Translations under genes and position numbers: made by a program
Shown: positions 1-49,334 of the stretch, in pieces
Position numbering within the stretch: the first letter of the stretch is position 1
Layout: every line of letters begins with the position of its first letter
Assembly (NCBI GenBank): GCA_009692185.1
Contig: SHZT01000009.1
Location: 1 to 49,334, forward strand
Source of the DNA: Gemmatimonadota bacterium
GTDB lineage: Bacteria; Gemmatimonadota; Gemmatimonadetes; Gemmatimonadales; GWC2-71-9
DNA length: 49,334 bases
Reading direction: 5' to 3'
Notes under the pieces: model-generated
Told to the model about the DNA's origin: nothing
The model's input: the letters and a program-made list of their open reading frames with translations, nothing else
Database searches by the model: none

Positions 1-92
1 AATTCGGGCTAACTGTTCTTGCTTGAATGGGGCGTTAAACAGCCGCCGCCCATCCGCTCCCCGCCGATGCGTCTCCATCCGACGACCCTCCC

Positions 93-452
93 TTGAGAAG
101 TGAACTTACGCTTCGCAAAGTGCCTCGTCGAATTGGGGTACAGAGCATCGCCTTCTTGCTCACAGCCCCGATGCTTAAGCACGAGGCGTTTGCTGAAGAA
201 GAAGAATGGCGGCTTGTCTTTCCTCACTTCTCCATGTGGGCGTCGCCCACCCGGTTCCGAGATGCTGGTAAGCTTCTTGTTCCGTATGTCCCTGTCCCTA
301 TCAAGGACATTCCCAACTTCATACGGCGCGTCATAGTCGGGCCAACACCCCACGGCGAACTAGAGAAGCGAGCGCTAAGCGCGCATTTGACGATTCACGG
401 CTTTCCCTACGCCGTGCCAACAACATCGGGTGTCCCCTACCGTGACTGGTGA
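93..452 (+). pseudogene. DUF2971-like protein, C-terminal fragment
   Basis: About 119 residues that look like the C-terminal third of a DUF2971 protein. Visible family-like blocks are KHEAFAEEEEWRLV near residues 29-42, LVPYVPVP and VGPTPHGELEK near 82-92, and the ending SGVPYRDW. DUF2971 proteins are usually 230-300 residues and of unknown function, often in defence or mobile contexts. The frame is blocked by stops at 24 and 36, so the N-terminal part is absent, frameshifted or beyond the window edge. The TTG at 93 is only the first in-frame start-like codon. The call rests on motif memory, not a profile search. Confidence 0.45.
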
Positions 453-741
453 CGGCGAGGAAAGCCGCGCGTCCCCGCCGAAGCTGAGTCCAAGTAGCAC
501 GCGCGGCGGGTCCCGAAGTACGCGTCAGTGACGCCCCACCCTGTGTACCAGCCTTCCCTGATCGCGCACTGCAGCGTACGGAGGGGTCCGCCGCGCGGCC
601 CATGCCAACCTTTCCTCCAGATCGAACTAGTGGGGTTCGCAGTTCCCTGACTTGCAGACGCCTTCGTGCCTTCGGGCGCCGAGAGCAGTTCGGCCAGCGC
701 GGCCTCAGGCCGACCGCAACGCTCCAAGTCGCGGTTCCCGG
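453..741. other. No recognisable gene
   Basis: Between the DUF2971 fragment and the HTH-like fragment I see no reading frame with family resemblance on either strand and no clear RNA gene. Open frames here look like GC-driven shadows. It fits a zone of degraded genes. Confidence 0.5.
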
Positions 742-921
742 TTACGCGTCCACCCACCGCGCGACGGCGGCTGAACGCGACTCGACGCCCGACTTCTGAT
801 AGATGCTTGCCAGGTGGGATCTTACAGGTACCGGCAGATCGGCCTCGGCAAGTGCGGGGGTCGACCGCTCTGGGACGAGTGCCACGATAGCATGCGCGAC
901 CACGCGCACCGTGGCGAGCAT
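742..921 (-). pseudogene. Possible LuxR-type HTH C-terminal remnant
   Basis: A 59-residue frame from ATG at 921 to TAA at 742. Its second half, VRSHLASIYQKSGV followed by ESRSAAVARW, resembles the recognition helix and last helix of LuxR/GerE DNA-binding domains (compare TVKSHLASIYRKLGV...). The first half does not show the preceding HTH helices or a receiver domain, so this would be only the end of a regulator. It may be a decayed gene fragment; a chance match is possible because the matched part is short. Confidence 0.35.
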
Positions 922-945
922 CAGCCCCTGCGGGGAGGAGGGGAA

Positions 946-1419
946 CTAGAGCGCAACAATCCGGGCGCGCGGCGGGAGCCCGGGCTCCAGTTCCATGATT
1001 CCCACGGACGGCTTGAGGTCGAACCGCCGCGGCCCCGCCGAGCCCGGGTTCATGACCGTCACCGTGCGATCGACCATTTCGAGCAGTGGCCGGTGCGTGT
1101 GGCCGTAGATGATCACGTCGGCCGCCAGGAACGCCTCGCGAAGCTTGGCGGGCGTTGGGCTCCCGAACTGGTCCCCGTGCGTTACCACGATCGCCAACCC
1201 GTCGAGCTCCAGCTCCGCCACCTTCGGGAGGCGGCCCCGAATGTCGAAGCCATCCACGTTTCCGTAAACCGCCGTCACGGGCGCCAGCGCTTCCAGCTCG
1301 GCGAGCAGTTCCAGCTGGCCGACATCCCCCGCGTGGAGGATGTGGTCTACCTGGGAGAAGACATCGAAGACTTCGGGGCGGAGCTGGCCGTGCGTGTCGG
1401 AAATAATGCCGAGCCGCAC
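946..1419 (-). CDS. YfcE/MJ0936-family metallophosphoesterase
   Basis: 157-residue cytosolic phosphodiesterase of the small calcineurin-like class. The metal-binding blocks are all visible: GIISDTHG near residue 4, HAGDVG near 30, YGNVDG near 52, VTHGD near 78 and YGHTHRP near 105, then NPGSAGPRR. The length is normal for YfcE-like enzymes (150-185 residues), which hydrolyse phosphodiesters in vitro and mostly have unknown physiological substrates. The start is GTG at 1419, one base after the ubiX stop, so it is probably the last gene of the quinone operon. No link to quinone chemistry is evident; co-transcription may be incidental. Confidence 0.9.
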   Translation of the reverse strand: MRLGIISDTHGQLRPEVFDVFSQVDHILHAGDVGQLELLAELEALAPVTAVYGNVDGFDIRGRLPKVAELELDGLAIVVTHGDQFGSPTPAKLREAFLAADVIIYGHTHRPLLEMVDRTVTVMNPGSAGPRRFDLKPSVGIMELEPGLPPRARIVAL

Positions 1420-1420
1420 G

Positions 1421-2005
1421 TCAGCCCTTCCACCGGGGCGCGATCTGGATCTCCAACCCCATCTGGTCCACGATCCGCTGGACGATGAAGTCCACCAGCT
1501 CGGCTATGGTCTTGGGCTGGTGGTAGAACCCCGGCGCCGCCGGGATCACCACCGCACCAGCTTCGGTAACCGCCGTGAGGTTCCGGAGGTGAATCAGGGA
1601 CAGCGGCGTCTCCCGGGGGACGAGAATGAGCTTCCGGCGCTCCTTGAGGGCCACGTCTGCCGCCCGTTCAACCAGGGACCGGCTACTCCCGTGCGCCACA
1701 GCTGACACCGTACCCATGGAGCATGGGCAGATGACCATCCCGGTGCTCCTGGCAGACCCGGAAGCCGGCGCCGCCCCCCGGTCTCCGTCGTCGAACACCG
1801 AAACAGTGCTCCAGTCGCCTCCGGTGGCGGTCTTGAGCTCCTGGTCCGACGTGATCCCAGACTCTAGGGCCAGTATCCGCCACCCGTGCTGGGATATGAT
1901 GAGCTGAACCGGCACCTTGTTCCTGGCCAGAACCTCCAGCAGGCGCACGCCGTACGGGGCCCCAGATGCTCCGGTCATGGCCAGAACCCACGGAGCAGCG
2001 GTCAC
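1421..2005 (-). CDS. ubiX: UbiX-family flavin prenyltransferase
   Basis: Makes prenylated FMN, the cofactor of the UbiD decarboxylase encoded two genes upstream. Family features seen: the N-terminal nucleotide-binding block AMTGASGAPYG, the SARSTGM-like region (SARSTGMVICPCSMGT), the LVPRETPLSLIHLRN block and the C-terminal PGFYHQPKTI block. I chose GTG at 2005 as start because it gives about 194 residues, the family norm. The frame stays open to 2200, but the extra 65 residues are encoded by a low-complexity inverted repeat and resemble no UbiX sequence. In futalosine-pathway organisms this paralogue serves late menaquinone synthesis (MqnM-type); that assignment is inferred from the neighbours. 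Confidence 0.9.
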   Translation of the reverse strand: MTAAPWVLAMTGASGAPYGVRLLEVLARNKVPVQLIISQHGWRILALESGITSDQELKTATGGDWSTVSVFDDGDRGAAPASGSARSTGMVICPCSMGTVSAVAHGSSRSLVERAADVALKERRKLILVPRETPLSLIHLRNLTAVTEAGAVVIPAAPGFYHQPKTIAELVDFIVQRIVDQMGLEIQIAPRWKG

Positions 2006-2050
2006 CGGCCTCGGCGGTTGGGGGTGGGAGAGCGGACTGGATGTTTCGGA

Positions 2051-2170
2051 GAATTGGGGACTGGGGATTTCGGACTGCGGATTGGCTTGCGATGCTCCGG
2101 GACATGCTTTGCGTCCCTCGGGGGCCCACCCACCCCAATCCGCAATCCCCAATCCGCCATCCGCAATTTC
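2051..2170. repeat. Imperfect inverted repeat of GGATTG-like words
   Basis: Left arm 2051-2085 is built of words such as ATTGGGGA and GCGGATTGG. Right arm 2135-2170 is the near reverse complement (CCAATCCGC, AATCCCC). About 49 bases separate them. The element fills the gap between the ubiA stop and the ubiX start, and it is open in the ubiX frame, which explains the artificial N-terminal extension. It could act as an intercistronic hairpin. It resembles in style the other short-word repeat families of this window. Confidence 0.7.
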
Positions 2171-3143
2171 ATAGGATCCGGTCAACCAGAATGGAGACAC
2201 ACACCACCACGCTCATGATCCCATTCATCGTAAAGAATGCGGCGTTGAGCTTGGACAAATCCCCTGGTTTCACCAGTCTGTGCTCCCACAGGAGCGTGGC
2301 GGCGGCGATGCCGATGCCGACGTAGGAGATCCACCCGAATGAGGCTCCGTACCAGAACACTGATAGGCTCAGTATCGCCATGTAATGCAACCACTTGGCT
2401 ACCTGAATGCTCCCGTGCGTACCAAGGAGCACAACTGCGCTCTTGAGGCCATGCTCCCTATCGAACTCCCGGTCCTGCAGGGCGTAAAAGACGTCGAATC
2501 CGGCCACCCACAGGAGTACGGCGGCAGACAGGGCTATCAGGGTCCACCAGGGGGTGCTCCAGGCACCGGTAATAGCCAGGTAGCCGCCGACCGGAGCCAC
2601 GCCAAGCGATGCTCCGAGCCACAGGTGGGACCAGCTGGTGAACCGCTTCGTATAGCTGTAGGCCAGTATCCAGGCCAGGGCTGGTATCGACAGATAGAGG
2701 CAAAGGCGGTTGAGAAGGCCGGCGGATACCACAAACGTCACCGAGGCCAGGACGACACCCACGGCCGCTTGCCGTACGGACAGGCGCCCGGCCGGGATCT
2801 CCCTTCCCCGGGTTCGGGGGTTCCGGGCGTCGAACTCCCGGTCAACGATCCGATTGAACCCCATGGCCGCGAACCGGGCGGCCGTAAAGGCCAGGAGGAC
2901 CAGCACCGCTTGGCGGATCCCGACTGGGGCCGAGTATGAGGCGTAGACAGTTCCCACCACGGCAAACGGCAGAGCGAAGAGGGTGTGGGGCAGGCGAACC
3001 AGATTCGCGTACCGGATGATCAGCGAGCGCCCCGCCAACGTCTGGCCCTCCCGGGCCTCCGCGGGCTGAACCACCCCCTGCCCCGGCGAGTCGAGTACGG
3101 CCCTTAGGCCCTGCATGCGCGCCACCGTTTTCCGATCCTTCAC
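2169..3143 (-). CDS. ubiA: UbiA-family prenyltransferase, menaquinone type (MqnP-like)
   Basis: Polytopic membrane prenyltransferase, about 324 residues, expected to attach the polyprenyl tail to the naphthoate ring. Both Mg-diphosphate-binding motifs are visible: NRIVDREFDARNPRTRGREI in the first half and DVFYALQDREFDREHGLKS in the second. Several hydrophobic segments follow (e.g. VLVLLAFTAARFAAMGF and a long one near the C-terminus). The GTG at 3143 overlaps the ubiD TGA (GTGA), a typical coupled start; ATG at 3116 is the alternative. Flanked by ubiD and ubiX, it most likely works in the late futalosine menaquinone pathway, but ubiquinone UbiA is the same superfamily and sequence alone does not settle the ring substrate. 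Confidence 0.9.
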   Translation of the reverse strand: MKDRKTVARMQGLRAVLDSPGQGVVQPAEAREGQTLAGRSLIIRYANLVRLPHTLFALPFAVVGTVYASYSAPVGIRQAVLVLLAFTAARFAAMGFNRIVDREFDARNPRTRGREIPAGRLSVRQAAVGVVLASVTFVVSAGLLNRLCLYLSIPALAWILAYSYTKRFTSWSHLWLGASLGVAPVGGYLAITGAWSTPWWTLIALSAAVLLWVAGFDVFYALQDREFDREHGLKSAVVLLGTHGSIQVAKWLHYMAILSLSVFWYGASFGWISYVGIGIAAATLLWEHRLVKPGDLSKLNAAFFTMNGIMSVVVCVSILVDRIL

Positions 3144-4639
3144 CGCTTCTTCCCCAGGTCTATGCCCAGCCCGGCCCACATCGCATCCACGCGGGCCCGT
3201 GTGGCTTCATCCATGACGATCCGCTTGGGCCATTCCCGGGTAAAGCCTTCTTCCTTCCACTTGGTGGTCGCGTCCACGCCCATCTTGGACCCGTAGGTGA
3301 ACGCCCGTGAGGCGTGGTCCAGGACATCAATGGGCCCCATGGTGAAGCGGATATCCCGTTCCGGGTCGATGTGGTTGAGGGCCACCCACCATGCTTCCTC
3401 GGGGTTCCGCACGTTCACGTCCCCGTCTACGACGACGATCAGCTTGGCCAGCGACATCAGGCCCATGCCCCAGAGCGCGTTCATCACCTTCCACGCCTGC
3501 CCCGGATACTGCTTGTGAATCGACACGAACACGAGGTTGTGGAAGATGCCGTACGACGGCATGTGGTAGTCCACGATCTCCGGCACCGTGAGCTTGAGCA
3601 ACGGGAGAAAGATCCGCTCCGTGGCGTGCCCGAGGTAGTAGTCCTCCATGGGCGGCCGCCCCACGATGGTCGTGGGGTACACCGGGTCCTTCCGCATGGT
3701 GACCGCGGTGACGTGGACGGCCGGGTAGAGGTCTGCCAGCGAGTAGAAGCCGGTGTGGTCGCCGAACGGCCCCTCGGTCACCAGGGCCTCGGCCGGGTCG
3801 ATGAACCCCTCGATCACAATGTCGGCCTCGGCCGGCACCTGGAGGTCCACGGTGACGCCCTGGACCAGGGTCACCGGGCGCCGGCGCAGGAACCCCGCGA
3901 AGACGTATTCATCGATGTTGGGCGGCAATGGCGCCGACGCCGCGTAGATGGACGGCGGGTCTCCGCCCAGTGCGATAGCCACCGGCATCTTCTCGCCGCG
4001 CGCAGCCATGTCCCGCCAATGCGCGGCGCCCACCTTGTGCCGCTGCCAGTGCATGGCGAGAAGATCCTTGCCGAGCACCTGCACGCGGTACATGCCCACG
4101 TTGCGAACGCCGCTCCGGGGGTCGCGGGTGATGACCTGCGGGAGAGTGATGTAGGGACCGCCATCTTCCGGCCAGCAGGTGATGATGGGCAGTGCACCCA
4201 GGTCGATGTCCGCGCCGCGGAGGACCGTCTGTTGGCACGGAGCGTTCTTGACCGTCCTGGGCGGGTACTTGGCCAACTCCAGGAGCTGCGGCACGAGGGC
4301 AAGTTTTTCCCGCCAGCCATCGGGCACCTTGATCGTCAGCATCTGGCTGATGCGGACGCCGATCTCATCCAGGTCCTGCACGCCCAGGGCCAGCGCCATG
4401 CGCCGGTGGGATCCGAACAGGTTGATCGCGACCGGCATGCCGGTTGAGCGGCCACCCGCCAGGGCGGGCGCGTCGAACAGCAGGGCGGGGCCGCCATCGG
4501 GGCTTTTCATGCACCGGTCCGCCACCTCGGCGATCTCGCGCACCACGGACACACTCTTCGCCACGCGGGTCAGGTCACCCGCGGCGTCGATCGCGGCGAT
4601 GAAGTCGCGGACGGTATCCAGCGGGCGGCCTCCGCTCAC
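3140..4639 (-). CDS. ubiD: UbiD-family decarboxylase (MqnL-like)
   Basis: 499 residues, the family length. Expected to decarboxylate the prenylated aromatic acid with prenyl-FMN supplied by UbiX. Recognisable blocks: NLFGSHRRMALALG near residue 72, IITCWPEDGGPYITLP near 153, GMYRVQVLGKDLLAMHW near 177, ALGGDPP, EGPFGDHTGFYSLADLYP near 285 (with the conserved acidic/aromatic active-site region), VGRPPMEDYYLG near 323, and HQYPGQAWKVMNALWG. Start GTG 4639 overlaps the upstream menG stop (GTGA) and its own stop overlaps the ubiA start, so the three genes are translationally linked. The sequence resembles 'menaquinone biosynthesis decarboxylase' members, consistent with a futalosine-route organism; this is inference. 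Confidence 0.92.
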   Translation of the reverse strand: MSGGRPLDTVRDFIAAIDAAGDLTRVAKSVSVVREIAEVADRCMKSPDGGPALLFDAPALAGGRSTGMPVAINLFGSHRRMALALGVQDLDEIGVRISQMLTIKVPDGWREKLALVPQLLELAKYPPRTVKNAPCQQTVLRGADIDLGALPIITCWPEDGGPYITLPQVITRDPRSGVRNVGMYRVQVLGKDLLAMHWQRHKVGAAHWRDMAARGEKMPVAIALGGDPPSIYAASAPLPPNIDEYVFAGFLRRRPVTLVQGVTVDLQVPAEADIVIEGFIDPAEALVTEGPFGDHTGFYSLADLYPAVHVTAVTMRKDPVYPTTIVGRPPMEDYYLGHATERIFLPLLKLTVPEIVDYHMPSYGIFHNLVFVSIHKQYPGQAWKVMNALWGMGLMSLAKLIVVVDGDVNVRNPEEAWWVALNHIDPERDIRFTMGPIDVLDHASRAFTYGSKMGVDATTKWKEEGFTREWPKRIVMDEATRARVDAMWAGLGIDLGKKR

Positions 4640-5358
4640 GCGCGGACTCCGCTGAGGAGCACCGCGATACCCAGCGTCAGGTCTTCGGCCCGGGCTTCGC
4701 GAAAACCCGCGCGCGCAAGGCGGCCGACAAGCTCCGCCGGCGTCGAAAACCGCTGAATGGACGCCGGCAGATAGTCATACGCGCTCACGTGTCGTGATAC
4801 CAGCCGGCCAATGAGCGGCAGGATGTAGCGGGCGTAGACCGCGTAGAGCGGCCGGATCGGCCAGCGGCGGGGAACCGACAAGTCGAGGATCACCAGCCGC
4901 CCTCCCGGCTTCAACACGCGTGCAATCTCCTGGAGGCCGCGGTCGAGGTCGGAGAAGTTCCGAACGCCGAAGCCCACCATGCAGCCGTCGAACGCCGCAT
5001 CACCAAACGGCAGGCCGAGGGCGTCCGCGCCGACCGGGTGCACGCGGGTAGATTTGGTCTTCCCCAGCTGCAGCATGGGAATGGCGAAGTCCGCACCCAC
5101 TACGGTTCCCCGAAACCCGGCCTGGCGTTCCAGTTCGATCGCGAGGTCCAGCGTGCCCGCACAAAGATCGAGATACGCACCTGCCGGGGCACCGGGCCAG
5201 CCCAGCCGCCGCACGGCGGCGCGACGCCATTGCCGGTCGATATTGAAAGTGAGCGCATGGTTGAGGAAGTCGTAGCGAGGGGCGATGGCGGAAAACATCT
5301 CCCGCACGTACGACCGTTTCGCCTCTCCGTCCAGTTGGTCCACGGCGGGCGAGGACAT
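4636..5358 (-). CDS. menG: MenG/UbiE demethylmenaquinone methyltransferase
   Basis: Class I SAM methyltransferase, 240 residues from ATG 5358 (MSSPAVDQLDGEAKRSYVRE). Motifs: FSAIAPRYDFLNHAL near residue 25, the SAM-binding YLDLCAGTLDLAIEL near 60, DALGLPFGDAAFDGCMVGFG and VRNFSDLDRGLQEIARVLKPGG, and the family signature LSVPRRWPIRPLYAVYARYILPLIGR. It performs the last methylation in menaquinone synthesis. An open frame continues upstream to 5520, but those residues look non-coding and would overlap the promoter region of the divergent sigma gene. First gene of the menG-ubiD-ubiA-ubiX-yfcE operon. Confidence 0.93.
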   Translation of the reverse strand: MSSPAVDQLDGEAKRSYVREMFSAIAPRYDFLNHALTFNIDRQWRRAAVRRLGWPGAPAGAYLDLCAGTLDLAIELERQAGFRGTVVGADFAIPMLQLGKTKSTRVHPVGADALGLPFGDAAFDGCMVGFGVRNFSDLDRGLQEIARVLKPGGRLVILDLSVPRRWPIRPLYAVYARYILPLIGRLVSRHVSAYDYLPASIQRFSTPAELVGRLARAGFREARAEDLTLGIAVLLSGVRA

Positions 5359-5451
5359 AGGCGCGAAACGTACCGTCCGGCTTGGACTTACCGCAAGAAC
5401 GGTGCGAATCGAAACCGTGCCGCCTGACGGGGCGTACGGGACGCTCGACAG

Positions 5452-6030
5452 ATGACCATTCCCATCAGCTTCACCGCAGCCTCGGACCAGGAGGTCGTAC
5501 TCCGGGCCCGCGAGGGTCATGAAGACGCATTCCGTGAGCTTATCCGCCGCTATGAACGCCCTGTGTTCTCGCTCATCTACCGAATGGTGCGGGATCGCGA
5601 GCTGGCGGAAGACCTGTCGCAGGAGACCTTCGTCAAGGTCCTGAACGCAATCGAGTCCTACCGTCCCGAGTACAAGTTTTCATCCTGGATCTTCAAGATC
5701 GCGAACAACGCGTCCATCGATCACCTCCGCCGGCGCGAACTGAACACGCTCTCGCTCGAGGGAGCGCGGGACGCCACGACGCCCGAGCGAGCCGAGGCCA
5801 CGGCGCTCCAGATCGCGGACCGAAGCGAGTCTTCGCTGGAAGAAATGGAAGCGAAGGAACTCGGCGGCGCGATCGAAAAGGCCATTGCCCGGCTTCGGCC
5901 CGAGTACCAGTCCTGCATCCTGTTGCGTCACGTCGAGGACAAGTCCTATGAAGAGATCGCCGAGATTCTCAGTCTCCCGCTGGGAACTGTGAAGACATAC
6001 ATCCACCGCGCGCGCCGAGTTGCAACGTGA
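5452..6030 (+). CDS. ECF RNA polymerase sigma factor (3' end frameshifted)
   Basis: 192 residues with both sigma-70 parts: region 2 (DAFRELIRRYERPVFSLIYR, AEDLSQETFVKVL, SSWIFKIANNASIDHLRRR) and region 4 (LRPEYQSCILLRHVEDKSYEEIAEILSLPLGTVKTYIHRAR). The C-terminus is odd: after HRAR the frame ends in RVAT. Two bases more in the (CG)4 run at 6007-6014 would restore RELQRELGPLRA and place the stop at 6050-6052, overlapping the next ATG (ATGA). That is the normal family ending, so a CG slippage, in the genome or in the assembly, is likely. Region 4's recognition helix is intact, so the protein may still work. It is divergent from menG and heads a four-gene envelope operon. Confidence 0.92.
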   Translation: MTIPISFTAASDQEVVLRAREGHEDAFRELIRRYERPVFSLIYRMVRDRELAEDLSQETFVKVLNAIESYRPEYKFSSWIFKIANNASIDHLRRRELNTLSLEGARDATTPERAEATALQIADRSESSLEEMEAKELGGAIEKAIARLRPEYQSCILLRHVEDKSYEEIAEILSLPLGTVKTYIHRARRVAT

Positions 6031-6048
6031 ATTGGGGCCACTCCGCGC

Positions 6049-6624
6049 ATGAAACCCGAAAGAATGCGAGTCCGTAGGGGGGAATGCATGACAGACCAGA
6101 CCCAGCTCCCGCCGAATGGTGAGGACCCAGTCCTCGACCGGCAACTCCTTGCCCTGACACGCTTTAAACCCATAGTCGTGTTTGAAGACCGGGTGTTGTC
6201 CGGGGTGTGGCGGCCGGCTCCAATGTTTGTCCTGATCTGGCAAGATCGCCTCAGCCGGGTCTTCACACCGGCGCGGCGCTGGATGCTTGCGGGAGTGGCA
6301 TCACTCGGGTCGTTCGGGTCCGCGATGATTCTTGGTCACCTGGTCACCAATCATCTGCTCAATTCCGACCTCGGCCTCAGGGTATCGAGCGCCATGGCGG
6401 CCGGAGCGACCGAAAACATTTCGTGGGACCGCGTATCGGGCGCGGTTGCCTCCATTGCTCCTGCAGCGGCGGGATCCATCTCAGGGTTGCCCGCCGCTTC
6501 GTTTTCACAACTGGCGAGCGTCGCCCCGTGGGCAACGCTGGCCACGATCATCAGCGGAGCAGGGCTGTACCTCGTCGCGAGGCGGCCTGCGCGTGAAAGG
6601 GTTCGGTCCTATGCGTCGCGTTAG
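6049..6624 (+). CDS. Membrane protein following sigma gene, possible anti-sigma role
   Basis: 191 residues from ATG 6049, or 178 from ATG 6088, which has the better ribosome site (a GGGGGGA run just upstream). The first about 80 residues are soluble and contain FEDRVLSGVWRPAPMFVLIWQDR. Two hydrophobic segments follow: one around RRWMLAGVASLGSFGSAMILGHLV and one near the end around WATLATIISGAGLYLV. I do not recognise the family. Its position directly after an ECF sigma gene, with ATGA overlap once the sigma frame is repaired, and its inner-membrane topology suggest an anti-sigma or sigma-modulating role, but no zinc-finger HxxxCxxC motif is present. Its 3' end overlaps the next gene by 14 bases. 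Confidence 0.6.
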   Translation: MKPERMRVRRGECMTDQTQLPPNGEDPVLDRQLLALTRFKPIVVFEDRVLSGVWRPAPMFVLIWQDRLSRVFTPARRWMLAGVASLGSFGSAMILGHLVTNHLLNSDLGLRVSSAMAAGATENISWDRVSGAVASIAPAAAGSISGLPAASFSQLASVAPWATLATIISGAGLYLVARRPARERVRSYASR

Positions 6625-7825
6625 CTCGAGTTTCGTTCTTGCCGTGGCTGCGGTTGCTGCACCGTCCGTGTCCGTTCCGGCCGGCGCACAGGCGCCGCAG
6701 ATCGTGGCGCACACCGTGGACCTCTCCAGCCGGCAGGCCTCGCTGGGCCTCGAGCTATCGGACGGCAGCGCGGTGAAAATCAGCCTGGCCCGCGGGGTTT
6801 TCCAGATCAACGACAAAGAGGCCGGCCGCTACTCCTCGGGTGGAGCGCTGGAGGAATCCTGGCGCGCCTTGCTGGACGAGGCAGCCAGTTTGTCTACGGC
6901 CGGCTTGCGTACCCGCATGACGGCCTGGAGAGTGAACGGCCTGGCGGGTCCGGAACTCAAGATCAAGCGGCTGATCGACGGAGCGTTCCAGAAACTGCCG
7001 AGCGCCGGGACGGAAGTCCTTATCGCCCCTAGTACCCGGGAACCGGTGGGCGACCCGGGCAACGTGGACGTAGCCGCGCAGGTGGGTGAAAGGGTCGCCC
7101 GCGCCGTGGCCGCCTCCGTGGCTGCCCAAGCCACCCAGGGTCGGGGGTTCGACGTCAACATTGCGCCGGCATCTCGCGGCGTGGGCACCGTGGCCAACAA
7201 CATCGCCGGGCTGATCGGCATGTTCGTCGCCCTGGCCTGCATCGCGTTCGGGCTGGTGTCGTTCGCACCGCGGCAGGTCGAGGCCGTGGCAGACACGGTA
7301 CACCGGTCGTTTGTGCGCTCGTTCTTCGCTGGCCTCTTCGCCCAGCCGCTCCTCCTGCCCATTCTCGGCATGATGACCGTCGGCCTCATCCTGACGATCG
7401 TCGGGATCGTGGTGGTCCCGGTGGCGCTCGTTGCGTTCACGCTGGCGGTGGCCCTCGGCATGATCGGCTGGTACGTGGCCATTGCGCGGGCCTTGGGCGA
7501 GGTGATTCTCAGGCGTCGCGGCGCCGACGGTGACTTCTCGCTGGGAACGACGCCCTACCGGGCCAGTGTCGTCGGCCTGGCCGGCCTCCTGGCCATCTGG
7601 GCGCCGTTCGCGCTCATGTCGGAAGTGCCGGGCATCAACTGGGTGCTCCTGTGGTGCGCCATCGTGTTCACGTGGGTCATGGCAACGGCGGGGTTTGGCG
7701 CCACCATTCTCTCGCGGGGCGGCATCCGTCATTCGTTCGTCCGCCCGCTGATCCCGGTGTCCGGCGAATTCCGCATCACCGGTGAAGTCGCGGCGGCTCG
7801 CGCCGCAGTCCGGGAACTCGAATGA
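6611..7825 (+). CDS. Exported multi-pass membrane protein, unknown function
   Basis: 404 residues from ATG 6611, chosen because a clear signal peptide follows (MRRVSSSFVLAVAAVAA... cleaved near AGAQA, residue 27). Residues 30-190 form a soluble, probably periplasmic domain with no motif I recognise. Membrane segments follow at about 194-218, 240-295 (two or three long helices, LLLPILGMMTVGLILTIVGI and neighbours) and 318-368. The layout is an N-terminal external sensor-like domain followed by a bundle of 5-6 helices. It overlaps the previous gene by 14 bases and the next by 4 (ATGA), so the sigma-linked operon is translated as a unit. Function unknown. Confidence 0.7.
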   Translation: MRRVSSSFVLAVAAVAAPSVSVPAGAQAPQIVAHTVDLSSRQASLGLELSDGSAVKISLARGVFQINDKEAGRYSSGGALEESWRALLDEAASLSTAGLRTRMTAWRVNGLAGPELKIKRLIDGAFQKLPSAGTEVLIAPSTREPVGDPGNVDVAAQVGERVARAVAASVAAQATQGRGFDVNIAPASRGVGTVANNIAGLIGMFVALACIAFGLVSFAPRQVEAVADTVHRSFVRSFFAGLFAQPLLLPILGMMTVGLILTIVGIVVVPVALVAFTLAVALGMIGWYVAIARALGEVILRRRGADGDFSLGTTPYRASVVGLAGLLAIWAPFALMSEVPGINWVLLWCAIVFTWVMATAGFGATILSRGGIRHSFVRPLIPVSGEFRITGEVAAARAAVRELE

Positions 7826-8673
7826 GAATCGCCACTCGCATCCTCGTCGCGATCGTCCTCGCTGTCATCGGCATCGGACCTCAGCTCGGCGCCCAGACCA
7901 TGCGGACCGTTGCCGGCAACCGGCAAATCGGGTCGCAGACGGAGCTGGACGTGACGGTCGAGTTCGCGGCCGGCCGCCTGACGATTGGCCGGGACGAAAC
8001 GGGCATGCTCTACCGCGCCAAGGTCGTCTATGACGAAGAACAGTTCGAGCCCCTGCTCGACTACTCTGCCGCCGACCATACGCTCAGGGTCGGCGTTGAC
8101 GGCATCAGGGGCACGCATGGCAAGGACCACGACGGCAAGCAGGAACTGCGGCTCGACGTGACCCCGAAGGTACCGGTCACGTTCGACATCAAGTTCGGTG
8201 CAGCCAAGGCAGACCTGGACCTTGGCGGCCTCAACCTTCGGCGGGCCGAGGTGAACACGGGGGCCACTGACGCGACCGTCCGCTTCTCGACTCCGACGAC
8301 CGGACGCTGCGACGAACTCACGTTTCACGTCGGGGCGGCGCAATTCAAGACGGAGACTCTCGGGAACTCCCGCTGCCAGCACCTGGAGTTCATGGGTGGC
8401 GTGGGGGGCCTGACGCTCGACTTTTCCGGCGACTGGGGCGGCGTCACGCGGCCGACCGCCGACATCAGCGTCGGGCTGGGGTCGCTGACGCTCCGGCTGC
8501 CGCGGAACGTCGGGGTCCAGATCGATATTTCGGGGGTGTTCTCGAGCTTTGACCGGTCGGGAATGATCAAGCGGGACGGCGCGTACTTCTCTCCGAACTA
8601 CGACACCGCGACGACCAAGCTGGTCCTGAACGTGAAGAGCGCGCTGGGGTCCGTAGACGTGGCCTGGCGTTAG
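7822..8673 (+). CDS. Exported toast-rack (LiaF-like) domain protein
   Basis: 283 residues with a signal peptide (MRIATRILVAIVLAVIGIGPQLGAQ) and then a beta-repeat protein. Features such as VEFAAGRLTIGRDETGMLYRA, LDVTPKVPVTFDIKFGAAKADLDLGGL, LTFHVGAAQFKTETLGN and VGLGSLTLRLPRNVGVQIDI are the repeating short beta-strand pattern of toast-rack/LiaF-C/DUF4097-type domains. These proteins are typical partners of envelope-stress regulators. It is the last gene of the sigma-factor operon, and the convergent mrp gene overlaps its stop by four bases. A similar domain type is encoded at 27512-28405 beside a second sigma gene remnant. Confidence 0.7.
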   Translation: MRIATRILVAIVLAVIGIGPQLGAQTMRTVAGNRQIGSQTELDVTVEFAAGRLTIGRDETGMLYRAKVVYDEEQFEPLLDYSAADHTLRVGVDGIRGTHGKDHDGKQELRLDVTPKVPVTFDIKFGAAKADLDLGGLNLRRAEVNTGATDATVRFSTPTTGRCDELTFHVGAAQFKTETLGNSRCQHLEFMGGVGGLTLDFSGDWGGVTRPTADISVGLGSLTLRLPRNVGVQIDISGVFSSFDRSGMIKRDGAYFSPNYDTATTKLVLNVKSALGSVDVAWR

Positions 8674-9791
8674 CCGGTCAGCACCGGCAGCACCACAGAC
8701 TTCGTCCCCACCACCTCGATCAGCTTCGTCACCACCGCCGTCAACGCCAGCGCCGCTGGCGAGTCGGGCTCCGCGATCACAATGGGCTTGCCGGAATCCG
8801 CGAGGTCCGCCATGCGGGCCTGGAGCGGAATCTTTCCGAGCAAGGGCACGTTGAGCTCCGCCGACAGCCGCTCGCCGCCCCCCGACAGGAAAATCTCGCT
8901 CTTCTCCCCGCAATGCGGGCAGGCGAAGTAGCTCATGTTCTCGATGATCCCCAGCACTGGCACATTGACCCGCTCGAACATCTTGGCGCCGCGCAGGGCA
9001 TCGCCCACGGCGACTTCCTGGGGCGTGGTGACGATGACGCCGCCCCGCAACGGAACGGCCTGGGCCAGGGACAGCTGGGCGTCACCGGTGCCGGGGGGAA
9101 GATCCACGATCAGGTAGTCCAGCTTTCCCCAGTCAACGTCTTGCAAGAACTGCGAGATAATCTTGGTAATGATGGGGCCCCGCCAGATGGCGGGGGCGTC
9201 GCGTTCCACCAGCAGGCCCAGCGACATGAGCTTGACCCCATACGCCTCGAGCGGAACGATGCGCGTGCCCTTGATTGCCGGCTTGTCGAACACGCCGAGC
9301 ATGCGCGGAATGTTCGGCCCGTAGACGTCCGCGTCCATGAGCCCCACCGCGTTGCCCCGCCGGGCCAGTTCGACCGCCACGTTCGTGGAAACCGTGGACT
9401 TGCCAACCCCGCCCTTTCCGGACGAAATGGCGATGACGCGGCCCAACGAAGACAGGGGCGATGGTGGGTGAAGCGATTGTGGCTGGGACGATGGTGGAAC
9501 GGGCGATGGAGGGCGATGCGCTGGCTGGGCACCCTTCGGCGCGGTGCTGCGCGGTTCCACCACTTCCATCCGCACGTCGGTGACACCCGGCACGTCATTC
9601 AGCGCCTTGCGGGTCTCACGGACCAGGGCGGCGGGGTCGTCGGGGGTGAGGACAAACGTCAGTGAGACGATGCCGGCATCGCTGACATCCAGGTCGCGGA
9701 CCATGCCCGCCGAAATGACATCGTTATCTACCCGCGGGTTCCGGACGTTGGTGAGGGCACCTGCGACGAGCTTGTCGAGTTTGGAGGCCAT
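8670..9791 (-). CDS. mrp: Mrp/ApbC-family Fe-S carrier ATPase
   Basis: 373 residues. Residues 1-80 are a MIP18/DUF59-like domain. Residues about 118-373 are the P-loop ATPase with deviant Walker A SSGKGGVGKST (123-133), DADVYGPNIPRMLG and the Cys pair CPHC at 291-294 that bridges the Fe-S cluster between subunits. Role: cytosolic Fe-S cluster transfer. The linker at 81-117 is unusually Pro/Ser-rich and is encoded by a repeat of GATGGTGGA/GGGCGATGG words, so it looks like an in-frame repeat insertion between two domains. The start ATG 9791 has no evident Shine-Dalgarno; an 8-bp tandem array lies 13 bases upstream. Confidence 0.93.
   Translation of the reverse strand: MASKLDKLVAGALTNVRNPRVDNDVISAGMVRDLDVSDAGIVSLTFVLTPDDPAALVRETRKALNDVPGVTDVRMEVVEPRSTAPKGAQPAHRPPSPVPPSSQPQSLHPPSPLSSLGRVIAISSGKGGVGKSTVSTNVAVELARRGNAVGLMDADVYGPNIPRMLGVFDKPAIKGTRIVPLEAYGVKLMSLGLLVERDAPAIWRGPIITKIISQFLQDVDWGKLDYLIVDLPPGTGDAQLSLAQAVPLRGGVIVTTPQEVAVGDALRGAKMFERVNVPVLGIIENMSYFACPHCGEKSEIFLSGGGERLSAELNVPLLGKIPLQARMADLADSGKPIVIAEPDSPAALALTAVVTKLIEVVGTKSVVLPVLTG
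9459..9520. repeat. GATGGTGG-type word repeat inside mrp linker
   Basis: Degenerate repetition of GCGATGG, ACGATGGTGG and GGGCGATGG words, read on the coding strand as Pro/Ser/His-rich linker (PPSP, SSQPQSLHPPSP). The same words occur immediately before and across the mobA start at 18730-18770. It keeps the mrp frame open. Confidence 0.65.
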
Positions 9792-9804
9792 GCGGGGAAT
9801 CTAG

Positions 9805-9860
9805 GCAGATGAGCGGATGAGCGGATGGGCGGATGGGCGGATGGGCGGATGGGCGGATGG
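9805..9860. repeat. Seven-copy 8-bp tandem array (GCGGATGR)
   Basis: Seven adjoining 8-bp units: GCAGATGA, GCGGATGA, then five GCGGATGG. It fills almost exactly the space between the nrnA stop (9862) and the mrp start (9791), both minus strand, so in mRNA it reads as repeated YCATCCGC just upstream of the mrp start codon. Related arrays lie at 14034, 21283, 29080 and 35578. Confidence 0.9.
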
Positions 9861-9861
9861 T

Positions 9862-10902
9862 TCAGCCCGCGAGATACTCCCGGGCGGCGGCCAGGACCGT
9901 GGCCTGGACGGTGGCGAGACTGCCTTCCAGAGACGCGCCGGCGGCCTTGCGATGGCCGCCGCCGCCGAAGGTCGCCGCGAGCCGGGCGACGTCCACGTCG
10001 CCCACGGAGCGGAACGACACCTTCACGCGCCCGCTGGCCAGCACCCGGAACAGGAGGGCCAGCCGCATGCCCTGCACCGACCGAGGGAACTCGACTACGC
10101 CCTCCAGGTCGTCGGCATCCACTCCGTGCCGCTCGAGCGCGCCGGGCGGCACGGTGACCCAGGCGAGGCCTCGCTCGTGTTCGACGACCAGCGTATTCAG
10201 GACCTCCCCGATCATCCGGACCCGTCCCTCCGACGAGGTCGCGTACACGCTCCGGTAGATCTCCTCCGGATTGACCCCCTGCGACAGGAGGTGGGCCGCG
10301 ACCTGGAGCGCCCGGGACGATGTATTGGAGAACCTGAATCCGCCGGTGTCGGTGAGAATCGCGACGTACAGGGCGCGTGCCGCTTCGGGCGGGCACGTCC
10401 ACGCGAGGCCCTGCGCAAGATCGTAGATCAGTTCGCCGGTGGCGCAGGCGGTGGAGTCGGCCAGTCGGGGGCCTTCCGGCAGTGTGCCATCGCTGGCGTG
10501 GTGATCAATGCAGACAACGGGAACCCCTGCCCCGGCAACAACGGGCCCGAGCTGGCCGAGCCGGCCCACATCTGAAATATCGAGCACCACGATGACGTCG
10601 GCCCGCTCGATGTGCTTGAGCGCCTGGCTCGACTTGTCGGCGGCCTCGGCGCCACCGAGGAGGAAGTTGTAGCGCCCGGGAAACGGCGTCGGGTTGGCGA
10701 TGGCGGCCCGCACGCCGCGGGCCGTGAGCATGTGCCACAGCGCGACCTCGGAGCCTGTTCCGTCGCCATCGGCGTTGACGTGCGTCGTGATGGCGACGCG
10801 GAGGCCCGGCTTCAGGACCTTCGCGATCTCGCGAGCGGCCTTCTTGTGGGCGGCTGAAACGGTGACCGGGCGACCCGACGACGTTGTTTTCTTGACTGGC
10901 AT
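9862..10902 (-). CDS. nrnA: DHH/DHHA1 phosphoesterase, NrnA-like nanoRNase
   Basis: 346 residues from ATG 10902. DHH motifs are all seen: THVNADGDGTGSE at 40-52, LDISDVGRLG near 108, IDHHASDG at 132-139, then the DHHA1 RNA-binding block with GGGGHRKAAGASLEG at 313-327. This is the layout of bacterial NrnA (bifunctional oligoribonuclease/PAP phosphatase), 310-350 residues. It would degrade 2-5 nt RNA ends and possibly pAp or linear dinucleotides in the cytosol. The ORF could start at 10920, but MPVKKTTSSG gives a typical basic N-terminus. A hairpin lies just upstream, and the gene is followed by the 8-bp array and mrp. Confidence 0.9.
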   Translation of the reverse strand: MPVKKTTSSGRPVTVSAAHKKAAREIAKVLKPGLRVAITTHVNADGDGTGSEVALWHMLTARGVRAAIANPTPFPGRYNFLLGGAEAADKSSQALKHIERADVIVVLDISDVGRLGQLGPVVAGAGVPVVCIDHHASDGTLPEGPRLADSTACATGELIYDLAQGLAWTCPPEAARALYVAILTDTGGFRFSNTSSRALQVAAHLLSQGVNPEEIYRSVYATSSEGRVRMIGEVLNTLVVEHERGLAWVTVPPGALERHGVDADDLEGVVEFPRSVQGMRLALLFRVLASGRVKVSFRSVGDVDVARLAATFGGGGHRKAAGASLEGSLATVQATVLAAAREYLAG

Positions 10903-10926
10903 GGTGGTGGAAGATAGCAAACGCGG

Positions 10927-10955
10927 AACGCGGAAGCCGGTGTGGCTTCCGCGTT
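10927..10955. repeat. 12-bp perfect hairpin of AACGCGGAAG words
   Basis: AACGCGGAAGCC (10927-10938), loop GGTGT, GGCTTCCGCGTT (10944-10955). It lies between the permease stop and the nrnA start. It has no T-run on either side, so it is not a standard terminator. The AACGCGGAA word recurs inside moeA (19540-19571), and ACTTCTG-type words continue to about 10978. Confidence 0.75.
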
Positions 10956-10995
10956 CGCACTTCTGACTTCTGCGTTTGGACTACGTCCTCGCGGG

Positions 10996-12489
10996 CTACC
11001 CCTTCGCCAGGAGACTGTGCTTCTTGCCGTAGGCGAAGTAGAGCACGAGGCCGATGGCCAGCCAGGCCAGCAGGCGCAGCCAGTTCGTCCAGCCCAGGCC
11101 ATAGATCATCGCGCCGCACACCACGATGCCAAGCGTCGAGACGACCGGAACCGCGGGCACCCTGAAGCCCCGCTTCAGCTCGGGACGCTGCACGCGCAGC
11201 ATCCAGACGCCGGCACACACCAAGATAAACGCGAAGAGGGTGCCGATGCTGGTCATCTCGCCCACGATATCGCCTGGAATGAACCCGGCGAAGAGCGCCG
11301 TCAGGACGAAGAACAGCATGTTTGACTTGTACGGCGTCCGGTAGACCGGGTGGGTCTCGGCGAAAATCTTGGGAACGAGACCGTCACGGCTCATCGAGTA
11401 GAACACCCGGGACTGGCCGAGCAGCATAACGAGAATGACGGACGAGAAACCCGCCAGAATCGCCACGGTGACGAACTTCGCGAGCCAGGCGTAGCCCGTC
11501 ATGTACTTGCTGATCGCAAAGGCCACCGAGGCCTCGCGGCCGGTGCTCCGGAAGTCCTCGACTGTCGCCACGCCGGAAAGGACGTACGCGAACAGCACGT
11601 AGAGGACGGTGCAGATCGCGAGCGAGCCGAGGATGCCGATCGGCATGTCCCGTTGCGGGTTCTTCGCTTCCTGTGCGGTCGTGGACACGGCGTCGAAGCC
11701 GATGAAGGCAAAGAACACCACCCCCGCGGCACCGAGGATTCCCATGATACCGCCGTAGTTGTGCGTGACGCCCTCGGGCGTCACGTAGGTGGTCGCCACA
11801 GGAATGAGCGGCGTGTGATTCGCGGGGTTGATGAAGCCCCAGCCAATCACGATGACCATCAGGACGATGGTGACCTTCGTGATGACGATCAGGTTGTTGA
11901 CGAACGCCGATTCCCGCGTGCCGCGAATCAGGAGCAGCGTCAGCAGGAAGAGGATGACAATGGCCGGTATGTTGATGATGCCGTGTACGGCCGCGACGTC
12001 GCCAAGGCCGGTCCCCGGCATGGTCTGGAACGGTGAATGCCACAATCGCCACGGCATGCTTACGCCGAAGAAGCCGAAGACGTTGTTGAGGTATTCGCTC
12101 CAGGCGATGGCGACCGTGGCAGCGCCGACCGCGTATTCGAGCACCAGGTCCCACCCGATGATCCAGGCCATCAGCTCGCCCATCGTTGCATAGGAATACG
12201 TGTAGGCGCTCCCGGCGACCGGGATCATCGAGGCGAATTCGGCGTAGCAGAGCCCGGCGAACGTACAGCCGAGCCCGGCCACGAGAAACGCGAGTGTCAC
12301 GGAGGGGCCCGCCCGGTCGGCGATCGCCGCGGCTGTCCGAACGAAGAGACCCGCGCCAATGATGGCGCCGATTCCGAGCGCAATGAGTGCGCCTGGCCCC
12401 AGCGTGCGCTTGAGCGCGCCTTCCCCGGTGGCGGCGCCGTCGTTCATCAGGCGCTCGATGGACTTGGTGCGAAACAGTGTGCCAGCCAT
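10996..12489 (-). CDS. APC-superfamily amino acid permease
   Basis: 497 residues from ATG 12489, preceded on the minus strand by AAGGAGAG. About 12-14 membrane helices. Helix 1 carries the APC signature GIGAIIGAGLFVRTA, and IGFDAVSTTAQEAKNPQRDMPIGI is the conserved block near helix 6-7 of the cationic amino-acid transporter (CAT) group, followed by SRVFYSMSRDGLVPKIFAETH. Members import amino acids by sodium- or proton-coupled or exchange mechanisms; the substrate cannot be read from the sequence. Its start is 85 bases from the guaB stop, on the same strand. Confidence 0.92.
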   Translation of the reverse strand: MAGTLFRTKSIERLMNDGAATGEGALKRTLGPGALIALGIGAIIGAGLFVRTAAAIADRAGPSVTLAFLVAGLGCTFAGLCYAEFASMIPVAGSAYTYSYATMGELMAWIIGWDLVLEYAVGAATVAIAWSEYLNNVFGFFGVSMPWRLWHSPFQTMPGTGLGDVAAVHGIINIPAIVILFLLTLLLIRGTRESAFVNNLIVITKVTIVLMVIVIGWGFINPANHTPLIPVATTYVTPEGVTHNYGGIMGILGAAGVVFFAFIGFDAVSTTAQEAKNPQRDMPIGILGSLAICTVLYVLFAYVLSGVATVEDFRSTGREASVAFAISKYMTGYAWLAKFVTVAILAGFSSVILVMLLGQSRVFYSMSRDGLVPKIFAETHPVYRTPYKSNMLFFVLTALFAGFIPGDIVGEMTSIGTLFAFILVCAGVWMLRVQRPELKRGFRVPAVPVVSTLGIVVCGAMIYGLGWTNWLRLLAWLAIGLVLYFAYGKKHSLLAKG

Positions 12490-12573
12490 GCTCAGTCTCT
12501 CCTTGGAATCGGTGAGGCTCGGTTCGGCGGGCAAGAGTAGGGCGCCGAGGGGGGACATGTCAAGGAATGCTGG

Positions 12574-14151
<1,578 letters not shown>

Positions 14152-14165
14152 TCAAGCGGGATTGG

Positions 14166-14507
14166 CTATGCCGACTTGGGTGCTTCCCCGCTCTTGTCCG
14201 GCGTGTCGGCAGGCTTAGGCGATCCCAACTGATCTGCCGCCACACGTCCCGCCGCCGCCACTCCTCGCATGACGCGGCCCGCGGCATCCATGGCATCCAT
14301 CGTGCCTTTCACCGCGCTGGCGGAGATGCGGCCGGCGCGCAGGGTGTCCTCGACGCGTTCCGCAAGCTTCTGAAACATCGACGGGTCACGGGACTGGGTG
14401 GCGTACTTCGTCTCCAGGAACTCGATGAAATCGAGAATCTGGTAGGCCTGCTCGTCGGGCATGCCCTCAAGGCGGCGGAGAATGCGTTCGCGCATGATGT
14501 CGTTCAT
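14166..14507 (-). CDS. Small conserved-looking cytosolic protein, unknown
   Basis: 113 residues from ATG 14507, chosen because GGAGG lies 8 bases upstream; a longer frame to 14786 is antisense to the SH3 gene's body and looks spurious. The N-terminal half (RERILRRLEGMPDEQAYQILDFIEFLETKYA) is a helical segment of the kind seen in many small DUF2281-like or coiled-coil proteins. The rest is Ala/Gly-rich helix (AAGRVMRGVAAAGRVAADQLG) and a charged tail. No signal peptide. It lies 14 bases after the SH3-protein gene, so the two are co-transcribed and end at the terminator at 14065-14097. Function unknown. Confidence 0.65.
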   Translation of the reverse strand: MNDIMRERILRRLEGMPDEQAYQILDFIEFLETKYATQSRDPSMFQKLAERVEDTLRAGRISASAVKGTMDAMDAAGRVMRGVAAAGRVAADQLGSPKPADTPDKSGEAPKSA

Positions 14508-14521
14508 GGGAGGGACCTCCT

Positions 14522-15553
14522 TCAGGGCGTCTTCACTTGCATCTCGACCAACTCGACCACCGGGTTTCCCAGGTGTTTCGTCTTGGCCACCTTGATTCTC
14601 GCGACGACCACGATCTGGGCCAGCGGTGAGAGGCGCTCGGCTTCCTTGACCTGCACGGCATCGAGGCTCACGTACACAAAGCTCGCCTCCGGCAGCGGGC
14701 CGCGCGTCAGCAGGTAGCGCCGGCCGAGCGGTATTTCCGGCCGCAGTTCGTCCGCGGTCATGAGGGACAGGTACTGCAAGGTCCACTGCACCACCTTGCT
14801 CTCGAAATCCTGGGGGCGGGTGCGGAGTTCAGCGGCGGTGACGCCAACCAGCACCCCGGAACTGCCACTCCGCACGTCAGATTCGCGGACCCAGCCTTCG
14901 ACCTGTACCCGAACCCACTCGCCATTCCGCGCCAGGAGACGGACGGGCGTGTCGGGACCGAGGCTGCCGGAGGGCTCGCTCTCCGGCGTTCTCGCAAATG
15001 GCGTTCCGCGCGTCGTGACCGCACGGTCGAGCGATGGGCGGCTGGACACGGCGGGTGCGGAATCGCTGACGACGTCGGGCACGGCGGCCACGGGCTGGTC
15101 GTTGACGTCGGCGAGCGCGTCGGCGGACATCCATCCGGTGCGTTTCGCCCGGACCCAGGCACCCTCGCGGCTCACCTCGTCGAGCAGGAAACCGCCGAGG
15201 AGCCGCGCGATGACGTCGCCGTTGGGCCCGGCCCGCAGGTTTTCGCCGCGAGAGGAACTGATGACCAGGTTGTGCCCGTCTCGCGCGACACGACCGACCG
15301 AGGAAGCCCAGACCCATCCATCCAGCACGACCTCGACCCAACCGTCACGAGGAGATCCGCCCGTCACCTCGACGCCTTCGGAGACGGTCGCGAGCGCTTT
15401 CGACTGGGATCCCGACTCCTGCCGGAACGCGCTGGCCTGACTGACGCGATAGCGTGTTTGTGCGGCGGCCGGCGGCGTCCACAGCGCCACGGACAGGAGC
15501 ACAAACGGCAAGGCTGGTAGGGACCTCCGCGTGCGGCTAGATTGCGTCATCAT
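14522..15553 (-). CDS. Exported protein with repeated bacterial SH3-like domains
   Basis: 343 residues with signal peptide (RSLPALPFVLLSVALWTPPAAAQ). Three SH3-like stretches: about 33-90 (YRVSQASAFRQESGSQSKALATVSEGVEVTGG... WVEVVLDGWVWASSVG), 95-150 (NLRAGPNGDVIARLLGGFLLDEVSREGAWVRAKRTGWMSADAL) and 185-240 (GSLGPDTPVRLLARNGEWVRVQVEGWVRESDV). The C-terminal about 90 residues (LQYLSLMTADELRPEIPLG... YVYVSLDAVQVKEAERLSPLAQIVVVARIKVAKT) are a separate domain I cannot name. Such SH3b repeats usually bind peptidoglycan or other envelope ligands. It is divergent from gpmI, whose start is 36 bases away. Confidence 0.75.
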   Translation of the reverse strand: MMTQSSRTRRSLPALPFVLLSVALWTPPAAAQTRYRVSQASAFRQESGSQSKALATVSEGVEVTGGSPRDGWVEVVLDGWVWASSVGRVARDGHNLVISSSRGENLRAGPNGDVIARLLGGFLLDEVSREGAWVRAKRTGWMSADALADVNDQPVAAVPDVVSDSAPAVSSRPSLDRAVTTRGTPFARTPESEPSGSLGPDTPVRLLARNGEWVRVQVEGWVRESDVRSGSSGVLVGVTAAELRTRPQDFESKVVQWTLQYLSLMTADELRPEIPLGRRYLLTRGPLPEASFVYVSLDAVQVKEAERLSPLAQIVVVARIKVAKTKHLGNPVVELVEMQVKTP

Positions 15554-15589
15554 CGTAAGTTAGACCGTTCGAAGGGGAGCGCCAAGCGG

Positions 15590-17209
15590 ATGCACCACGG
15601 CCGGGCAAACCGGCCGGTTGTCCTCATCGTCCTGGACGGCTGGGGATACCGGAAGGAGCGAGAGGGCAACGCGATCGAGCTGGGCCGCACCCCCGTTTGG
15701 CATCGGCTGTGGGAGCGAGCCCCGCGGACATTGCTGGAAGCGTCGGGCCTGGCGGTTGGACTCCCCGATGGGCAGATGGGCAACAGCGAGGTCGGGCACC
15801 TGAATCTCGGTGCCGGCCGGGTGGTGCCGCAGGATATCGTCCGCATCAACGATTCCATCGTCACCGGCGCGTTTCACCACATTCCCCCGCTGGCCGGCCT
15901 GTGCCGGAACGTGACGAAACGGGGCGCCACCCTGCACCTCGTGGGCCTGCTGGGCTCGGGCGGTGTGCACGCGCTGGATCGCCACCTCGAGGGCGCCCTG
16001 GACATGGCCCAGCGTCATGGCGTGCCGCGGGTAGCGATACACGGATTCCTCGATGGGCGTGACTCGCCTCCCAAGTCGGCGGCGGAGTTCGTTCGAACGC
16101 TGACGGGCGCCATCGAGCGGCACAGCAGCAGTACAACGCTCATACGGATCGCGAGCCTGGTTGGGCGGTATTACGCCATGGACCGCGACAAGCGCTGGGA
16201 CCGTACCCGGCTGGCGTACGATGCAATGGTGCATGGCGTGGGTCAGGCGGTGTCAGACCCGGTGGCGGGGGTGCTCGACGCCTATGGCCGCGGCGAGACG
16301 GATGAGTTCATCAAGCCGCTGGTACTGACCCCGGTACTGACCCCGGGCGTGCGCCCGGGGCTGAACCCCGGGCTTACGCCCGGGGTCAGAGCAACAGGGG
16401 TCAGTACCATCAGGGATGGCGACGGCGTCTTCTGTTTCAACTTCCGGGCGGACCGGATGCGGCAGATGGTGCGCGCGCTGGCGATTGACGATTTCGACGG
16501 ATTCGACACCGCGCCCCGGCCCAATATCGAGATGGTCACGATGACACAGTACGACGCGACGTTCCCGATTCCCGTCGCATTCGAGCCGTTTACGCTGAAC
16601 AAGATCGTGGCGGAGGTTCTCGGCGCGGCAGGCAGGACGTCGTTGCGTACAGCCGAGACGGAGAAGTACGCGCACGTGACCTACTTCTTCAACGGCGGGG
16701 TAGAAGCTCCGTATCCGGGCGAAGAGCGCATCCTGGTAGACTCGCAGAAGGTGGCGACGTACGATCTGCAACCGGAAATGAGTGCGGCGGGTATTACCGA
16801 CGTCCTGTGCAAGGCGATCGAAGCCCGCCAGCACGACTTCATTCTGTGCAACTACGCGAACGCCGACATGGTGGGGCACACCGGTGTCGCGGCCGCCGTC
16901 ATCCGGGCGGTGGAAACGGTAGATACGTGCCTGGAACGTGCGCTCGCGAGCGCGGAACGCGCTGGAGCGGCCGTGCTGATCACGGCGGACCATGGCAACT
17001 GTGAGCTCATGGTCGACCCGGCGACCGGCGGCCCGCACACGGCTCATACGACAAACCCGGTGCCACTCGTCATTACCGGCGATCCGTCAGCTCGCGAATT
17101 GCGCTCGGGCGGATCACTGCGGGATGTTGGCCCGACGATACTCAACCTGCTGGGCGTGGAGATACCGCCGCAAATGACCGGCCGGGATCTTCGCCACGGA
17201 GCGGACTGA
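15590..17209 (+). CDS. gpmI: 2,3-bisphosphoglycerate-independent phosphoglycerate mutase
   Basis: 539 residues from ATG 15590. Mn-dependent alkaline-phosphatase-fold enzyme interconverting 3- and 2-phosphoglycerate. Signatures: VLIVLDGWGYRKEREGNAIE at 11-30, the phosphoserine loop GQMGNSEVGHLNLGAGR with Ser66, FLDGRDSPPKSA, DRDKRWDRT, CFNFRADRMRQ, and the C-terminal metal sites NADMVGHTG and ITADHGNCE. The family is about 510-515 residues; the excess is a 29-residue block at about 245-273 encoded by an inverted repeat (16321-16408) inserted in-frame after IKPLVLTP, a position that is normally a short surface loop before the IRDGDGV motif. ATG at 15542 is possible but less likely. Confidence 0.96.
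   Translation: MHHGRANRPVVLIVLDGWGYRKEREGNAIELGRTPVWHRLWERAPRTLLEASGLAVGLPDGQMGNSEVGHLNLGAGRVVPQDIVRINDSIVTGAFHHIPPLAGLCRNVTKRGATLHLVGLLGSGGVHALDRHLEGALDMAQRHGVPRVAIHGFLDGRDSPPKSAAEFVRTLTGAIERHSSSTTLIRIASLVGRYYAMDRDKRWDRTRLAYDAMVHGVGQAVSDPVAGVLDAYGRGETDEFIKPLVLTPVLTPGVRPGLNPGLTPGVRATGVSTIRDGDGVFCFNFRADRMRQMVRALAIDDFDGFDTAPRPNIEMVTMTQYDATFPIPVAFEPFTLNKIVAEVLGAAGRTSLRTAETEKYAHVTYFFNGGVEAPYPGEERILVDSQKVATYDLQPEMSAAGITDVLCKAIEARQHDFILCNYANADMVGHTGVAAAVIRAVETVDTCLERALASAERAGAAVLITADHGNCELMVDPATGGPHTAHTTNPVPLVITGDPSARELRSGGSLRDVGPTILNLLGVEIPPQMTGRDLRHGAD
16321..16408. repeat. Palindromic repeat element inserted in gpmI
   Basis: Outer arms GGTACTGACCCC (16321-16332) and GGGGTCAGTACC (16397-16408) are perfect inverted repeats. 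Inside are nested CCCCGGGC / GCCCGGGG palindromes with TGAA- and TTACG-type spacers. The element is in-frame in gpmI and is translated as Pro/Gly/Thr-rich LTPGVRPGLNPGLTPGV. The AACCCCGGGC and GCCCGGGGT words look like mobile short palindromes. Confidence 0.85.
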
Positions 17210-17917
17210 ATGACATTGCGAATTGTGAATCGTGGATTCCTCGCGGCGGTGGCTCTCTTCCTTCCTCACGCGGCCGTGGCGCAGATCGGGCATGCGCCCG
17301 AGAAGTCGCCCTACCACGACATGCGGGCCAAGCAGTCCGCGTCGTTCATCGGCGGGTTCATGAAGGGCAAGGGCGGCGTCCTCAAGGTGGCGCCGTTTGA
17401 GGGCCCGGTGTTCGGTGTCCGATATGACCGGCAGGTGGGCACCGCCGCCGAGATCCTGATCGGCATTTCCGGCGCGCGCCTTGACCGGTACGTCGTTTCG
17501 TCCGTCCAGCCGGTCGTGAGCCGGACCTCGGGGCCGACCCCCGACGACCTGATCTTCATGGAGACCGGCGTCTCTCTCCTCGTGACGGGTCGCAAGTCAT
17601 GGCACGGGTTCGTGCCGTATGTCGGCGGCATGCTGGGCGTCGCGTTCGAGACGTCGCTCGGCACGTTCAATGACTTCGCATTCGGCACCCGCGGGACCGT
17701 GACGCCGCACATCGGCCTCAAGTGGTATCCCGTGCAGGCGATTGCGTTCAAGATCGAAGCCCGCGACGTGATCTGGCGGGTCAAGTATCCGGACGCGTGG
17801 TTCGTGTCCCAGGGCACTGGCATTCCGCCGGTGCTGACATTGGGTACCGACCGCGCGGCCGAGTGGATTCACAACCCCACGTTCATGATTTCCCTGGGGT
17901 ACACGTTCTCCTTCTAG
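17210..17917 (+). CDS. Outer-membrane beta-barrel protein, unknown
   Basis: 235 residues starting directly after the gpmI TGA. Signal peptide (NRGFLAAVALFLPHAAVAQ) followed by alternating amphipathic strands such as FGVRYDRQVGTAAEILIGISGARLD, METGVSLLVTG, WHGFVPYVGGMLGVAFETSLG and VTPHIGLKWYPVQAIAFKIEARDVIW, with a C-terminal SLGYTFSF ending in Phe as outer-membrane proteins recognised by BamA do. About eight strands would fit a small OmpA/W-like barrel. No specific family recognised. The next gene is a related but broken barrel protein. Confidence 0.75.
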   Translation: MTLRIVNRGFLAAVALFLPHAAVAQIGHAPEKSPYHDMRAKQSASFIGGFMKGKGGVLKVAPFEGPVFGVRYDRQVGTAAEILIGISGARLDRYVVSSVQPVVSRTSGPTPDDLIFMETGVSLLVTGRKSWHGFVPYVGGMLGVAFETSLGTFNDFAFGTRGTVTPHIGLKWYPVQAIAFKIEARDVIWRVKYPDAWFVSQGTGIPPVLTLGTDRAAEWIHNPTFMISLGYTFSF

Positions 17918-18729
17918 CGACCCACGTTCTCCTCGCGGCCGCGCTGGGTTTCCTGGGCGCGACGCCTGGGGCCGCTCAGGAACGACCCGAACCCCGGCTG
18001 CTCCTTTCCGCCTTTGGCGGGGTCGCCGGGGGACGACACCTCTGGGCCGTCACCGCCAGCCGCTGTTCGTACTTGGAACTGTCGCTCCGGCTCGCTACGA
18101 CACACTGCGGCTGTCGCGGGACATCCGCCCCGGACTGGTCCTCGGGTTCGCCGGCACGCTCTTCCCGTCCCCTTCGCTCGGAATCACCGGCGAGATTGTG
18201 TTCCTCGGGCTGTCGACGGACGATCACTGCTCCGTAACGTTCGAGAACGTGTTCACCGATCCGCTTTCCCGAAACGCGGCGCTCTGCGCCGACATTGACG
18301 CTCATTCCGTTTCTCCGACGACCGTGGGGTTCTACGCCGGCGCCACGTATCGGGCGTTCCCCCGGGGGTTTGCCAGTCCTTACCTTCGAGCCGAGGTCGG
18401 CCTGGCAACGCGGAGCGGCAGCACCGTAGAGATGGAAGGCGCGTATCTCGACGCGGGCCCGGTCGTGCGACGGCGGGCCGTGATCATAGACCCGGCGAGC
18501 AAGGCGCCCGTCCCCAGCGCGGCGTTCGCGTTCGGCGTCATGATCCCCGTGGCCGCGGGCCACCAGGCACGACTCGAGCTCCGCGATCACCTGATCATCA
18601 ATGCGACGGGTGGCCGGGGTCGCCGACGCGCTGGCGATCGCGCCGACGTCGACGGTCCTGGTGCACAGCATCGCGCTCACGGCAGGCATAGACATCGTAC
18701 TGGAGCGGAAGCGGGGGCGGAGGTACTGA
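17914..18729 (+). pseudogene. Second outer-membrane barrel protein, two frameshifts
   Basis: Read in three pieces. Frame A from about 17914 gives a signal peptide (LLAAALGFLGATPGAAQ) and LLLSAFGGVAGGRHLWAV. Near 18045-18062 the barrel sequence continues one frame back: PLFVLGTVAPARYDTLRL, GLVLGFAGTLFP, GITGEIVFLGLS, VGFYAGATYRAFP, SPYLRAEVGLATRS. Near 18600 it returns to the first frame for APTSTVLVHSIALTAGIDIVLERKRGRRY and stops at 18729. The two shifts compensate. No standard start codon is visible near the signal peptide, so the 5' end may also be altered. Either a decaying paralogue of the preceding barrel gene or base-call errors. Confidence 0.65.
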
Positions 18730-18770
18730 AAGGCGACGATGGATGGGGCGATGGTGGGAGGGCGATGAGG
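18730..18770. repeat. GCGATGG-word repeat containing the mobA start
   Basis: Degenerate GCGACGATGG, GGGGCGATGG, TGGGAGGGCGATG words. The GGGAGGG part serves as a Shine-Dalgarno at good spacing and the last GCGATG supplies the mobA ATG (18765). Same word family as the mrp linker (9459-9520). Confidence 0.6.
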
Positions 18771-19358
18771 GGGGCGATCCTCGCAGGGGGAAATGCTTCG
18801 CGATTCGGCGGCAGACCGAAGGGGCTCGAGCGGGTCGGCGGAGAGAGGATTCTCGATCGCGTCGTCGCCGTGGTGAAGGCCGCGACCGGGACGCTCCCGT
18901 TGCTGGTCGCGAACGCGCCGGATGCCGCGGCGTGGCGACCTGATCTCGAGGTGGTACCAGATGTCCTACCGCGCCATGGAAGCCTGGGCGGGATATACAC
19001 AGCGGTGTGCGCGGGGAGCGGACCGGTCCTCGTAGTCGGGTGGGACATGCCATTCCTCAACGCCGATCTGCTCGGCGCCCTGATCGCCGGCTCCGTCGAG
19101 TTCGATGTGTACGCACCGGAGAGTGGCGGGCCCCGCGGCATCGAGCCGCTCTGCGCGGTGTATGGACCCGCCTGCGGCCCCGCGATCCGCGAGTGCCTGG
19201 AGCGCAAGGAACTGGCGGCGGTCGCCTTTCACGACACGGTGCGTGTGGGCGTTCTCCCAAGAGTGCAGGTCGAGAAATTCGGCGCTGGGAAGACTCTATT
19301 CTTCAACGTCAATGAGCCATCGGATCTCGATCGAGCGGAGGCATTCTGGCGCGCGTGA
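18765..19358 (+). CDS. mobA: Molybdenum cofactor guanylyltransferase MobA
   Basis: 197 residues from ATG 18765. Nucleotidyltransferase fold: GAILAGGNASRFGGRPKGLERVGG at 3-26 (GTP/Mg-binding loop with the conserved Lys), VVPDVLPRHGSLGGIYTAV, VVGWDMPFLNADLLGAL (metal-binding WDMPF) and FFNVNEPSDLDRA near the end. Converts Mo-molybdopterin to the guanine dinucleotide form used by DMSO-reductase-family enzymes. It overlaps moeA by four bases (GTGA). A frame open upstream to 18198 belongs to the broken barrel gene and is not part of MobA. Confidence 0.92.
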   Translation: MRGAILAGGNASRFGGRPKGLERVGGERILDRVVAVVKAATGTLPLLVANAPDAAAWRPDLEVVPDVLPRHGSLGGIYTAVCAGSGPVLVVGWDMPFLNADLLGALIAGSVEFDVYAPESGGPRGIEPLCAVYGPACGPAIRECLERKELAAVAFHDTVRVGVLPRVQVEKFGAGKTLFFNVNEPSDLDRAEAFWRA

Positions 19359-20611
19359 AGGCTGAGCCCGGCCACGGGCTCACGCCGGCAGACGCCGCAC
19401 GCGCGGTCCTCAAGCGGGTCCGCGCCCTCGCGGTCGAGCGGGTGCCCCTGGGCGCAGCGGCTGGCCGGGTGCTGGGACGCGCGGTGAAGAGCCCGCTGGA
19501 TATCCCGCCGTGGAACAACTCCGCGATGGACGGATACGCAACGCGGAAGTCGGATCTCGGAACGCGGAACGTTGAACTGCGCGTCATCGAGACTATTCCC
19601 GCCGGTGCATTCCCACGGAAGAAACCGGGACGCGGTCAGTGCTCCCGGATCTTCACCGGCGCACCCGTGCCGGAGGAGTGTGACACGGTGATCCGGCAGG
19701 AAGACGTCACCGTGCTGGATGGCGGCCGGGTGCGGATCAACGACCTGCGGGACGCCGGGAAGAACGTGCGGAAGCGCGGCGAAGACATTCGGCGCGGCGC
19801 CCTGGTCCTCGAGAAAGGCGCCACGCTCGGGCCGGCGCAGGTGGGCGTGCTCGCGTCGGTTGGCGAGGCGGTGATCTCCGCGTACCGGCGGCCGCTTGTG
19901 GCCATTCTCGCTACCGGCGACGAGATCGTGGACATGGACCAGCGCGCCGAGATCCGGTCGGGGCGGAAGATCGCGTCGTCCAACAGTTACACGCTGGCCG
20001 CGCTCATCGCCGAGGCTGGCGGCGTGCCGGTCAATCTCGGCATCGCCCGTGATGACCCGAAGGACATTGCGCGCCGCCTGGCCAAAGCGAAGGACGCCGA
20101 CCTGATCGTCACCACGGCGGGTGTCAGCGTGGGTGACCACGACCACGTGCGGGCCGCGCTGGACCGCATGGGTCTCACGCTCGATTTCTGGCGGATCCGC
20201 ATGCGTCCGGGCGCGCCGGTGGGATTCGGCATGCTCGGCAAGCGGCCGTGGATCGGGCTCCCCGGGAACCCGGTCAGCACCATGGTCGCGTTCGAGCTGT
20301 TCGTGCGGCCGGCGATCCGGAGAATGCTGGGGCACACGGGGCTGTTTCGGCGCACGACCGGCGTGCGGGCGGGAGAGGAGATCAAGCTCGGGCCGAAACT
20401 GCAGCATTTCCTGCGGGTCACGCTGACCGACGAGGGCGGCGCGCTCACGGCGCGGCTTACCGGCTCGCAGAGTTCCGGCGTGCTGACGTCCATGGCCAAG
20501 GCCGGCGCGTTACTAATCGTCGGCGAAGATCAGCGAGTGGTTTACCAGGGCGAGACGATACAGGCAATTCGGCTCAATGAAACCGAACACGCCGCCGCCC
20601 CGCCGTTCTAG
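19355..20611 (+). CDS. moeA: Molybdopterin molybdenumtransferase MoeA
   Basis: 418 residues from GTG 19355. Inserts molybdate into adenylylated molybdopterin. Signature parts: [17 protein letters not shown] near 46-62, [16 protein letters not shown] near 104, [38 protein letters not shown] and [31 protein letters not shown], and the C-terminal domain IV. Directly after MDGYA the usual short variable loop is encoded by an AACGCGGAAG-word repeat ([13 protein letters not shown]). Its TAG stop shares the CTAG palindrome with the stop of the convergent FKBP gene. Confidence 0.95.
19540..19571. repeat. AACGCGGAAG-word repeat inside moeA
   Basis: AACGCGGAAGTCGG then TCGGAACGCGGAACG, in-frame after the conserved MDGYA of MoeA. 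The GGAACGCGGAA word is shared with the hairpin region at 10922-10938. Confidence 0.6.
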
Positions 20612-21000
20612 CCCAACTTCAGGCCAAGCAACTCGACGTCGAACACCAAGACGGCATTCGGCGGGATGTCAGGCGGGGCTCCGCGTGTGCCGTATCCAAG
20701 GGCGGAGGGAAGCACGAGCTTCCGTTTCCCGCCGATCTTCATGCCTGCTACACCCTCATCCCACCCGGCAATGACCTGGCGTGCCGCGAGGCGGAACGCG
20801 AACGGGTCGTTGCGATCCTTGCTCGAGTCGAACTTGGAGCCGTTGGGCAGCCAACCGGTGTAGTGCACCGTCGCCTGATGCCCCGCCTTGGCCTCAGTGC
20901 CTGTGCCGACGACCAAGTCCTGGTAATGCAGGCCTGACGGGGTCTTGGTCATCTTCGCGATATCCACGCCCAGCGCGGCCGCGAACTTGATGTTTTCCAT
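20608..21000 (-). CDS. FKBP-type peptidyl-prolyl cis-trans isomerase
   Basis: 130 residues from ATG 21000. Single FKBP domain: [61 protein letters not shown] and [15 protein letters not shown] cover the active-site pocket (Tyr, Phe/Asp, Trp of GWDEGV, Tyr of LGYG). No signal peptide, so cytosolic. Catalyses proline isomerisation. It starts three bases after the ETF-QO stop and is the last gene of the etfB-etfA-ETF-QO unit. No known functional tie to electron transfer; possibly a folding helper. Confidence 0.93.
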
Positions 21001-21002
21001 GG

Positions 21003-22673
21003 TCACATCCTCTTGTATCGGGGACCGCTGCCGCCTTCGCGCGGAGTCCACCGTGGACCCAGCACGTCGGTCGCCTTGCAATCCACGCAGTTGGGCGGGT
21101 TCACCTTGAGTTTTCCGTCCACCAGCTCGTACACACCGGCCGGACAGAGGTGAGCATACATCCGGGCGACGTCCTCCGGAACGTCTTGGCCCACAATCAA
21201 GTGCGACGGAATGGTATCGCGGGTGGCGTTCCCGGATTTGAAGACGGCGTCCACCTTGGAAAAAGTGAGTTTGTTATTAGGTGCGGATGAGCGGATGAGG
21301 GGATGAGCGGCTGCACCCTGCCGTGGCACGTCGGCATCGCGGTGCATCGAGATCTTGCCGCCGGGGAAGGCGCCGCCGGTGAGGGTCATGAGGCCTGCCT
21401 TCACCCCGCCCACGTAGAAGCCGTCCTTGAACGCAAGCCGCATGTTGCGGGTGCGGTACAGATCCTTCGTGATGAACGATTCGTTGACGCGCCGGTCGTA
21501 CTCGCCAAGCTGGGTTGCGGAGCAGTCGTTGGCCTTGAGGGCGCGGAAGATGGCGCGGGCGGCGAACATGCCGGACTGCATGGCATAGTGAACGCCCTTG
21601 AGTGACGGGACGTCCACAAACCCTGCTGCATCCCCGGCGATGAGGACGCCGTCGCCCGAGCGACGCGTGGGGAGCGAGTAGAAGCCGCCCTCAGGGATTG
21701 TCTTGGCTCCCCACTCCACCATTTCTCCACCCTCCAGGTACTTCCGGAACAGCGGGTGCAGCTTCATGCGCTGGAGGGTTTCGTGCACGTCGAAATCGGG
21801 GTCGGGGCAATCGAGGCCGGCCACGAGGCCGAGGGCCAGGACGTTTGGCTCGAGCGGGTAGAGGAAACTCCCGCCGAACGCATCTGCCGGGAGAGGCCAA
21901 CCCATCGTGTGGATTACGCGATCGAGAGGCCGCTTGGTCTCCCAGATTTCCTTGACGCCCAGCGCGAAGATCTGCGGGTTCGGTGAGCCGATGTTCTGCC
22001 ATTCCAGGTATGCCTGCGCGAGCGGTCCCCGTGTTCCTTCCGTCAGCACCGTGACCCTCGCCGCGACGTCTGTCGGCGGCCTGTAGCCCGACGCCGGCTG
22101 TCGGTCGCGGCCCAGGCCGGAGGGCGTCGTCCGCACGCCGGCCACGCGCGGGCCATCTACCAGCAAGGAGTCGGCGGGATACCCGGGGAACAGGTTGACG
22201 CCAGCCTGCTCCGCTTTTTCGCCCAGCCACCGGACGATTTCGCAGAGCGACGCGACGTAGAATCCCTTGTTGTGCATGGTGGGCGGCGTTGGGATCCGGA
22301 CGTGGCCGCCCTGGGTGAGTACGCAGACCGATTCCTTCGTGACCAGCCCGCGGAATGGAAAGTCCGGGTCGGCCATGCCGGGAAACAGTTCGTGAAACGC
22401 CCGCGGGTTCACCACGGCGCCGGACAGCGAATGCTCCCCGAGGGCCGCTGCTTTCTCCAATACGCCAATTCCGATTTCGCCGAGCCCGTTTCGGGATTCG
22501 TTGTCGTGCTTGACCAGGCGGGCAAGTTCGATGGCGCCCGCGAGGCCCGCAGGCCCTGCGCCGACGAACACGACGTCGAGGTCAATGCGATCGTCGGCGG
22601 GTTTTTCGGCGAGGATCAGCCGGTCTTTCGGGAGGGCTGGCTGGAATCGTGCGGGAACGAATGAAGTGGACAT
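21003..22673 (-). CDS. Electron transfer flavoprotein-quinone oxidoreductase
   Basis: 556 residues from ATG 22673. Membrane-associated FAD/Fe-S enzyme passing electrons from ETF to the quinone pool. Visible: FAD fold [72 protein letters not shown], and the C-terminal ferredoxin-like part CPAGVYELV. Two oddities. The [4Fe-4S] ligand set is incomplete: Cys510, Cys529 and Cys532 are present, but residue 535, Cys in the usual NCxxCxxCD pattern, is Thr (NCVDCKATD). A GCGGATGA array (21283-21314) is translated as HPLIRSSAP in the linker before [11 protein letters not shown]. It overlaps no gene and follows etfA by four bases. Confidence 0.93.
21283..21314. repeat. 8-bp array inside the ETF-QO gene
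   Basis: GCGGATGA, GCGGATGA, GGGGATGA, GCGGCTGC. On the coding strand it reads as TCATCCGC-type units, the same orientation as the other arrays relative to their genes. The frame stays open. Confidence 0.85.
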
Positions 22674-22677
22674 CAGG

Positions 22678-23643
22678 TCACGCCCCACGGAGCTTCTTGA
22701 TCTCCTCGGTGAGCCGCGGCACGATCTCGAACAGGTCGCCCACGATTCCGTAGTCGGCGACTTTGAAGATCGGCGCGTCCTTGTCCCGGTTGATCGCGAC
22801 GATGACTTTCGCGGTCCGCATGCCGGCCAGGTGCTGCACGGCGCCCGAAATGCCGATCGCGAAGTAGAGGGACGGACTCACGGTCTTGCCGGTCTGTCCC
22901 ACCTGGTCGGCGTGGGACCGCCAGCCGGCATCAACCACGGCGCGCGAGGCGCCGACGGCGGCATTCCCGAACGCCGCGGCGAGATCTTCGAGCAACTTGA
23001 AATTGGCCGGTTCCTTGAGCCCCCGCCCGCCGGCCACCACGATGGCCGCTTCCGCCACGTCGAGCGCGGTACGCTCAGGAGCCTTCACCTGCGTCGTCTT
23101 TGCACGTCCGGGGTCGGCCGGCGCCGGCACCGGCGTGACGGTTCCCGCCTTCGCGGAGGCGACCGCCGCGAATACGTTGGGCCGGACCGACACCACGCAC
23201 GACGGCGCGGTGACGCGGGTGCGGCTGAGCGCCTTGCCGGAATAGACCGGCCGGGTGGCGACGACACCCTGGTCCAGGGCGAGCGCGGTGACGTCCGCCA
23301 GCAGGGGAACGCCGAGCCGCGCTGCAATCCTCGGCCCAAGATCCCGGCCCTGTGCGGTCGCGGCCAGGACGACAGCGGAATAGGCACCGGCCTTCGCCCG
23401 CTCGGCCACCGCCTCGGCATAGGCCGAGGCCTGGTACAGGCGAAGGCGATCATCCGCGATGACGAAGACACGGTCTGCTCCGTGGGCGGCCAGACCGTCG
23501 GTGGAAATGCCTCCGGGCCCAATGAGGACGGCGTCCACGGTCCCGGACGGGTCCGCGAGGAGCCGCGCGGCCGCCAGGGCTTCAAACGAGACACCGCGGA
23601 GCTTGCCGTCTCTCTGTTCGAGTACCGCGAGAATGGCGCTCAT
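22678..23643 (-). CDS. etfA: Electron transfer flavoprotein alpha subunit
   Basis: 321 residues from ATG 23643, which overlaps the etfB stop (ATGA). N-terminal alpha/beta domain (ILAVLEQRDGKLRGVSFEALAAA), then the C-terminal FAD-binding domain with VAGGRGLKEPANFKLLEDLAAAFG, ASRAVVDAGWRSHADQVGQTGKTVSPSLY and AIGISGAVQHLAGMRTAKVIVAINRDKDAPIF, the ETF-alpha signature. Accepts electrons from acyl-CoA dehydrogenases as heterodimer with EtfB. A longer frame upstream to 23979 is antisense-like shadow inside etfB. Confidence 0.96.
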   Translation of the reverse strand: MSAILAVLEQRDGKLRGVSFEALAAARLLADPSGTVDAVLIGPGGISTDGLAAHGADRVFVIADDRLRLYQASAYAEAVAERAKAGAYSAVVLAATAQGRDLGPRIAARLGVPLLADVTALALDQGVVATRPVYSGKALSRTRVTAPSCVVSVRPNVFAAVASAKAGTVTPVPAPADPGRAKTTQVKAPERTALDVAEAAIVVAGGRGLKEPANFKLLEDLAAAFGNAAVGASRAVVDAGWRSHADQVGQTGKTVSPSLYFAIGISGAVQHLAGMRTAKVIVAINRDKDAPIFKVADYGIVGDLFEIVPRLTEEIKKLRGA

Positions 23644-24395
23644 CAGATGGCCTTCGCTTCGGAGCGCAGGGCCTGGATGAGGGCGGTCACGGCGTCGGGG
23701 CCTTCGCCCACGATGCGGCCTTCCTTCCGGGCGGGCGGGAGAGCCAACTCGAGGAGGGTGACACCGCCGGCGTCGAGCGTCACGGCCTTCACCTCGAGCG
23801 GTTTCTTCTTCGCGGCCATAATGCCCTTGAGCGCGGGGTAGCGCGGCTCGTTCAGCCCCTTGTCGGCGCTGAGCACGGCGGGGAGCGAAAGCTCCACGAC
23901 TTCGATGCCCCCCTCGACTTCGCGTTCGGCCACGGCACTGCCCCCGTTCACCTCGAGGTGCCCGATGGCGGTGACGCACGGCAGGTCGAGCAATTCGGCG
24001 ACCATCGGGCCGACCGCCTGGTGGTAGTCGTCAATGGCAAACTTGCCGAACAGAATGAGGTCGTAGGCGCCCGACTTGAGCTCGGCGGCGAGGGCCCGGG
24101 CGGCGGGCAGGGGGTCGGCGGACGGCGTGTCGGTCTTGAGGAGGACACCGCGGTCCGCGCCCATGGCGAGCGTGGTGCGAATGGTTTCCTGAGACGCGTC
24201 GGAACCCAACGCGTAGACGACGACCTCGCCGTTCCCCGCTTTTTCCTTCAGGCGGAGCGCCTCTTCGACGGCGAACTCGTCGTATGGGTTGAGGATGAAC
24301 TTGACGCCGGCCTCGTCGATGGACTTCCCATCAACGCCGATCTTGATGCGGGTCTCCGTGTCGGGGACCCGTTTCACGCAGACAGCGATTTTCAC
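23643..24395 (-). CDS. etfB: Electron transfer flavoprotein beta subunit
   Basis: 250 residues from GTG 24395. KIAVCVKRVPDTE at the start, NPYDEFAVEEALRLKE, the AMP-binding region with GADRGVLL and FGKFAIDDYHQAVGPMVAELLDLP, and the C-terminal LSADKGLNEPRYPALKGIMAAKKKPLE ETF-beta signature. First gene of the etfB-etfA-ETF-QO-FKBP operon; the corA gene ends 13 bases upstream on the same strand. With glutaryl-CoA dehydrogenase (41359-42543) this gives a complete route from acyl-CoA to quinone in the window. Confidence 0.96.
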   Translation of the reverse strand: MKIAVCVKRVPDTETRIKIGVDGKSIDEAGVKFILNPYDEFAVEEALRLKEKAGNGEVVVYALGSDASQETIRTTLAMGADRGVLLKTDTPSADPLPAARALAAELKSGAYDLILFGKFAIDDYHQAVGPMVAELLDLPCVTAIGHLEVNGGSAVAEREVEGGIEVVELSLPAVLSADKGLNEPRYPALKGIMAAKKKPLEVKAVTLDAGGVTLLELALPPARKEGRIVGEGPDAVTALIQALRSEAKAI

Positions 24396-24408
24396 CGTGG
24401 CACCCTTG

Positions 24409-25485
24409 CTACTCGATCCATTTCTTCCGGCGGAAATAGAGGACCATGCCGTACGCGAGCACCAGCATGACGATCAGCACCAATGCGTACCCGTATTCCC
24501 ACTTCAGCTCCGGCATGTGTTCGAAGTTCATGCCGTATACCCCCACAACGAACGTCAATGGAATGAACACTGTCGTGATGATGGTCAGGACCTTCATCAC
24601 CTCGTTCATTCTGTTCGAGAGGCTGGACATGTAGATCTCGACCATGCCACCCAGGATATCGCGGAATGTCTCAACCGTGTCCATGATCTGGATGCAGTGG
24701 TCGTACACGTCCTTGAGGTAGGGCCGCGTGTCCGCCCGCACCAATGGCGACTCGGAGCGCTGGAGGTTAGCGATCACTTCGCGGAGCGGCCAGGCGGCGC
24801 GCCGGAGCGCCAGGGTTCCCCGTTTCAGGTGATTGATCTTCTGGAGCGAGTCGGGCGCGGGGTGTTCCATGATTTCGTCTTCCAGCGCCTCGATCTTGTC
24901 GCCGATCCCCTCGAGCACCACAAAGTAGTTATCCACGATCACGTCAATCAGCGCGTGGGCCAGGTAGTCGGCGCCGCATTTCCGGATGCGACCCTTGTCC
25001 TGCCGGATGCGCTGGCGCACGGGGTCGAAGAAGTCACCGCCCGGTTTTTCCTGGAACGTGAGCAGGAAGTTCTCCCCCACCAGCATGGAAAGTTGTTCCC
25101 ATTCCACGCCGCTCTTGCCTTCACCCGGCGTCAGCATCTTGAGGACGATGTAGAGGCAGTTGCCGAGGTCTTCGATCTTGGGGCGCTGGCCTGAATGGAG
25201 AATGTCTTCGAGGATGAGCGCGTGAACGCCAAACAGCTGGCCCAGCCGCTCGATCACGGGGACCTCGTGAATACCGTCCACGTTGATCCACGAGACGGTC
25301 TTCGTCTCCTTGAGCGGGACGACTTCCTCGAGGTTGGCCGGCTCCCAGTCGGCGCAGTGACCTGTGGCGTCGTAATCGATGACGGTGACCTTGACCGTGT
25401 GGTCCCGCTCCAGGCCGACGGGAATCAGCTCGCCGGGAATGGCGCCGAGCTTGCGGCTGAGGCGCTGGACACGCTTCTCGGTCAC
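24409..25485 (-). CDS. corA: CorA-type Mg2+/Co2+ channel
   Basis: 358 residues from GTG 25485 with AGGTGA upstream. Large cytosolic N-terminal domain (HCADWEPANLEEVVPLKETKTVSWINVDG...), long helices (EGIGDKIEALEDEIMEHP, SNRMNEVMKVLTIITTVFIPLTFVVGVYGMNF), the universally conserved pore motif YGMNF, then the second membrane helix (YGYALVLIVMLVLAYGMVLYF) and a basic tail RRKKW. Forms a pentameric divalent-cation channel in the inner membrane. Full length. Close spacing to etfB may mean read-through only. Confidence 0.95.
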   Translation of the reverse strand: MTEKRVQRLSRKLGAIPGELIPVGLERDHTVKVTVIDYDATGHCADWEPANLEEVVPLKETKTVSWINVDGIHEVPVIERLGQLFGVHALILEDILHSGQRPKIEDLGNCLYIVLKMLTPGEGKSGVEWEQLSMLVGENFLLTFQEKPGGDFFDPVRQRIRQDKGRIRKCGADYLAHALIDVIVDNYFVVLEGIGDKIEALEDEIMEHPAPDSLQKINHLKRGTLALRRAAWPLREVIANLQRSESPLVRADTRPYLKDVYDHCIQIMDTVETFRDILGGMVEIYMSSLSNRMNEVMKVLTIITTVFIPLTFVVGVYGMNFEHMPELKWEYGYALVLIVMLVLAYGMVLYFRRKKWIE

Positions 25486-25566
25486 GACATCACCTCGCCT
25501 TTGGCCGGTCGGCCGGGGGGATCAGGAAGTGCGGAAGAATTTACTCCGGTGCGCCTGAAACGCACG

Positions 25567-25587
25567 TGGGGCCCCGATGGGCCCCCA
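25567..25587. repeat. Short perfect hairpin GGGGCCC-CGAT-GGGCCCC
   Basis: Stem 25568-25574 with 25579-25585, loop CCGAT-type. It lies after the cytochrome gene on the minus strand, 24 bases past its stop, without a clear T-run. It may slow transcription or protect the 3' end. Confidence 0.55.
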
Positions 25588-25610
25588 GGCCGTGTCGGGT
25601 CCTGCCAGCT

Positions 25611-26267
25611 TCAGCGGGCAGCGGCCTGCTTCACGCTCCCGACGTAAGAGGCCAATGCGGCGATCTCCTGCGGGTTCAGGTTCAGGTTCGGCATTTCGTT
25701 TCCGCTCTTGCTCTTCCCCAACGTGCCCTTGGGATCGGCGAGGAGTTGCTTCAGATACTCCACCGGGTACTGCCGGTTGGTGAGATCCGGCCCGACCTGG
25801 ATCTGGCGGTGGCAGGTGACGCACCCCTTCGCGATGAACAACCGGTGCCCGCGTTCCTGGTCATTCAAGACGAGGGCGCGAGCGCCCGCCTCAATGACCT
25901 GAATCGGCTCCAGCGTAACACCGCTGTTCCCGAACCCGCTCTTGATGGTGATGGTCCACGCACCGGCGGTGGGCAACGTGACGGTGGAGACGTACTGGCC
26001 GGCGGACTTGCCTGGCGCGCCCATGACGCGAAGCTCCGTGCCGCCCGCCCGGGCCTCGACTTCTGGCTTGAGGCCGTTGAGCAGGGTCAAGCCGTGCTGG
26101 CGCACCGTGTACGTAAGGGTCAGCGCCTTCCCGGCGACGATGTAGTCGGGCAGGTCCTGGACGGTGGTCACGGCCCACCCACCCATGGCCCGGTGAGCGG
26201 CGAACGGTGCGGCGCCGGCGATGAGCAAAGCGCCGAGCATGGCGATGGATGGCTGGCTTCGAATCAT
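25611..26267 (-). CDS. Exported mono-heme cytochrome c with N-terminal beta domain
   Basis: 218 residues from ATG 26267 (GGGGAGGA upstream). Signal peptide MIRSQPSIAMLGALLIAGAAP. Residues about 28-135 are a beta-sandwich reminiscent of FixH/YtkA or CopC-like modules (WAVTTVQDLPDYIVAGKALTLTYTVRQHG...). Residues about 145-218 are a class I cytochrome c with the heme site CVTCH and the distal Met in NEMPNLNLNPQEIAALASYV. It lies 76 bases downstream of a glucose/sorbosone dehydrogenase-like gene on the same strand, so it could accept electrons from that enzyme in the periplasm; this is inference. Confidence 0.88.
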   Translation of the reverse strand: MIRSQPSIAMLGALLIAGAAPFAAHRAMGGWAVTTVQDLPDYIVAGKALTLTYTVRQHGLTLLNGLKPEVEARAGGTELRVMGAPGKSAGQYVSTVTLPTAGAWTITIKSGFGNSGVTLEPIQVIEAGARALVLNDQERGHRLFIAKGCVTCHRQIQVGPDLTNRQYPVEYLKQLLADPKGTLGKSKSGNEMPNLNLNPQEIAALASYVGSVKQAAAR

Positions 26268-26343
26268 AGGATCCTCCCCGATGAGTATCTGCGACGCAGG
26301 GTGCTCGCAGTCGGAGTTAAGACGCCGCAACAGCAACCTGGGT

Positions 26344-27486
26344 TTAGCCGTCCCGGACGATCCGGTAGACCTCACCGCCCTGTGACATCACGTACAGCTC
26401 GCCGAGGCCGTCCTCGCCGAACGACGAGAGGGTGGAGACCACCGGTATGTCCCACTGTGTCTGGTCCTGGGCCTTGCCGTTGACGTAGCGGAAACTGCGT
26501 ATCCAGCCTGAGCAATAGTCGCCATAGAAATAGTGGCCGGCGATTTCGGGGATCCGCGAGCCACGGTACACGAACCCACCCGTGATCGAGCAGCCATCCG
26601 TGTGGCTGTATTCCAGGGCCGGCTGGACGAGGCCCGCGCTGGTGCAGCCCGTGCCCGATGGATAGCAGTGTGTCCCTTCCATCACATTCCAGCCGTAGTT
26701 CAGGCCGCCCGCAGTGGCCGAGGCCACGTTGACCTCTTCCCACTGGTTCTGGCCGACATCGGCGATGTAGAGGAGAACAGCCGAGCGGTCGAACGCGAAC
26801 CGCCAGGGATTGCGGAGTCCCCACGCCCAGATCTCTCCGCGAATTCCCGGCTGACCGACGAAGGGGTTCGTCGCCGGAATGGCGTAAGGGTCGCCGTTGT
26901 TCACGTCGATCCGGAGCAGGTCTCCCAGCAGGGTGTTCCGGTTCTGCCCGTTGCCCTGGGGATCACCGCCGGAGCCACCGTCTCCCATGCCGATATAGAG
27001 GTACCCGTCGGGGCCGAACAGCACGTGGCCACCGTTGTGATTGGAGAACGGCTGGGCAACTGACAGGATGGGCTTGGCGCTGGCCGGGTCGCCCACGTCG
27101 GCGTTCGACGAGACATGATAGCGCTCGACGCGGGTGTCGCCGTTCAGGTCGGTGTAGTTGACGAAGAAGAACCCGTTAGCGGCGTAGCTGGGGTGAAACG
27201 CCACAGACAAGAGGCCCCGTTCGCCCCCGCTCGCCACCTTGCTGCGAATATCCAGGAAGGGGGTCGCCAGCAGCTGGCCGTTCTTGACGATGCGGATCCG
27301 CCCGATTTGCTCGACGATGAAGATGCGGGCGTCACCCAGGGGGGCCGTGACGTAGAGCGGGCTGCTCAGGCCCGTGGCAACGGGCTCGAGACGCAACTTC
27401 ACCGCCGCGGGCGCCGCCGGTTCCCCGCAGCCCAGGGACCACAGGCATGCGATCCACGAAACCAACGTCACCATGCGGCGCGCCAT
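26344..27486 (-). CDS. PQQ-type glucose/sorbosone dehydrogenase-like lipoprotein
   Basis: 380 residues from ATG 27486. N-terminal lipobox (LWSLGCGEP) indicates a lipoprotein. Six-bladed propeller of the soluble aldose sugar dehydrogenase / HHIP-like family: VATGLSSPLYVTAPLGDARIFIVEQIGRIRI, GGERGLLSVAFHPSYAANGFFFVNYTD, NHNGGHVLFGPDGYLYIGMGDGG, GDLLRIDVN, WAWGLRNPWRFAFD, IADVGQNQWEEVN, GGFVYRGSRIPEIAGHYFYGDYCSGWI. The catalytic His and Ca/PQQ-contact regions (NHNGG, GLRNPWR) are present. Oxidises a sugar-like alcohol or aldehyde if PQQ is available. Neighbouring cytochrome c is a plausible acceptor. Confidence 0.9.
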   Translation of the reverse strand: MARRMVTLVSWIACLWSLGCGEPAAPAAVKLRLEPVATGLSSPLYVTAPLGDARIFIVEQIGRIRIVKNGQLLATPFLDIRSKVASGGERGLLSVAFHPSYAANGFFFVNYTDLNGDTRVERYHVSSNADVGDPASAKPILSVAQPFSNHNGGHVLFGPDGYLYIGMGDGGSGGDPQGNGQNRNTLLGDLLRIDVNNGDPYAIPATNPFVGQPGIRGEIWAWGLRNPWRFAFDRSAVLLYIADVGQNQWEEVNVASATAGGLNYGWNVMEGTHCYPSGTGCTSAGLVQPALEYSHTDGCSITGGFVYRGSRIPEIAGHYFYGDYCSGWIRSFRYVNGKAQDQTQWDIPVVSTLSSFGEDGLGELYVMSQGGEVYRIVRDG

Positions 27487-27511
27487 GGTGAATACATACA
27501 CCGGTTCGCGC

Positions 27512-28405
27512 TCATTTCCTCCTTCGCAGCAGGACAGCCCCCTTGAAGTTGCGGATCGTCACGTCCGCTCCACCCTGCCCCATCGTGAACGCCAGTTCCT
27601 GGCCTCCTCGGTCCCGAATCGGCCTCGCCGCCGCGCTGGTCAGCTCGTTCACGATCTTGCCCTGGAATTCGTTGACGTTGAAATCGGCGGACACGCTGGA
27701 TGGCAGCCGAAGTTCGATGACGCCGCTGTGGCTTTCGAACGTGAGCGAGGCACCACGGTCCACGTCACCGTCGAATTTCATGTCGCCGGTCACCGACTCG
27801 AACCGGCCGCGCACCACCCGCGCGCCCTGGACGATCATGGTGCCGCTCACCGTTGTCGCCGCCACGTCCTCGCCGCCGCCGGTGATGGTGATCGCGCCGC
27901 TCGCCGTCTTGGCCCTGACCCACGGGGCCGAGCCCGCCACCTCGATGTTGCCATCCATTGATTCGGCGTACACCTGGGCAGGACTGCCATCCACCCGGAT
28001 CGATCCGCTCACGGAGTAGACATCCAGGCTGCCTGAGAAGCCGGAGACAGAGACCTCGGCGGTGGCGGCCTTGATCCACACCTTGGACCTGGCGGGAACG
28101 AACACTTCGAGGTTGGACGGCCCGTCCGATTCACCGCTACTCCGTGGTTCGACACCGAGCTTGGCGCCGCGCCCGCCGCCGCCGAAGTAGAAGAGCTTAC
28201 CGCCGCCCGGCGAGAGCGTGCCGGTCACCACAAGCGAGTCCTTGTCCCACCCGATGATCCGGATCGAGCCTTCCAGGTTGAACACGCGGATGGACGCATC
28301 GCGGGCGAGAGCCACACGGCGATTCACCGACTGCGCGGACGCAACGGTTGGCACGAGCAAGGCCAGCGCCAGGAGAATGCCGCGTACGGCGCGTGGGGTT
28401 CTCAC
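27512..28405 (-). CDS. Exported DUF4097 (adhesin-like beta-helix) protein
   Basis: 297 residues with signal peptide (GILLALALLVPTVASAQ). Repeating short beta-strand units typical of DUF4097: IRVFNLEGSIRIIGWDKDSLVVTG, LEVFVPARSKVWIKAATAEVSVSGFSGSLDVYSVSGSIRVDGS, VYAESMDGNIEVAG, VRAKTASGAITITGGGEDVAATTVSGTMIV, RFESVTGDMKFDGDVDRGA, FESHSGVIELRLP. Likely folds as a right-handed beta structure at the outside of the inner membrane or in the periplasm. Its start overlaps the end of the sigma/anti-sigma remnant, so it was probably the regulated or partner gene. Function unknown. Confidence 0.82.
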   Translation of the reverse strand: MRTPRAVRGILLALALLVPTVASAQSVNRRVALARDASIRVFNLEGSIRIIGWDKDSLVVTGTLSPGGGKLFYFGGGGRGAKLGVEPRSSGESDGPSNLEVFVPARSKVWIKAATAEVSVSGFSGSLDVYSVSGSIRVDGSPAQVYAESMDGNIEVAGSAPWVRAKTASGAITITGGGEDVAATTVSGTMIVQGARVVRGRFESVTGDMKFDGDVDRGASLTFESHSGVIELRLPSSVSADFNVNEFQGKIVNELTSAAARPIRDRGGQELAFTMGQGGADVTIRNFKGAVLLRRRK

Positions 28406-29009
28406 AACTCCACCCGGCCGGCGGTGACACGGCGAAGCAGGTCCAGCTTCTGACGGTAGGACCCGAGCACCATTTCGCGGAGCGCGGAGTTAGCGGGGTC
28501 CCGCATCAACGCGTCGCGGGACTCGTGCAGGGCGTCGTCAATCACCGCGAGGTTCTTCTCCAGGATGGCGACGGTTGCGGGTGACAGCTGCGCATCCCCG
28601 GCATGCACGGCCCGCAGGATCTCGCTGGTCGCGCTCAGGTACTCCGTCTCGACGCTCGCGAAGTCCTGCACGAATCCCCGGGGTGTCGGCATGGCCGCAT
28701 CCGCCGGCAGGCGACCCCTGAGGACCACGGTGGTGGCCGCTGGCCGAGGACCACGTTGACCGCGAGCCGGTAGAGCCAGGAGGAAAACGCGCTCTCGCCG
28801 CGAAAGGATGGCAGTTTCTCCCACACCCGCACAAACACGTCCTGGGTGAGTTCCTCGGCCCGCGGCTGATCGGCCGAGAGGCGAAGGCAGAGGCCGTAGA
28901 CTCGTCCGGCGTATTGACGATACAGGCTTTCGAATGCCACCTGATCGCCTGCCTGCGCCCGGACGAGGTTCTGGTCGCTTTCGCCTCGCTCCGACCCGGC
29001 CTCACCCAT
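28402..29009 (-). pseudogene. Collapsed ECF sigma / anti-sigma gene pair
   Basis: From ATG 29009 a normal ECF sigma region 2 is read (QNLVRAQAGDQVAFESLYRQ, PRAEELTQDVFVRVWEKLP, SAFSSWLYRLAVNVVLG). Around 28740-28760 the match stops: region 4 is missing. In the next frame the sequence continues as the C-terminal part typical of membrane anti-sigma proteins (SPATVAILEKNLAVIDDALHESRDAL, DPANSALREMVLGSYRQKLDLLRRV), ending at 28402. So sigma region 4 and the anti-sigma N-terminus appear deleted, fusing the remains out of frame. A 9-bp direct repeat GTGGTCCTC flanks the junction. Confidence 0.7.
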
Positions 29010-29079
29010 CGGCTTCCATGCCACCACCGTCGCTGTGCGAGTCACAAAGATAGGATGCCGGGACGGGCACATGGGTTTA

Positions 29080-29095
29080 GCGGATAGGCGGATGG
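29080..29095. repeat. Two-copy GCGGATRG array
   Basis: GCGGATAG then GCGGATGG between the stop of the gene at 29101 and the start of the sigma remnant at 29009, both minus strand. Same family and orientation as the other 8-bp arrays. Confidence 0.7.
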
Positions 29096-29100
29096 GGAGG

Positions 29101-30198
29101 CTACGGCAGCGTCAAGTAGTCTCGGGAGACGAGGTCCCGGTAATTAGCGTATCTGCCCTTCATGAACACATCAATTCGCTGGAGCAGCTGGACGCTCAGG
29201 TAGCCGCGGCGCCATTGCGGGTGCGGGCGACCGTAGCCGAAGTAGCTGCGCACGATGACGCTGCCACTGTCGTGCGGTAGGTGCGCCACGTTGCTCGTGA
29301 ACTGGGCGAACAGGGTCCCCCGGAACAAGTACTGCTCTACATTCGAGGTGTAGAACACCGAGACGTGTTCACTGTGATCCTTGAGATAGTCCCCGATGGA
29401 CGCGAGGGCGTGTGTCCCCGCGAAGTCCCCGACCACGGGGATCACGAGATTCCTGTCTTCGAGCGATTTCACGAACCGGAAGTCGGCTTCGCGCGCGAGA
29501 TAGTTGGCCGGCCGTCCGTTCAGGTCCGTTTCGAGCAGGAGTCGGCGGTAATCAGGGTAGTCCTCCCGCTCGGGCCGGCCGTATGAGGTGAGTTTCAAAG
29601 CCGGGCCGGAAGCGATGAACGTCGAGTGAAACCGCCTGATGGTCTCCAGATCCTTGGGCGTGAGCGGCATCGCGCTCCGCCTGAGCTCCGCGCGAACCAC
29701 GCCGTGCGCCCGCTCGGCCGCGCGCGAGTCCGCGGGCTGGCCGGACACGTAGTCGAGGAGTTCCTCCAGGCTCTTCCTGCTCCAGCCGACCGGGTCGCCC
29801 GGAATCGGCTTGCCGAACAGGAAACACAGGTACTCCACGCGGTTCGATGCACGCGCGAACAGCGCCTTGAACAGGAGATGTTCGAGGAGGTTGTCGCGCC
29901 GGATATCGACGATGAACGCGATGTGGGGCTTCAAGGCGGCGATGTAGGAGAAGTTCTGATCCGGCCCGACACCGACATACGCGCCGCCGGCTACCCCGTA
30001 CTTCGCGAACCCGGTCACGGCGTGCAGGTAGGAGTCTTCGTTGGAGACCAGGTTGTCGGTATCGAAGAAGCCGCTGGGCTCGGAGAACTCGGCGCTCAGG
30101 GCGGCAAACTGACCGGGCGTCAGGAAGTCGGGAACCTGGGCGCGAGCCGCGATGGCGGCCCACGGGAGCCACAGGAGGATTCGGGCAGCGCGCCACAT
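29101..30198 (-). CDS. Conserved secreted protein, unknown (LIC_10091-like by resemblance)
   Basis: 365 residues from ATG 30198 with signal peptide (MWRAARILLWLPWAAIAARAQ). Distinct stretches: SEPSGFFDTDNLVSNEDSYLHAV, GVGPDQNFSYIAALKPHIAFIVDIRRDNLLEHLLFKALF, NLVIPVVGDFAGTHALASIGDYLKDHSEHVSVFYTSNVEQYLF. The GVGPDQNF... DIRR pattern looks like a degenerate Rossmann/methyltransferase-type core on an exported protein. I recall similar sequences annotated only as hypothetical. Adjacent upstream is the DUF5916 protein. No catalytic assignment can be made. Confidence 0.65.
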   Translation of the reverse strand: MWRAARILLWLPWAAIAARAQVPDFLTPGQFAALSAEFSEPSGFFDTDNLVSNEDSYLHAVTGFAKYGVAGGAYVGVGPDQNFSYIAALKPHIAFIVDIRRDNLLEHLLFKALFARASNRVEYLCFLFGKPIPGDPVGWSRKSLEELLDYVSGQPADSRAAERAHGVVRAELRRSAMPLTPKDLETIRRFHSTFIASGPALKLTSYGRPEREDYPDYRRLLLETDLNGRPANYLAREADFRFVKSLEDRNLVIPVVGDFAGTHALASIGDYLKDHSEHVSVFYTSNVEQYLFRGTLFAQFTSNVAHLPHDSGSVIVRSYFGYGRPHPQWRRGYLSVQLLQRIDVFMKGRYANYRDLVSRDYLTLP

Positions 30199-30215
30199 GG
30201 TGGACGGAACCGGAT

Positions 30216-32819
30216 TCAACTGGCGGGAAGCCAGTACGTGACCTTGAATGCGAGGAAGTTGTCGCCTCGCGCCGTAACGGCATCCCACAACCGCCCCGGC
30301 CCGACCAGGTCACCGCGCGGATCAATGCCCGAGCGGCTTTGCTGCCATACCAGGAACAGCGTGCTCCCGGGACGCCACTCCCAGCGCAGAACCACATTGC
30401 TGTTGAACGAGACGATATTGAAATCAGGATTGGGAAGGGCAAAGGAAGCGGCACCGTCGACAACCAGGACGCTGCCATCCGCGCCGCGGGCAACCGTCGT
30501 TCCCGCGGTCCCGTAGGTACGCAGGTTGCGGCTGCGGGAGGCGGGCAGCTCGCCAAATGCGTAGTACCGGCCATTCGCCGCGAATGGCTCGGCGTAGAGC
30601 TCGACGGTCAGGTCCGGCTGCAGCAGGTAGCTCGCCCGGACCTGGGCCGACAGCGTGCCCCGATCGATGAACGAAAAGATGTATCGCTGCCCGTAGGTGC
30701 TCGCCGAGCCGCCGGGGCGGGTTGCCAGGTACTGCCGTGAGTCCACGGATCGCTGGTAGCGAGGCGCAACCGAAAACCCCCATTGCCCCGTCGGCCGCGT
30801 CGTGAGATTGAGGTTCACCCCGTACCCCCACCCACCCAGGTCATCGTTTCGATAGTCACCTGACACCGACCCGTACGTCGTGACTCGATCGTTGGTCTGG
30901 ACCGACGCGCCCATCCTCAACACGCGGGGCGTGCCCATGAGCGGACCGCCACGAGTCAGTGCGTCGCTGACCGCAGCGAGTTCCACGGCCACCGAGGCCG
31001 ACGTCTGGAGGTAGTTCCGCCACACCAGGCTGGGATTGAGCGAGAAGATGGCATTCTGGCGCACGCCACCGAAGTTGTAGCCGACGCGCGACGACAGACC
31101 GACGGTGTAGCTGTACAGGGAGCGAGACGGCGTGTTTTGCCGAAACCGCAGGTCCGCATAGTTGTCGACGTCGTTTGCCGCGGTAAGGCGGCCGATGTCG
31201 TTGATCTCGTATGTTGGGGACTCGAGCTCGCCCCCGATATCCCAGAGCCAGTGACGGCCGCCGAGCTTCTCGAACCGGTACACGACGGTGTAGCCCGTGA
31301 GCGAGGTTCGCGTCGGGGCGTAGCCTCCTTCGCTCGCATCGGGCCGCTGGAGGTAGTGCGAGCTGGCCTGCTGAATCCGCCGCACCGCCGCGGTATCGCC
31401 GCGCAGGTGACTCCACGCCGCTGTCCAGCGCGCCTCGTACACCCCCCGCGAAAACCGCAATGTCCCGTTGGCCCCGCCGCTCCACGCGTCGCGGGTGAGA
31501 ATCCCGCGCAGGGGATCGGCTGCCCCCAGGTCCCGGTGCACGCCCGTGAGCATGACCCCGATCGTCGATCCGGCGGCACCGAACCGTTTGACCACCCGCG
31601 CAGCGCCGTACGCGGTGACCGGCTCAATCCGGACTCGTCCGAGCTGGCCGGTTGTCACATCGAAGGTGCGGGCATATTCCCGGTCCGTGAGCGCGCCGAG
31701 GGCTGCGATGGACAGAGACGGAGTCAGGCGCCCACTCAATTTCGCGGCGCCGAGGATGGTCGAGTTCTGCGGGCGGGACAGGAAGGTGGCCGAGGCGCCG
31801 CCGTGGGGCGGCGCACCGATCCTCCTCGTGTAGAAGAGGCCGGCCATCTGGAGCAGGTCGCTGCCCTCCGCGAAGAACGGGCGTTTCTCGGAGAAGAACG
31901 TCGGAAACGCTGACAGGTTCACCTCGGCGGGGTCCGCTTCGACCTGCCCGAAGTCGGGATTCGCCGTTGCGTCGAGGGTGAGGCTGGGACCGAGACCCAC
32001 CTTCAGGTCCGCGCCGCCGCGCGCCTTGAGGTTGCGGCCGTCGTCGAAGGGATTCGCCGGGTCGCGTGACCCCGTGACCGTGGCGTTGGTCGCCCCGTAC
32101 GGCACGATCTCCAGCCGTCGCGACGGGCGGATCCCGTTGATGCCCACCAGGTTCCCGAACCGGGAGGACCAGCCGGTTTCGTGCTTGGGGATCATTACCC
32201 AGTAGAGGTCCTCGTTCCGGGCGGGCACGTACCGCTCGACGTTCAGGCCCCACTGTTGCTCCTGGGCATCGGTGAACCGGAGCTGCGAAAACGGGATCCG
32301 CAACTCGGCGGTCCACCCGGCGGAGTCCACGGTGGTGCGCGCCTCCCACACCGGGTTGTAGCCCATTTCGCCCGAGTGCTGGCCGTCGGTGGGCTGGTAG
32401 TAGTCGAGCCGGCCGCCGCCCGAGGTCACACCGAAGCTGTAGGCCGTTCGCCGATCGAGATACGTGTCGAGCGACACGATCAGCATCTCCGAGGCCCCCA
32501 TGTCGTCCCGTCGCGTGAGCAGGGCTTGCACGTCTCCCGGGCGCTCGCCGTCCATCCGGGCCGCGACGTAGAGCGCGTCGTCATCGTAGGCGAACGCGAT
32601 CCGGGTCGGGCCCTTCGGGGCCGCACCTTCGACCGGGTCCCTGGCGGTGAAATCGGCGGCGAACGGGGCGTTGACCCACGCCGCGTCATCCAGGCGGCCA
32701 TCGATTCGGGGTGCGGGGGTGTTCGCCGGCACTCGGGCGGCCGGGGTCTGTTTCCGCGGAGCCTGGGCGGCTGCGACGAGGGGCAAAAGAAGGCCGAGGA
32801 GCGCGATTCGGATTGTCAT
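30216..32819 (-). CDS. DUF5916 outer-membrane protein with CBM9-like N-terminus
   Basis: 867 residues from ATG 32819; signal peptide [19 protein letters not shown]. Residues about 35-190 resemble the carbohydrate-binding family 9-like module that heads DUF5916 proteins ([69 protein letters not shown]). Then come a barrel-like DUF5916 region ([40 protein letters not shown]) and many amphipathic strands up to the C-terminus ([14 protein letters not shown]). Probably an outer-membrane barrel; function unknown, often near peptidases or TonB systems. A longer upstream frame is a shadow of the helicase gene on the other strand. Confidence 0.85.
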
Positions 32820-32885
32820 GCGGGCGGAAAGATGACCCCGGAGGGTGCTCGCACGCGAGTCGTCCGCGCCCAGTACATTCTCGGC

Positions 32886-33926
32886 ATGGCGCTCGCCTCG
32901 TTTCACCCCATCATCCAGCGCTGGTTCGCGGGCAAGTTCACCGCACCGACCGACCCGCAGGCCCGCGCGTGGCCGTTGATCCGGAAGGGGAAGCACGTCC
33001 TGGTCGCGGCGCCCACCGGGTCGGGCAAGACATTCGCCGCATTCCTCTCCGCCATTGATTCCCTGCTCCGCCAGGCCGTCGCCGGCGAGCTCAAGGACGA
33101 GACCCAGGTGGTGTACGTCTCGCCCCTCAAGGCGTTGTCCAACGACATCCAGAAGAACCTGACCGAGCCCTTGGCCGAGATTTCCCGCGCCGCCGGTGGA
33201 GTCGAGATCCGCACGCTGCTCCGTACCGGCGACACGCCCTCGGCCGCGCGGCAGGCGATGCTCAGGCGTCCGCCGCATATCGTCGTGACCACACCGGAGT
33301 CGCTCTACCTGCTGCTCACGGCCGAACGCTCCCGCGCCATGCTCAAGACGGTCCGCACCGTCATCGTGGACGAGATCCACGCGGTGGCGCGCGACAAGCG
33401 CGGATCGCATTTGTCACTTTCGCTTGAGCGCCTGGCGGCCCTGACCGGGAAGCCGTTGCAGCGGATCGGGCTATCGGCGACGCAGAAGCCCATCGAGGAA
33501 ATCGCGCAGTTCCTGGTCGGGCCGGCGGTCAAATACGAAATCGTGGACGCGGGGCACTACCGGACGCTCGACCTCGCACTCGAGATACCCGGGTCGCCGC
33601 TCGAGGCGGTCATGTCGGGCGAGGTGTGGGAGGAAGTGAATGCCCGGCTCGCGCAGCTCATCGCCGAGCATCGCACGACGATCGTGTTCGTGAACACGCG
33701 CCGTCTCGCGGAACGGCTCACGATGCACCTGAGCGCGAAGCTGGGAGAGGCCGCGGTCACGGCCCACCACGGGAGCCTCTCGAAGGAACGCCGCCTCGAT
33801 GATGATGGCCATGCCGCCGCGCGTAGCTTCTCCTTCGATCGCGTAGCGGTCGCCGAGGGCCTGTTGGAGCTTTTCGAGCATAGGGAGAAGGTGCAGCCGG
33901 TGCACGCCCAGCGCGAGTCGACGTGA
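32886..33926 (+). pseudogene. Lhr-type DEAD/DEAH helicase, 3' truncated
   Basis: From ATG 32886 about 305 residues match the N-terminus of Lhr-like helicases: [26 protein letters not shown], Walker [37 protein letters not shown], Walker [17 protein letters not shown], motif III GLSATQ, then [15 protein letters not shown] and [15 protein letters not shown]. The family continues for another 500-1200 residues; here similarity ends at about 33800 and the frame runs 42 residues more through unrelated sequence to TGA 33926. The unrelated DNA encodes a kinase N-terminus on the minus strand. Both RecA-like domains cannot be complete, so it is non-functional. Confidence 0.88.
33807..33881 (-). pseudogene. 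Ser/Thr protein kinase N-terminal fragment
   Basis: From ATG 33881 the minus strand reads [19 protein letters not shown] then TRGGMA, the typical beginning of bacterial PknB-like kinases ([22 protein letters not shown]). The glycine-rich loop is cut after GGMA, at about 33807, where the opposite-strand helicase match begins. Only 25 residues remain. It fits the same strand and direction as the beta-propeller gene ending at 34200. Confidence 0.6.
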
Positions 33927-34199
33927 CGGAGCGAAGGTGAGTCGCGGCTGAAGCCGCGGCTCGGCTGGTGTCTCGCCCAGCTTGGCGTGCTCATCGGGGT
34001 CATCAGGTTCTTCAGTCCGCAGTAGCCCCCGGTCTCGCCCTGAAGAGCCTGCCCGAGCACAGCGAGGGGGCTGACTCGGCGCGGCCCTGAAAGGGCGCGT
34101 TTTTCAGGGCGAGGGCCGAACCCATGCTCTCAGCCCGGGACTGGCGAAACGGCAAACGCCGAGGATCGCACCCCAGAGCGGGCTCAGGACGTAAACCCC
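33927..34199. other. Intergenic region with TGAA-loop palindromes
   Basis: No gene seen. It holds two short hairpins of the same style: CGCGGC-TGAA-GCCGCG (33943-33958) and GCCCT-GAA-AGGGC (34084-34096), the latter followed by GCGCGTTTTTC. A third relative is at 37064-37081. Presumably it was the leader of the truncated kinase gene and the 3' region of the propeller gene. Confidence 0.6.
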
Positions 34200-35564
34200 C
34201 TAACTGACCTTCTGCGGCTTAGGCGCCCCCTCCGGCCCCTTGTCCCAGTCCTGCGCGCTGGAAACGTTGGGCATGCCCCACTGGTGACCGTTCCAGCCGT
34301 CGAACCCGTCCATCTTGAACGCCCAGAACCCGGTCACCTTGTCCGAGATCACGATCAGCCCGTCGGCATTGCGGACGTCCACGCCCCATGCGCCGTTGTC
34401 CACGCCGCCCGAGTTGGGCGGACGCGCGGGACCGCGGAACGTGACACCGGCCTTGTGCGGGCATTGGCACGTGTAGTAGTGGCCCACGGTGTACGGATTG
34501 GTGGGATCCATCATGTTGAACACCTGCAGGCCATCCTCGTAACCCGACACGAAGACGTACGGCCAGCGCACCTCGTGATTGTGCGACAGCGCCCGCCAGT
34601 CGGCGTTCCAGGCCCCGATCGGACGGGAGATCACCTTGACCTTGCCCTCGAGCCCGGGTTGCAGGTCGAAAATCTTGAGCGGCGCGTACTGGTATTCCGA
34701 CTCGACCACGGCGTAGCGGCCATCGGGCGTCGGCGTGAAGGTGTGACTGTTGCCGGCGCCCGCGTGGCCGCTGATCTGGGTGATCAGCCTGGGCTCCTCC
34801 GGCCGGGTAATGTCGAAGATGTAGAAGCCGCTTTCCCACGCGGCGCCGTAGAACTTGTCCTGTTTCGTCGCGGGGTCGTAGGCCAGGTAGAAGTCGTGGT
34901 AGCTGCCCCGGCCGGTCGGGGCGTCGAGCACCGGCACCTGGCCGATCCGTCCCTGTTTCGCGTCCCCCGCCAGGAACCGGTCCATGTCGTAGATCTTGGC
35001 CTGTGGACCCGACGTGGCAAAGAGCAGCGCGCGCCCATCCGAATGCTTGTACATGAACGTGTTGTGAAACCCGTTGGGCACGTCGGGCTCGCGGATCCGA
35101 CCGGCCTCCTTGATGCCCGCCGTGTCCGGCAGTGACGTCACGTCGGTGATGACCGCGCCCAGGTCCCAGTCCGGCCCGCTCTGACCAAACTGCATCGCCT
35201 GCACGTAGTAGTAACGGCCTTTCGTCTTGAAATGCTGGGCGTCCATGCCGGCACGACCCTGATGGATCTCGGGGTTCTCGATGTGCCAGTTGTAGATCAC
35301 CCGGGCGCGCGCGGGATCCTTGAGGCTGATGACGGCGAAGCCCGGCTGATCGAAGCGCCGAGCCACGTAGGCGTACGGGCGGCTCAACTCCTGCTCGATG
35401 TCCAGGTCCGTCACCGCGCCGTACTCGGCCAGCTGCACGTGGGATATCAGCCTGATGTTGGGGCTGTTGCCGAACTTCTGGCCCGGATCGGGGGGCGGCG
35501 TGACCTGCGCCCCGAGCGGTGCCGAGAGCAGAGAAACGCACTGAAATAGCAGAATGCGACGCAT
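34200..35564 (-). CDS. Secreted beta-propeller-like protein, copy 1 of 3
   Basis: 454 residues from ATG 35564 (GGAGGTCTA upstream). Signal peptide RRILLFQCVSLLSAPLGAQ. The repeating blade pattern resembles LVIVD/propeller proteins: YAYVARRFDQPGFAVISLKDPARARVIYNW, GAVITDVTSLPDTAGI, HNTFMYKHSDGRALLFAT, GFYIFDITRPEEPRLITQISG, SHTFTPTPDGRYAVVES, HNHEVRWPYVFVSGYEDGLQVFNMMDPTNPYTVG. It ends with the tail GWNGHQWGMPNVSS...APKPQKVS shared by all three copies. Unlike its sisters it has a Cys pair (YYTCQCPHKAG). Conserved His residues could bind metal, as in SBP56-type methanethiol oxidases, but that is speculation. Periplasmic. Confidence 0.75.
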   Translation of the reverse strand: MRRILLFQCVSLLSAPLGAQVTPPPDPGQKFGNSPNIRLISHVQLAEYGAVTDLDIEQELSRPYAYVARRFDQPGFAVISLKDPARARVIYNWHIENPEIHQGRAGMDAQHFKTKGRYYYVQAMQFGQSGPDWDLGAVITDVTSLPDTAGIKEAGRIREPDVPNGFHNTFMYKHSDGRALLFATSGPQAKIYDMDRFLAGDAKQGRIGQVPVLDAPTGRGSYHDFYLAYDPATKQDKFYGAAWESGFYIFDITRPEEPRLITQISGHAGAGNSHTFTPTPDGRYAVVESEYQYAPLKIFDLQPGLEGKVKVISRPIGAWNADWRALSHNHEVRWPYVFVSGYEDGLQVFNMMDPTNPYTVGHYYTCQCPHKAGVTFRGPARPPNSGGVDNGAWGVDVRNADGLIVISDKVTGFWAFKMDGFDGWNGHQWGMPNVSSAQDWDKGPEGAPKPQKVS

Positions 35565-35577
35565 TAGACCTCCGTTG

Positions 35578-35593
35578 GCGGATAAGCGGACGG
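35578..35593. repeat. Two-copy GCGGATAA/GCGGACGG array
   Basis: Degenerate two-unit member of the 8-bp family in the 46-base gap between copies 1 and 2 of the propeller genes, 13 bases upstream of the copy 1 start on its strand. Confidence 0.6.
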
Positions 35594-35610
35594 GTGAAAG
35601 CAGTCACCCG

Positions 35611-37017
35611 CTAGCTGACTTTCTGTGGCTTCGGCGCTCCCTCCGGCCCGTTATCCCAGTCCTGCACACTTGACACGTTGGGCATGCCCCACTGGTGACC
35701 GTTCCAGCCGTCGAATCCGTCCATCTTGAGCACCCAGAGCCCTGTACTCATGTCGCTCACGAAGATCATTCCGTCGGCGTTGCGGACCTCCACGCCGAAG
35801 GCGCCGTTGGCGTTGCCGGTGCCCTCTTCCGGCCGGTCGACGCCACCCCAGCCCCGCTTCCGGGGCCCGTCGTACGTGTCGTAGTAACCCACGGTGTAGG
35901 GGTTGGTGGGATCCATCATGTTGAAGACGTGCATCCCGTCTTCGTAGCCCGACACGAACACGTACGGCCAGCGGACCTCGTGGTTGTGCGGGAGGTTGCG
36001 CCAGTTCGAGGTCCATGCGCCGATGGGCCGCGAGATCGTCTTGACCTCGCCGGACAACCCCGGCTTGAGGTCGTAAATCCGGAGCGGCGAATACACGTAC
36101 TCCATTTCGCCGACGGCGTAGCGGCCGTCCGGGGTCGGCGTGAACGTGTGATAGCTCGCGCCGCCGGCGACACCCGTGATCGAGGTAATCAGCTTCGGTT
36201 CCTCGGGCCGGGTCACATCGAACACGAAATACCCCGCCGACCACGCCGCGCCGTAGAACTTGTCCTGGTGGGTGGCGGGGTCGTAGCCCACGTAGAAGTC
36301 GTGGTAGGTCCCGGTCGTGTTTTGTGTTCCCGCCCGGGGAGCGGCGGCGGCCGGGGCCGTCGTTTCGGGAATCGGGATGCGCGCCACGAACCCCTGGTCT
36401 TCCGCGCCGCTGACGAACCGGTCCAGGTCCCAGACGCTGGTGAACGGACCGGTGCTGGTAGTGAACAGGAGGACCCGGCCGTCGGAGTGCTTGTAGGTGA
36501 ACAGGTTGTGGATTCCGCCCGGATTGGCCGGCACCCGCAATCGCCGCACCTCCCTGATCGTCGTCGTGTCGGGCAAGCCGGTCACGTCGAACACGATCGC
36601 GCCGACTTCCTCGTTGGGGCTCCCCTTGAGAATCTGGAATGACTGGGCGTAGTAGTACCTGCCCTTGAGCTTGAAGTACTTGCCCTGGAGCCCGCCGTAG
36701 GCGCGCAACAGCTCGGGCTTCTCCATGGTCCAGGTGAACAGCAGGCGGGCCTTCGACGGATCCTTGACGCTCACGATGCTGAACCCGGTTGACCGCGTGG
36801 TCCCCTGCATGCGGGGCACGTACACGTACGGCCGGGACAATTCCTGCTCCGCCTCGATGTCGCCGACCGTGAACAGCCGGCCCAGCGGGACGTGCGAGAG
36901 CACGTGCACGTTGCGGCTGCCCTGCTCCCCGGGCGGATGGTCCTGTGCCCGCGCGGGGCCGGCAATTGCAGCCATCAAGGCGACGGGCAGGGTCAGGGTG
37001 ATTCCCGATCGCATCAT
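35611..37017 (-). CDS. Secreted beta-propeller-like protein, copy 2 of 3
   Basis: 468 residues from ATG 37017 (GGGAGGA directly upstream; ATG 37014 equally possible). Signal peptide MRSGITLTLPVALMAAIAGPARAQ. Same order of blades as copy 1: YVYVPRMQGTTRSTGFSIVSVKDPSKARLLFTW, GAIVFDVTGLPDTTTI, HNLFTYKHSDGRVLLFTT, GYFVFDVTRPEEPKLITSITG, YHTFTPTPDGRYAVGEMEY, HNHEVRWPYVFVSGYEDGMHVFNMMDPTNPYTVGYYDTYDG, and the invariant tail. It has an extra Ala/Pro-rich insert (ETTAAPAAAAPRAG type). Frames upstream of 37017 are spurious. Function unknown. Confidence 0.75.
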   Translation of the reverse strand: MMRSGITLTLPVALMAAIAGPARAQDHPPGEQGSRNVHVLSHVPLGRLFTVGDIEAEQELSRPYVYVPRMQGTTRSTGFSIVSVKDPSKARLLFTWTMEKPELLRAYGGLQGKYFKLKGRYYYAQSFQILKGSPNEEVGAIVFDVTGLPDTTTIREVRRLRVPANPGGIHNLFTYKHSDGRVLLFTTSTGPFTSVWDLDRFVSGAEDQGFVARIPIPETTAPAAAAPRAGTQNTTGTYHDFYVGYDPATHQDKFYGAAWSAGYFVFDVTRPEEPKLITSITGVAGGASYHTFTPTPDGRYAVGEMEYVYSPLRIYDLKPGLSGEVKTISRPIGAWTSNWRNLPHNHEVRWPYVFVSGYEDGMHVFNMMDPTNPYTVGYYDTYDGPRKRGWGGVDRPEEGTGNANGAFGVEVRNADGMIFVSDMSTGLWVLKMDGFDGWNGHQWGMPNVSSVQDWDNGPEGAPKPQKVS

Positions 37018-37063
37018 TCCTCCCAGTTGACTGTTGGCCTTGAGCGCCCGTCCGTCCGTTGAT

Positions 37064-37081
37064 CCCGCCCTGAAGGGCGGG
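37064..37081. repeat. CCCGCCC-TGAA-GGGCGGG palindrome
   Basis: Perfect 7-bp stem with TGAA loop upstream of propeller copy 2. Same TGAA-loop design as the palindromes at 33943 and 34084 and the CTGAA-centred parts of the gpmI element. Confidence 0.7.
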
Positions 37082-37255
37082 CGTCGAAACGGGATCGGAC
37101 ATCGGGGACGAAGATGCGGTTTTTCGCCACGCAGTGCAACGAATTGGGTGCACGGGAGACAGGGGCTGCCACTAGGGTCATTGCGCGGCGCGGTGGCGCG
37201 TGCAGGGTTCTTCGTCTCGGACCTTCGGGTCTTGCCTGGTTCGCAACCGATTGGT

Positions 37256-37338
37256 GCTGGTGTGGCGAAATGGCAAACGCAGAGACCTGTCACGTCTCCG
37301 GGCGAAAGCCCTTGTGGGTTCGACTCCCTCCACCAGCA
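37256..37338 (+). tRNA. Class II tRNA, Leu-like body with anticodon GTC
   Basis: Full cloverleaf by eye. Acceptor GCTGGTG / CACCAGC (7 bp), discriminator A, CCA not encoded (ACCC follows). D-arm GCG / CGC with loop AAATGGCAAA, as in tRNA-Leu. Anticodon arm GAGAC / GTCTC with 7-base loop CTGTCAC, so anticodon 37289-37291 is GTC (Asp codons). Long variable arm GGGC-GAAA-GCCC. T-arm GTGGG-TTCGACT-CCCTC with one T:T mismatch. Long variable arm, A73 and the D-arm point to Leu (or Tyr), but the anticodon belongs to neither. Either a decayed or mutated tRNA or an unusual decoder. A terminator follows at 37425. Confidence 0.75.
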
Positions 37339-37389
37339 CCCGCCGCGCTACGCCTTGCGCCCGGAACTGGGGCGGGATATCGTGTGAAT

Positions 37390-37403
37390 ACGTGACAGGT
37401 CTC
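37390..37403 (+). other. 14-nt reverse complement of the tRNA anticodon arm
   Basis: ACGTGACAGGTCTC is the exact reverse complement of 37282-37295 (anticodon stem, whole loop and start of the 3' stem). It lies 52 bases after the tRNA, before the terminator, so it would be in the 3' trailer of the precursor and could pair with the anticodon arm. Confidence 0.85.
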
Positions 37404-37424
37404 GCGCGGCTTTCCAGCCACGCA

Positions 37425-37464
37425 ACGAGAGCCGAGGGGCGCAAGCTCCTCGGCTCTCGTGTTT
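37425..37464 (+). terminator. Strong hairpin terminator after the tRNA
   Basis: 13-bp perfect stem ACGAGAGCCGAGG / CCTCGGCTCTCGT (37425-37437 with 37448-37460), 10-base loop, then GTTTCC. It lies between the plus-strand tRNA and the end of the minus-strand propeller copy 3 (stop 37479) and may serve both directions. Confidence 0.8.
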
Positions 37465-37478
37465 CCAGCCTGAACCCG

Positions 37479-38825
37479 CTAGCTGACTTTCTGCGGTTTG
37501 GGCGCCCCGTCCGGCCCGTTGTCCCAGTCCTGGACGCTGGAAACATTGGGCATGCCCCATTGGTGGCCGTTCCAGCCGTCGAACCCGTCCATCTTGAATG
37601 CCCAGAAGCCGGTCATCATGTCGCTGATGACGATCAGGCCATCCGCATTGCGAATGTCGATTCCCCACGCGCCCTGGTAGATCGGCCAGGTATACGGACT
37701 GTTCGGCCGGTCCGCACCCTTCGCGTGCCCGCCGTCGAACGTGTCGTAGTAGCCCACCGTGTACGGATTGGTCGGATCCATCATGTTGAACACATACAGC
37801 CCGTCTTCGTAGCCCGACACGAATACGTACGGCCAGCGGACCTCGTGATTGTGGGCGAGGTTTTTCCAGTCGGCATTCCACGCACCGATCGGCCGGGTGA
37901 TGTTCTTGACCGTACCGTCGAGCCCTGGCTTGAGGTCGAACACCCTGAGCGGCTGGTACTGGAACTCCGTCTCCGCGATCGCGTACCGGCCATCGGGCGT
38001 GGGCGTGAACGTGTGGCCCCAGTCCACTCCTGAGACGCCGGTGATCGTGGTCAGCAGCTTCGGCTCGGCGAGGTTCGTCACGTCGAAGACGTAGTAGCCG
38101 CCGCCGCCCGCCGCGTACAGGCGGTCCTGGTGGCTGGCGGGATCGTATCCGGCGTAGAAGTCGTGCCAGTTCTTGGAGCGGGCGCCGGGCGTATCGGGAA
38201 CGGGCACCTTGCCGACGAGGCCGCGACCGGGGTCACCCGCGACAACCTTGTCGATGTCCCAGATAGCCGCGTATCCGCCGGACGTGGTGGTGAACACCAG
38301 CGCCGCCCCACTCGAGTGCTTGTAGGCGAACGATTCGTGAAAGCCGCCGAGGGCTTCCGGGACCCGCACCCGTGCCACTTCCCGGATCTTCGACGTATCG
38401 GGAAGGCCGGTGACGTCGAACACGATGGCGCCGAGATCGTTATCGGGCCCCGAGGCGGAGAACTGGAACCCGTTGAAGAAGTAGTAGCGGCCCCGCGTCT
38501 TCACCAACGCCGGTGCCAGTGAACCCGACCCCTGGTGCAACTCGGGCCGGTCGATGCGCCAGGAGTACATGACGTAGGCCTTCGCGGGATCCTTCAGATT
38601 GACAATATCAAAACCCGACGGGTTCAGCCGGCGGTCCACGTAGGCGTACGGACGTGAGAGATCCTGCTCGAGCTCGATATCGGACGTGGTCTCGTTGGCG
38701 CCCAGCGGGAGGTGCGACAACACGCGCACGTTTGAGCTGCCCTGCTTGCCCGCCGGGAACTGCGCGTGGGCCGCCGTGCAGAAGAGGAGCAATCCCACCA
38801 GTGATACCAGGGTCGTTCGCGTCAT
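37479..38825 (-). CDS. Secreted beta-propeller-like protein, copy 3 of 3
   Basis: 448 residues from ATG 38825. Signal peptide MTRTTLVSLVGLLLFCTAAHAQ. Blades as in the other copies: YAYVDRRLNPSGFDIVNLKDPAKAYVMYSW, GAIVFDVTGLPDTSKI, HESFAYKHSSGAALVFTT, GYYVFDVTNLAEPKLLTTITG, GHTFTPTPDGRYAIAETEF, HNHEVRWPYVFVSGYEDGLYVFNMMDPTNPYTVGYYDTFDG, and the invariant GWNGHQWGMPNVSS tail. First gene of the triplet in transcription order; the tRNA region separates it from copy 2. Divergent from nfeD. Confidence 0.75.
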   Translation of the reverse strand: MTRTTLVSLVGLLLFCTAAHAQFPAGKQGSSNVRVLSHLPLGANETTSDIELEQDLSRPYAYVDRRLNPSGFDIVNLKDPAKAYVMYSWRIDRPELHQGSGSLAPALVKTRGRYYFFNGFQFSASGPDNDLGAIVFDVTGLPDTSKIREVARVRVPEALGGFHESFAYKHSSGAALVFTTTSGGYAAIWDIDKVVAGDPGRGLVGKVPVPDTPGARSKNWHDFYAGYDPASHQDRLYAAGGGGYYVFDVTNLAEPKLLTTITGVSGVDWGHTFTPTPDGRYAIAETEFQYQPLRVFDLKPGLDGTVKNITRPIGAWNADWKNLAHNHEVRWPYVFVSGYEDGLYVFNMMDPTNPYTVGYYDTFDGGHAKGADRPNSPYTWPIYQGAWGIDIRNADGLIVISDMMTGFWAFKMDGFDGWNGHQWGMPNVSSVQDWDNGPDGAPKPQKVS

Positions 38826-38945
38826 CAGGCCTCTCCTGAACGTGGAAGACAACCCGCCGTTATCGGTGCCAATGTCGTCACCCAACGCAAGGCGGGCAAG
38901 CCGTGCTGACTGGCGGAGACGCGTCCAACACCCCAAGATGAACCC

Positions 38946-39383
38946 ATGAGTGCAACCCAATTGTGGCTGCTGGCCGGCGTCGGCCTCATGATCGCCGAGG
39001 TGGTGGCGCCGGGGTTCTGGCTGATGAGCGTGGCGGTCGGCTGTTTCGTGGCCTCGGTCGCCGGCCTCCTGCCTTTCGGGCTGCCGGCCCAGGTGGTCGC
39101 CTTCGCCGGCGGCACCGTGGCGAGCCTGGTGTTGTTTCGCCCATTCCTGCTGAGGCGGTTTCCCCGAATCGTCGTGCGCACCAACATGGATGCGCTGATC
39201 GGGAAGACCGCGATCGTGACCCAGCGCCTGGGGCCGCAGGGCCAGCTGGGCCGGCTCGTGGTGGAGGGCGAGGACTGGCGCGGCATGTCGCTGGACGACG
39301 CGGCCCTCGAGCCGGGCACGCGGGTGATCGTGGTGGAAGTGGACGGAACCACACTCAAGGTCGACCGGGAGGGAACGTCATGA
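38946..39383 (+). CDS. NfeD-family membrane protein (short form)
   Basis: 145 residues. Two to three N-terminal membrane helices (LWLLAGVGLMIAEVVAPGFWLMSVAVGCFVASVAGLL, VVAFAGGTVASLVLF) followed by a C-terminal OB-fold domain (ALIGKTAIVTQRLGPQGQLGRLVVEGEDWRGMSLDDAALEPGTRVIVVEVDGTTLKV). This is the classical partner of SPFH proteins; the next gene is exactly that and overlaps by four bases (ATGA). The OB domain is thought to bind the SPFH scaffold. Divergent from the propeller operon with a 120-base intergenic region in which I see no clear operator. Confidence 0.92.
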   Translation: MSATQLWLLAGVGLMIAEVVAPGFWLMSVAVGCFVASVAGLLPFGLPAQVVAFAGGTVASLVLFRPFLLRRFPRIVVRTNMDALIGKTAIVTQRLGPQGQLGRLVVEGEDWRGMSLDDAALEPGTRVIVVEVDGTTLKVDREGTS

Positions 39384-40384
39384 ACGCGTCGCTGGTCGTG
39401 GCGGCCACGATCGCCGTCTTTGCGATCGTCATCGTCAGCAAGGGAATCCGCATCGTGCGCCAGGCGCAAACGATGATCATCGAGCGCATGGGCCGCTATC
39501 ACAAGACACTCCACTCCGGCATGAACCTGATCCTGCCGATCATTGACCGCCCGCGCGAAATCGACTGGCGCTACAGCCAGCAGCTCGCGGACGGCGACAT
39601 CCTGGTCCGCCGCACCCGGACGGACCGGATCGACCTCCGCGAGGCGGTCTACGATTTTCCGCGCCAGCACGTGATCACCCGGGACAACGTCGTCACCGAG
39701 ATCAACGCGCTCATCTACTACCAGGTGACGGACCCGGTGCGCTCGGTGTACGAGATTGCCAACCTGCCCGACGCGATCGAGAAGCTCACCCAGACGACGC
39801 TGCGGAACGTGATCGGCGAAATGGACCTGGACCAGACGCTGGCGTCCCGCGACGTGATCAACTCCAAGCTGCGCGCCATTCTCGACGAGGCGACGCACAA
39901 GTGGGGCGTCAAGGTGAACCGGGTGGAGCTGCAGGACATCAGCCCGCCACGGGACATCAAGGACGCCATGGAAAAGCAGATGCGCGCCGAGCGGGAACGG
40001 CGCGCCACGATCATCACCGCCGAGGCGGACAAGCAGGCCCGGATCCTCGAGGCCGAAGGCATCCGGTCAGCTGAAATCAGCAGGGCGGAAGGCACCAAGC
40101 AGGCGCGGATTCTCCTGGCCGACGCCGAAGCCGCGGCGCGGTTGAAAGTGGCGGAGGCCGAGGCCGCCGCCATCAAGGCAATCACGGAATCGATCAAGGG
40201 TACGGGCGGCGACCCGGCCCGCTACCTCATCGCGATCCGGTATCTCGAGGCGATGAAAGAGATGACATCGGGGAAAGACAACAAGGTGATCTACATGCCC
40301 TACGAAGCGACCGCGGCGCTCGGCGCGCTCGGGGGAATCCGGGAAATGTTGTTGAGCCCGGGGAGCAGCGAACCGAAGAAGTAA
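39380..40384 (+). CDS. SPFH/stomatin-family membrane scaffold protein
   Basis: 334 residues from ATG 39380. One N-terminal membrane helix (MNASLVVAATIAVFAIVIVSKGI), then the SPFH domain (IIERMGRYHKTLHSGMNLILPIIDRPREIDWR, VITRDNVVTEINALIYYQVTDPVRSVYEI, LTQTTLRNVIGEMDLDQTLASRDVIN) and a long Ala/Glu-rich coiled coil (RAERERRATIITAEADKQARILEAEG...). Resembles QmcA/YbbK-stomatin proteins that form ring-like membrane microdomains and regulate proteases such as FtsH. Forms the NfeD-SPFH pair with the preceding gene. A frame beginning at 38963 is the out-of-frame shadow of nfeD joined to it. Confidence 0.95.
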   Translation: MNASLVVAATIAVFAIVIVSKGIRIVRQAQTMIIERMGRYHKTLHSGMNLILPIIDRPREIDWRYSQQLADGDILVRRTRTDRIDLREAVYDFPRQHVITRDNVVTEINALIYYQVTDPVRSVYEIANLPDAIEKLTQTTLRNVIGEMDLDQTLASRDVINSKLRAILDEATHKWGVKVNRVELQDISPPRDIKDAMEKQMRAERERRATIITAEADKQARILEAEGIRSAEISRAEGTKQARILLADAEAAARLKVAEAEAAAIKAITESIKGTGGDPARYLIAIRYLEAMKEMTSGKDNKVIYMPYEATAALGALGGIREMLLSPGSSEPKK

Positions 40385-40403
40385 GGGGAATAGAGTCGCG
40401 GAC

Positions 40404-41369
40404 TCACCCCATTACCTGCCACACCGCCACCCAGGCGGGAATCGTGAACAACGCGGCGATGTAGCCCATCACCATGATGGTGCCGGTGCGCTCCAGGTTG
40501 CCGCCGTAGGTACGGATCTGCAGGATGATGTTCATCGCCGGCGCCGACGCGCCCTGCAAGACCAGCACCAACGCCAGCGTCGGATCGGTCTGCTTGAGGG
40601 TCGTCGCCGACAGTACAAGCACGACGACCAGCGGAATCAGCACCAGCTTGACGCTGAGCGTCCTGATGGCATCGCTCAGGTGAAACCGGAACCGGTGCGC
40701 CATTCCCCCCAGCGTCGCCCCCAGCACCACCAGTGATACCGGAATCGTCGCGGATCCCACCAATTCGATTGCGGCATTCACGGGATGGGGAATCCAGGCG
40801 CGCGCCCCTGTCAGCACCAGCATCACCGCCGTCAGGTTGGCGGCGAACGGCGGGGTGATCAATTCCCGCCAGGCGAACGGCCGCCCCAGGCTCGACGTGT
40901 TGAAGAACTTGCCGACGCTCCACAAGAGCGGGTTGTACGCCAGTACGTAGAGAAAACAGTACAGCGCGAAGCGGTCGAAATCCCGCGGAATCAGCACCTG
41001 CCCGATAGGCAGGACGATGTAGGCCGCGTTCTGCATGGCGGCGAGCGGAATGAGGTCCCGCTTCTCCTTGAACGACACGCCAGCGAACGCGAGCGCCGCC
41101 AGGAGCGTCGTCCCGGTGAAGAAAGCCAGGGCGATGAGCGGAACGACCCACCAGAGCGGCTGCACCGCGGGATTCAGCGTGTCGATGATATTCGAGAACA
41201 TCAGGCACGGCAGGAATACCACGACCGTGATGTCCGACATGCCCTTGACCAGGTCCTGCCGGATGATGCCGCGGACCGTGAGGATCCACGCCCCGCCGAC
41301 GACGATGGCAACCTGGGAAATGACGAGGAAGGTCTCGCTGAAAACCTGATAGAACGATTCAGCCGCCAA
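40404..41369 (-). CDS. AEC (auxin efflux carrier) family transporter
   Basis: 321 residues, about ten membrane helices in the two-halves layout of AEC/bile-acid fold transporters: MSDITVVVFLPCLMFSNII in the first half, AMQNAAYIVLPIGQVLIP (conserved N near the crossover) and GASAPAMNIILQIRTYGG in the second. The start is TTG 41369, 11 bases inside the end of the glutaryl-CoA dehydrogenase gene; no better start is visible. AEC members move small carboxylates or malonate and auxin-like anions; with GcdH beside it a dicarboxylate or aromatic acid is a reasonable but unproven substrate. Last gene of the 46753-40404 operon. Confidence 0.85.
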   Translation of the reverse strand: MAAESFYQVFSETFLVISQVAIVVGGAWILTVRGIIRQDLVKGMSDITVVVFLPCLMFSNIIDTLNPAVQPLWWVVPLIALAFFTGTTLLAALAFAGVSFKEKRDLIPLAAMQNAAYIVLPIGQVLIPRDFDRFALYCFLYVLAYNPLLWSVGKFFNTSSLGRPFAWRELITPPFAANLTAVMLVLTGARAWIPHPVNAAIELVGSATIPVSLVVLGATLGGMAHRFRFHLSDAIRTLSVKLVLIPLVVVLVLSATTLKQTDPTLALVLVLQGASAPAMNIILQIRTYGGNLERTGTIMVMGYIAALFTIPAWVAVWQVMG

Positions 41370-42543
41370 ACGCGTTCAGCCCGGTGATCGCCTGCCCGAG
41401 AATGAGCGTGTGGACGTCGTGGGTGCCCTCGTAGGTGTAGACGCTCTCCAGGTTCGCCAGGTGCCGCATCGCCTGGTACTCGGCGAGGATCCCGTTGGCG
41501 CCGAGCAGACGCCGGGTCTCGCGCGCGATGTTGGTCGCGATGTCCACGTTGTTGCGCTTGGCAAGAGACACCTGCTCCGGCGTCATCGTGCCCTGGTCCT
41601 TGAGCCGGCCGAGCTGGAGGCAGAGCAGCTGGGCTTTGGTGATCTCGGTCAGCATCTCGGCCAGGCGCGCCTGCTGGAGCTGGAACCCGCCGATCGGATG
41701 GCCGAACATCACCCGGTTCTTCGCGTAGCTCACCGCTTCGTCGTAACAGGCCATGGCCGCGCCAATGGCGCCCCAGGAGATCCCGTACCGCGCCTGGGTG
41801 AGACACATGAGCGGGCTCTTGATGCCCCCGCTCTTGGGCAAGACCGCGTCCTTCGGCAGCTGGACATCCTGCAACACGAGCTCGCTGGTGTCACTGGCGC
41901 GCAGCGACAACTTCCCGTGCTGGTCCTTCGACGAGAACCCCTTGCTGTTCGTGGGCACGATGAACCCGCGAATCGACTTCACGTCCTTGATGTCGCCGGT
42001 CTTGGCCCAGATGATGGCCACGTGTGCCGTGGACCCGTTGGTGATCCACATCTTGGCGCCGTTCAGCACCCAACCGTCCTTCGTCTCCCTGGCCGTGGTG
42101 ATCATGCCCGATGGGTTGGAACCGTAGTCGGGCTCGGTAAGGCCGAAGCAGCCGATCGCTTCCCCGGTCGCCAGCTTCGGCAACCAGTGCTTCTTTTGCT
42201 CGTCACTGCCAAAGGCGTAGATGGGATACATGACCAGCGCGCCCTGCACCGAGGCGAAGGACCTCACCCCGGAGTCGCCCCGCTCCAGCTCCTGCATGAT
42301 GAGGCCGTACGACACGTTGTTGAGCCCCGCGCAGCCGTACTCCTCCGGCAGGTTCGCGCCGAAGAGTCCCAGCTCGGCCATGAGGGGAATGATCTGCTTC
42401 GGGAATTTCCCGGCGAGGTAGTGCTCACCAATGATCGGGAGCACTTCGTCGTCCACGAACCGGCGGACCGTGTCCCGCACGGCACGCTCGTCTTCGTTGA
42501 GGAGCGTATCGAGACCGTAGAAATCCACGCCCTGGAAAGCCAT
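41359..42543 (-). CDS. gcdH: Glutaryl-CoA dehydrogenase-like acyl-CoA dehydrogenase
   Basis: 394 residues from ATG 42543. FAD acyl-CoA dehydrogenase with N-terminal helices (DERAVRDTVRRFVDDEVLPI), EEYGCAGLNNVSYGLIMQELERGDSGVRSFASVQ, CFGLTEPDYGSNPSGM (FAD/substrate), WITNGSTAHVAIIWAKT, and the C-terminal YEGTHDVHTLILGQAITG, where the Glu is the catalytic base. These blocks are those of glutaryl-CoA dehydrogenase rather than straight-chain enzymes. It would oxidise and decarboxylate glutaryl-CoA in Lys/Trp or aromatic breakdown, passing electrons to EtfAB (operon at 22678-24395). ATGA overlap with the upstream phosphoesterase. Confidence 0.92.
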   Translation of the reverse strand: MAFQGVDFYGLDTLLNEDERAVRDTVRRFVDDEVLPIIGEHYLAGKFPKQIIPLMAELGLFGANLPEEYGCAGLNNVSYGLIMQELERGDSGVRSFASVQGALVMYPIYAFGSDEQKKHWLPKLATGEAIGCFGLTEPDYGSNPSGMITTARETKDGWVLNGAKMWITNGSTAHVAIIWAKTGDIKDVKSIRGFIVPTNSKGFSSKDQHGKLSLRASDTSELVLQDVQLPKDAVLPKSGGIKSPLMCLTQARYGISWGAIGAAMACYDEAVSYAKNRVMFGHPIGGFQLQQARLAEMLTEITKAQLLCLQLGRLKDQGTMTPEQVSLAKRNNVDIATNIARETRRLLGANGILAEYQAMRHLANLESVYTYEGTHDVHTLILGQAITGLNAFGG

Positions 42544-43409
42544 CAGGTGGGCACCTTCCGGCCACCCGACACCCGTGGCGCGGGAGCACGGGCCGGCCGG
42601 GCGAAGGCGAACACGTCGGAGCGCTTGAACACCTTCCGGCCTTCGTCCCACTTAAACAACTCGACCTGGACCGAGTCGGTGTCCACGCTGATGCGATGGA
42701 AGGTCGAGGGCCGGTCGCCACGGGCGCGGGTGGACAGGGTCCCCGCGCAGGAGACGATGATCTTCCCGCCCAGCAGGTCGATGTTCTCCTGGTGATCGTG
42801 CCCGCAGAGAATCAGGTCCGCGCCCGTCGCCAGCAACCGCCGCTGGGCCTGCTTCCAGCGGGCGAGTCCCATGCGCTGCGACAATGCGCCGCGGAGCACG
42901 TTGTGGTGAAGCACGAGGACACGCGCCTGTTCCGGTCTCGCCTTGGCGAAGAGCGCCGTCACCCGCTTCAACTCCCCTGCCGAGAGATGGCCCTTGACCG
43001 CGATATCGCGTGGGCGGAGCGTGAGTGAACCCCAGGCCACTCCGTGCGACGTCAGCGCGCCGGCGACGACGGCCTCGGGAATGTCGATGGTAGGCGCCAG
43101 GGAAGGCCCGAAGTACTGGCGGTATTTCCGGTACTTGGCGGCGGAAGCAAACGGAATGAACGGCCGTAACCACCACTGCACGTCGTGATTGCCCGGTATG
43201 ACGTATACCGGGGCCGTGCGTTCGAGTTCCCGGACGTACATCCGGGCCGCCTGGAACTCTCCGTGGCGCGAGCGCTGGGTGAGATCTCCGGAGATGACGA
43301 TGACGCGCGGCTCGAGATCCGGAATGAGCGCCTCGACCGCGTCGACTTGCGCGAGGTCGGCGACGGCCCCGAAATGCGGATCGGACAGGTGTACCAGGGT
43401 AAACGTCAT
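42543..43409 (-). CDS. Calcineurin-like metallophosphoesterase (Icc/CpdA type)
   Basis: 288 residues from ATG 43409. Metal motifs: LVHLSDPHFG (5-14), VISGDLTQRSRHGEF, VIPGNHDVQWW, VLVLHHNVL and LILCGHDHQENIDLL. The GDLTQRSR and GNHD spacing is that of 3',5'-cyclic nucleotide phosphodiesterase-like and UDP-diacylglucosamine hydrolase relatives. The C-terminal tail (RVSGGRKVPT) is disordered. It could hydrolyse cyclic nucleotides or phospholipid-linked phosphodiesters; substrate unknown. No signal peptide, so cytosolic. Co-operonic with gcdH (ATGA). Confidence 0.88.
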   Translation of the reverse strand: MTFTLVHLSDPHFGAVADLAQVDAVEALIPDLEPRVIVISGDLTQRSRHGEFQAARMYVRELERTAPVYVIPGNHDVQWWLRPFIPFASAAKYRKYRQYFGPSLAPTIDIPEAVVAGALTSHGVAWGSLTLRPRDIAVKGHLSAGELKRVTALFAKARPEQARVLVLHHNVLRGALSQRMGLARWKQAQRRLLATGADLILCGHDHQENIDLLGGKIIVSCAGTLSTRARGDRPSTFHRISVDTDSVQVELFKWDEGRKVFKRSDVFAFARPARAPAPRVSGGRKVPT

Positions 43410-43410
43410 G

Positions 43411-43722
43411 TCACTTCATCAACTCTCGTACCGTCCTCCGCACCACCATGTTGGCGAGCACGAACCAGACCACCACCGCCACGACGCCGACCCGGCGCGC
43501 GATGGGCTCGGGGGGCACGCGAAGTGTAACGTAGATCGCCAAGACCACCGTACTCGCCAGCGCGATGGCGTTGGCCCACCGCGCGGCCTTGCGCTCGATC
43601 TCGTCGCGGCACGCGCGGCAGAGCGAGCCGAATGGCAACTCGACCGCGCGGTGGCAGCGGGGACACTCGTGCTCAACCAAGCCGCCGACAAACGGCGTCG
43701 GCGAATCCCATCGTCGTAGCAT
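43411..43722 (-). CDS. Small zinc-ribbon membrane protein
   Basis: 103 residues from ATG 43722, whose 5' end overlaps the isocitrate dehydrogenase gene by 50 bases; a TTG near 43680 (just before VEHECPRC) is the alternative start. A zinc ribbon CPRC...CRAC near residues 20-38, then two membrane helices (WANAIALASTVVLAIYVTLRVP and VGVVAVVVWFVLANMVV). Unknown family; treble-clef-type small membrane proteins of this kind are common in high-GC bacteria. Tucked between IDH and the phosphoesterase in the operon. Confidence 0.65.
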   Translation of the reverse strand: MLRRWDSPTPFVGGLVEHECPRCHRAVELPFGSLCRACRDEIERKAARWANAIALASTVVLAIYVTLRVPPEPIARRVGVVAVVVWFVLANMVVRRTVRELMK

Positions 43723-44689
43723 GGCCCTTCAAGTCCGGCGTTCGCACGTTGTCATCCCGGATCACCTGCTCCAGCGCCTTGCGCACCCGGTCGGCCCGGG
43801 ACGGCTCACCAACATGATCCAGCATCATACACCCGGCGAGGATCAGCGCCGAGGGGTTGGCCACACCCTTGCCGGCGATATCGGGGGCCGAGCCGTGGAC
43901 GGCCTCGAACAGGGCGCACTTCGAGCCGATGTTGGCGCCGGGCGCGAGTCCCAGGCCGCCAACCAACCCGGCGATTTCATCGCTCAGAATGTCACCGAAC
44001 ATGTTGGTCGTCACGATCATGTCGAACTGGGCGGGATCCAGCACCAGCTTCATCGCGCACGCGTCCACGATGATGTCATCCGCCACCACGCGGCCGGCGA
44101 ACTCCCGGGCGACACCCTGGGACACCTCGAGGAACAGTCCGGTGAGCGCCTTGAGAATGTTGGCCTTGTGGACGATGGTCACCTTCTTCCGCCCGTGCGA
44201 CACCGCGTATTCAAACGCGTACCGGGCGATCCGCTCGCGCCCGACTCGCGTGGTGTAGGCCACCGACTGCGCCATGGCCCTGGGGTCGCCGCCGATCCCG
44301 ATGATCCCCTCGAAACCCGAGTAGAGCCCCTCGGTGTTTTCCCGGACCAGCACGATGTCCACGTTCTCGTAGCGTCCACCGGGCACAATGGTCTTCGCGG
44401 GCCGGACGTTGGCGTAGAGATCAAACTCTTTTCGCAGGGCGACGTTGATCGAGCGGAACCCACCACCGACGGGCGTGGTGAGCGGCCCCTTGAGGCCGAG
44501 TTGTGTCTGGCGAAGGCTTTCGAGGGTCGCGTCCGGCAGGGGTGTCCCCGACTCCTCCATGGCCGCCATGCCGGCCAGTTGTTCGTCCCACTCGAACTCC
44601 GCCCCGGCCGCGGCCAGCACCCGGAGCGTCGCTGCCGTGATCTCGGGGCCGATGCCGTCCCCGGGTATGAGTGTGGCCCGCCGCTTCAC
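43673..44689 (-). CDS. NAD-dependent isocitrate/isopropylmalate dehydrogenase family
   Basis: 338 residues from GTG 44689. Signatures: LIPGDGIGPEI near the start, GPLTTPVGGGFRSINVALRKEFDLYANVRP (the phospho-site Ser / substrate region typical of isocitrate dehydrogenase), VDIVLVRENTEGLYSG, DILSDEIAGLVGGLGLAPGANIG, and FEAVHGSAPDIAGKGVANPSALI. The Asp after GSAP indicates NAD rather than NADP use. Most likely NAD-isocitrate dehydrogenase of the TCA cycle, but homoisocitrate or isopropylmalate dehydrogenase cannot be excluded by eye. It overlaps the upstream gene by four bases and the downstream zinc-ribbon gene by 50. Confidence 0.9.
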   Translation of the reverse strand: MKRRATLIPGDGIGPEITAATLRVLAAAGAEFEWDEQLAGMAAMEESGTPLPDATLESLRQTQLGLKGPLTTPVGGGFRSINVALRKEFDLYANVRPAKTIVPGGRYENVDIVLVRENTEGLYSGFEGIIGIGGDPRAMAQSVAYTTRVGRERIARYAFEYAVSHGRKKVTIVHKANILKALTGLFLEVSQGVAREFAGRVVADDIIVDACAMKLVLDPAQFDMIVTTNMFGDILSDEIAGLVGGLGLAPGANIGSKCALFEAVHGSAPDIAGKGVANPSALILAGCMMLDHVGEPSRADRVRKALEQVIRDDNVRTPDLKGHATTMGFADAVCRRLG

Positions 44690-45312
44690 CGCCCCTTTGG
44701 CGGCGTGAGAACAAAAATGGCCGCGGTCACCGCATTGAACGCCGTGTCATCGCTTCCCCAGGCGTCGGACTTCCAGGCAATCGCCCCTACCTTCGTGTCT
44801 ACCAGAATCACGGTGAACTCCGCTCGCGCGCGGCCGGTCTTGGTGGCCTTGAACGTCATGCGGGCGGGCATGAGGACGTAGCGACCATGGTTAATTGTGA
44901 CGAGGCGTCGCAGCTGCTCCAGCAGGTCCGACGGCACACCCATCAGGGCCCGCAGCCTGAGCTTGCTGGTCGCCAGGCTATCGGGATGGGGCAACGACCG
45001 GTCGGCCTCCGCACGTTCCCGCACCGTCACGGCGTCCATCCATGGCACGTAGGGCACGCGACGGTGCAGGCCGGACGCGATGACGCTGTCCACCCGGAGG
45101 CGCTGGGCGTAACTCAGGTCCTCGGAGCCGATAGCTCCCGGGTCGGCGGCGAGTTCCAGGAGGGGCAGGACCATGACCGGCGCCCCTGCTAGGCCGTCGA
45201 TGGGCAACGCCGAGAAGTCGGAGTCTCGCCACATGTAGGCGCCGGCCGCTGCACAGGAAACGGTCGCAAGCGTGGCCAGTGCCACGCCCAATCGGGTGCG
45301 GAAAAACGACAC
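44686..45312 (-). CDS. Exported protein, paralogue of the next gene
   Basis: 208 residues with an N-terminal hydrophobic anchor or signal (LGVALATLATVSCAAAGAYMW; the SC could be a lipobox). The rest: MVLPLLELAADPGAIGSED, LRVDSVIASGLHRRVPYVPWMD, LATSKLRLRALMGVPSDLLEQLRRLVTINHGRYVLMPARMTFKATKTGRARAEFTVILVDTKVGAIAWKS. It shares the arrangement '(A)TSxL+xxAL...LxxQLRxLxxIxxGRYxLxPAxxxF...AxFxIxLxDxxxGAxxW' with the gene just upstream in transcription order (45330-45956). Envelope location inferred. Function unknown. Confidence 0.6.
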   Translation of the reverse strand: MSFFRTRLGVALATLATVSCAAAGAYMWRDSDFSALPIDGLAGAPVMVLPLLELAADPGAIGSEDLSYAQRLRVDSVIASGLHRRVPYVPWMDAVTVRERAEADRSLPHPDSLATSKLRLRALMGVPSDLLEQLRRLVTINHGRYVLMPARMTFKATKTGRARAEFTVILVDTKVGAIAWKSDAWGSDDTAFNAVTAAIFVLTPPKGR

Positions 45313-45329
45313 GGTCGTTGTCCTTGGGT

Positions 45330-45956
45330 CTAGGGGAACATGACGCGCACGGCCAGCGCCACGGCATCCCAGGGCGTAGCACCAAACCCGCGCAAGGTAT
45401 TGCTCCAGCTCACGGCTCCGAGCCGCACGTCGGCAAGTACGATGGTGAAGTCGGCGACTGCCCGACGGTTGTTGGCGTCCCAGGTAAACCGCAGTCCCGC
45501 CGGGATCAGCGCATACCGGCCACCGGCCGCGATGCCCGTCAGCTGACGGAGCTGCGCCCGCAACGGTTCCGGAATGGTAGAAAGGGCATGGGTCTTGAGC
45601 TGCGAGGTCGCGATCTGGTCAGGGCTCGTCAGCAACCCGGGGGCCTGTTCCGCCGCGCGGCGCACCACGTCGGCCTTGATCCAGCCCACTTCCGGGGCCC
45701 TCAGCCTGGCGACCGCGTACAGAATGCTGTCCACGCGCTGCTGCACCTCGCCGCGGGACGCGAGCAGGCTGTCCCACCCAGTGCCCTCGTCCACGACGAA
45801 GTTGGTGAGCGGGAAGACAGGGATCTTGGACCCGCCCAGCACGTGGGAGGGCAACGGCAACACGGGCTTCGTCGTGGGAGGCGGCGCGTGCCCGCCCGCG
45901 GCAGTGGCGCACCCGAGGCCCGACGCGACCACGAAGGTCAGGAGCAGGGATTTCAT
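45330..45956 (-). CDS. Putative lipoprotein, paralogue of 44686-45312
   Basis: 208 residues from ATG 45956. N-terminus MKSLLLTFVVASGLGCATA has a lipobox (GLGC). Followed by IPVFPLTNFVVDEGTGWDSLL, EVQQRVDSILYAVARLRAPEVGWIKADVVRRAAEQAPGLL, IATSQLKTHALSTIPEPLRAQLRQLTGIAAGGRYALIPAGLRFTW...ADFTIVLADVRLGAVSWSN. Clear paralogy to the downstream gene suggests a tandem duplication. The pattern of stable VDS, GRY and GA.W positions suggests a common fold, perhaps a periplasmic complex subunit resembling the TolB/CsgG-type small lipoproteins; that comparison is a guess. Confidence 0.65.
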   Translation of the reverse strand: MKSLLLTFVVASGLGCATAAGGHAPPPTTKPVLPLPSHVLGGSKIPVFPLTNFVVDEGTGWDSLLASRGEVQQRVDSILYAVARLRAPEVGWIKADVVRRAAEQAPGLLTSPDQIATSQLKTHALSTIPEPLRAQLRQLTGIAAGGRYALIPAGLRFTWDANNRRAVADFTIVLADVRLGAVSWSNTLRGFGATPWDAVALAVRVMFP

Positions 45957-45997
45957 GGCGTGCAAGTTAGACAGGGAAGCGGGAAGGCGGTACGCCT

Positions 45998-46753
45998 TCA
46001 CGCAATAGTCAGCCCACCATCGACGACGATGACTTGTCCGGTGATATGCCGGGCTTCTTCGGAACAGAGGAACAGCACGACGTGCGCCACGTCTTCGGGC
46101 TCGGCCATGCGCCCGAGGGCCGAGCGTTTTTCGGCCTTGTCAAGCACGTCGCGAGGGAGGGTGCCCACCATCTCGGTACGCACGAACTCGGGTGCGACGG
46201 CGTTGACGTTGATGTTCGCCGAGCCGAGGTCCACCGCGGCCGACCGGGTCAGGCCAATGAGGGCCGCCTTGCTGGCGGCGTAGTTCGACACACCGAACCC
46301 CGGCGTGAAGGCCTGATGGGAGGCGATGTTGACGACCTTGCCGAAATGCTGGGTACGGTAATGCGGCGCGACCGCGTGCAGGCAGTTCACCGCGCCGAGG
46401 AGGTTCGTATCGATCACCTCGCGCCACGCCTCCTAGGTCAGACGCCAGAGCGCGCCGTCGTGGGCGATCCCCGCATTGTTGACGAGGAAATGGACGCCAC
46501 CCAGCTCGGCCTTCGCGTGTTCGACAAATCCATGCACCGCGTCACGCGAGCGCACATCGCAGGGTTCGCAGTACACGCGGACTCCGTAGCCGCGGAGCGC
46601 CGTCTCGGTCATGAGCGCCTGGGCCCCGATATCGCGGCCGGGCATCTCGCGGTAGTTGAAGGCGACATGGACGCCGCGGCGGGCGAACTCGAGCGCGATG
46701 GAACGACCGAGGCCGGTGGCGCCGCCGGTGACCATGGCAACGTGGTCTTTCAT
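45998..46753 (-). pseudogene. SDR oxidoreductase interrupted by in-frame TAG
   Basis: Reads as one short-chain dehydrogenase from ATG 46753: VTGGATGLGRSIALEFARRG (cofactor loop), VHFLVNNAGIAHDGALWRLT, then TAG at 46433-46435, then in the same frame EAWREVIDTNLLGAVNCLHAV, VVNIASHQAFTPGFGVSNYAASKAALIGLTRS (catalytic YxxxK) and GQVIVVDGG to 45998. The family has D/E in the position of the stop (LTDEAW), so one base change (GAG or CAG to TAG) explains it. Resembles FabG/3-oxoacyl reductases. Restart at GTG 46417 would give only the C-terminal half without the cofactor loop. Confidence 0.85.
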
Positions 46754-46986
46754 GCCGCCGGAGCGGACCGGGTCAGGTTCGGGGCGCGGCGCGAGGGCGG
46801 CCCCGGACGCACGTCCGCCACGCTCGCGCTCGGAGAAATCGCCGGGGTCTCGCCGGGTGAAGGGGATGGGACGCTCGATGTTCCAGGGCCCGTGGAGTGT
46901 CGCTCAAGCCCAACCTACGGCATGGGCCGGAAAAGCGGAACGGCGGTGGGTTGCGGGAGAGACGCGCCGGGGTAATCTCTACGTCC
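46754..46986. other. Divergent intergenic region before cstA
   Basis: 233 bases between the SDR remnant and cstA, with no gene seen. Possible cstA promoter at 46951-46978 (listed separately). Otherwise GC-rich with no evident operator or terminator. Confidence 0.5.
46951..46978 (+). promoter_or_regulatory. Possible sigma-70-like promoter of cstA
   Basis: TTGCGG (46951-46956), 16 bases, TAATCT (46973-46978). A start site 6-7 bases after the -10 would fall at about 46985, right at the cstA ATG (46987), so the transcript would be leaderless or nearly so. No Shine-Dalgarno is visible upstream of the ATG, which agrees. Confidence 0.35.
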
Positions 46987-49032
46987 ATGCCGAAAACACT
47001 TTCCGTCATCGCCTGGGCCGCCGTGTCCCTGCTGGGGGCATCGGGCTTCGCCATGCTCGCCATGAACCGGGGCGAGACGATCAGCGCGGCGTGGATGGTC
47101 ATCGCCGCCGTCTGCACTTACGTGGTCGCGTACCGCTTCTACTCGCGGTTCATTGCGACCCGGCTCATGGCGCTGGATGACCGCCGCGCCACACCCGCCG
47201 AGCGGATCAACAACGGCCGCGACTTCGTACCGACCCACAAGTGGGTGCTGTACGGGCATCACTTCGCGGCGATTGCGGGCGCAGGGCCGCTGGTGGGCCC
47301 GGTGCTGGCGGCGCAGTTCGGCTACCTGCCCGGGACCCTCTGGCTCATCATCGGCGTGGTGTTTGCCGGTGCGGTGCAGGACTTCGTGATCCTCTTCGCC
47401 TCCATGCGCCGCAACGGGAGGTCGCTGGGGCAGATGGCGAAGGAGGAAGTGAACCGCGTGACCGGCGTGGCGGCGATGATCGCGATCCTCATGATCATGA
47501 TCATTCTGCTCGCGGTGCTGGCGCTGGTGGTGGTGCGGGCGCTGGCCGAGAGCCCGTGGGGCGCCTTCACGCTGGCCTGCACGATTCCCATCGCGTTCGG
47601 CATGGGCTGGTGGATGAAGGTGCTCCGCCCCGGCAAGACACTGGAAGCGACCATCGGGGGCGTGGCACTGCTGATGGTGGCGCTCTGGGGAGGGCGGCTG
47701 GTGGCGGAGAACCCGGCGTGGGCGGCCGTATTCACGCTCAAGCCGACGACCACGGCGGCCTGGCTGATCGGCTACGGGTTCATCGCGTCGGTGCTGCCGG
47801 TGTGGATGCTGCTCTGCCCGCGGGACTATCTCTCGACGTTCCTGAAAATCGGAGCGGTGGCCGCTCTGGCCCTGGGGATCCTGCTGGTCCTGCCACCGCT
47901 CAAGATGCCGCCGGTGACGCAGTTCATTGACGGCACCGGCCCCATTTTCGCGGGCAAACTCTTTCCGTTCGCGTTCATTACCATCGCGTGCGGCGCGGTC
48001 AGCGGGTTCCACGCCCTCGTCGCCTCCGGCACGACGCCAAAGATGCTCACCCGGGAATCCGACGCGCGGCTCATCGGCTATGGTGGCATGCTCACCGAGT
48101 CGTTCGTGGGCGTCATGGCGATGACCGCGGCGTGCGTCCTCGACCCGGGCATCTACTTCGCCATCAACGCGCCGGCCGCCATCATCGGCACAAACCTGGA
48201 CCAGGTAGCCCAGACCATTCAGGGCTGGGGGTTCACGTTCTCCGCGGCCGACATGCAAGCGCTGACCACGCAGATGGGTGAAACCTCGCTGCTCTCCCGC
48301 ACCGGCGGCGCCCCGTCGCTCGCGGTGGGCATGGCGGTGATCTTTTCCAGCGCGACGGCCAAGCTGGGCGGGTCGGGGTTCACGGCCATGTGGTATCACT
48401 TCGCGATCATGTTCGAAGCCTTGTTCATCCTGACGACCATCGACACCGGCACCCGCGTCGGCCGATTCATGCTCCAGGAAGTGGGCGGGCACGTGTGGCC
48501 GCGATTTGCCGAGGTCTCGTGGTACCCGAGCATCGTGATCTCCAGCGCGATGATCGCCGGCGGGTGGGGCTATTTCCTGGTGCAGGGCGTGCTGGACCCC
48601 CTCGGGGGGATCAACTCGCTCTGGCCCATGTTCGGCATCAGCAACCAGCTGCTGGCCTGCATCGCGCTCACCGTGGGCACGACGGTGATCATCAAGATGA
48701 AAAAGGCCCGCTACGCCTGGGTGACCATGGTGCCGATGGCGTGGCTCGCGGTAACCACGCTGACCGCCGGCTGGCAAAAGGTGTTCGCGGCAGACCCCAA
48801 GCTCGGTTTCCTGGCACACGCCGCCTCGCTCGCGACCTCCACCGCCGCCAACGCCGGCCGGCTCCGGTTCAACGACTACTTGAACAGCACGCTGACGGTG
48901 ATCTTCATGAGCGTGGTGGTCCTGGTGATCCTCGCGGCCGCCCGGGAGTGGTACCTGGTGCTCGGCGGCAAGAAACAGCCGGTACTGCAGGAATCGCCGT
49001 TCGTGCAGAGCGCGTATGCTGCGGGAGACTGA
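46987..49032 (+). CDS. cstA: CstA-family pyruvate/peptide transporter
   Basis: 681 residues from ATG 46987. About 16-18 membrane helices with family blocks VPTHKWVLYGHHFAAIAGAGPLVGPVLAAQFGYLPG, VFAGAVQDFVILFASMRRNGRSLGQMAKEE, LCPRDYLSTFLKIG, ACGAVSGFHALVASGTTPKML, AMWYHFAIMFEALFILTTIDTGTRVGRFMLQE and LWPMFGISNQLLACIAL. CstA/BtsT-type proteins import pyruvate (and peptides) under carbon limitation. The characteristic small YbdD/YjiX protein follows, as in E. coli. Frames extending upstream of 46987 are probably not used. Confidence 0.95.
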   Translation: MPKTLSVIAWAAVSLLGASGFAMLAMNRGETISAAWMVIAAVCTYVVAYRFYSRFIATRLMALDDRRATPAERINNGRDFVPTHKWVLYGHHFAAIAGAGPLVGPVLAAQFGYLPGTLWLIIGVVFAGAVQDFVILFASMRRNGRSLGQMAKEEVNRVTGVAAMIAILMIMIILLAVLALVVVRALAESPWGAFTLACTIPIAFGMGWWMKVLRPGKTLEATIGGVALLMVALWGGRLVAENPAWAAVFTLKPTTTAAWLIGYGFIASVLPVWMLLCPRDYLSTFLKIGAVAALALGILLVLPPLKMPPVTQFIDGTGPIFAGKLFPFAFITIACGAVSGFHALVASGTTPKMLTRESDARLIGYGGMLTESFVGVMAMTAACVLDPGIYFAINAPAAIIGTNLDQVAQTIQGWGFTFSAADMQALTTQMGETSLLSRTGGAPSLAVGMAVIFSSATAKLGGSGFTAMWYHFAIMFEALFILTTIDTGTRVGRFMLQEVGGHVWPRFAEVSWYPSIVISSAMIAGGWGYFLVQGVLDPLGGINSLWPMFGISNQLLACIALTVGTTVIIKMKKARYAWVTMVPMAWLAVTTLTAGWQKVFAADPKLGFLAHAASLATSTAANAGRLRFNDYLNSTLTVIFMSVVVLVILAAAREWYLVLGGKKQPVLQESPFVQSAYAAGD

Positions 49033-49033
49033 C

Positions 49034-49216
49034 ATGACCGTCGTGCAACGCCTGGGCCGCGCCATTCGCGTGGTGTTCGGCATGCCCGACTACGATCGGT
49101 ACCTCACGCACCGCGAGGCCGCTCACCCCGGCGAACCCGCGTTGTCACCGTCGGACTATTACGCCCAGCACCTGAAACGCCGGTACGAGAGCGGCGGGCC
49201 GACGAGGTGCTGCTAG
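49034..49216 (+). CDS. YbdD/YjiX-family small protein
   Basis: 60 residues from ATG 49034 (GGGAG nine bases upstream, inside the cstA end). Signature: RLGRAIRVVFGMPDYDRYLTHREAAHPGEPALSPSDYYAQHLKRRY, the complete YbdD/YjiX family. These proteins are encoded after cstA/btsT and are required for, or modulate, pyruvate uptake. One base separates it from the cstA stop; clearly co-transcribed. Confidence 0.93.
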   Translation: MTVVQRLGRAIRVVFGMPDYDRYLTHREAAHPGEPALSPSDYYAQHLKRRYESGGPTRCC

Positions 49217-49219
49217 GCC

Positions 49220-49334
49220 ATGCCCCAGGAGTTCGTCTACCGGGACAAGAAGCTGGGAGACACCGAAGCGATCACCGTTGAGACCGCTCCGGATGTCTTT
49301 CAACCCACTTCGACCACGGTCCTCCTGCTTCGCG
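49220..49334 (+). CDS. Partial CDS at window edge, unknown
   Basis: Begins ATG 49220, 3 bases after the YbdD stop, and runs off the window after 38 residues (MPQEFVYRDKKLGDTEAITV...). TVETAPDVFQPTSTTVLLLR is faintly like the 'VFxPTxxTxLLL' region before the SAM site of small-domain methyltransferases, but the call is not secure. Too short to assign. Confidence 0.4.
   Translation, partial: MPQEFVYRDKKLGDTEAITVETAPDVFQPTSTTVLLLR

Follow-up and report, generated by a model that had tools for sequence, protein, structure and literature searches.

A three-cysteine clade of ETF-quinone oxidoreductase homologues in Gemmatimonadota and the cluster it may hold

The locus and its ETF-QO homologue

The stretch of DNA analysed here, which we call the window (49,334 nucleotides), holds on its minus strand etfB, etfA and an ETF-QO gene arranged head to tail, which links the last of them to the genes of both ETF subunits (Table 1). 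Its reading frame stays open as far as the conserved C-terminus, and translation gives an intact product of 556 amino acids. When this protein was scanned with Pfam, the quinone-binding domain ETFQO_UQ-bd (PF21162) was recovered at 83.9 bits over a cut-off of 27.7 and the C-terminal Fe-S domain Fer4_ETF_QO (PF05187) at 42.4 bits over a cut-off of 24; the FAD-binding N-terminal domain is marked by GAGPAG at residues 38-43 and by the fold match to porcine ETF-QO (2gmh), which begins at residue 26. The porcine enzyme is also the best solved relative found by phmmer (E 1.2e-91, 311.5 bits). An AlphaFold2 model of the window protein, built on an alignment of 66 sequences (mean pLDDT 94), resembles 2gmh with a TM of 0.90 in structure search and superposes on it with Z 47.7 and an rmsd of 1.7 Å over 520 residues within the range 26-556; since the match runs through residue 556, the Fe-S domain is predicted to have been kept. 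An NCBIfam scan returned only matches far under their cut-offs, and no CCG domain of the EtfD/Hdr type is among the Pfam matches, which places the protein outside the EtfD family. The four-ligand arrangement C...CxxCxxC of canonical ETF-QO is incomplete in the window protein, which has Thr535 and no conserved substitute cysteine. On account of this failed feature, we call it a member of a three-cysteine variant clade related to ETF-QO and not a canonical [4Fe-4S] member. Its predicted fold, its domains and its gene context suggest that it would work like ETF-QO.

Table 1. Positions within the window of the ETF genes and of the codons around the putative cluster site
Feature	Position	Strand	Basis
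Three-cysteine ETF-quinone oxidoreductase homologue, 556 aa	21003..22673	-	Intact ORF, Pfam and AlphaFold2 model
etfA, ETF alpha subunit, 321 aa, directly upstream of the ETF-QO gene	22678..23643	-	Pfam ETF, ETF_alpha
etfB, ETF beta subunit, 250 aa, overlaps the etfA start	23643..24395	-	Pfam ETF, 151.9 bits
Cys510 codon TGT (CPAGVYE), retained ligand	21144..21146	-	Cys in 176/176 aligned proteins
Cys529 codon TGC, retained ligand	21087..21089	-	Cys in 176/176
Cys532 codon TGC, retained ligand	21078..21080	-	Cys in 176/176
Thr535 codon ACC, fourth-ligand position of relatives with at least four Cys	21069..21071	-	Thr 134/134 class B, Ile 3/3 class C, Cys 39/39 class A
Asp536 codon, candidate oxygen ligand, class B only	21066..21068	-	Asp 134/134 class B, 38/39 class A, Ser/Thr class C
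Residues 482-486 (NxTRD)	21216..21230	-	N482, R485, D486 in 137/137 three-Cys proteins

The order etfB-etfA-etfQO recurs in 28 of the 71 genome loci that have at least 1.9 kb of upstream sequence; the other 43 are without it, some of them having ETF genes elsewhere in the locus. The source genome, given as 99.94% complete, contains a single ETF-QO match, five acyl-CoA dehydrogenase matches (one of them inside the window) and, for menaquinone, two matches of the MqnA/MqnD type. EtfD, if present, would appear as a CCG match. The Pfam CCG search of this genome for a second route of ETF oxidation found only one ORF, which follows a GlcE-like ORF, carries both CCG matches and is read as glycolate oxidase GlcF, hence no EtfD was found. 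In the phylum (Gemmatimonadota, as assigned from named relatives) EtfD homologues do occur, in Gemmatirosa according to PMC13083937, and they may explain the phylum genomes that are devoid of ETF-QO. Elsewhere in the window, four long ORFs have no Pfam match at E 0.001, namely 46915-49083 (-), 43565-44881 (+), 35651-37153 (-) and 6332-7825 (+); some of these may be shadows of opposite-strand genes.

Conservation, spread and origin of the three-cysteine form

An earlier note on this DNA had claimed that the C-terminal motif reads NCVDCKATD in place of NCxxCxxCD, with cysteines at 510, 529 and 532 and threonine at 535, and this is borne out by the translation, the codons and the alignment to 2gmh. 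In the phmmer alignment NCVDCKATD lies without a gap on the porcine NCVHCKTCD, so that Thr535 occupies the position of the fourth cysteine. Ala534 replaces the threonine that precedes the fourth cysteine in the porcine motif, a residue that reportedly hydrogen-bonds the cluster and whose mutation is said to lower the potential.

Two hundred loci in which the match spans the query from residue 40 or before to residue 545 or beyond were kept for comparison, and 176 proteins were left without the identical ones. By the residue at position 535 they fall into class A (cysteine, n = 39), class B (threonine, n = 134) and class C (isoleucine, n = 3). In the three-cysteine proteins, that is, classes B and C together, Cys510, Cys529 and Cys532 are present in 137/137 and position 535 is never cysteine; Asn528, CPA and both V and E of VYE are equally invariant. 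All 137 also share Trp321, Asn482, Arg485, Asp486, Ala534, Gly539 and a four-residue gap after residue 540, of which class A has Arg485 only, in one protein out of 39; Asn482 and Asp486 occur in 0/39, position 486 being glutamate in 38 of them. Residues 482-486 may lie near the cluster. Among the 134 class B proteins, 80 of 556 columns are invariant, and the median identity over 1500 sampled pairs is 65%. Their Thr535 is encoded by ACC (83 proteins), ACG (40), ACA (6) and ACT (5), that is, by all four threonine codons, the pattern that selection on the residue itself would leave. The possibility that another cysteine might align at the ligand position, raised in the earlier note, found nothing to sustain it, the alignment containing no conserved substitute; a cysteine elsewhere was likewise rejected, as the next-best cysteine column, 144, is filled in just 66% of class B.

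The reach of this form was assessed at several levels. The residues C, C, C and T stand at the four positions in 110/110 of the loci first fetched, a set that includes the window locus (L001) and duplicate genomes. The named records number 80; the titles of 74 give Gemmatimonadota or a group within that phylum, those of 3 Acidobacteria, of 1 Vicinamibacteria and of 2 Planctomycetota. This tally is biased, since the best 80 out of 107 were taken and NPPNCVDC, one of six peptide patterns used, overlaps the motif; searches with the window protein as query also rank class B first. Independent of both biases are a family search and a motif count in the phylum, each made on an evenly drawn sample of 298 genomes. 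Fer4_ETF_QO matches were found in 189 of the 298, the other 109 having no match at that threshold, and the exact DNA-coded motif NC[VI]DC[KR]ATD in 177 of 298 genomes drawn in like manner, with no match to a backward control pattern of the motif among the rows listed for the phylum sample. Twelve genomes with Fer4_ETF_QO lie beyond the 177: four carry a family (f3) whose motif, read in three, is a second three-cysteine form, NCVQCGAI[ST], the fourth locus (L158, genome G042) ending before the motif and being assigned to class C solely from its family and identity; two carry a seven-cysteine form; five have a separate FixX-like protein, three of which were read and two of which (L156, L157), unmatched by the motif expression, were counted by score and by an adjoining FixC-like ORF; and one has a different giant protein. 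Nearly all sampled Gemmatimonadota with the enzyme thus have the three-cysteine form. Such breadth marks a lineage, not a mutant, and the question put by the earlier note, which had described one protein, whether the change is fixed in the phylum, can be answered: it is fixed across the lineage. In the two genomes with the seven-cysteine form (L111 in G306, L112 in G197) it replaces the three-cysteine one, and these proteins branch outside the three-cysteine clade.

Class B was also met in two further groups, reached via records titled Planctomycetota and Vicinamibacteria, where it was counted in 15 of 246 and 3 of 247 genomes, respectively, centres included. The 15 comprise matches of at least 61% identity, the centre (G311) and one locus genome (G313) among them; the motif reads as class B in 13, the remaining two loci (L172, L179) ending before it. 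All three genomes of the second group, among them the centre G312, read as class B. Among the other loci of the best 30 in each group, and among 16 lower ones, there is one class C protein (L180); all others have at least four cysteines.

Our phylogeny, calculated on residues 1-430 (without the Fe-S domain) of 71 selected rows, which include 26 of the 134 class B proteins, and rooted on FixC-like proteins, places the 29 three-cysteine rows of classes B and C in a single clade (100/100, starred) among class A forms; the forks that put the clade among class A have support of 92/81 and 91/82, below the starred level. Four class B rows from the group with 15 of 246 genomes cluster in a separate branch (100/95), more in keeping with an old transfer than with stray contigs. 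None of the members of the clade that were read has a fourth cysteine. The simplest reading of the tree is that the fourth cysteine would have been lost once, long ago, the other three being strictly retained thereafter. One ancestral remodelling may have combined the loss of the third cysteine of CxxCxxC, the deletion of four residues after the motif and the change of several other residues.

The cluster held by three cysteines

As three of the four cysteines remain, the protein probably holds a cluster of a different kind than the canonical one. We propose that it may work as an ETF:menaquinone oxidoreductase and contain a [3Fe-4S] cluster, a proposal based on sequence to which we give about an even chance; both the activity and menaquinone as acceptor are inferred. 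Acyl-CoA dehydrogenases would reduce ETF, encoded directly upstream, and the electrons of ETF would pass to the three-cysteine enzyme and, through its cluster and FAD, to menaquinone, as family knowledge suggests; the remaining cysteines would hold a [3Fe-4S]+1/0 centre still able to act as one-electron relay beside FAD. The canonical ETF-QO cluster is reportedly the electron acceptor for ETF, and the loss of a ligand might thus be expected to harm the enzyme. Several observations argue for the proposal. The isoleucine of class C has no donor for iron. According to PMC6237146, ferredoxins with a non-cysteine residue, threonine among them, in the CXX?XXC motif have been isolated as [3Fe-4S] proteins, and all mycobacterial ferredoxins with such residues that were examined there are [3Fe-4S]; in succinate dehydrogenase, a native [3Fe-4S] cluster adjoins the quinone site (PMC8097209). 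EtfD, too, combines a threonine in place of a cysteine with a [3Fe-4S] cluster, albeit a linear one (PMC13083937). On the other side, it is the second cysteine of the motif and not the third that is missing in the [3Fe-4S] ferredoxins of PMC6237146, PMC8097209 cautions that [3Fe-4S] is often a purification artefact of [4Fe-4S], and Asp536, invariant in class B, could ligate a fourth iron there. A cysteine combined with CxxC is, furthermore, the pattern of aconitase, which has a [4Fe-4S] cluster with a labile iron.

The main alternative is accordingly that a [4Fe-4S] cluster is still held, its fourth iron resting on a non-cysteine ligand (Asp536 or Thr535 in class B, Asp486 in both classes) or, as in aconitase, on water. 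We regard it as rather unlikely, yet next in line after [3Fe-4S]: Asp536 and Thr535 are invariant in 134/134 class B proteins, Asp486 occurs in 137/137 three-cysteine proteins and 0/39 of class A, and an aspartate ligand is known for the [4Fe-4S] ferredoxin of Pyrococcus furiosus (PMC6237146, PMC8097209). However, class C has Ile535 with Ser/Thr536, which means that Asp536 is not kept and that no ligand at position 535 is common to the clade, so that Thr535 as ligand throughout it is ruled out; Asp536 is, besides, found in 38/39 class A proteins, where four cysteines are already present. That the cluster has been lost altogether, ETF delivering electrons directly to FAD, or that the three cysteines bind another metal, appears improbable to us. 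In its favour are the missing ligand and the loss of four residues from the loop that follows, but the three cysteines, CPA, Asn528 and both V and E of VYE persist in 137/137 proteins despite a median class B identity of 65%; had the cysteines no use, they ought to have drifted, as happened at position 535 between classes B and C. The incomplete site announced by the earlier note therefore stands insofar as three of the four expected cysteine ligands are present without a conserved extra one; of the cluster types that it had listed, [3Fe-4S] has become plausible, short of proof, and the absence of any cluster unlikely. The change in electron transfer to quinone that it had also predicted is hypothetical.

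Could the fourth cysteine have been lost because the enzyme serves menaquinone and not ubiquinone? The source genome has its two MqnA/MqnD-type matches, and the phylum makes menaquinone: PMC9426454 reports men-like genes and an incomplete set of ubiquinone genes for it, and either MK-8 or MK-9 for its six isolates. Yet most of the relatives read from the Planctomycetota- and Vicinamibacteria-named groups keep at least four cysteines. These groups are also known as menaquinone users, which makes menaquinone alone an insufficient cause and rules it out as the sole one; we consider this explanation very improbable. An assembly or sequencing error is of negligible probability, and with it recent decay is ruled out: the same residue is found in 110/110 loci and the motif in 177/298 genomes, the threonine codons are varied, and the frame is open to the conserved C-terminus.

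Returning to the [3Fe-4S] proposal, it is tempting to hypothesize that, in a clade found in most ETF-QO-bearing Gemmatimonadota and in minorities of two other groups, the sole cluster of the enzyme changed from [4Fe-4S] to [3Fe-4S] in a single, native and lasting step; we hold this stronger claim to be somewhat less than evenly probable. If true, cysteine numbers in the C-terminal domain of the family would form the series eight, seven, four, three. No report of a three-cysteine ETF-QO was found in the literature searched, the coverage of which leaves out most subscription papers, those on ETF-QO mutants included. Electrons from the oxidation of fatty acids and amino acids enter the quinone pool through ETF-QO, whose four cysteines are regarded as ligands of a [4Fe-4S] cluster. 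A naturally occurring clade that has dropped one of them and kept the rest strictly, with no second copy in the genome examined, represents a ready-made experiment on the role of the cluster. Are the potential and geometry of [4Fe-4S] indispensable to ETF-QO, and did a [3Fe-4S] relay close to quinone, of the kind seen in succinate dehydrogenase, evolve independently? Caution is also advisable in annotation, as not every Fer4_ETF_QO match need be a 4Fe-4S enzyme.

Comparison with related and analogous systems

Porcine ETF-QO (ETFDH, 2gmh) is a full-length homologue with the same order of domains, from which the window protein differs at the cluster site by Cys to Thr at 535, Thr to Ala at 534 and four residues fewer after 540. 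The plasmid-borne ETF-QO of Proteobacteria (L247-L250) also has this domain order, but its motif is NC[VL]HCKTCD with all four cysteines in the 4/4 read; at two of these four loci (L248, L250) the gene directly follows those of ETF beta and of a 'FAD-binding protein'. In the tree, class A proteins with seven or eight cysteines (L231-L233 and L246 among them) surround the three-cysteine clade and, unlike it, have a second conserved set of cysteines before CPA.

These relatives are worthy of mention in their own right. In L231, L232, L233 and L246 the C-terminal domain has eight conserved cysteines, arranged as in a two-cluster ferredoxin; L246 branches apart from L231-L233, so the eight-cysteine pattern is not one clade. 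The aligned class A proteins (L181-L194, L198-L224) have seven invariant cysteines in 39/39 and, at the eighth position of the two-cluster ferredoxin, aspartate (CxxCxxCDxxDP), which makes a second cluster with an aspartate ligand possible in class A. A further arrangement is found in a Gemmatimonadota family (f9; L253:532-9069 (-), also L159, L161, L162 and L163), in which a single ORF of about 2,850 amino acids joins an ETF-QO-like FAD and Fe-S part with four cysteines, an acyl-CoA dehydrogenase, two ETF-domain stretches and an ETF alpha FAD domain. It is possibly an acyl-CoA-to-quinone electron chain on one polypeptide. Its open frames measure 2846, 2851 and 2700 amino acids in three genomes and 1419 in a fourth, the Pfam scan covering the first of them only; residues from about 700 to 1480, scanned alone, gave no Pfam family at E 1, the N-domain of the acyl-CoA dehydrogenase starting at 1477. 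Three of the four genomes also have a class B ETF-QO.

Beyond the family, [3Fe-4S] ferredoxins of the CXX?XXC(X)nCP type, as described in PMC6237146, replace the second cysteine of the motif, whereas the window protein replaces the third and falls outside that group. The mycobacterial ETF:menaquinone dehydrogenase EtfD (PMC13083937) is, unlike the window protein, not homologous to ETF-QO: it is a membrane heme protein with four clusters, its [3Fe-4S] cluster being linear. EtfD nevertheless carries out the same step, has threonine in place of a cluster cysteine, and holds one of its clusters as [3Fe-4S].

Follow-up and report, generated by a model that had tools for sequence, protein, structure and literature searches.

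The window analysed here, a 49,334-nt stretch of DNA from a Gemmatimonadota bacterium, contains an odd tRNA gene and, 53 bases downstream of it, a predicted gene for a separate small RNA (sRNA) (Table 1). The tRNA is the only one called by ARAGORN in the window (37255-37341 on the + strand, as tRNA-Asp(gtc)), and it matches the Rfam tRNA family RF00005 at 37256-37338 well above the cut-off (53.2 bits; cut-off 29). It is a class II tRNA with a 7-bp acceptor stem (GCTGGTG/CACCAGC), a Leu-type D-arm, a variable hairpin (GGGC-GAAA-GCCC), the anticodon GTC at 37289-37291 and the discriminator A73 at 37338; CCA is not encoded, and the T-stem has a single T:T mismatch (50-64). An earlier note on this DNA had described a near-complete class II Leu-type tRNA with a GTC anticodon. 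By ARAGORN and the Rfam score the tRNA is complete, and the acceptor stem, D-arm, anticodon arm, variable hairpin, A73 and T:T mismatch had all been read correctly.

The predicted sRNA gene (37355-37466), with its covarying complement to the tRNA, is a feature that the earlier note did not contain. A sigma70-type promoter leads into a 5' tail of 14 nt, after which come a hairpin and a strong terminator. In an inverted-repeat scan, the anticodon arm GAGACCTGTCACGT of the tRNA was found to have an exact reverse complement at 37390-37403, i.e. in the 5' tail, which is predicted to be unpaired within the folded sRNA. In the host genome, this 14-mer occurs only at the tRNA and sRNA sites, with one additional site that has 1 mismatch. 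The same arrangement recurs in the homologous loci described below. Promoter-like sites with a -35 starting with TTG, a spacer of 16-19 nt and a -10 whose end lies 5-12 nt ahead of the pairing core are present in 45/45 loci and score on average 9.2 vs 6.0 (sd 1.2) in dinucleotide shuffles, while a terminator-like hairpin follows the pairing region in the full-length loci, giving predicted sRNAs of 65-83 nt (one locus, L052, is cut by a contig end, and terminators and lengths are those of the full-length loci). Together, the promoter-like sites and the terminator hairpins argue for a separate sRNA gene. In many members, the loop of the sRNA hairpin (e.g. CCAGTTTCGC), as seen by eye, is the complement of the D-loop of the tRNA (GCGAAACTGG), and in origin the sRNA looks as if it were an inverted copy of the 5' half of the tRNA.

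Table 1. Features of the odd tRNA and of the predicted downstream sRNA gene in the window
Feature	Position	Strand	Evidence
Presumed 5' leader of the tRNA-like transcript	37178..37255	+	Family complementarity to the D-arm to anticodon-arm half of the tRNA; precursor folds
Class II Leu-type tRNA, anticodon GTC (Asp)	37256..37338	+	ARAGORN; Rfam RF00005, 53.2 bits; family alignment A1
Anticodon arm GAGAC-CTGTCAC-GTCTC of the odd tRNA	37282..37298	+	Sequence; sRNA target via the exact 14-nt reverse complement at 37390-37403
sRNA promoter: -35 TTGCGC (37355-37360), 17-nt spacer, -10 TATCGT (37378-37383)	37355..37383	+	Promoter-like site in 45/45 loci
sRNA 5' tail ACGTGACAGGTCTC, exact reverse complement of the tRNA anticodon arm	37390..37403	+	Covariation across 45 loci
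sRNA internal hairpin GCGCGGCTTTCCAGCCACGC	37404..37423	+	Fold; comparison of loci by eye
sRNA intrinsic terminator: 16-bp stem (37425-37460) and T-rich tail	37425..37466	+	Inverted repeat; fold; comparable hairpins in other full-length loci

Members and distribution of the family

In total, 49 homologous loci with a complement and the same layout were identified, nearly all of them in Gemmatimonadota and one in Acidobacteriota. A DNA search in 101 relatives, which made no assumption on the loop sequence, yielded Leu-like tRNAs of class II whose anticodons are odd; downstream of each lies a complement of that tRNA's own, different, anticodon arm. When 84,980 species genomes were scanned with a pattern, 39 stretches matched; almost all carry a Gemmatimonadota title, three are in bins titled Deltaproteobacteria or Chloroflexi and one (L103) is in an Acidobacteria gp2 MAG. 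Because the scan pattern fixed Y33, Y36, A37 and M38, this part of the sample is biased with respect to the loop; a family member found later (L203) has G37. An archaeal pattern match (L084) had no complement. Among the first 45 loci, the anticodons are CGC (21), CAC (10), GAC (3), GTC (2), GGT (2), CTC (2), and GAT, AGC, GGC, GCC and TTC (one each). Thus, where the earlier note had considered that relatives might have an ordinary Leu anticodon at the same locus, the relatives instead carry other odd anticodons. With 49 conserved loci, a decayed tRNA or a base error is rejected, and a chance fold or a base-calling oddity is ruled out by two more odd Leu-like tRNAs in the host and dozens in relatives.

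In a census of 395 genomes of the phylum using the strict pattern, 18 genomes had at least 34 copies, with 1 to 5 each, a lower bound since some members fail the exact pattern; all carriers belong to two families of the window's order, and a reversed control pattern gave zero matches. In 297 Acidobacteriota genomes, only that of L103 matched. L103 keeps the promoter, the complement and the terminator and is without complementarity in the leader, which argues that the system consists, at its core, of tRNA and sRNA. Rfam contained no matching family beyond tRNA. A covariance model (R1) was useless as a detector because ordinary tRNA-Leu match it equally well, and a tree calculated without the anticodon arm held too little signal on whether the odd tRNAs form one clade.

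Several observations concern the placement of copies. On one contig (C96 of genome G037), a decayed tRNA-like sequence without an sRNA (L176:52-150) and an intact unit 319 bp downstream of it are arranged head to tail; this one tRNA copy that lacks an sRNA is itself broken. On some contigs, other units cluster within 3-6 kb. A viral contig (IMGVR_UViG_2512564078; L116), the sole viral-contig match, has a Leu-like tRNA of class II; its loop is CTCGCAA (CGC anticodon), its 3' end is poor and no complement lies downstream of it. A plasmid-borne unit was sought in 72,556 plasmids and gave no match.

Cognate pairing between the sRNA and the tRNA

Scored against their own downstream regions, the anticodon arms of 45 loci have a mean best duplex of 16.0, compared with 7.4 against the regions of other loci (arbitrary units in which a Watson-Crick pair counts as 1), and cognate complementarity is present in 45/45 loci. 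Complement scores did not exceed 8.3 for ordinary Leu tRNAs of the same genomes and 9.0 for the 37 testable ordinary tRNAs of the host. In a joint ungapped alignment of the 45 loci (A2), 79.9% of the cells are paired vs 57.3% in shuffled alignments (0/500), and the covariation score is 0.612 vs 0.179 in shuffled alignments (0/500) and at best 0.148 in slid controls; because complementarity was used to choose the register, the percentage of paired cells is inflated, but the contrast with the slid versions is not. Shuffled, slid and cross-locus controls are all far below the cognate values. Loop columns 12-18 pair in nearly every sequence, and in most columns both sides have changed. The anticodon loop has no partner inside the tRNA, and its covariation therefore indicates that it pairs with the sRNA.

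For the tail-arm duplex of the window, an energy of approximately -31 kcal/mol is predicted. For the three pairs of the host, the predicted cognate duplexes have -30.7, -35.7 and -23.3 kcal/mol vs -13 to -22 kcal/mol for the non-cognate combinations, and in multi-copy genomes the cognate pairs are mostly far stronger than the non-cognate ones. Across the family, the modelled duplexes comprise 13-22 bp and would unfold the anticodon arm. It is, on this comparative evidence, well supported that cognate pairing is under selection and maintained by covariation, and that the copies are orthogonal to each other. We conclude that the sRNA very probably acts on the tRNA by pairing.

Leucine identity of the tRNA body

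In the family alignment (A1), A73 is present in all members; a single apparent G73 (L087/L174) is a parser error that arises from a T-loop insert. U8, A14, G18G19 and A20a are invariant, A15 is present in at least 90% of the members, the arms are a 7-bp acceptor stem and a 5-bp T-stem, and acceptor pairs 3 and 6 show compensated changes across loci. A few members lack U55, with C55 in four, and decoding may be weak in these. Overall, the Leu identity set (A73, A15-U48, G18G19, A20a, U8:A14 and the D/T loop contacts) is invariant or nearly so. Comparison of the loci shows an intact tRNA fold with Leu identity bases next to the separate, predicted sRNA gene. Compensated stems and invariant tertiary bases across the loci differ from the broken fold and relaxed constraint of a tRNA pseudogene. 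The T:T mismatch in the T-stem, which had been taken as compatible with decay, also occurs in two other family members, with fold, A73 and the complement in the sRNA retained across the 49 loci; we therefore do not regard it as a sign of decay.

In the E. coli leucine identity set, A73 is a determinant while the anticodon is not (PMC9976931). Because the family bases match this set and LeuRS of E. coli does not use the anticodon, charging with leucine is presumed, i.e. by analogy with the E. coli rules the odd tRNA would be a substrate of LeuRS. Despite CGC (Ala) being the most frequent anticodon, the family has no conserved G3:U70 as for AlaRS; G73, as for SerRS, is absent as well. The anticodons (CGC, CAC, GAC, GTC, GGT, CTC and others) are not those of leucine and do not match leucine codons. 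U33 is near-universal in tRNAs; in the family, it is replaced by C33 in 13/45 loci, and decoding should therefore be weaker there.

In a species of the same genus (G001), an ordinary tRNA-Leu(TAG) and two odd-anticodon tRNAs (L215, L216 and L217; contigs C38, C48 and C262) share an approximately 45-nt insert in the T-loop between T54 and T55 (GCACGCCCACTCC...GCGTGTGCTTCGCAA). In that genome, the insert occurs at these three sites only, and 100 relatives gave no exact match to it; it has the appearance of a T-loop intron or insertion that is unusual for a bacterial tRNA. A different insert of approximately 58 nt lies at the same T54/T55 joint in L174 (the same unit as L087; contig C120 of G074). 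Unless spliced out, these inserts would disable three odd-anticodon members.

Leader and region upstream of the tRNA

In most Gemmatimonadota copies, the presumed leader contains a stretch complementary to the tRNA's own 5' half, with a family mean z of -2.4 and 28/42 loci with values reached by at most 5/100 shuffles. In the window copy, this complementarity is weak (z -1.5), and ordinary tRNAs have no such leader complementarity. Predicted precursors often favour a hairpin between leader and tRNA over the cloverleaf. Type I toxin mRNAs are made as inert primary transcripts (PMC6733600) and, by analogy, the leader is a possible lock in cis.

The scores for a sigma70 promoter upstream of the leader were not above those of shuffles. 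In the window (37117-37155) and in many other loci, GC-anchored motifs of the CGCRNNRATTTG type lie upstream of the leader, often in two copies approximately 22 nt apart; GGTTAC-like boxes are also found there in many loci. These motifs and boxes may be regulator sites for the tRNA-like gene, a suggestion that is weakened by the matrix having been trained on the same sites.

Host tRNAs and genomic setting

The host genome (2.63 Mb, 99.9% complete) has a full normal tRNA set. A check on its other Leu and Asp tRNAs, as the earlier note had proposed, yielded a normal tRNA-Asp(GTC) and four normal tRNA-Leu (GAG, TAA, TAG and CAG). Because of this tRNA-Asp(GTC), the odd tRNA is not needed for Asp codons. 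Codon reassignment is rejected because normal Asp, Ala and Val tRNAs are present. Two further Leu-like tRNAs with odd anticodons, CGC (C14:135508) and CAC (C2:33236), bring the host to three mutually orthogonal tRNA/sRNA pairs. The codons GAC, GCG and GTG of these three copies each account for 32-38 per 1000 codons in the ORFs of the window. Being frequent, they would, if misread, affect most proteins.

In an all-against-all comparison of the ORFs within 4 kb of the loci, no conserved protein partner emerged. A single ORF family is shared by more than three loci, and those of its members that were read resemble widespread kinase/WD40-like proteins. No transposase or integrase is common to the loci. 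In the window, the unit is flanked by three tandem paralogous genes of one family (34200-38960, - strand), which is greatly expanded in the genus, with approximately 30 matches in the host and 42 in a sister species, and rare in other relatives. The sister species has an orthologue of the gene at 37479-38960 without a tRNA/sRNA unit beside it. An exact empty site in that species was sought and yielded no clean joint, since the neighbour of the orthologue is a different paralogue.

Discussion

Based on these comparisons, we suggest that the locus may be a toxin-antitoxin-like unit made solely of RNA, in which a leucylated, mistranslating tRNA is silenced by a dedicated antisense sRNA. We give this reading roughly an even chance. 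In this model, the first RNA would be a Leu-type class II tRNA, in which the anticodon arm has been replaced such that it now reads frequent non-Leu codons, here GAC (Asp). The second RNA would be the sRNA of 65-83 nt made from its own promoter directly downstream of the tRNA, the 5' tail of which would pair with the anticodon loop and the 5' side of the anticodon stem, and often into the D-stem. A tRNA paired in this way could not decode and would probably be degraded as a duplex. The sRNA is presumably short-lived and would be lost upon loss of the locus, transcription shut-off, stress or phage attack; the freed, stable tRNA, charged by LeuRS, would then misinsert leucine. In most Gemmatimonadota copies, the leader matching the 5' half of the tRNA could, in addition, keep the precursor inactive until cleavage by RNase P. 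In this scheme, we infer expression, leucine charging, decoding, toxicity, the instability of the sRNA and the trigger. A toxin-antitoxin-like role fits best because the units are patchy, occur in several orthogonal copies and share no gene context, and because the one copy without an sRNA is broken. The fuller version, i.e. an RNA-only toxin-antitoxin or anti-phage module with a complementary leader that keeps the precursor inert, is put forward tentatively and at somewhat less than an even chance. The earlier note had argued that such a tRNA must be strongly restricted, charged otherwise or non-functional; the dilemma was rightly framed, and of its three branches the evidence favours strong restriction, by a dedicated antisense sRNA.

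The main competing explanation is that mistranslation is controlled rather than lethal: a low level of the tRNA would be beneficial through statistical insertion of Leu under stress and the sRNA would set the dose, without addiction or killing. The RNA pairing, the covariation and the promoter evidence fit this explanation equally; mistranslation can help E. coli survive stress (PMC7082066), and C33 in 13/45 loci would reduce decoding, an effect that G33 has in a tRNA-Ser of yeast that mistranslates naturally (PMC11415595). We nevertheless consider it unlikely. The distribution is patchy (18/395 genomes of the phylum by the strict pattern), genomes contain 1-5 diverged, orthogonal copies and there is no shared context, which together make a selfish or addictive module likelier than a housekeeping regulator.

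The roles could also be inverted, with the tRNA-like RNA as a stable, non-decoding scaffold or sponge that controls the sRNA through its anticodon-type loop and the sRNA as the effector on other targets. U-turn loops are good antisense landing sites, sponges of sRNAs that derive from tRNA transcripts are known (3'ETS-leuZ), C33 and the odd loops fit this reading, and the T-loop inserts in three members would be tolerated in a scaffold. However, the sRNA tail tracks the tRNA locus by locus and its 14-mer is without another exact target in the host, and a scaffold would not require an invariant A73, G18G19 and a compensated acceptor stem. We regard this inversion as distinctly improbable. An even lower probability is assigned to a charged Leu-tRNA for non-ribosomal use, such as leucyl transfer to lipids, peptides or protein N-termini, with the tRNA excluded from translation by its anticodon and the sRNA. 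It would account for a Leu identity that is kept while the anticodon varies freely, and a neighbouring protein would be unnecessary if the user enzyme is encoded elsewhere; yet no neighbour gene is conserved, and the exact tracking of the anticodon arm by the sRNA and the multiple orthogonal copies would be left unexplained.

Strongly disfavoured is the possibility that there is no function at the RNA level, i.e. that the locus is a decayed tRNA next to an inverted repeat, or a DNA element such as an integration site or a miniature transposon: tRNA anticodon arms are common integration sites, the copies are dispersed and the orthologous neighbour gene of the sister species is without a unit, but the covarying loop complement, promoter and terminator are at fixed places in 45 loci, including one in another phylum, the cloverleafs are intact and the loci have no transposase or integrase in common. 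An ordinary supplementary tRNA-Asp, charged with Asp and decoding GAC normally, is scarcely credible, for although its loop CTGTCAC is identical to that of the host's own tRNA-Asp, the body is class II with A73 while AspRS requires G73, a normal tRNA-Asp is present, and relatives bear many other anticodons on the same body.

Among known systems, the proposed toxin-antitoxin-like unit shares with type VIII toxin-antitoxin systems (CreTA, SdsR/RyeA) that both partners are RNA, here predicted RNA genes, and with CreT that translation would be affected through a tRNA, CreT acting by sequestering tRNA-Arg(UCU) (PMC12737573). It differs in that the putative toxin is itself an entire tRNA, which would be silenced by direct base pairing, and in that no CRISPR proteins take part; in type VIII systems the toxin RNA also halts growth and is neutralised by the antitoxin RNA, whereas toxicity is presumed here. 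As in type I systems (hok/Sok, aapA/IsoA), an antisense sRNA complementary to the toxin RNA, here a putative one, has its own promoter (the covarying complement and the promoter-like site in 45/45 loci) and terminator, there are orthogonal chromosomal paralogues, and the complementary leader is a possible counterpart of the inert primary transcript. By contrast, the type I sRNA is encoded on the opposite strand and targets the mRNA for a small toxic protein, whereas here the sRNA lies in tandem downstream on the same strand, its target has the fold of a tRNA and the locus codes for no toxic peptide. The module may, therefore, work like a type I system without being a member.

Allo-tRNAs, with which the earlier note had compared the tRNA, are also bacterial class II tRNAs with unexpected anticodons; they have 8/4 or 9/3 compositions and serine, in some cases alanine, identity (PMC7609411). 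The odd tRNA of the window has 7/5 arms and A73 and is of the Leu type, and the family as a whole, with 7/5 arms, Leu identity and an antisense partner, has neither an 8/4 or 9/3 composition nor G73, which separates it from the allo-tRNAs. Ordinary bacterial tRNA-Leu have the same body, D-arm, A73, A15 and variable arm; the odd members found differ in having C or U at anticodon position 36 instead of A or G, and in a cognate downstream sRNA that was seen with none of the ordinary Leu tRNAs tested.

T-box riboswitches are similar in that an RNA pairs with a tRNA anticodon. In T-boxes, a specifier codon (3-4 bp) and the NCCA end of an ordinary tRNA are involved in the pairing, which controls a downstream mRNA. 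Here, by contrast, 13-22 bp would open up the arm, and the transcript runs to a terminator without containing a gene. Bacterial antisense sRNAs are known to target mRNAs, plasmid primers or other sRNAs, and we are not aware of any tRNA that has an antisense gene to itself. None was found in the open literature either (5.4 million papers). Judged by that literature, a tRNA with a tailored antisense sRNA is a previously undescribed bacterial gene pair.

These observations carry a warning for annotation: tRNAs annotated with odd anticodons should not be read as codon reassignment until the region downstream has been inspected. If our inference holds, bacteria carry code-breaking tRNAs, each locked by a matching RNA. 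Such units would allow the tolerance of cells to mistranslation to be tested directly in a natural setting. They would also represent a toxin-antitoxin or defence module of a new kind, without protein parts, and a source of modular, orthogonal tRNA/anti-tRNA switches.
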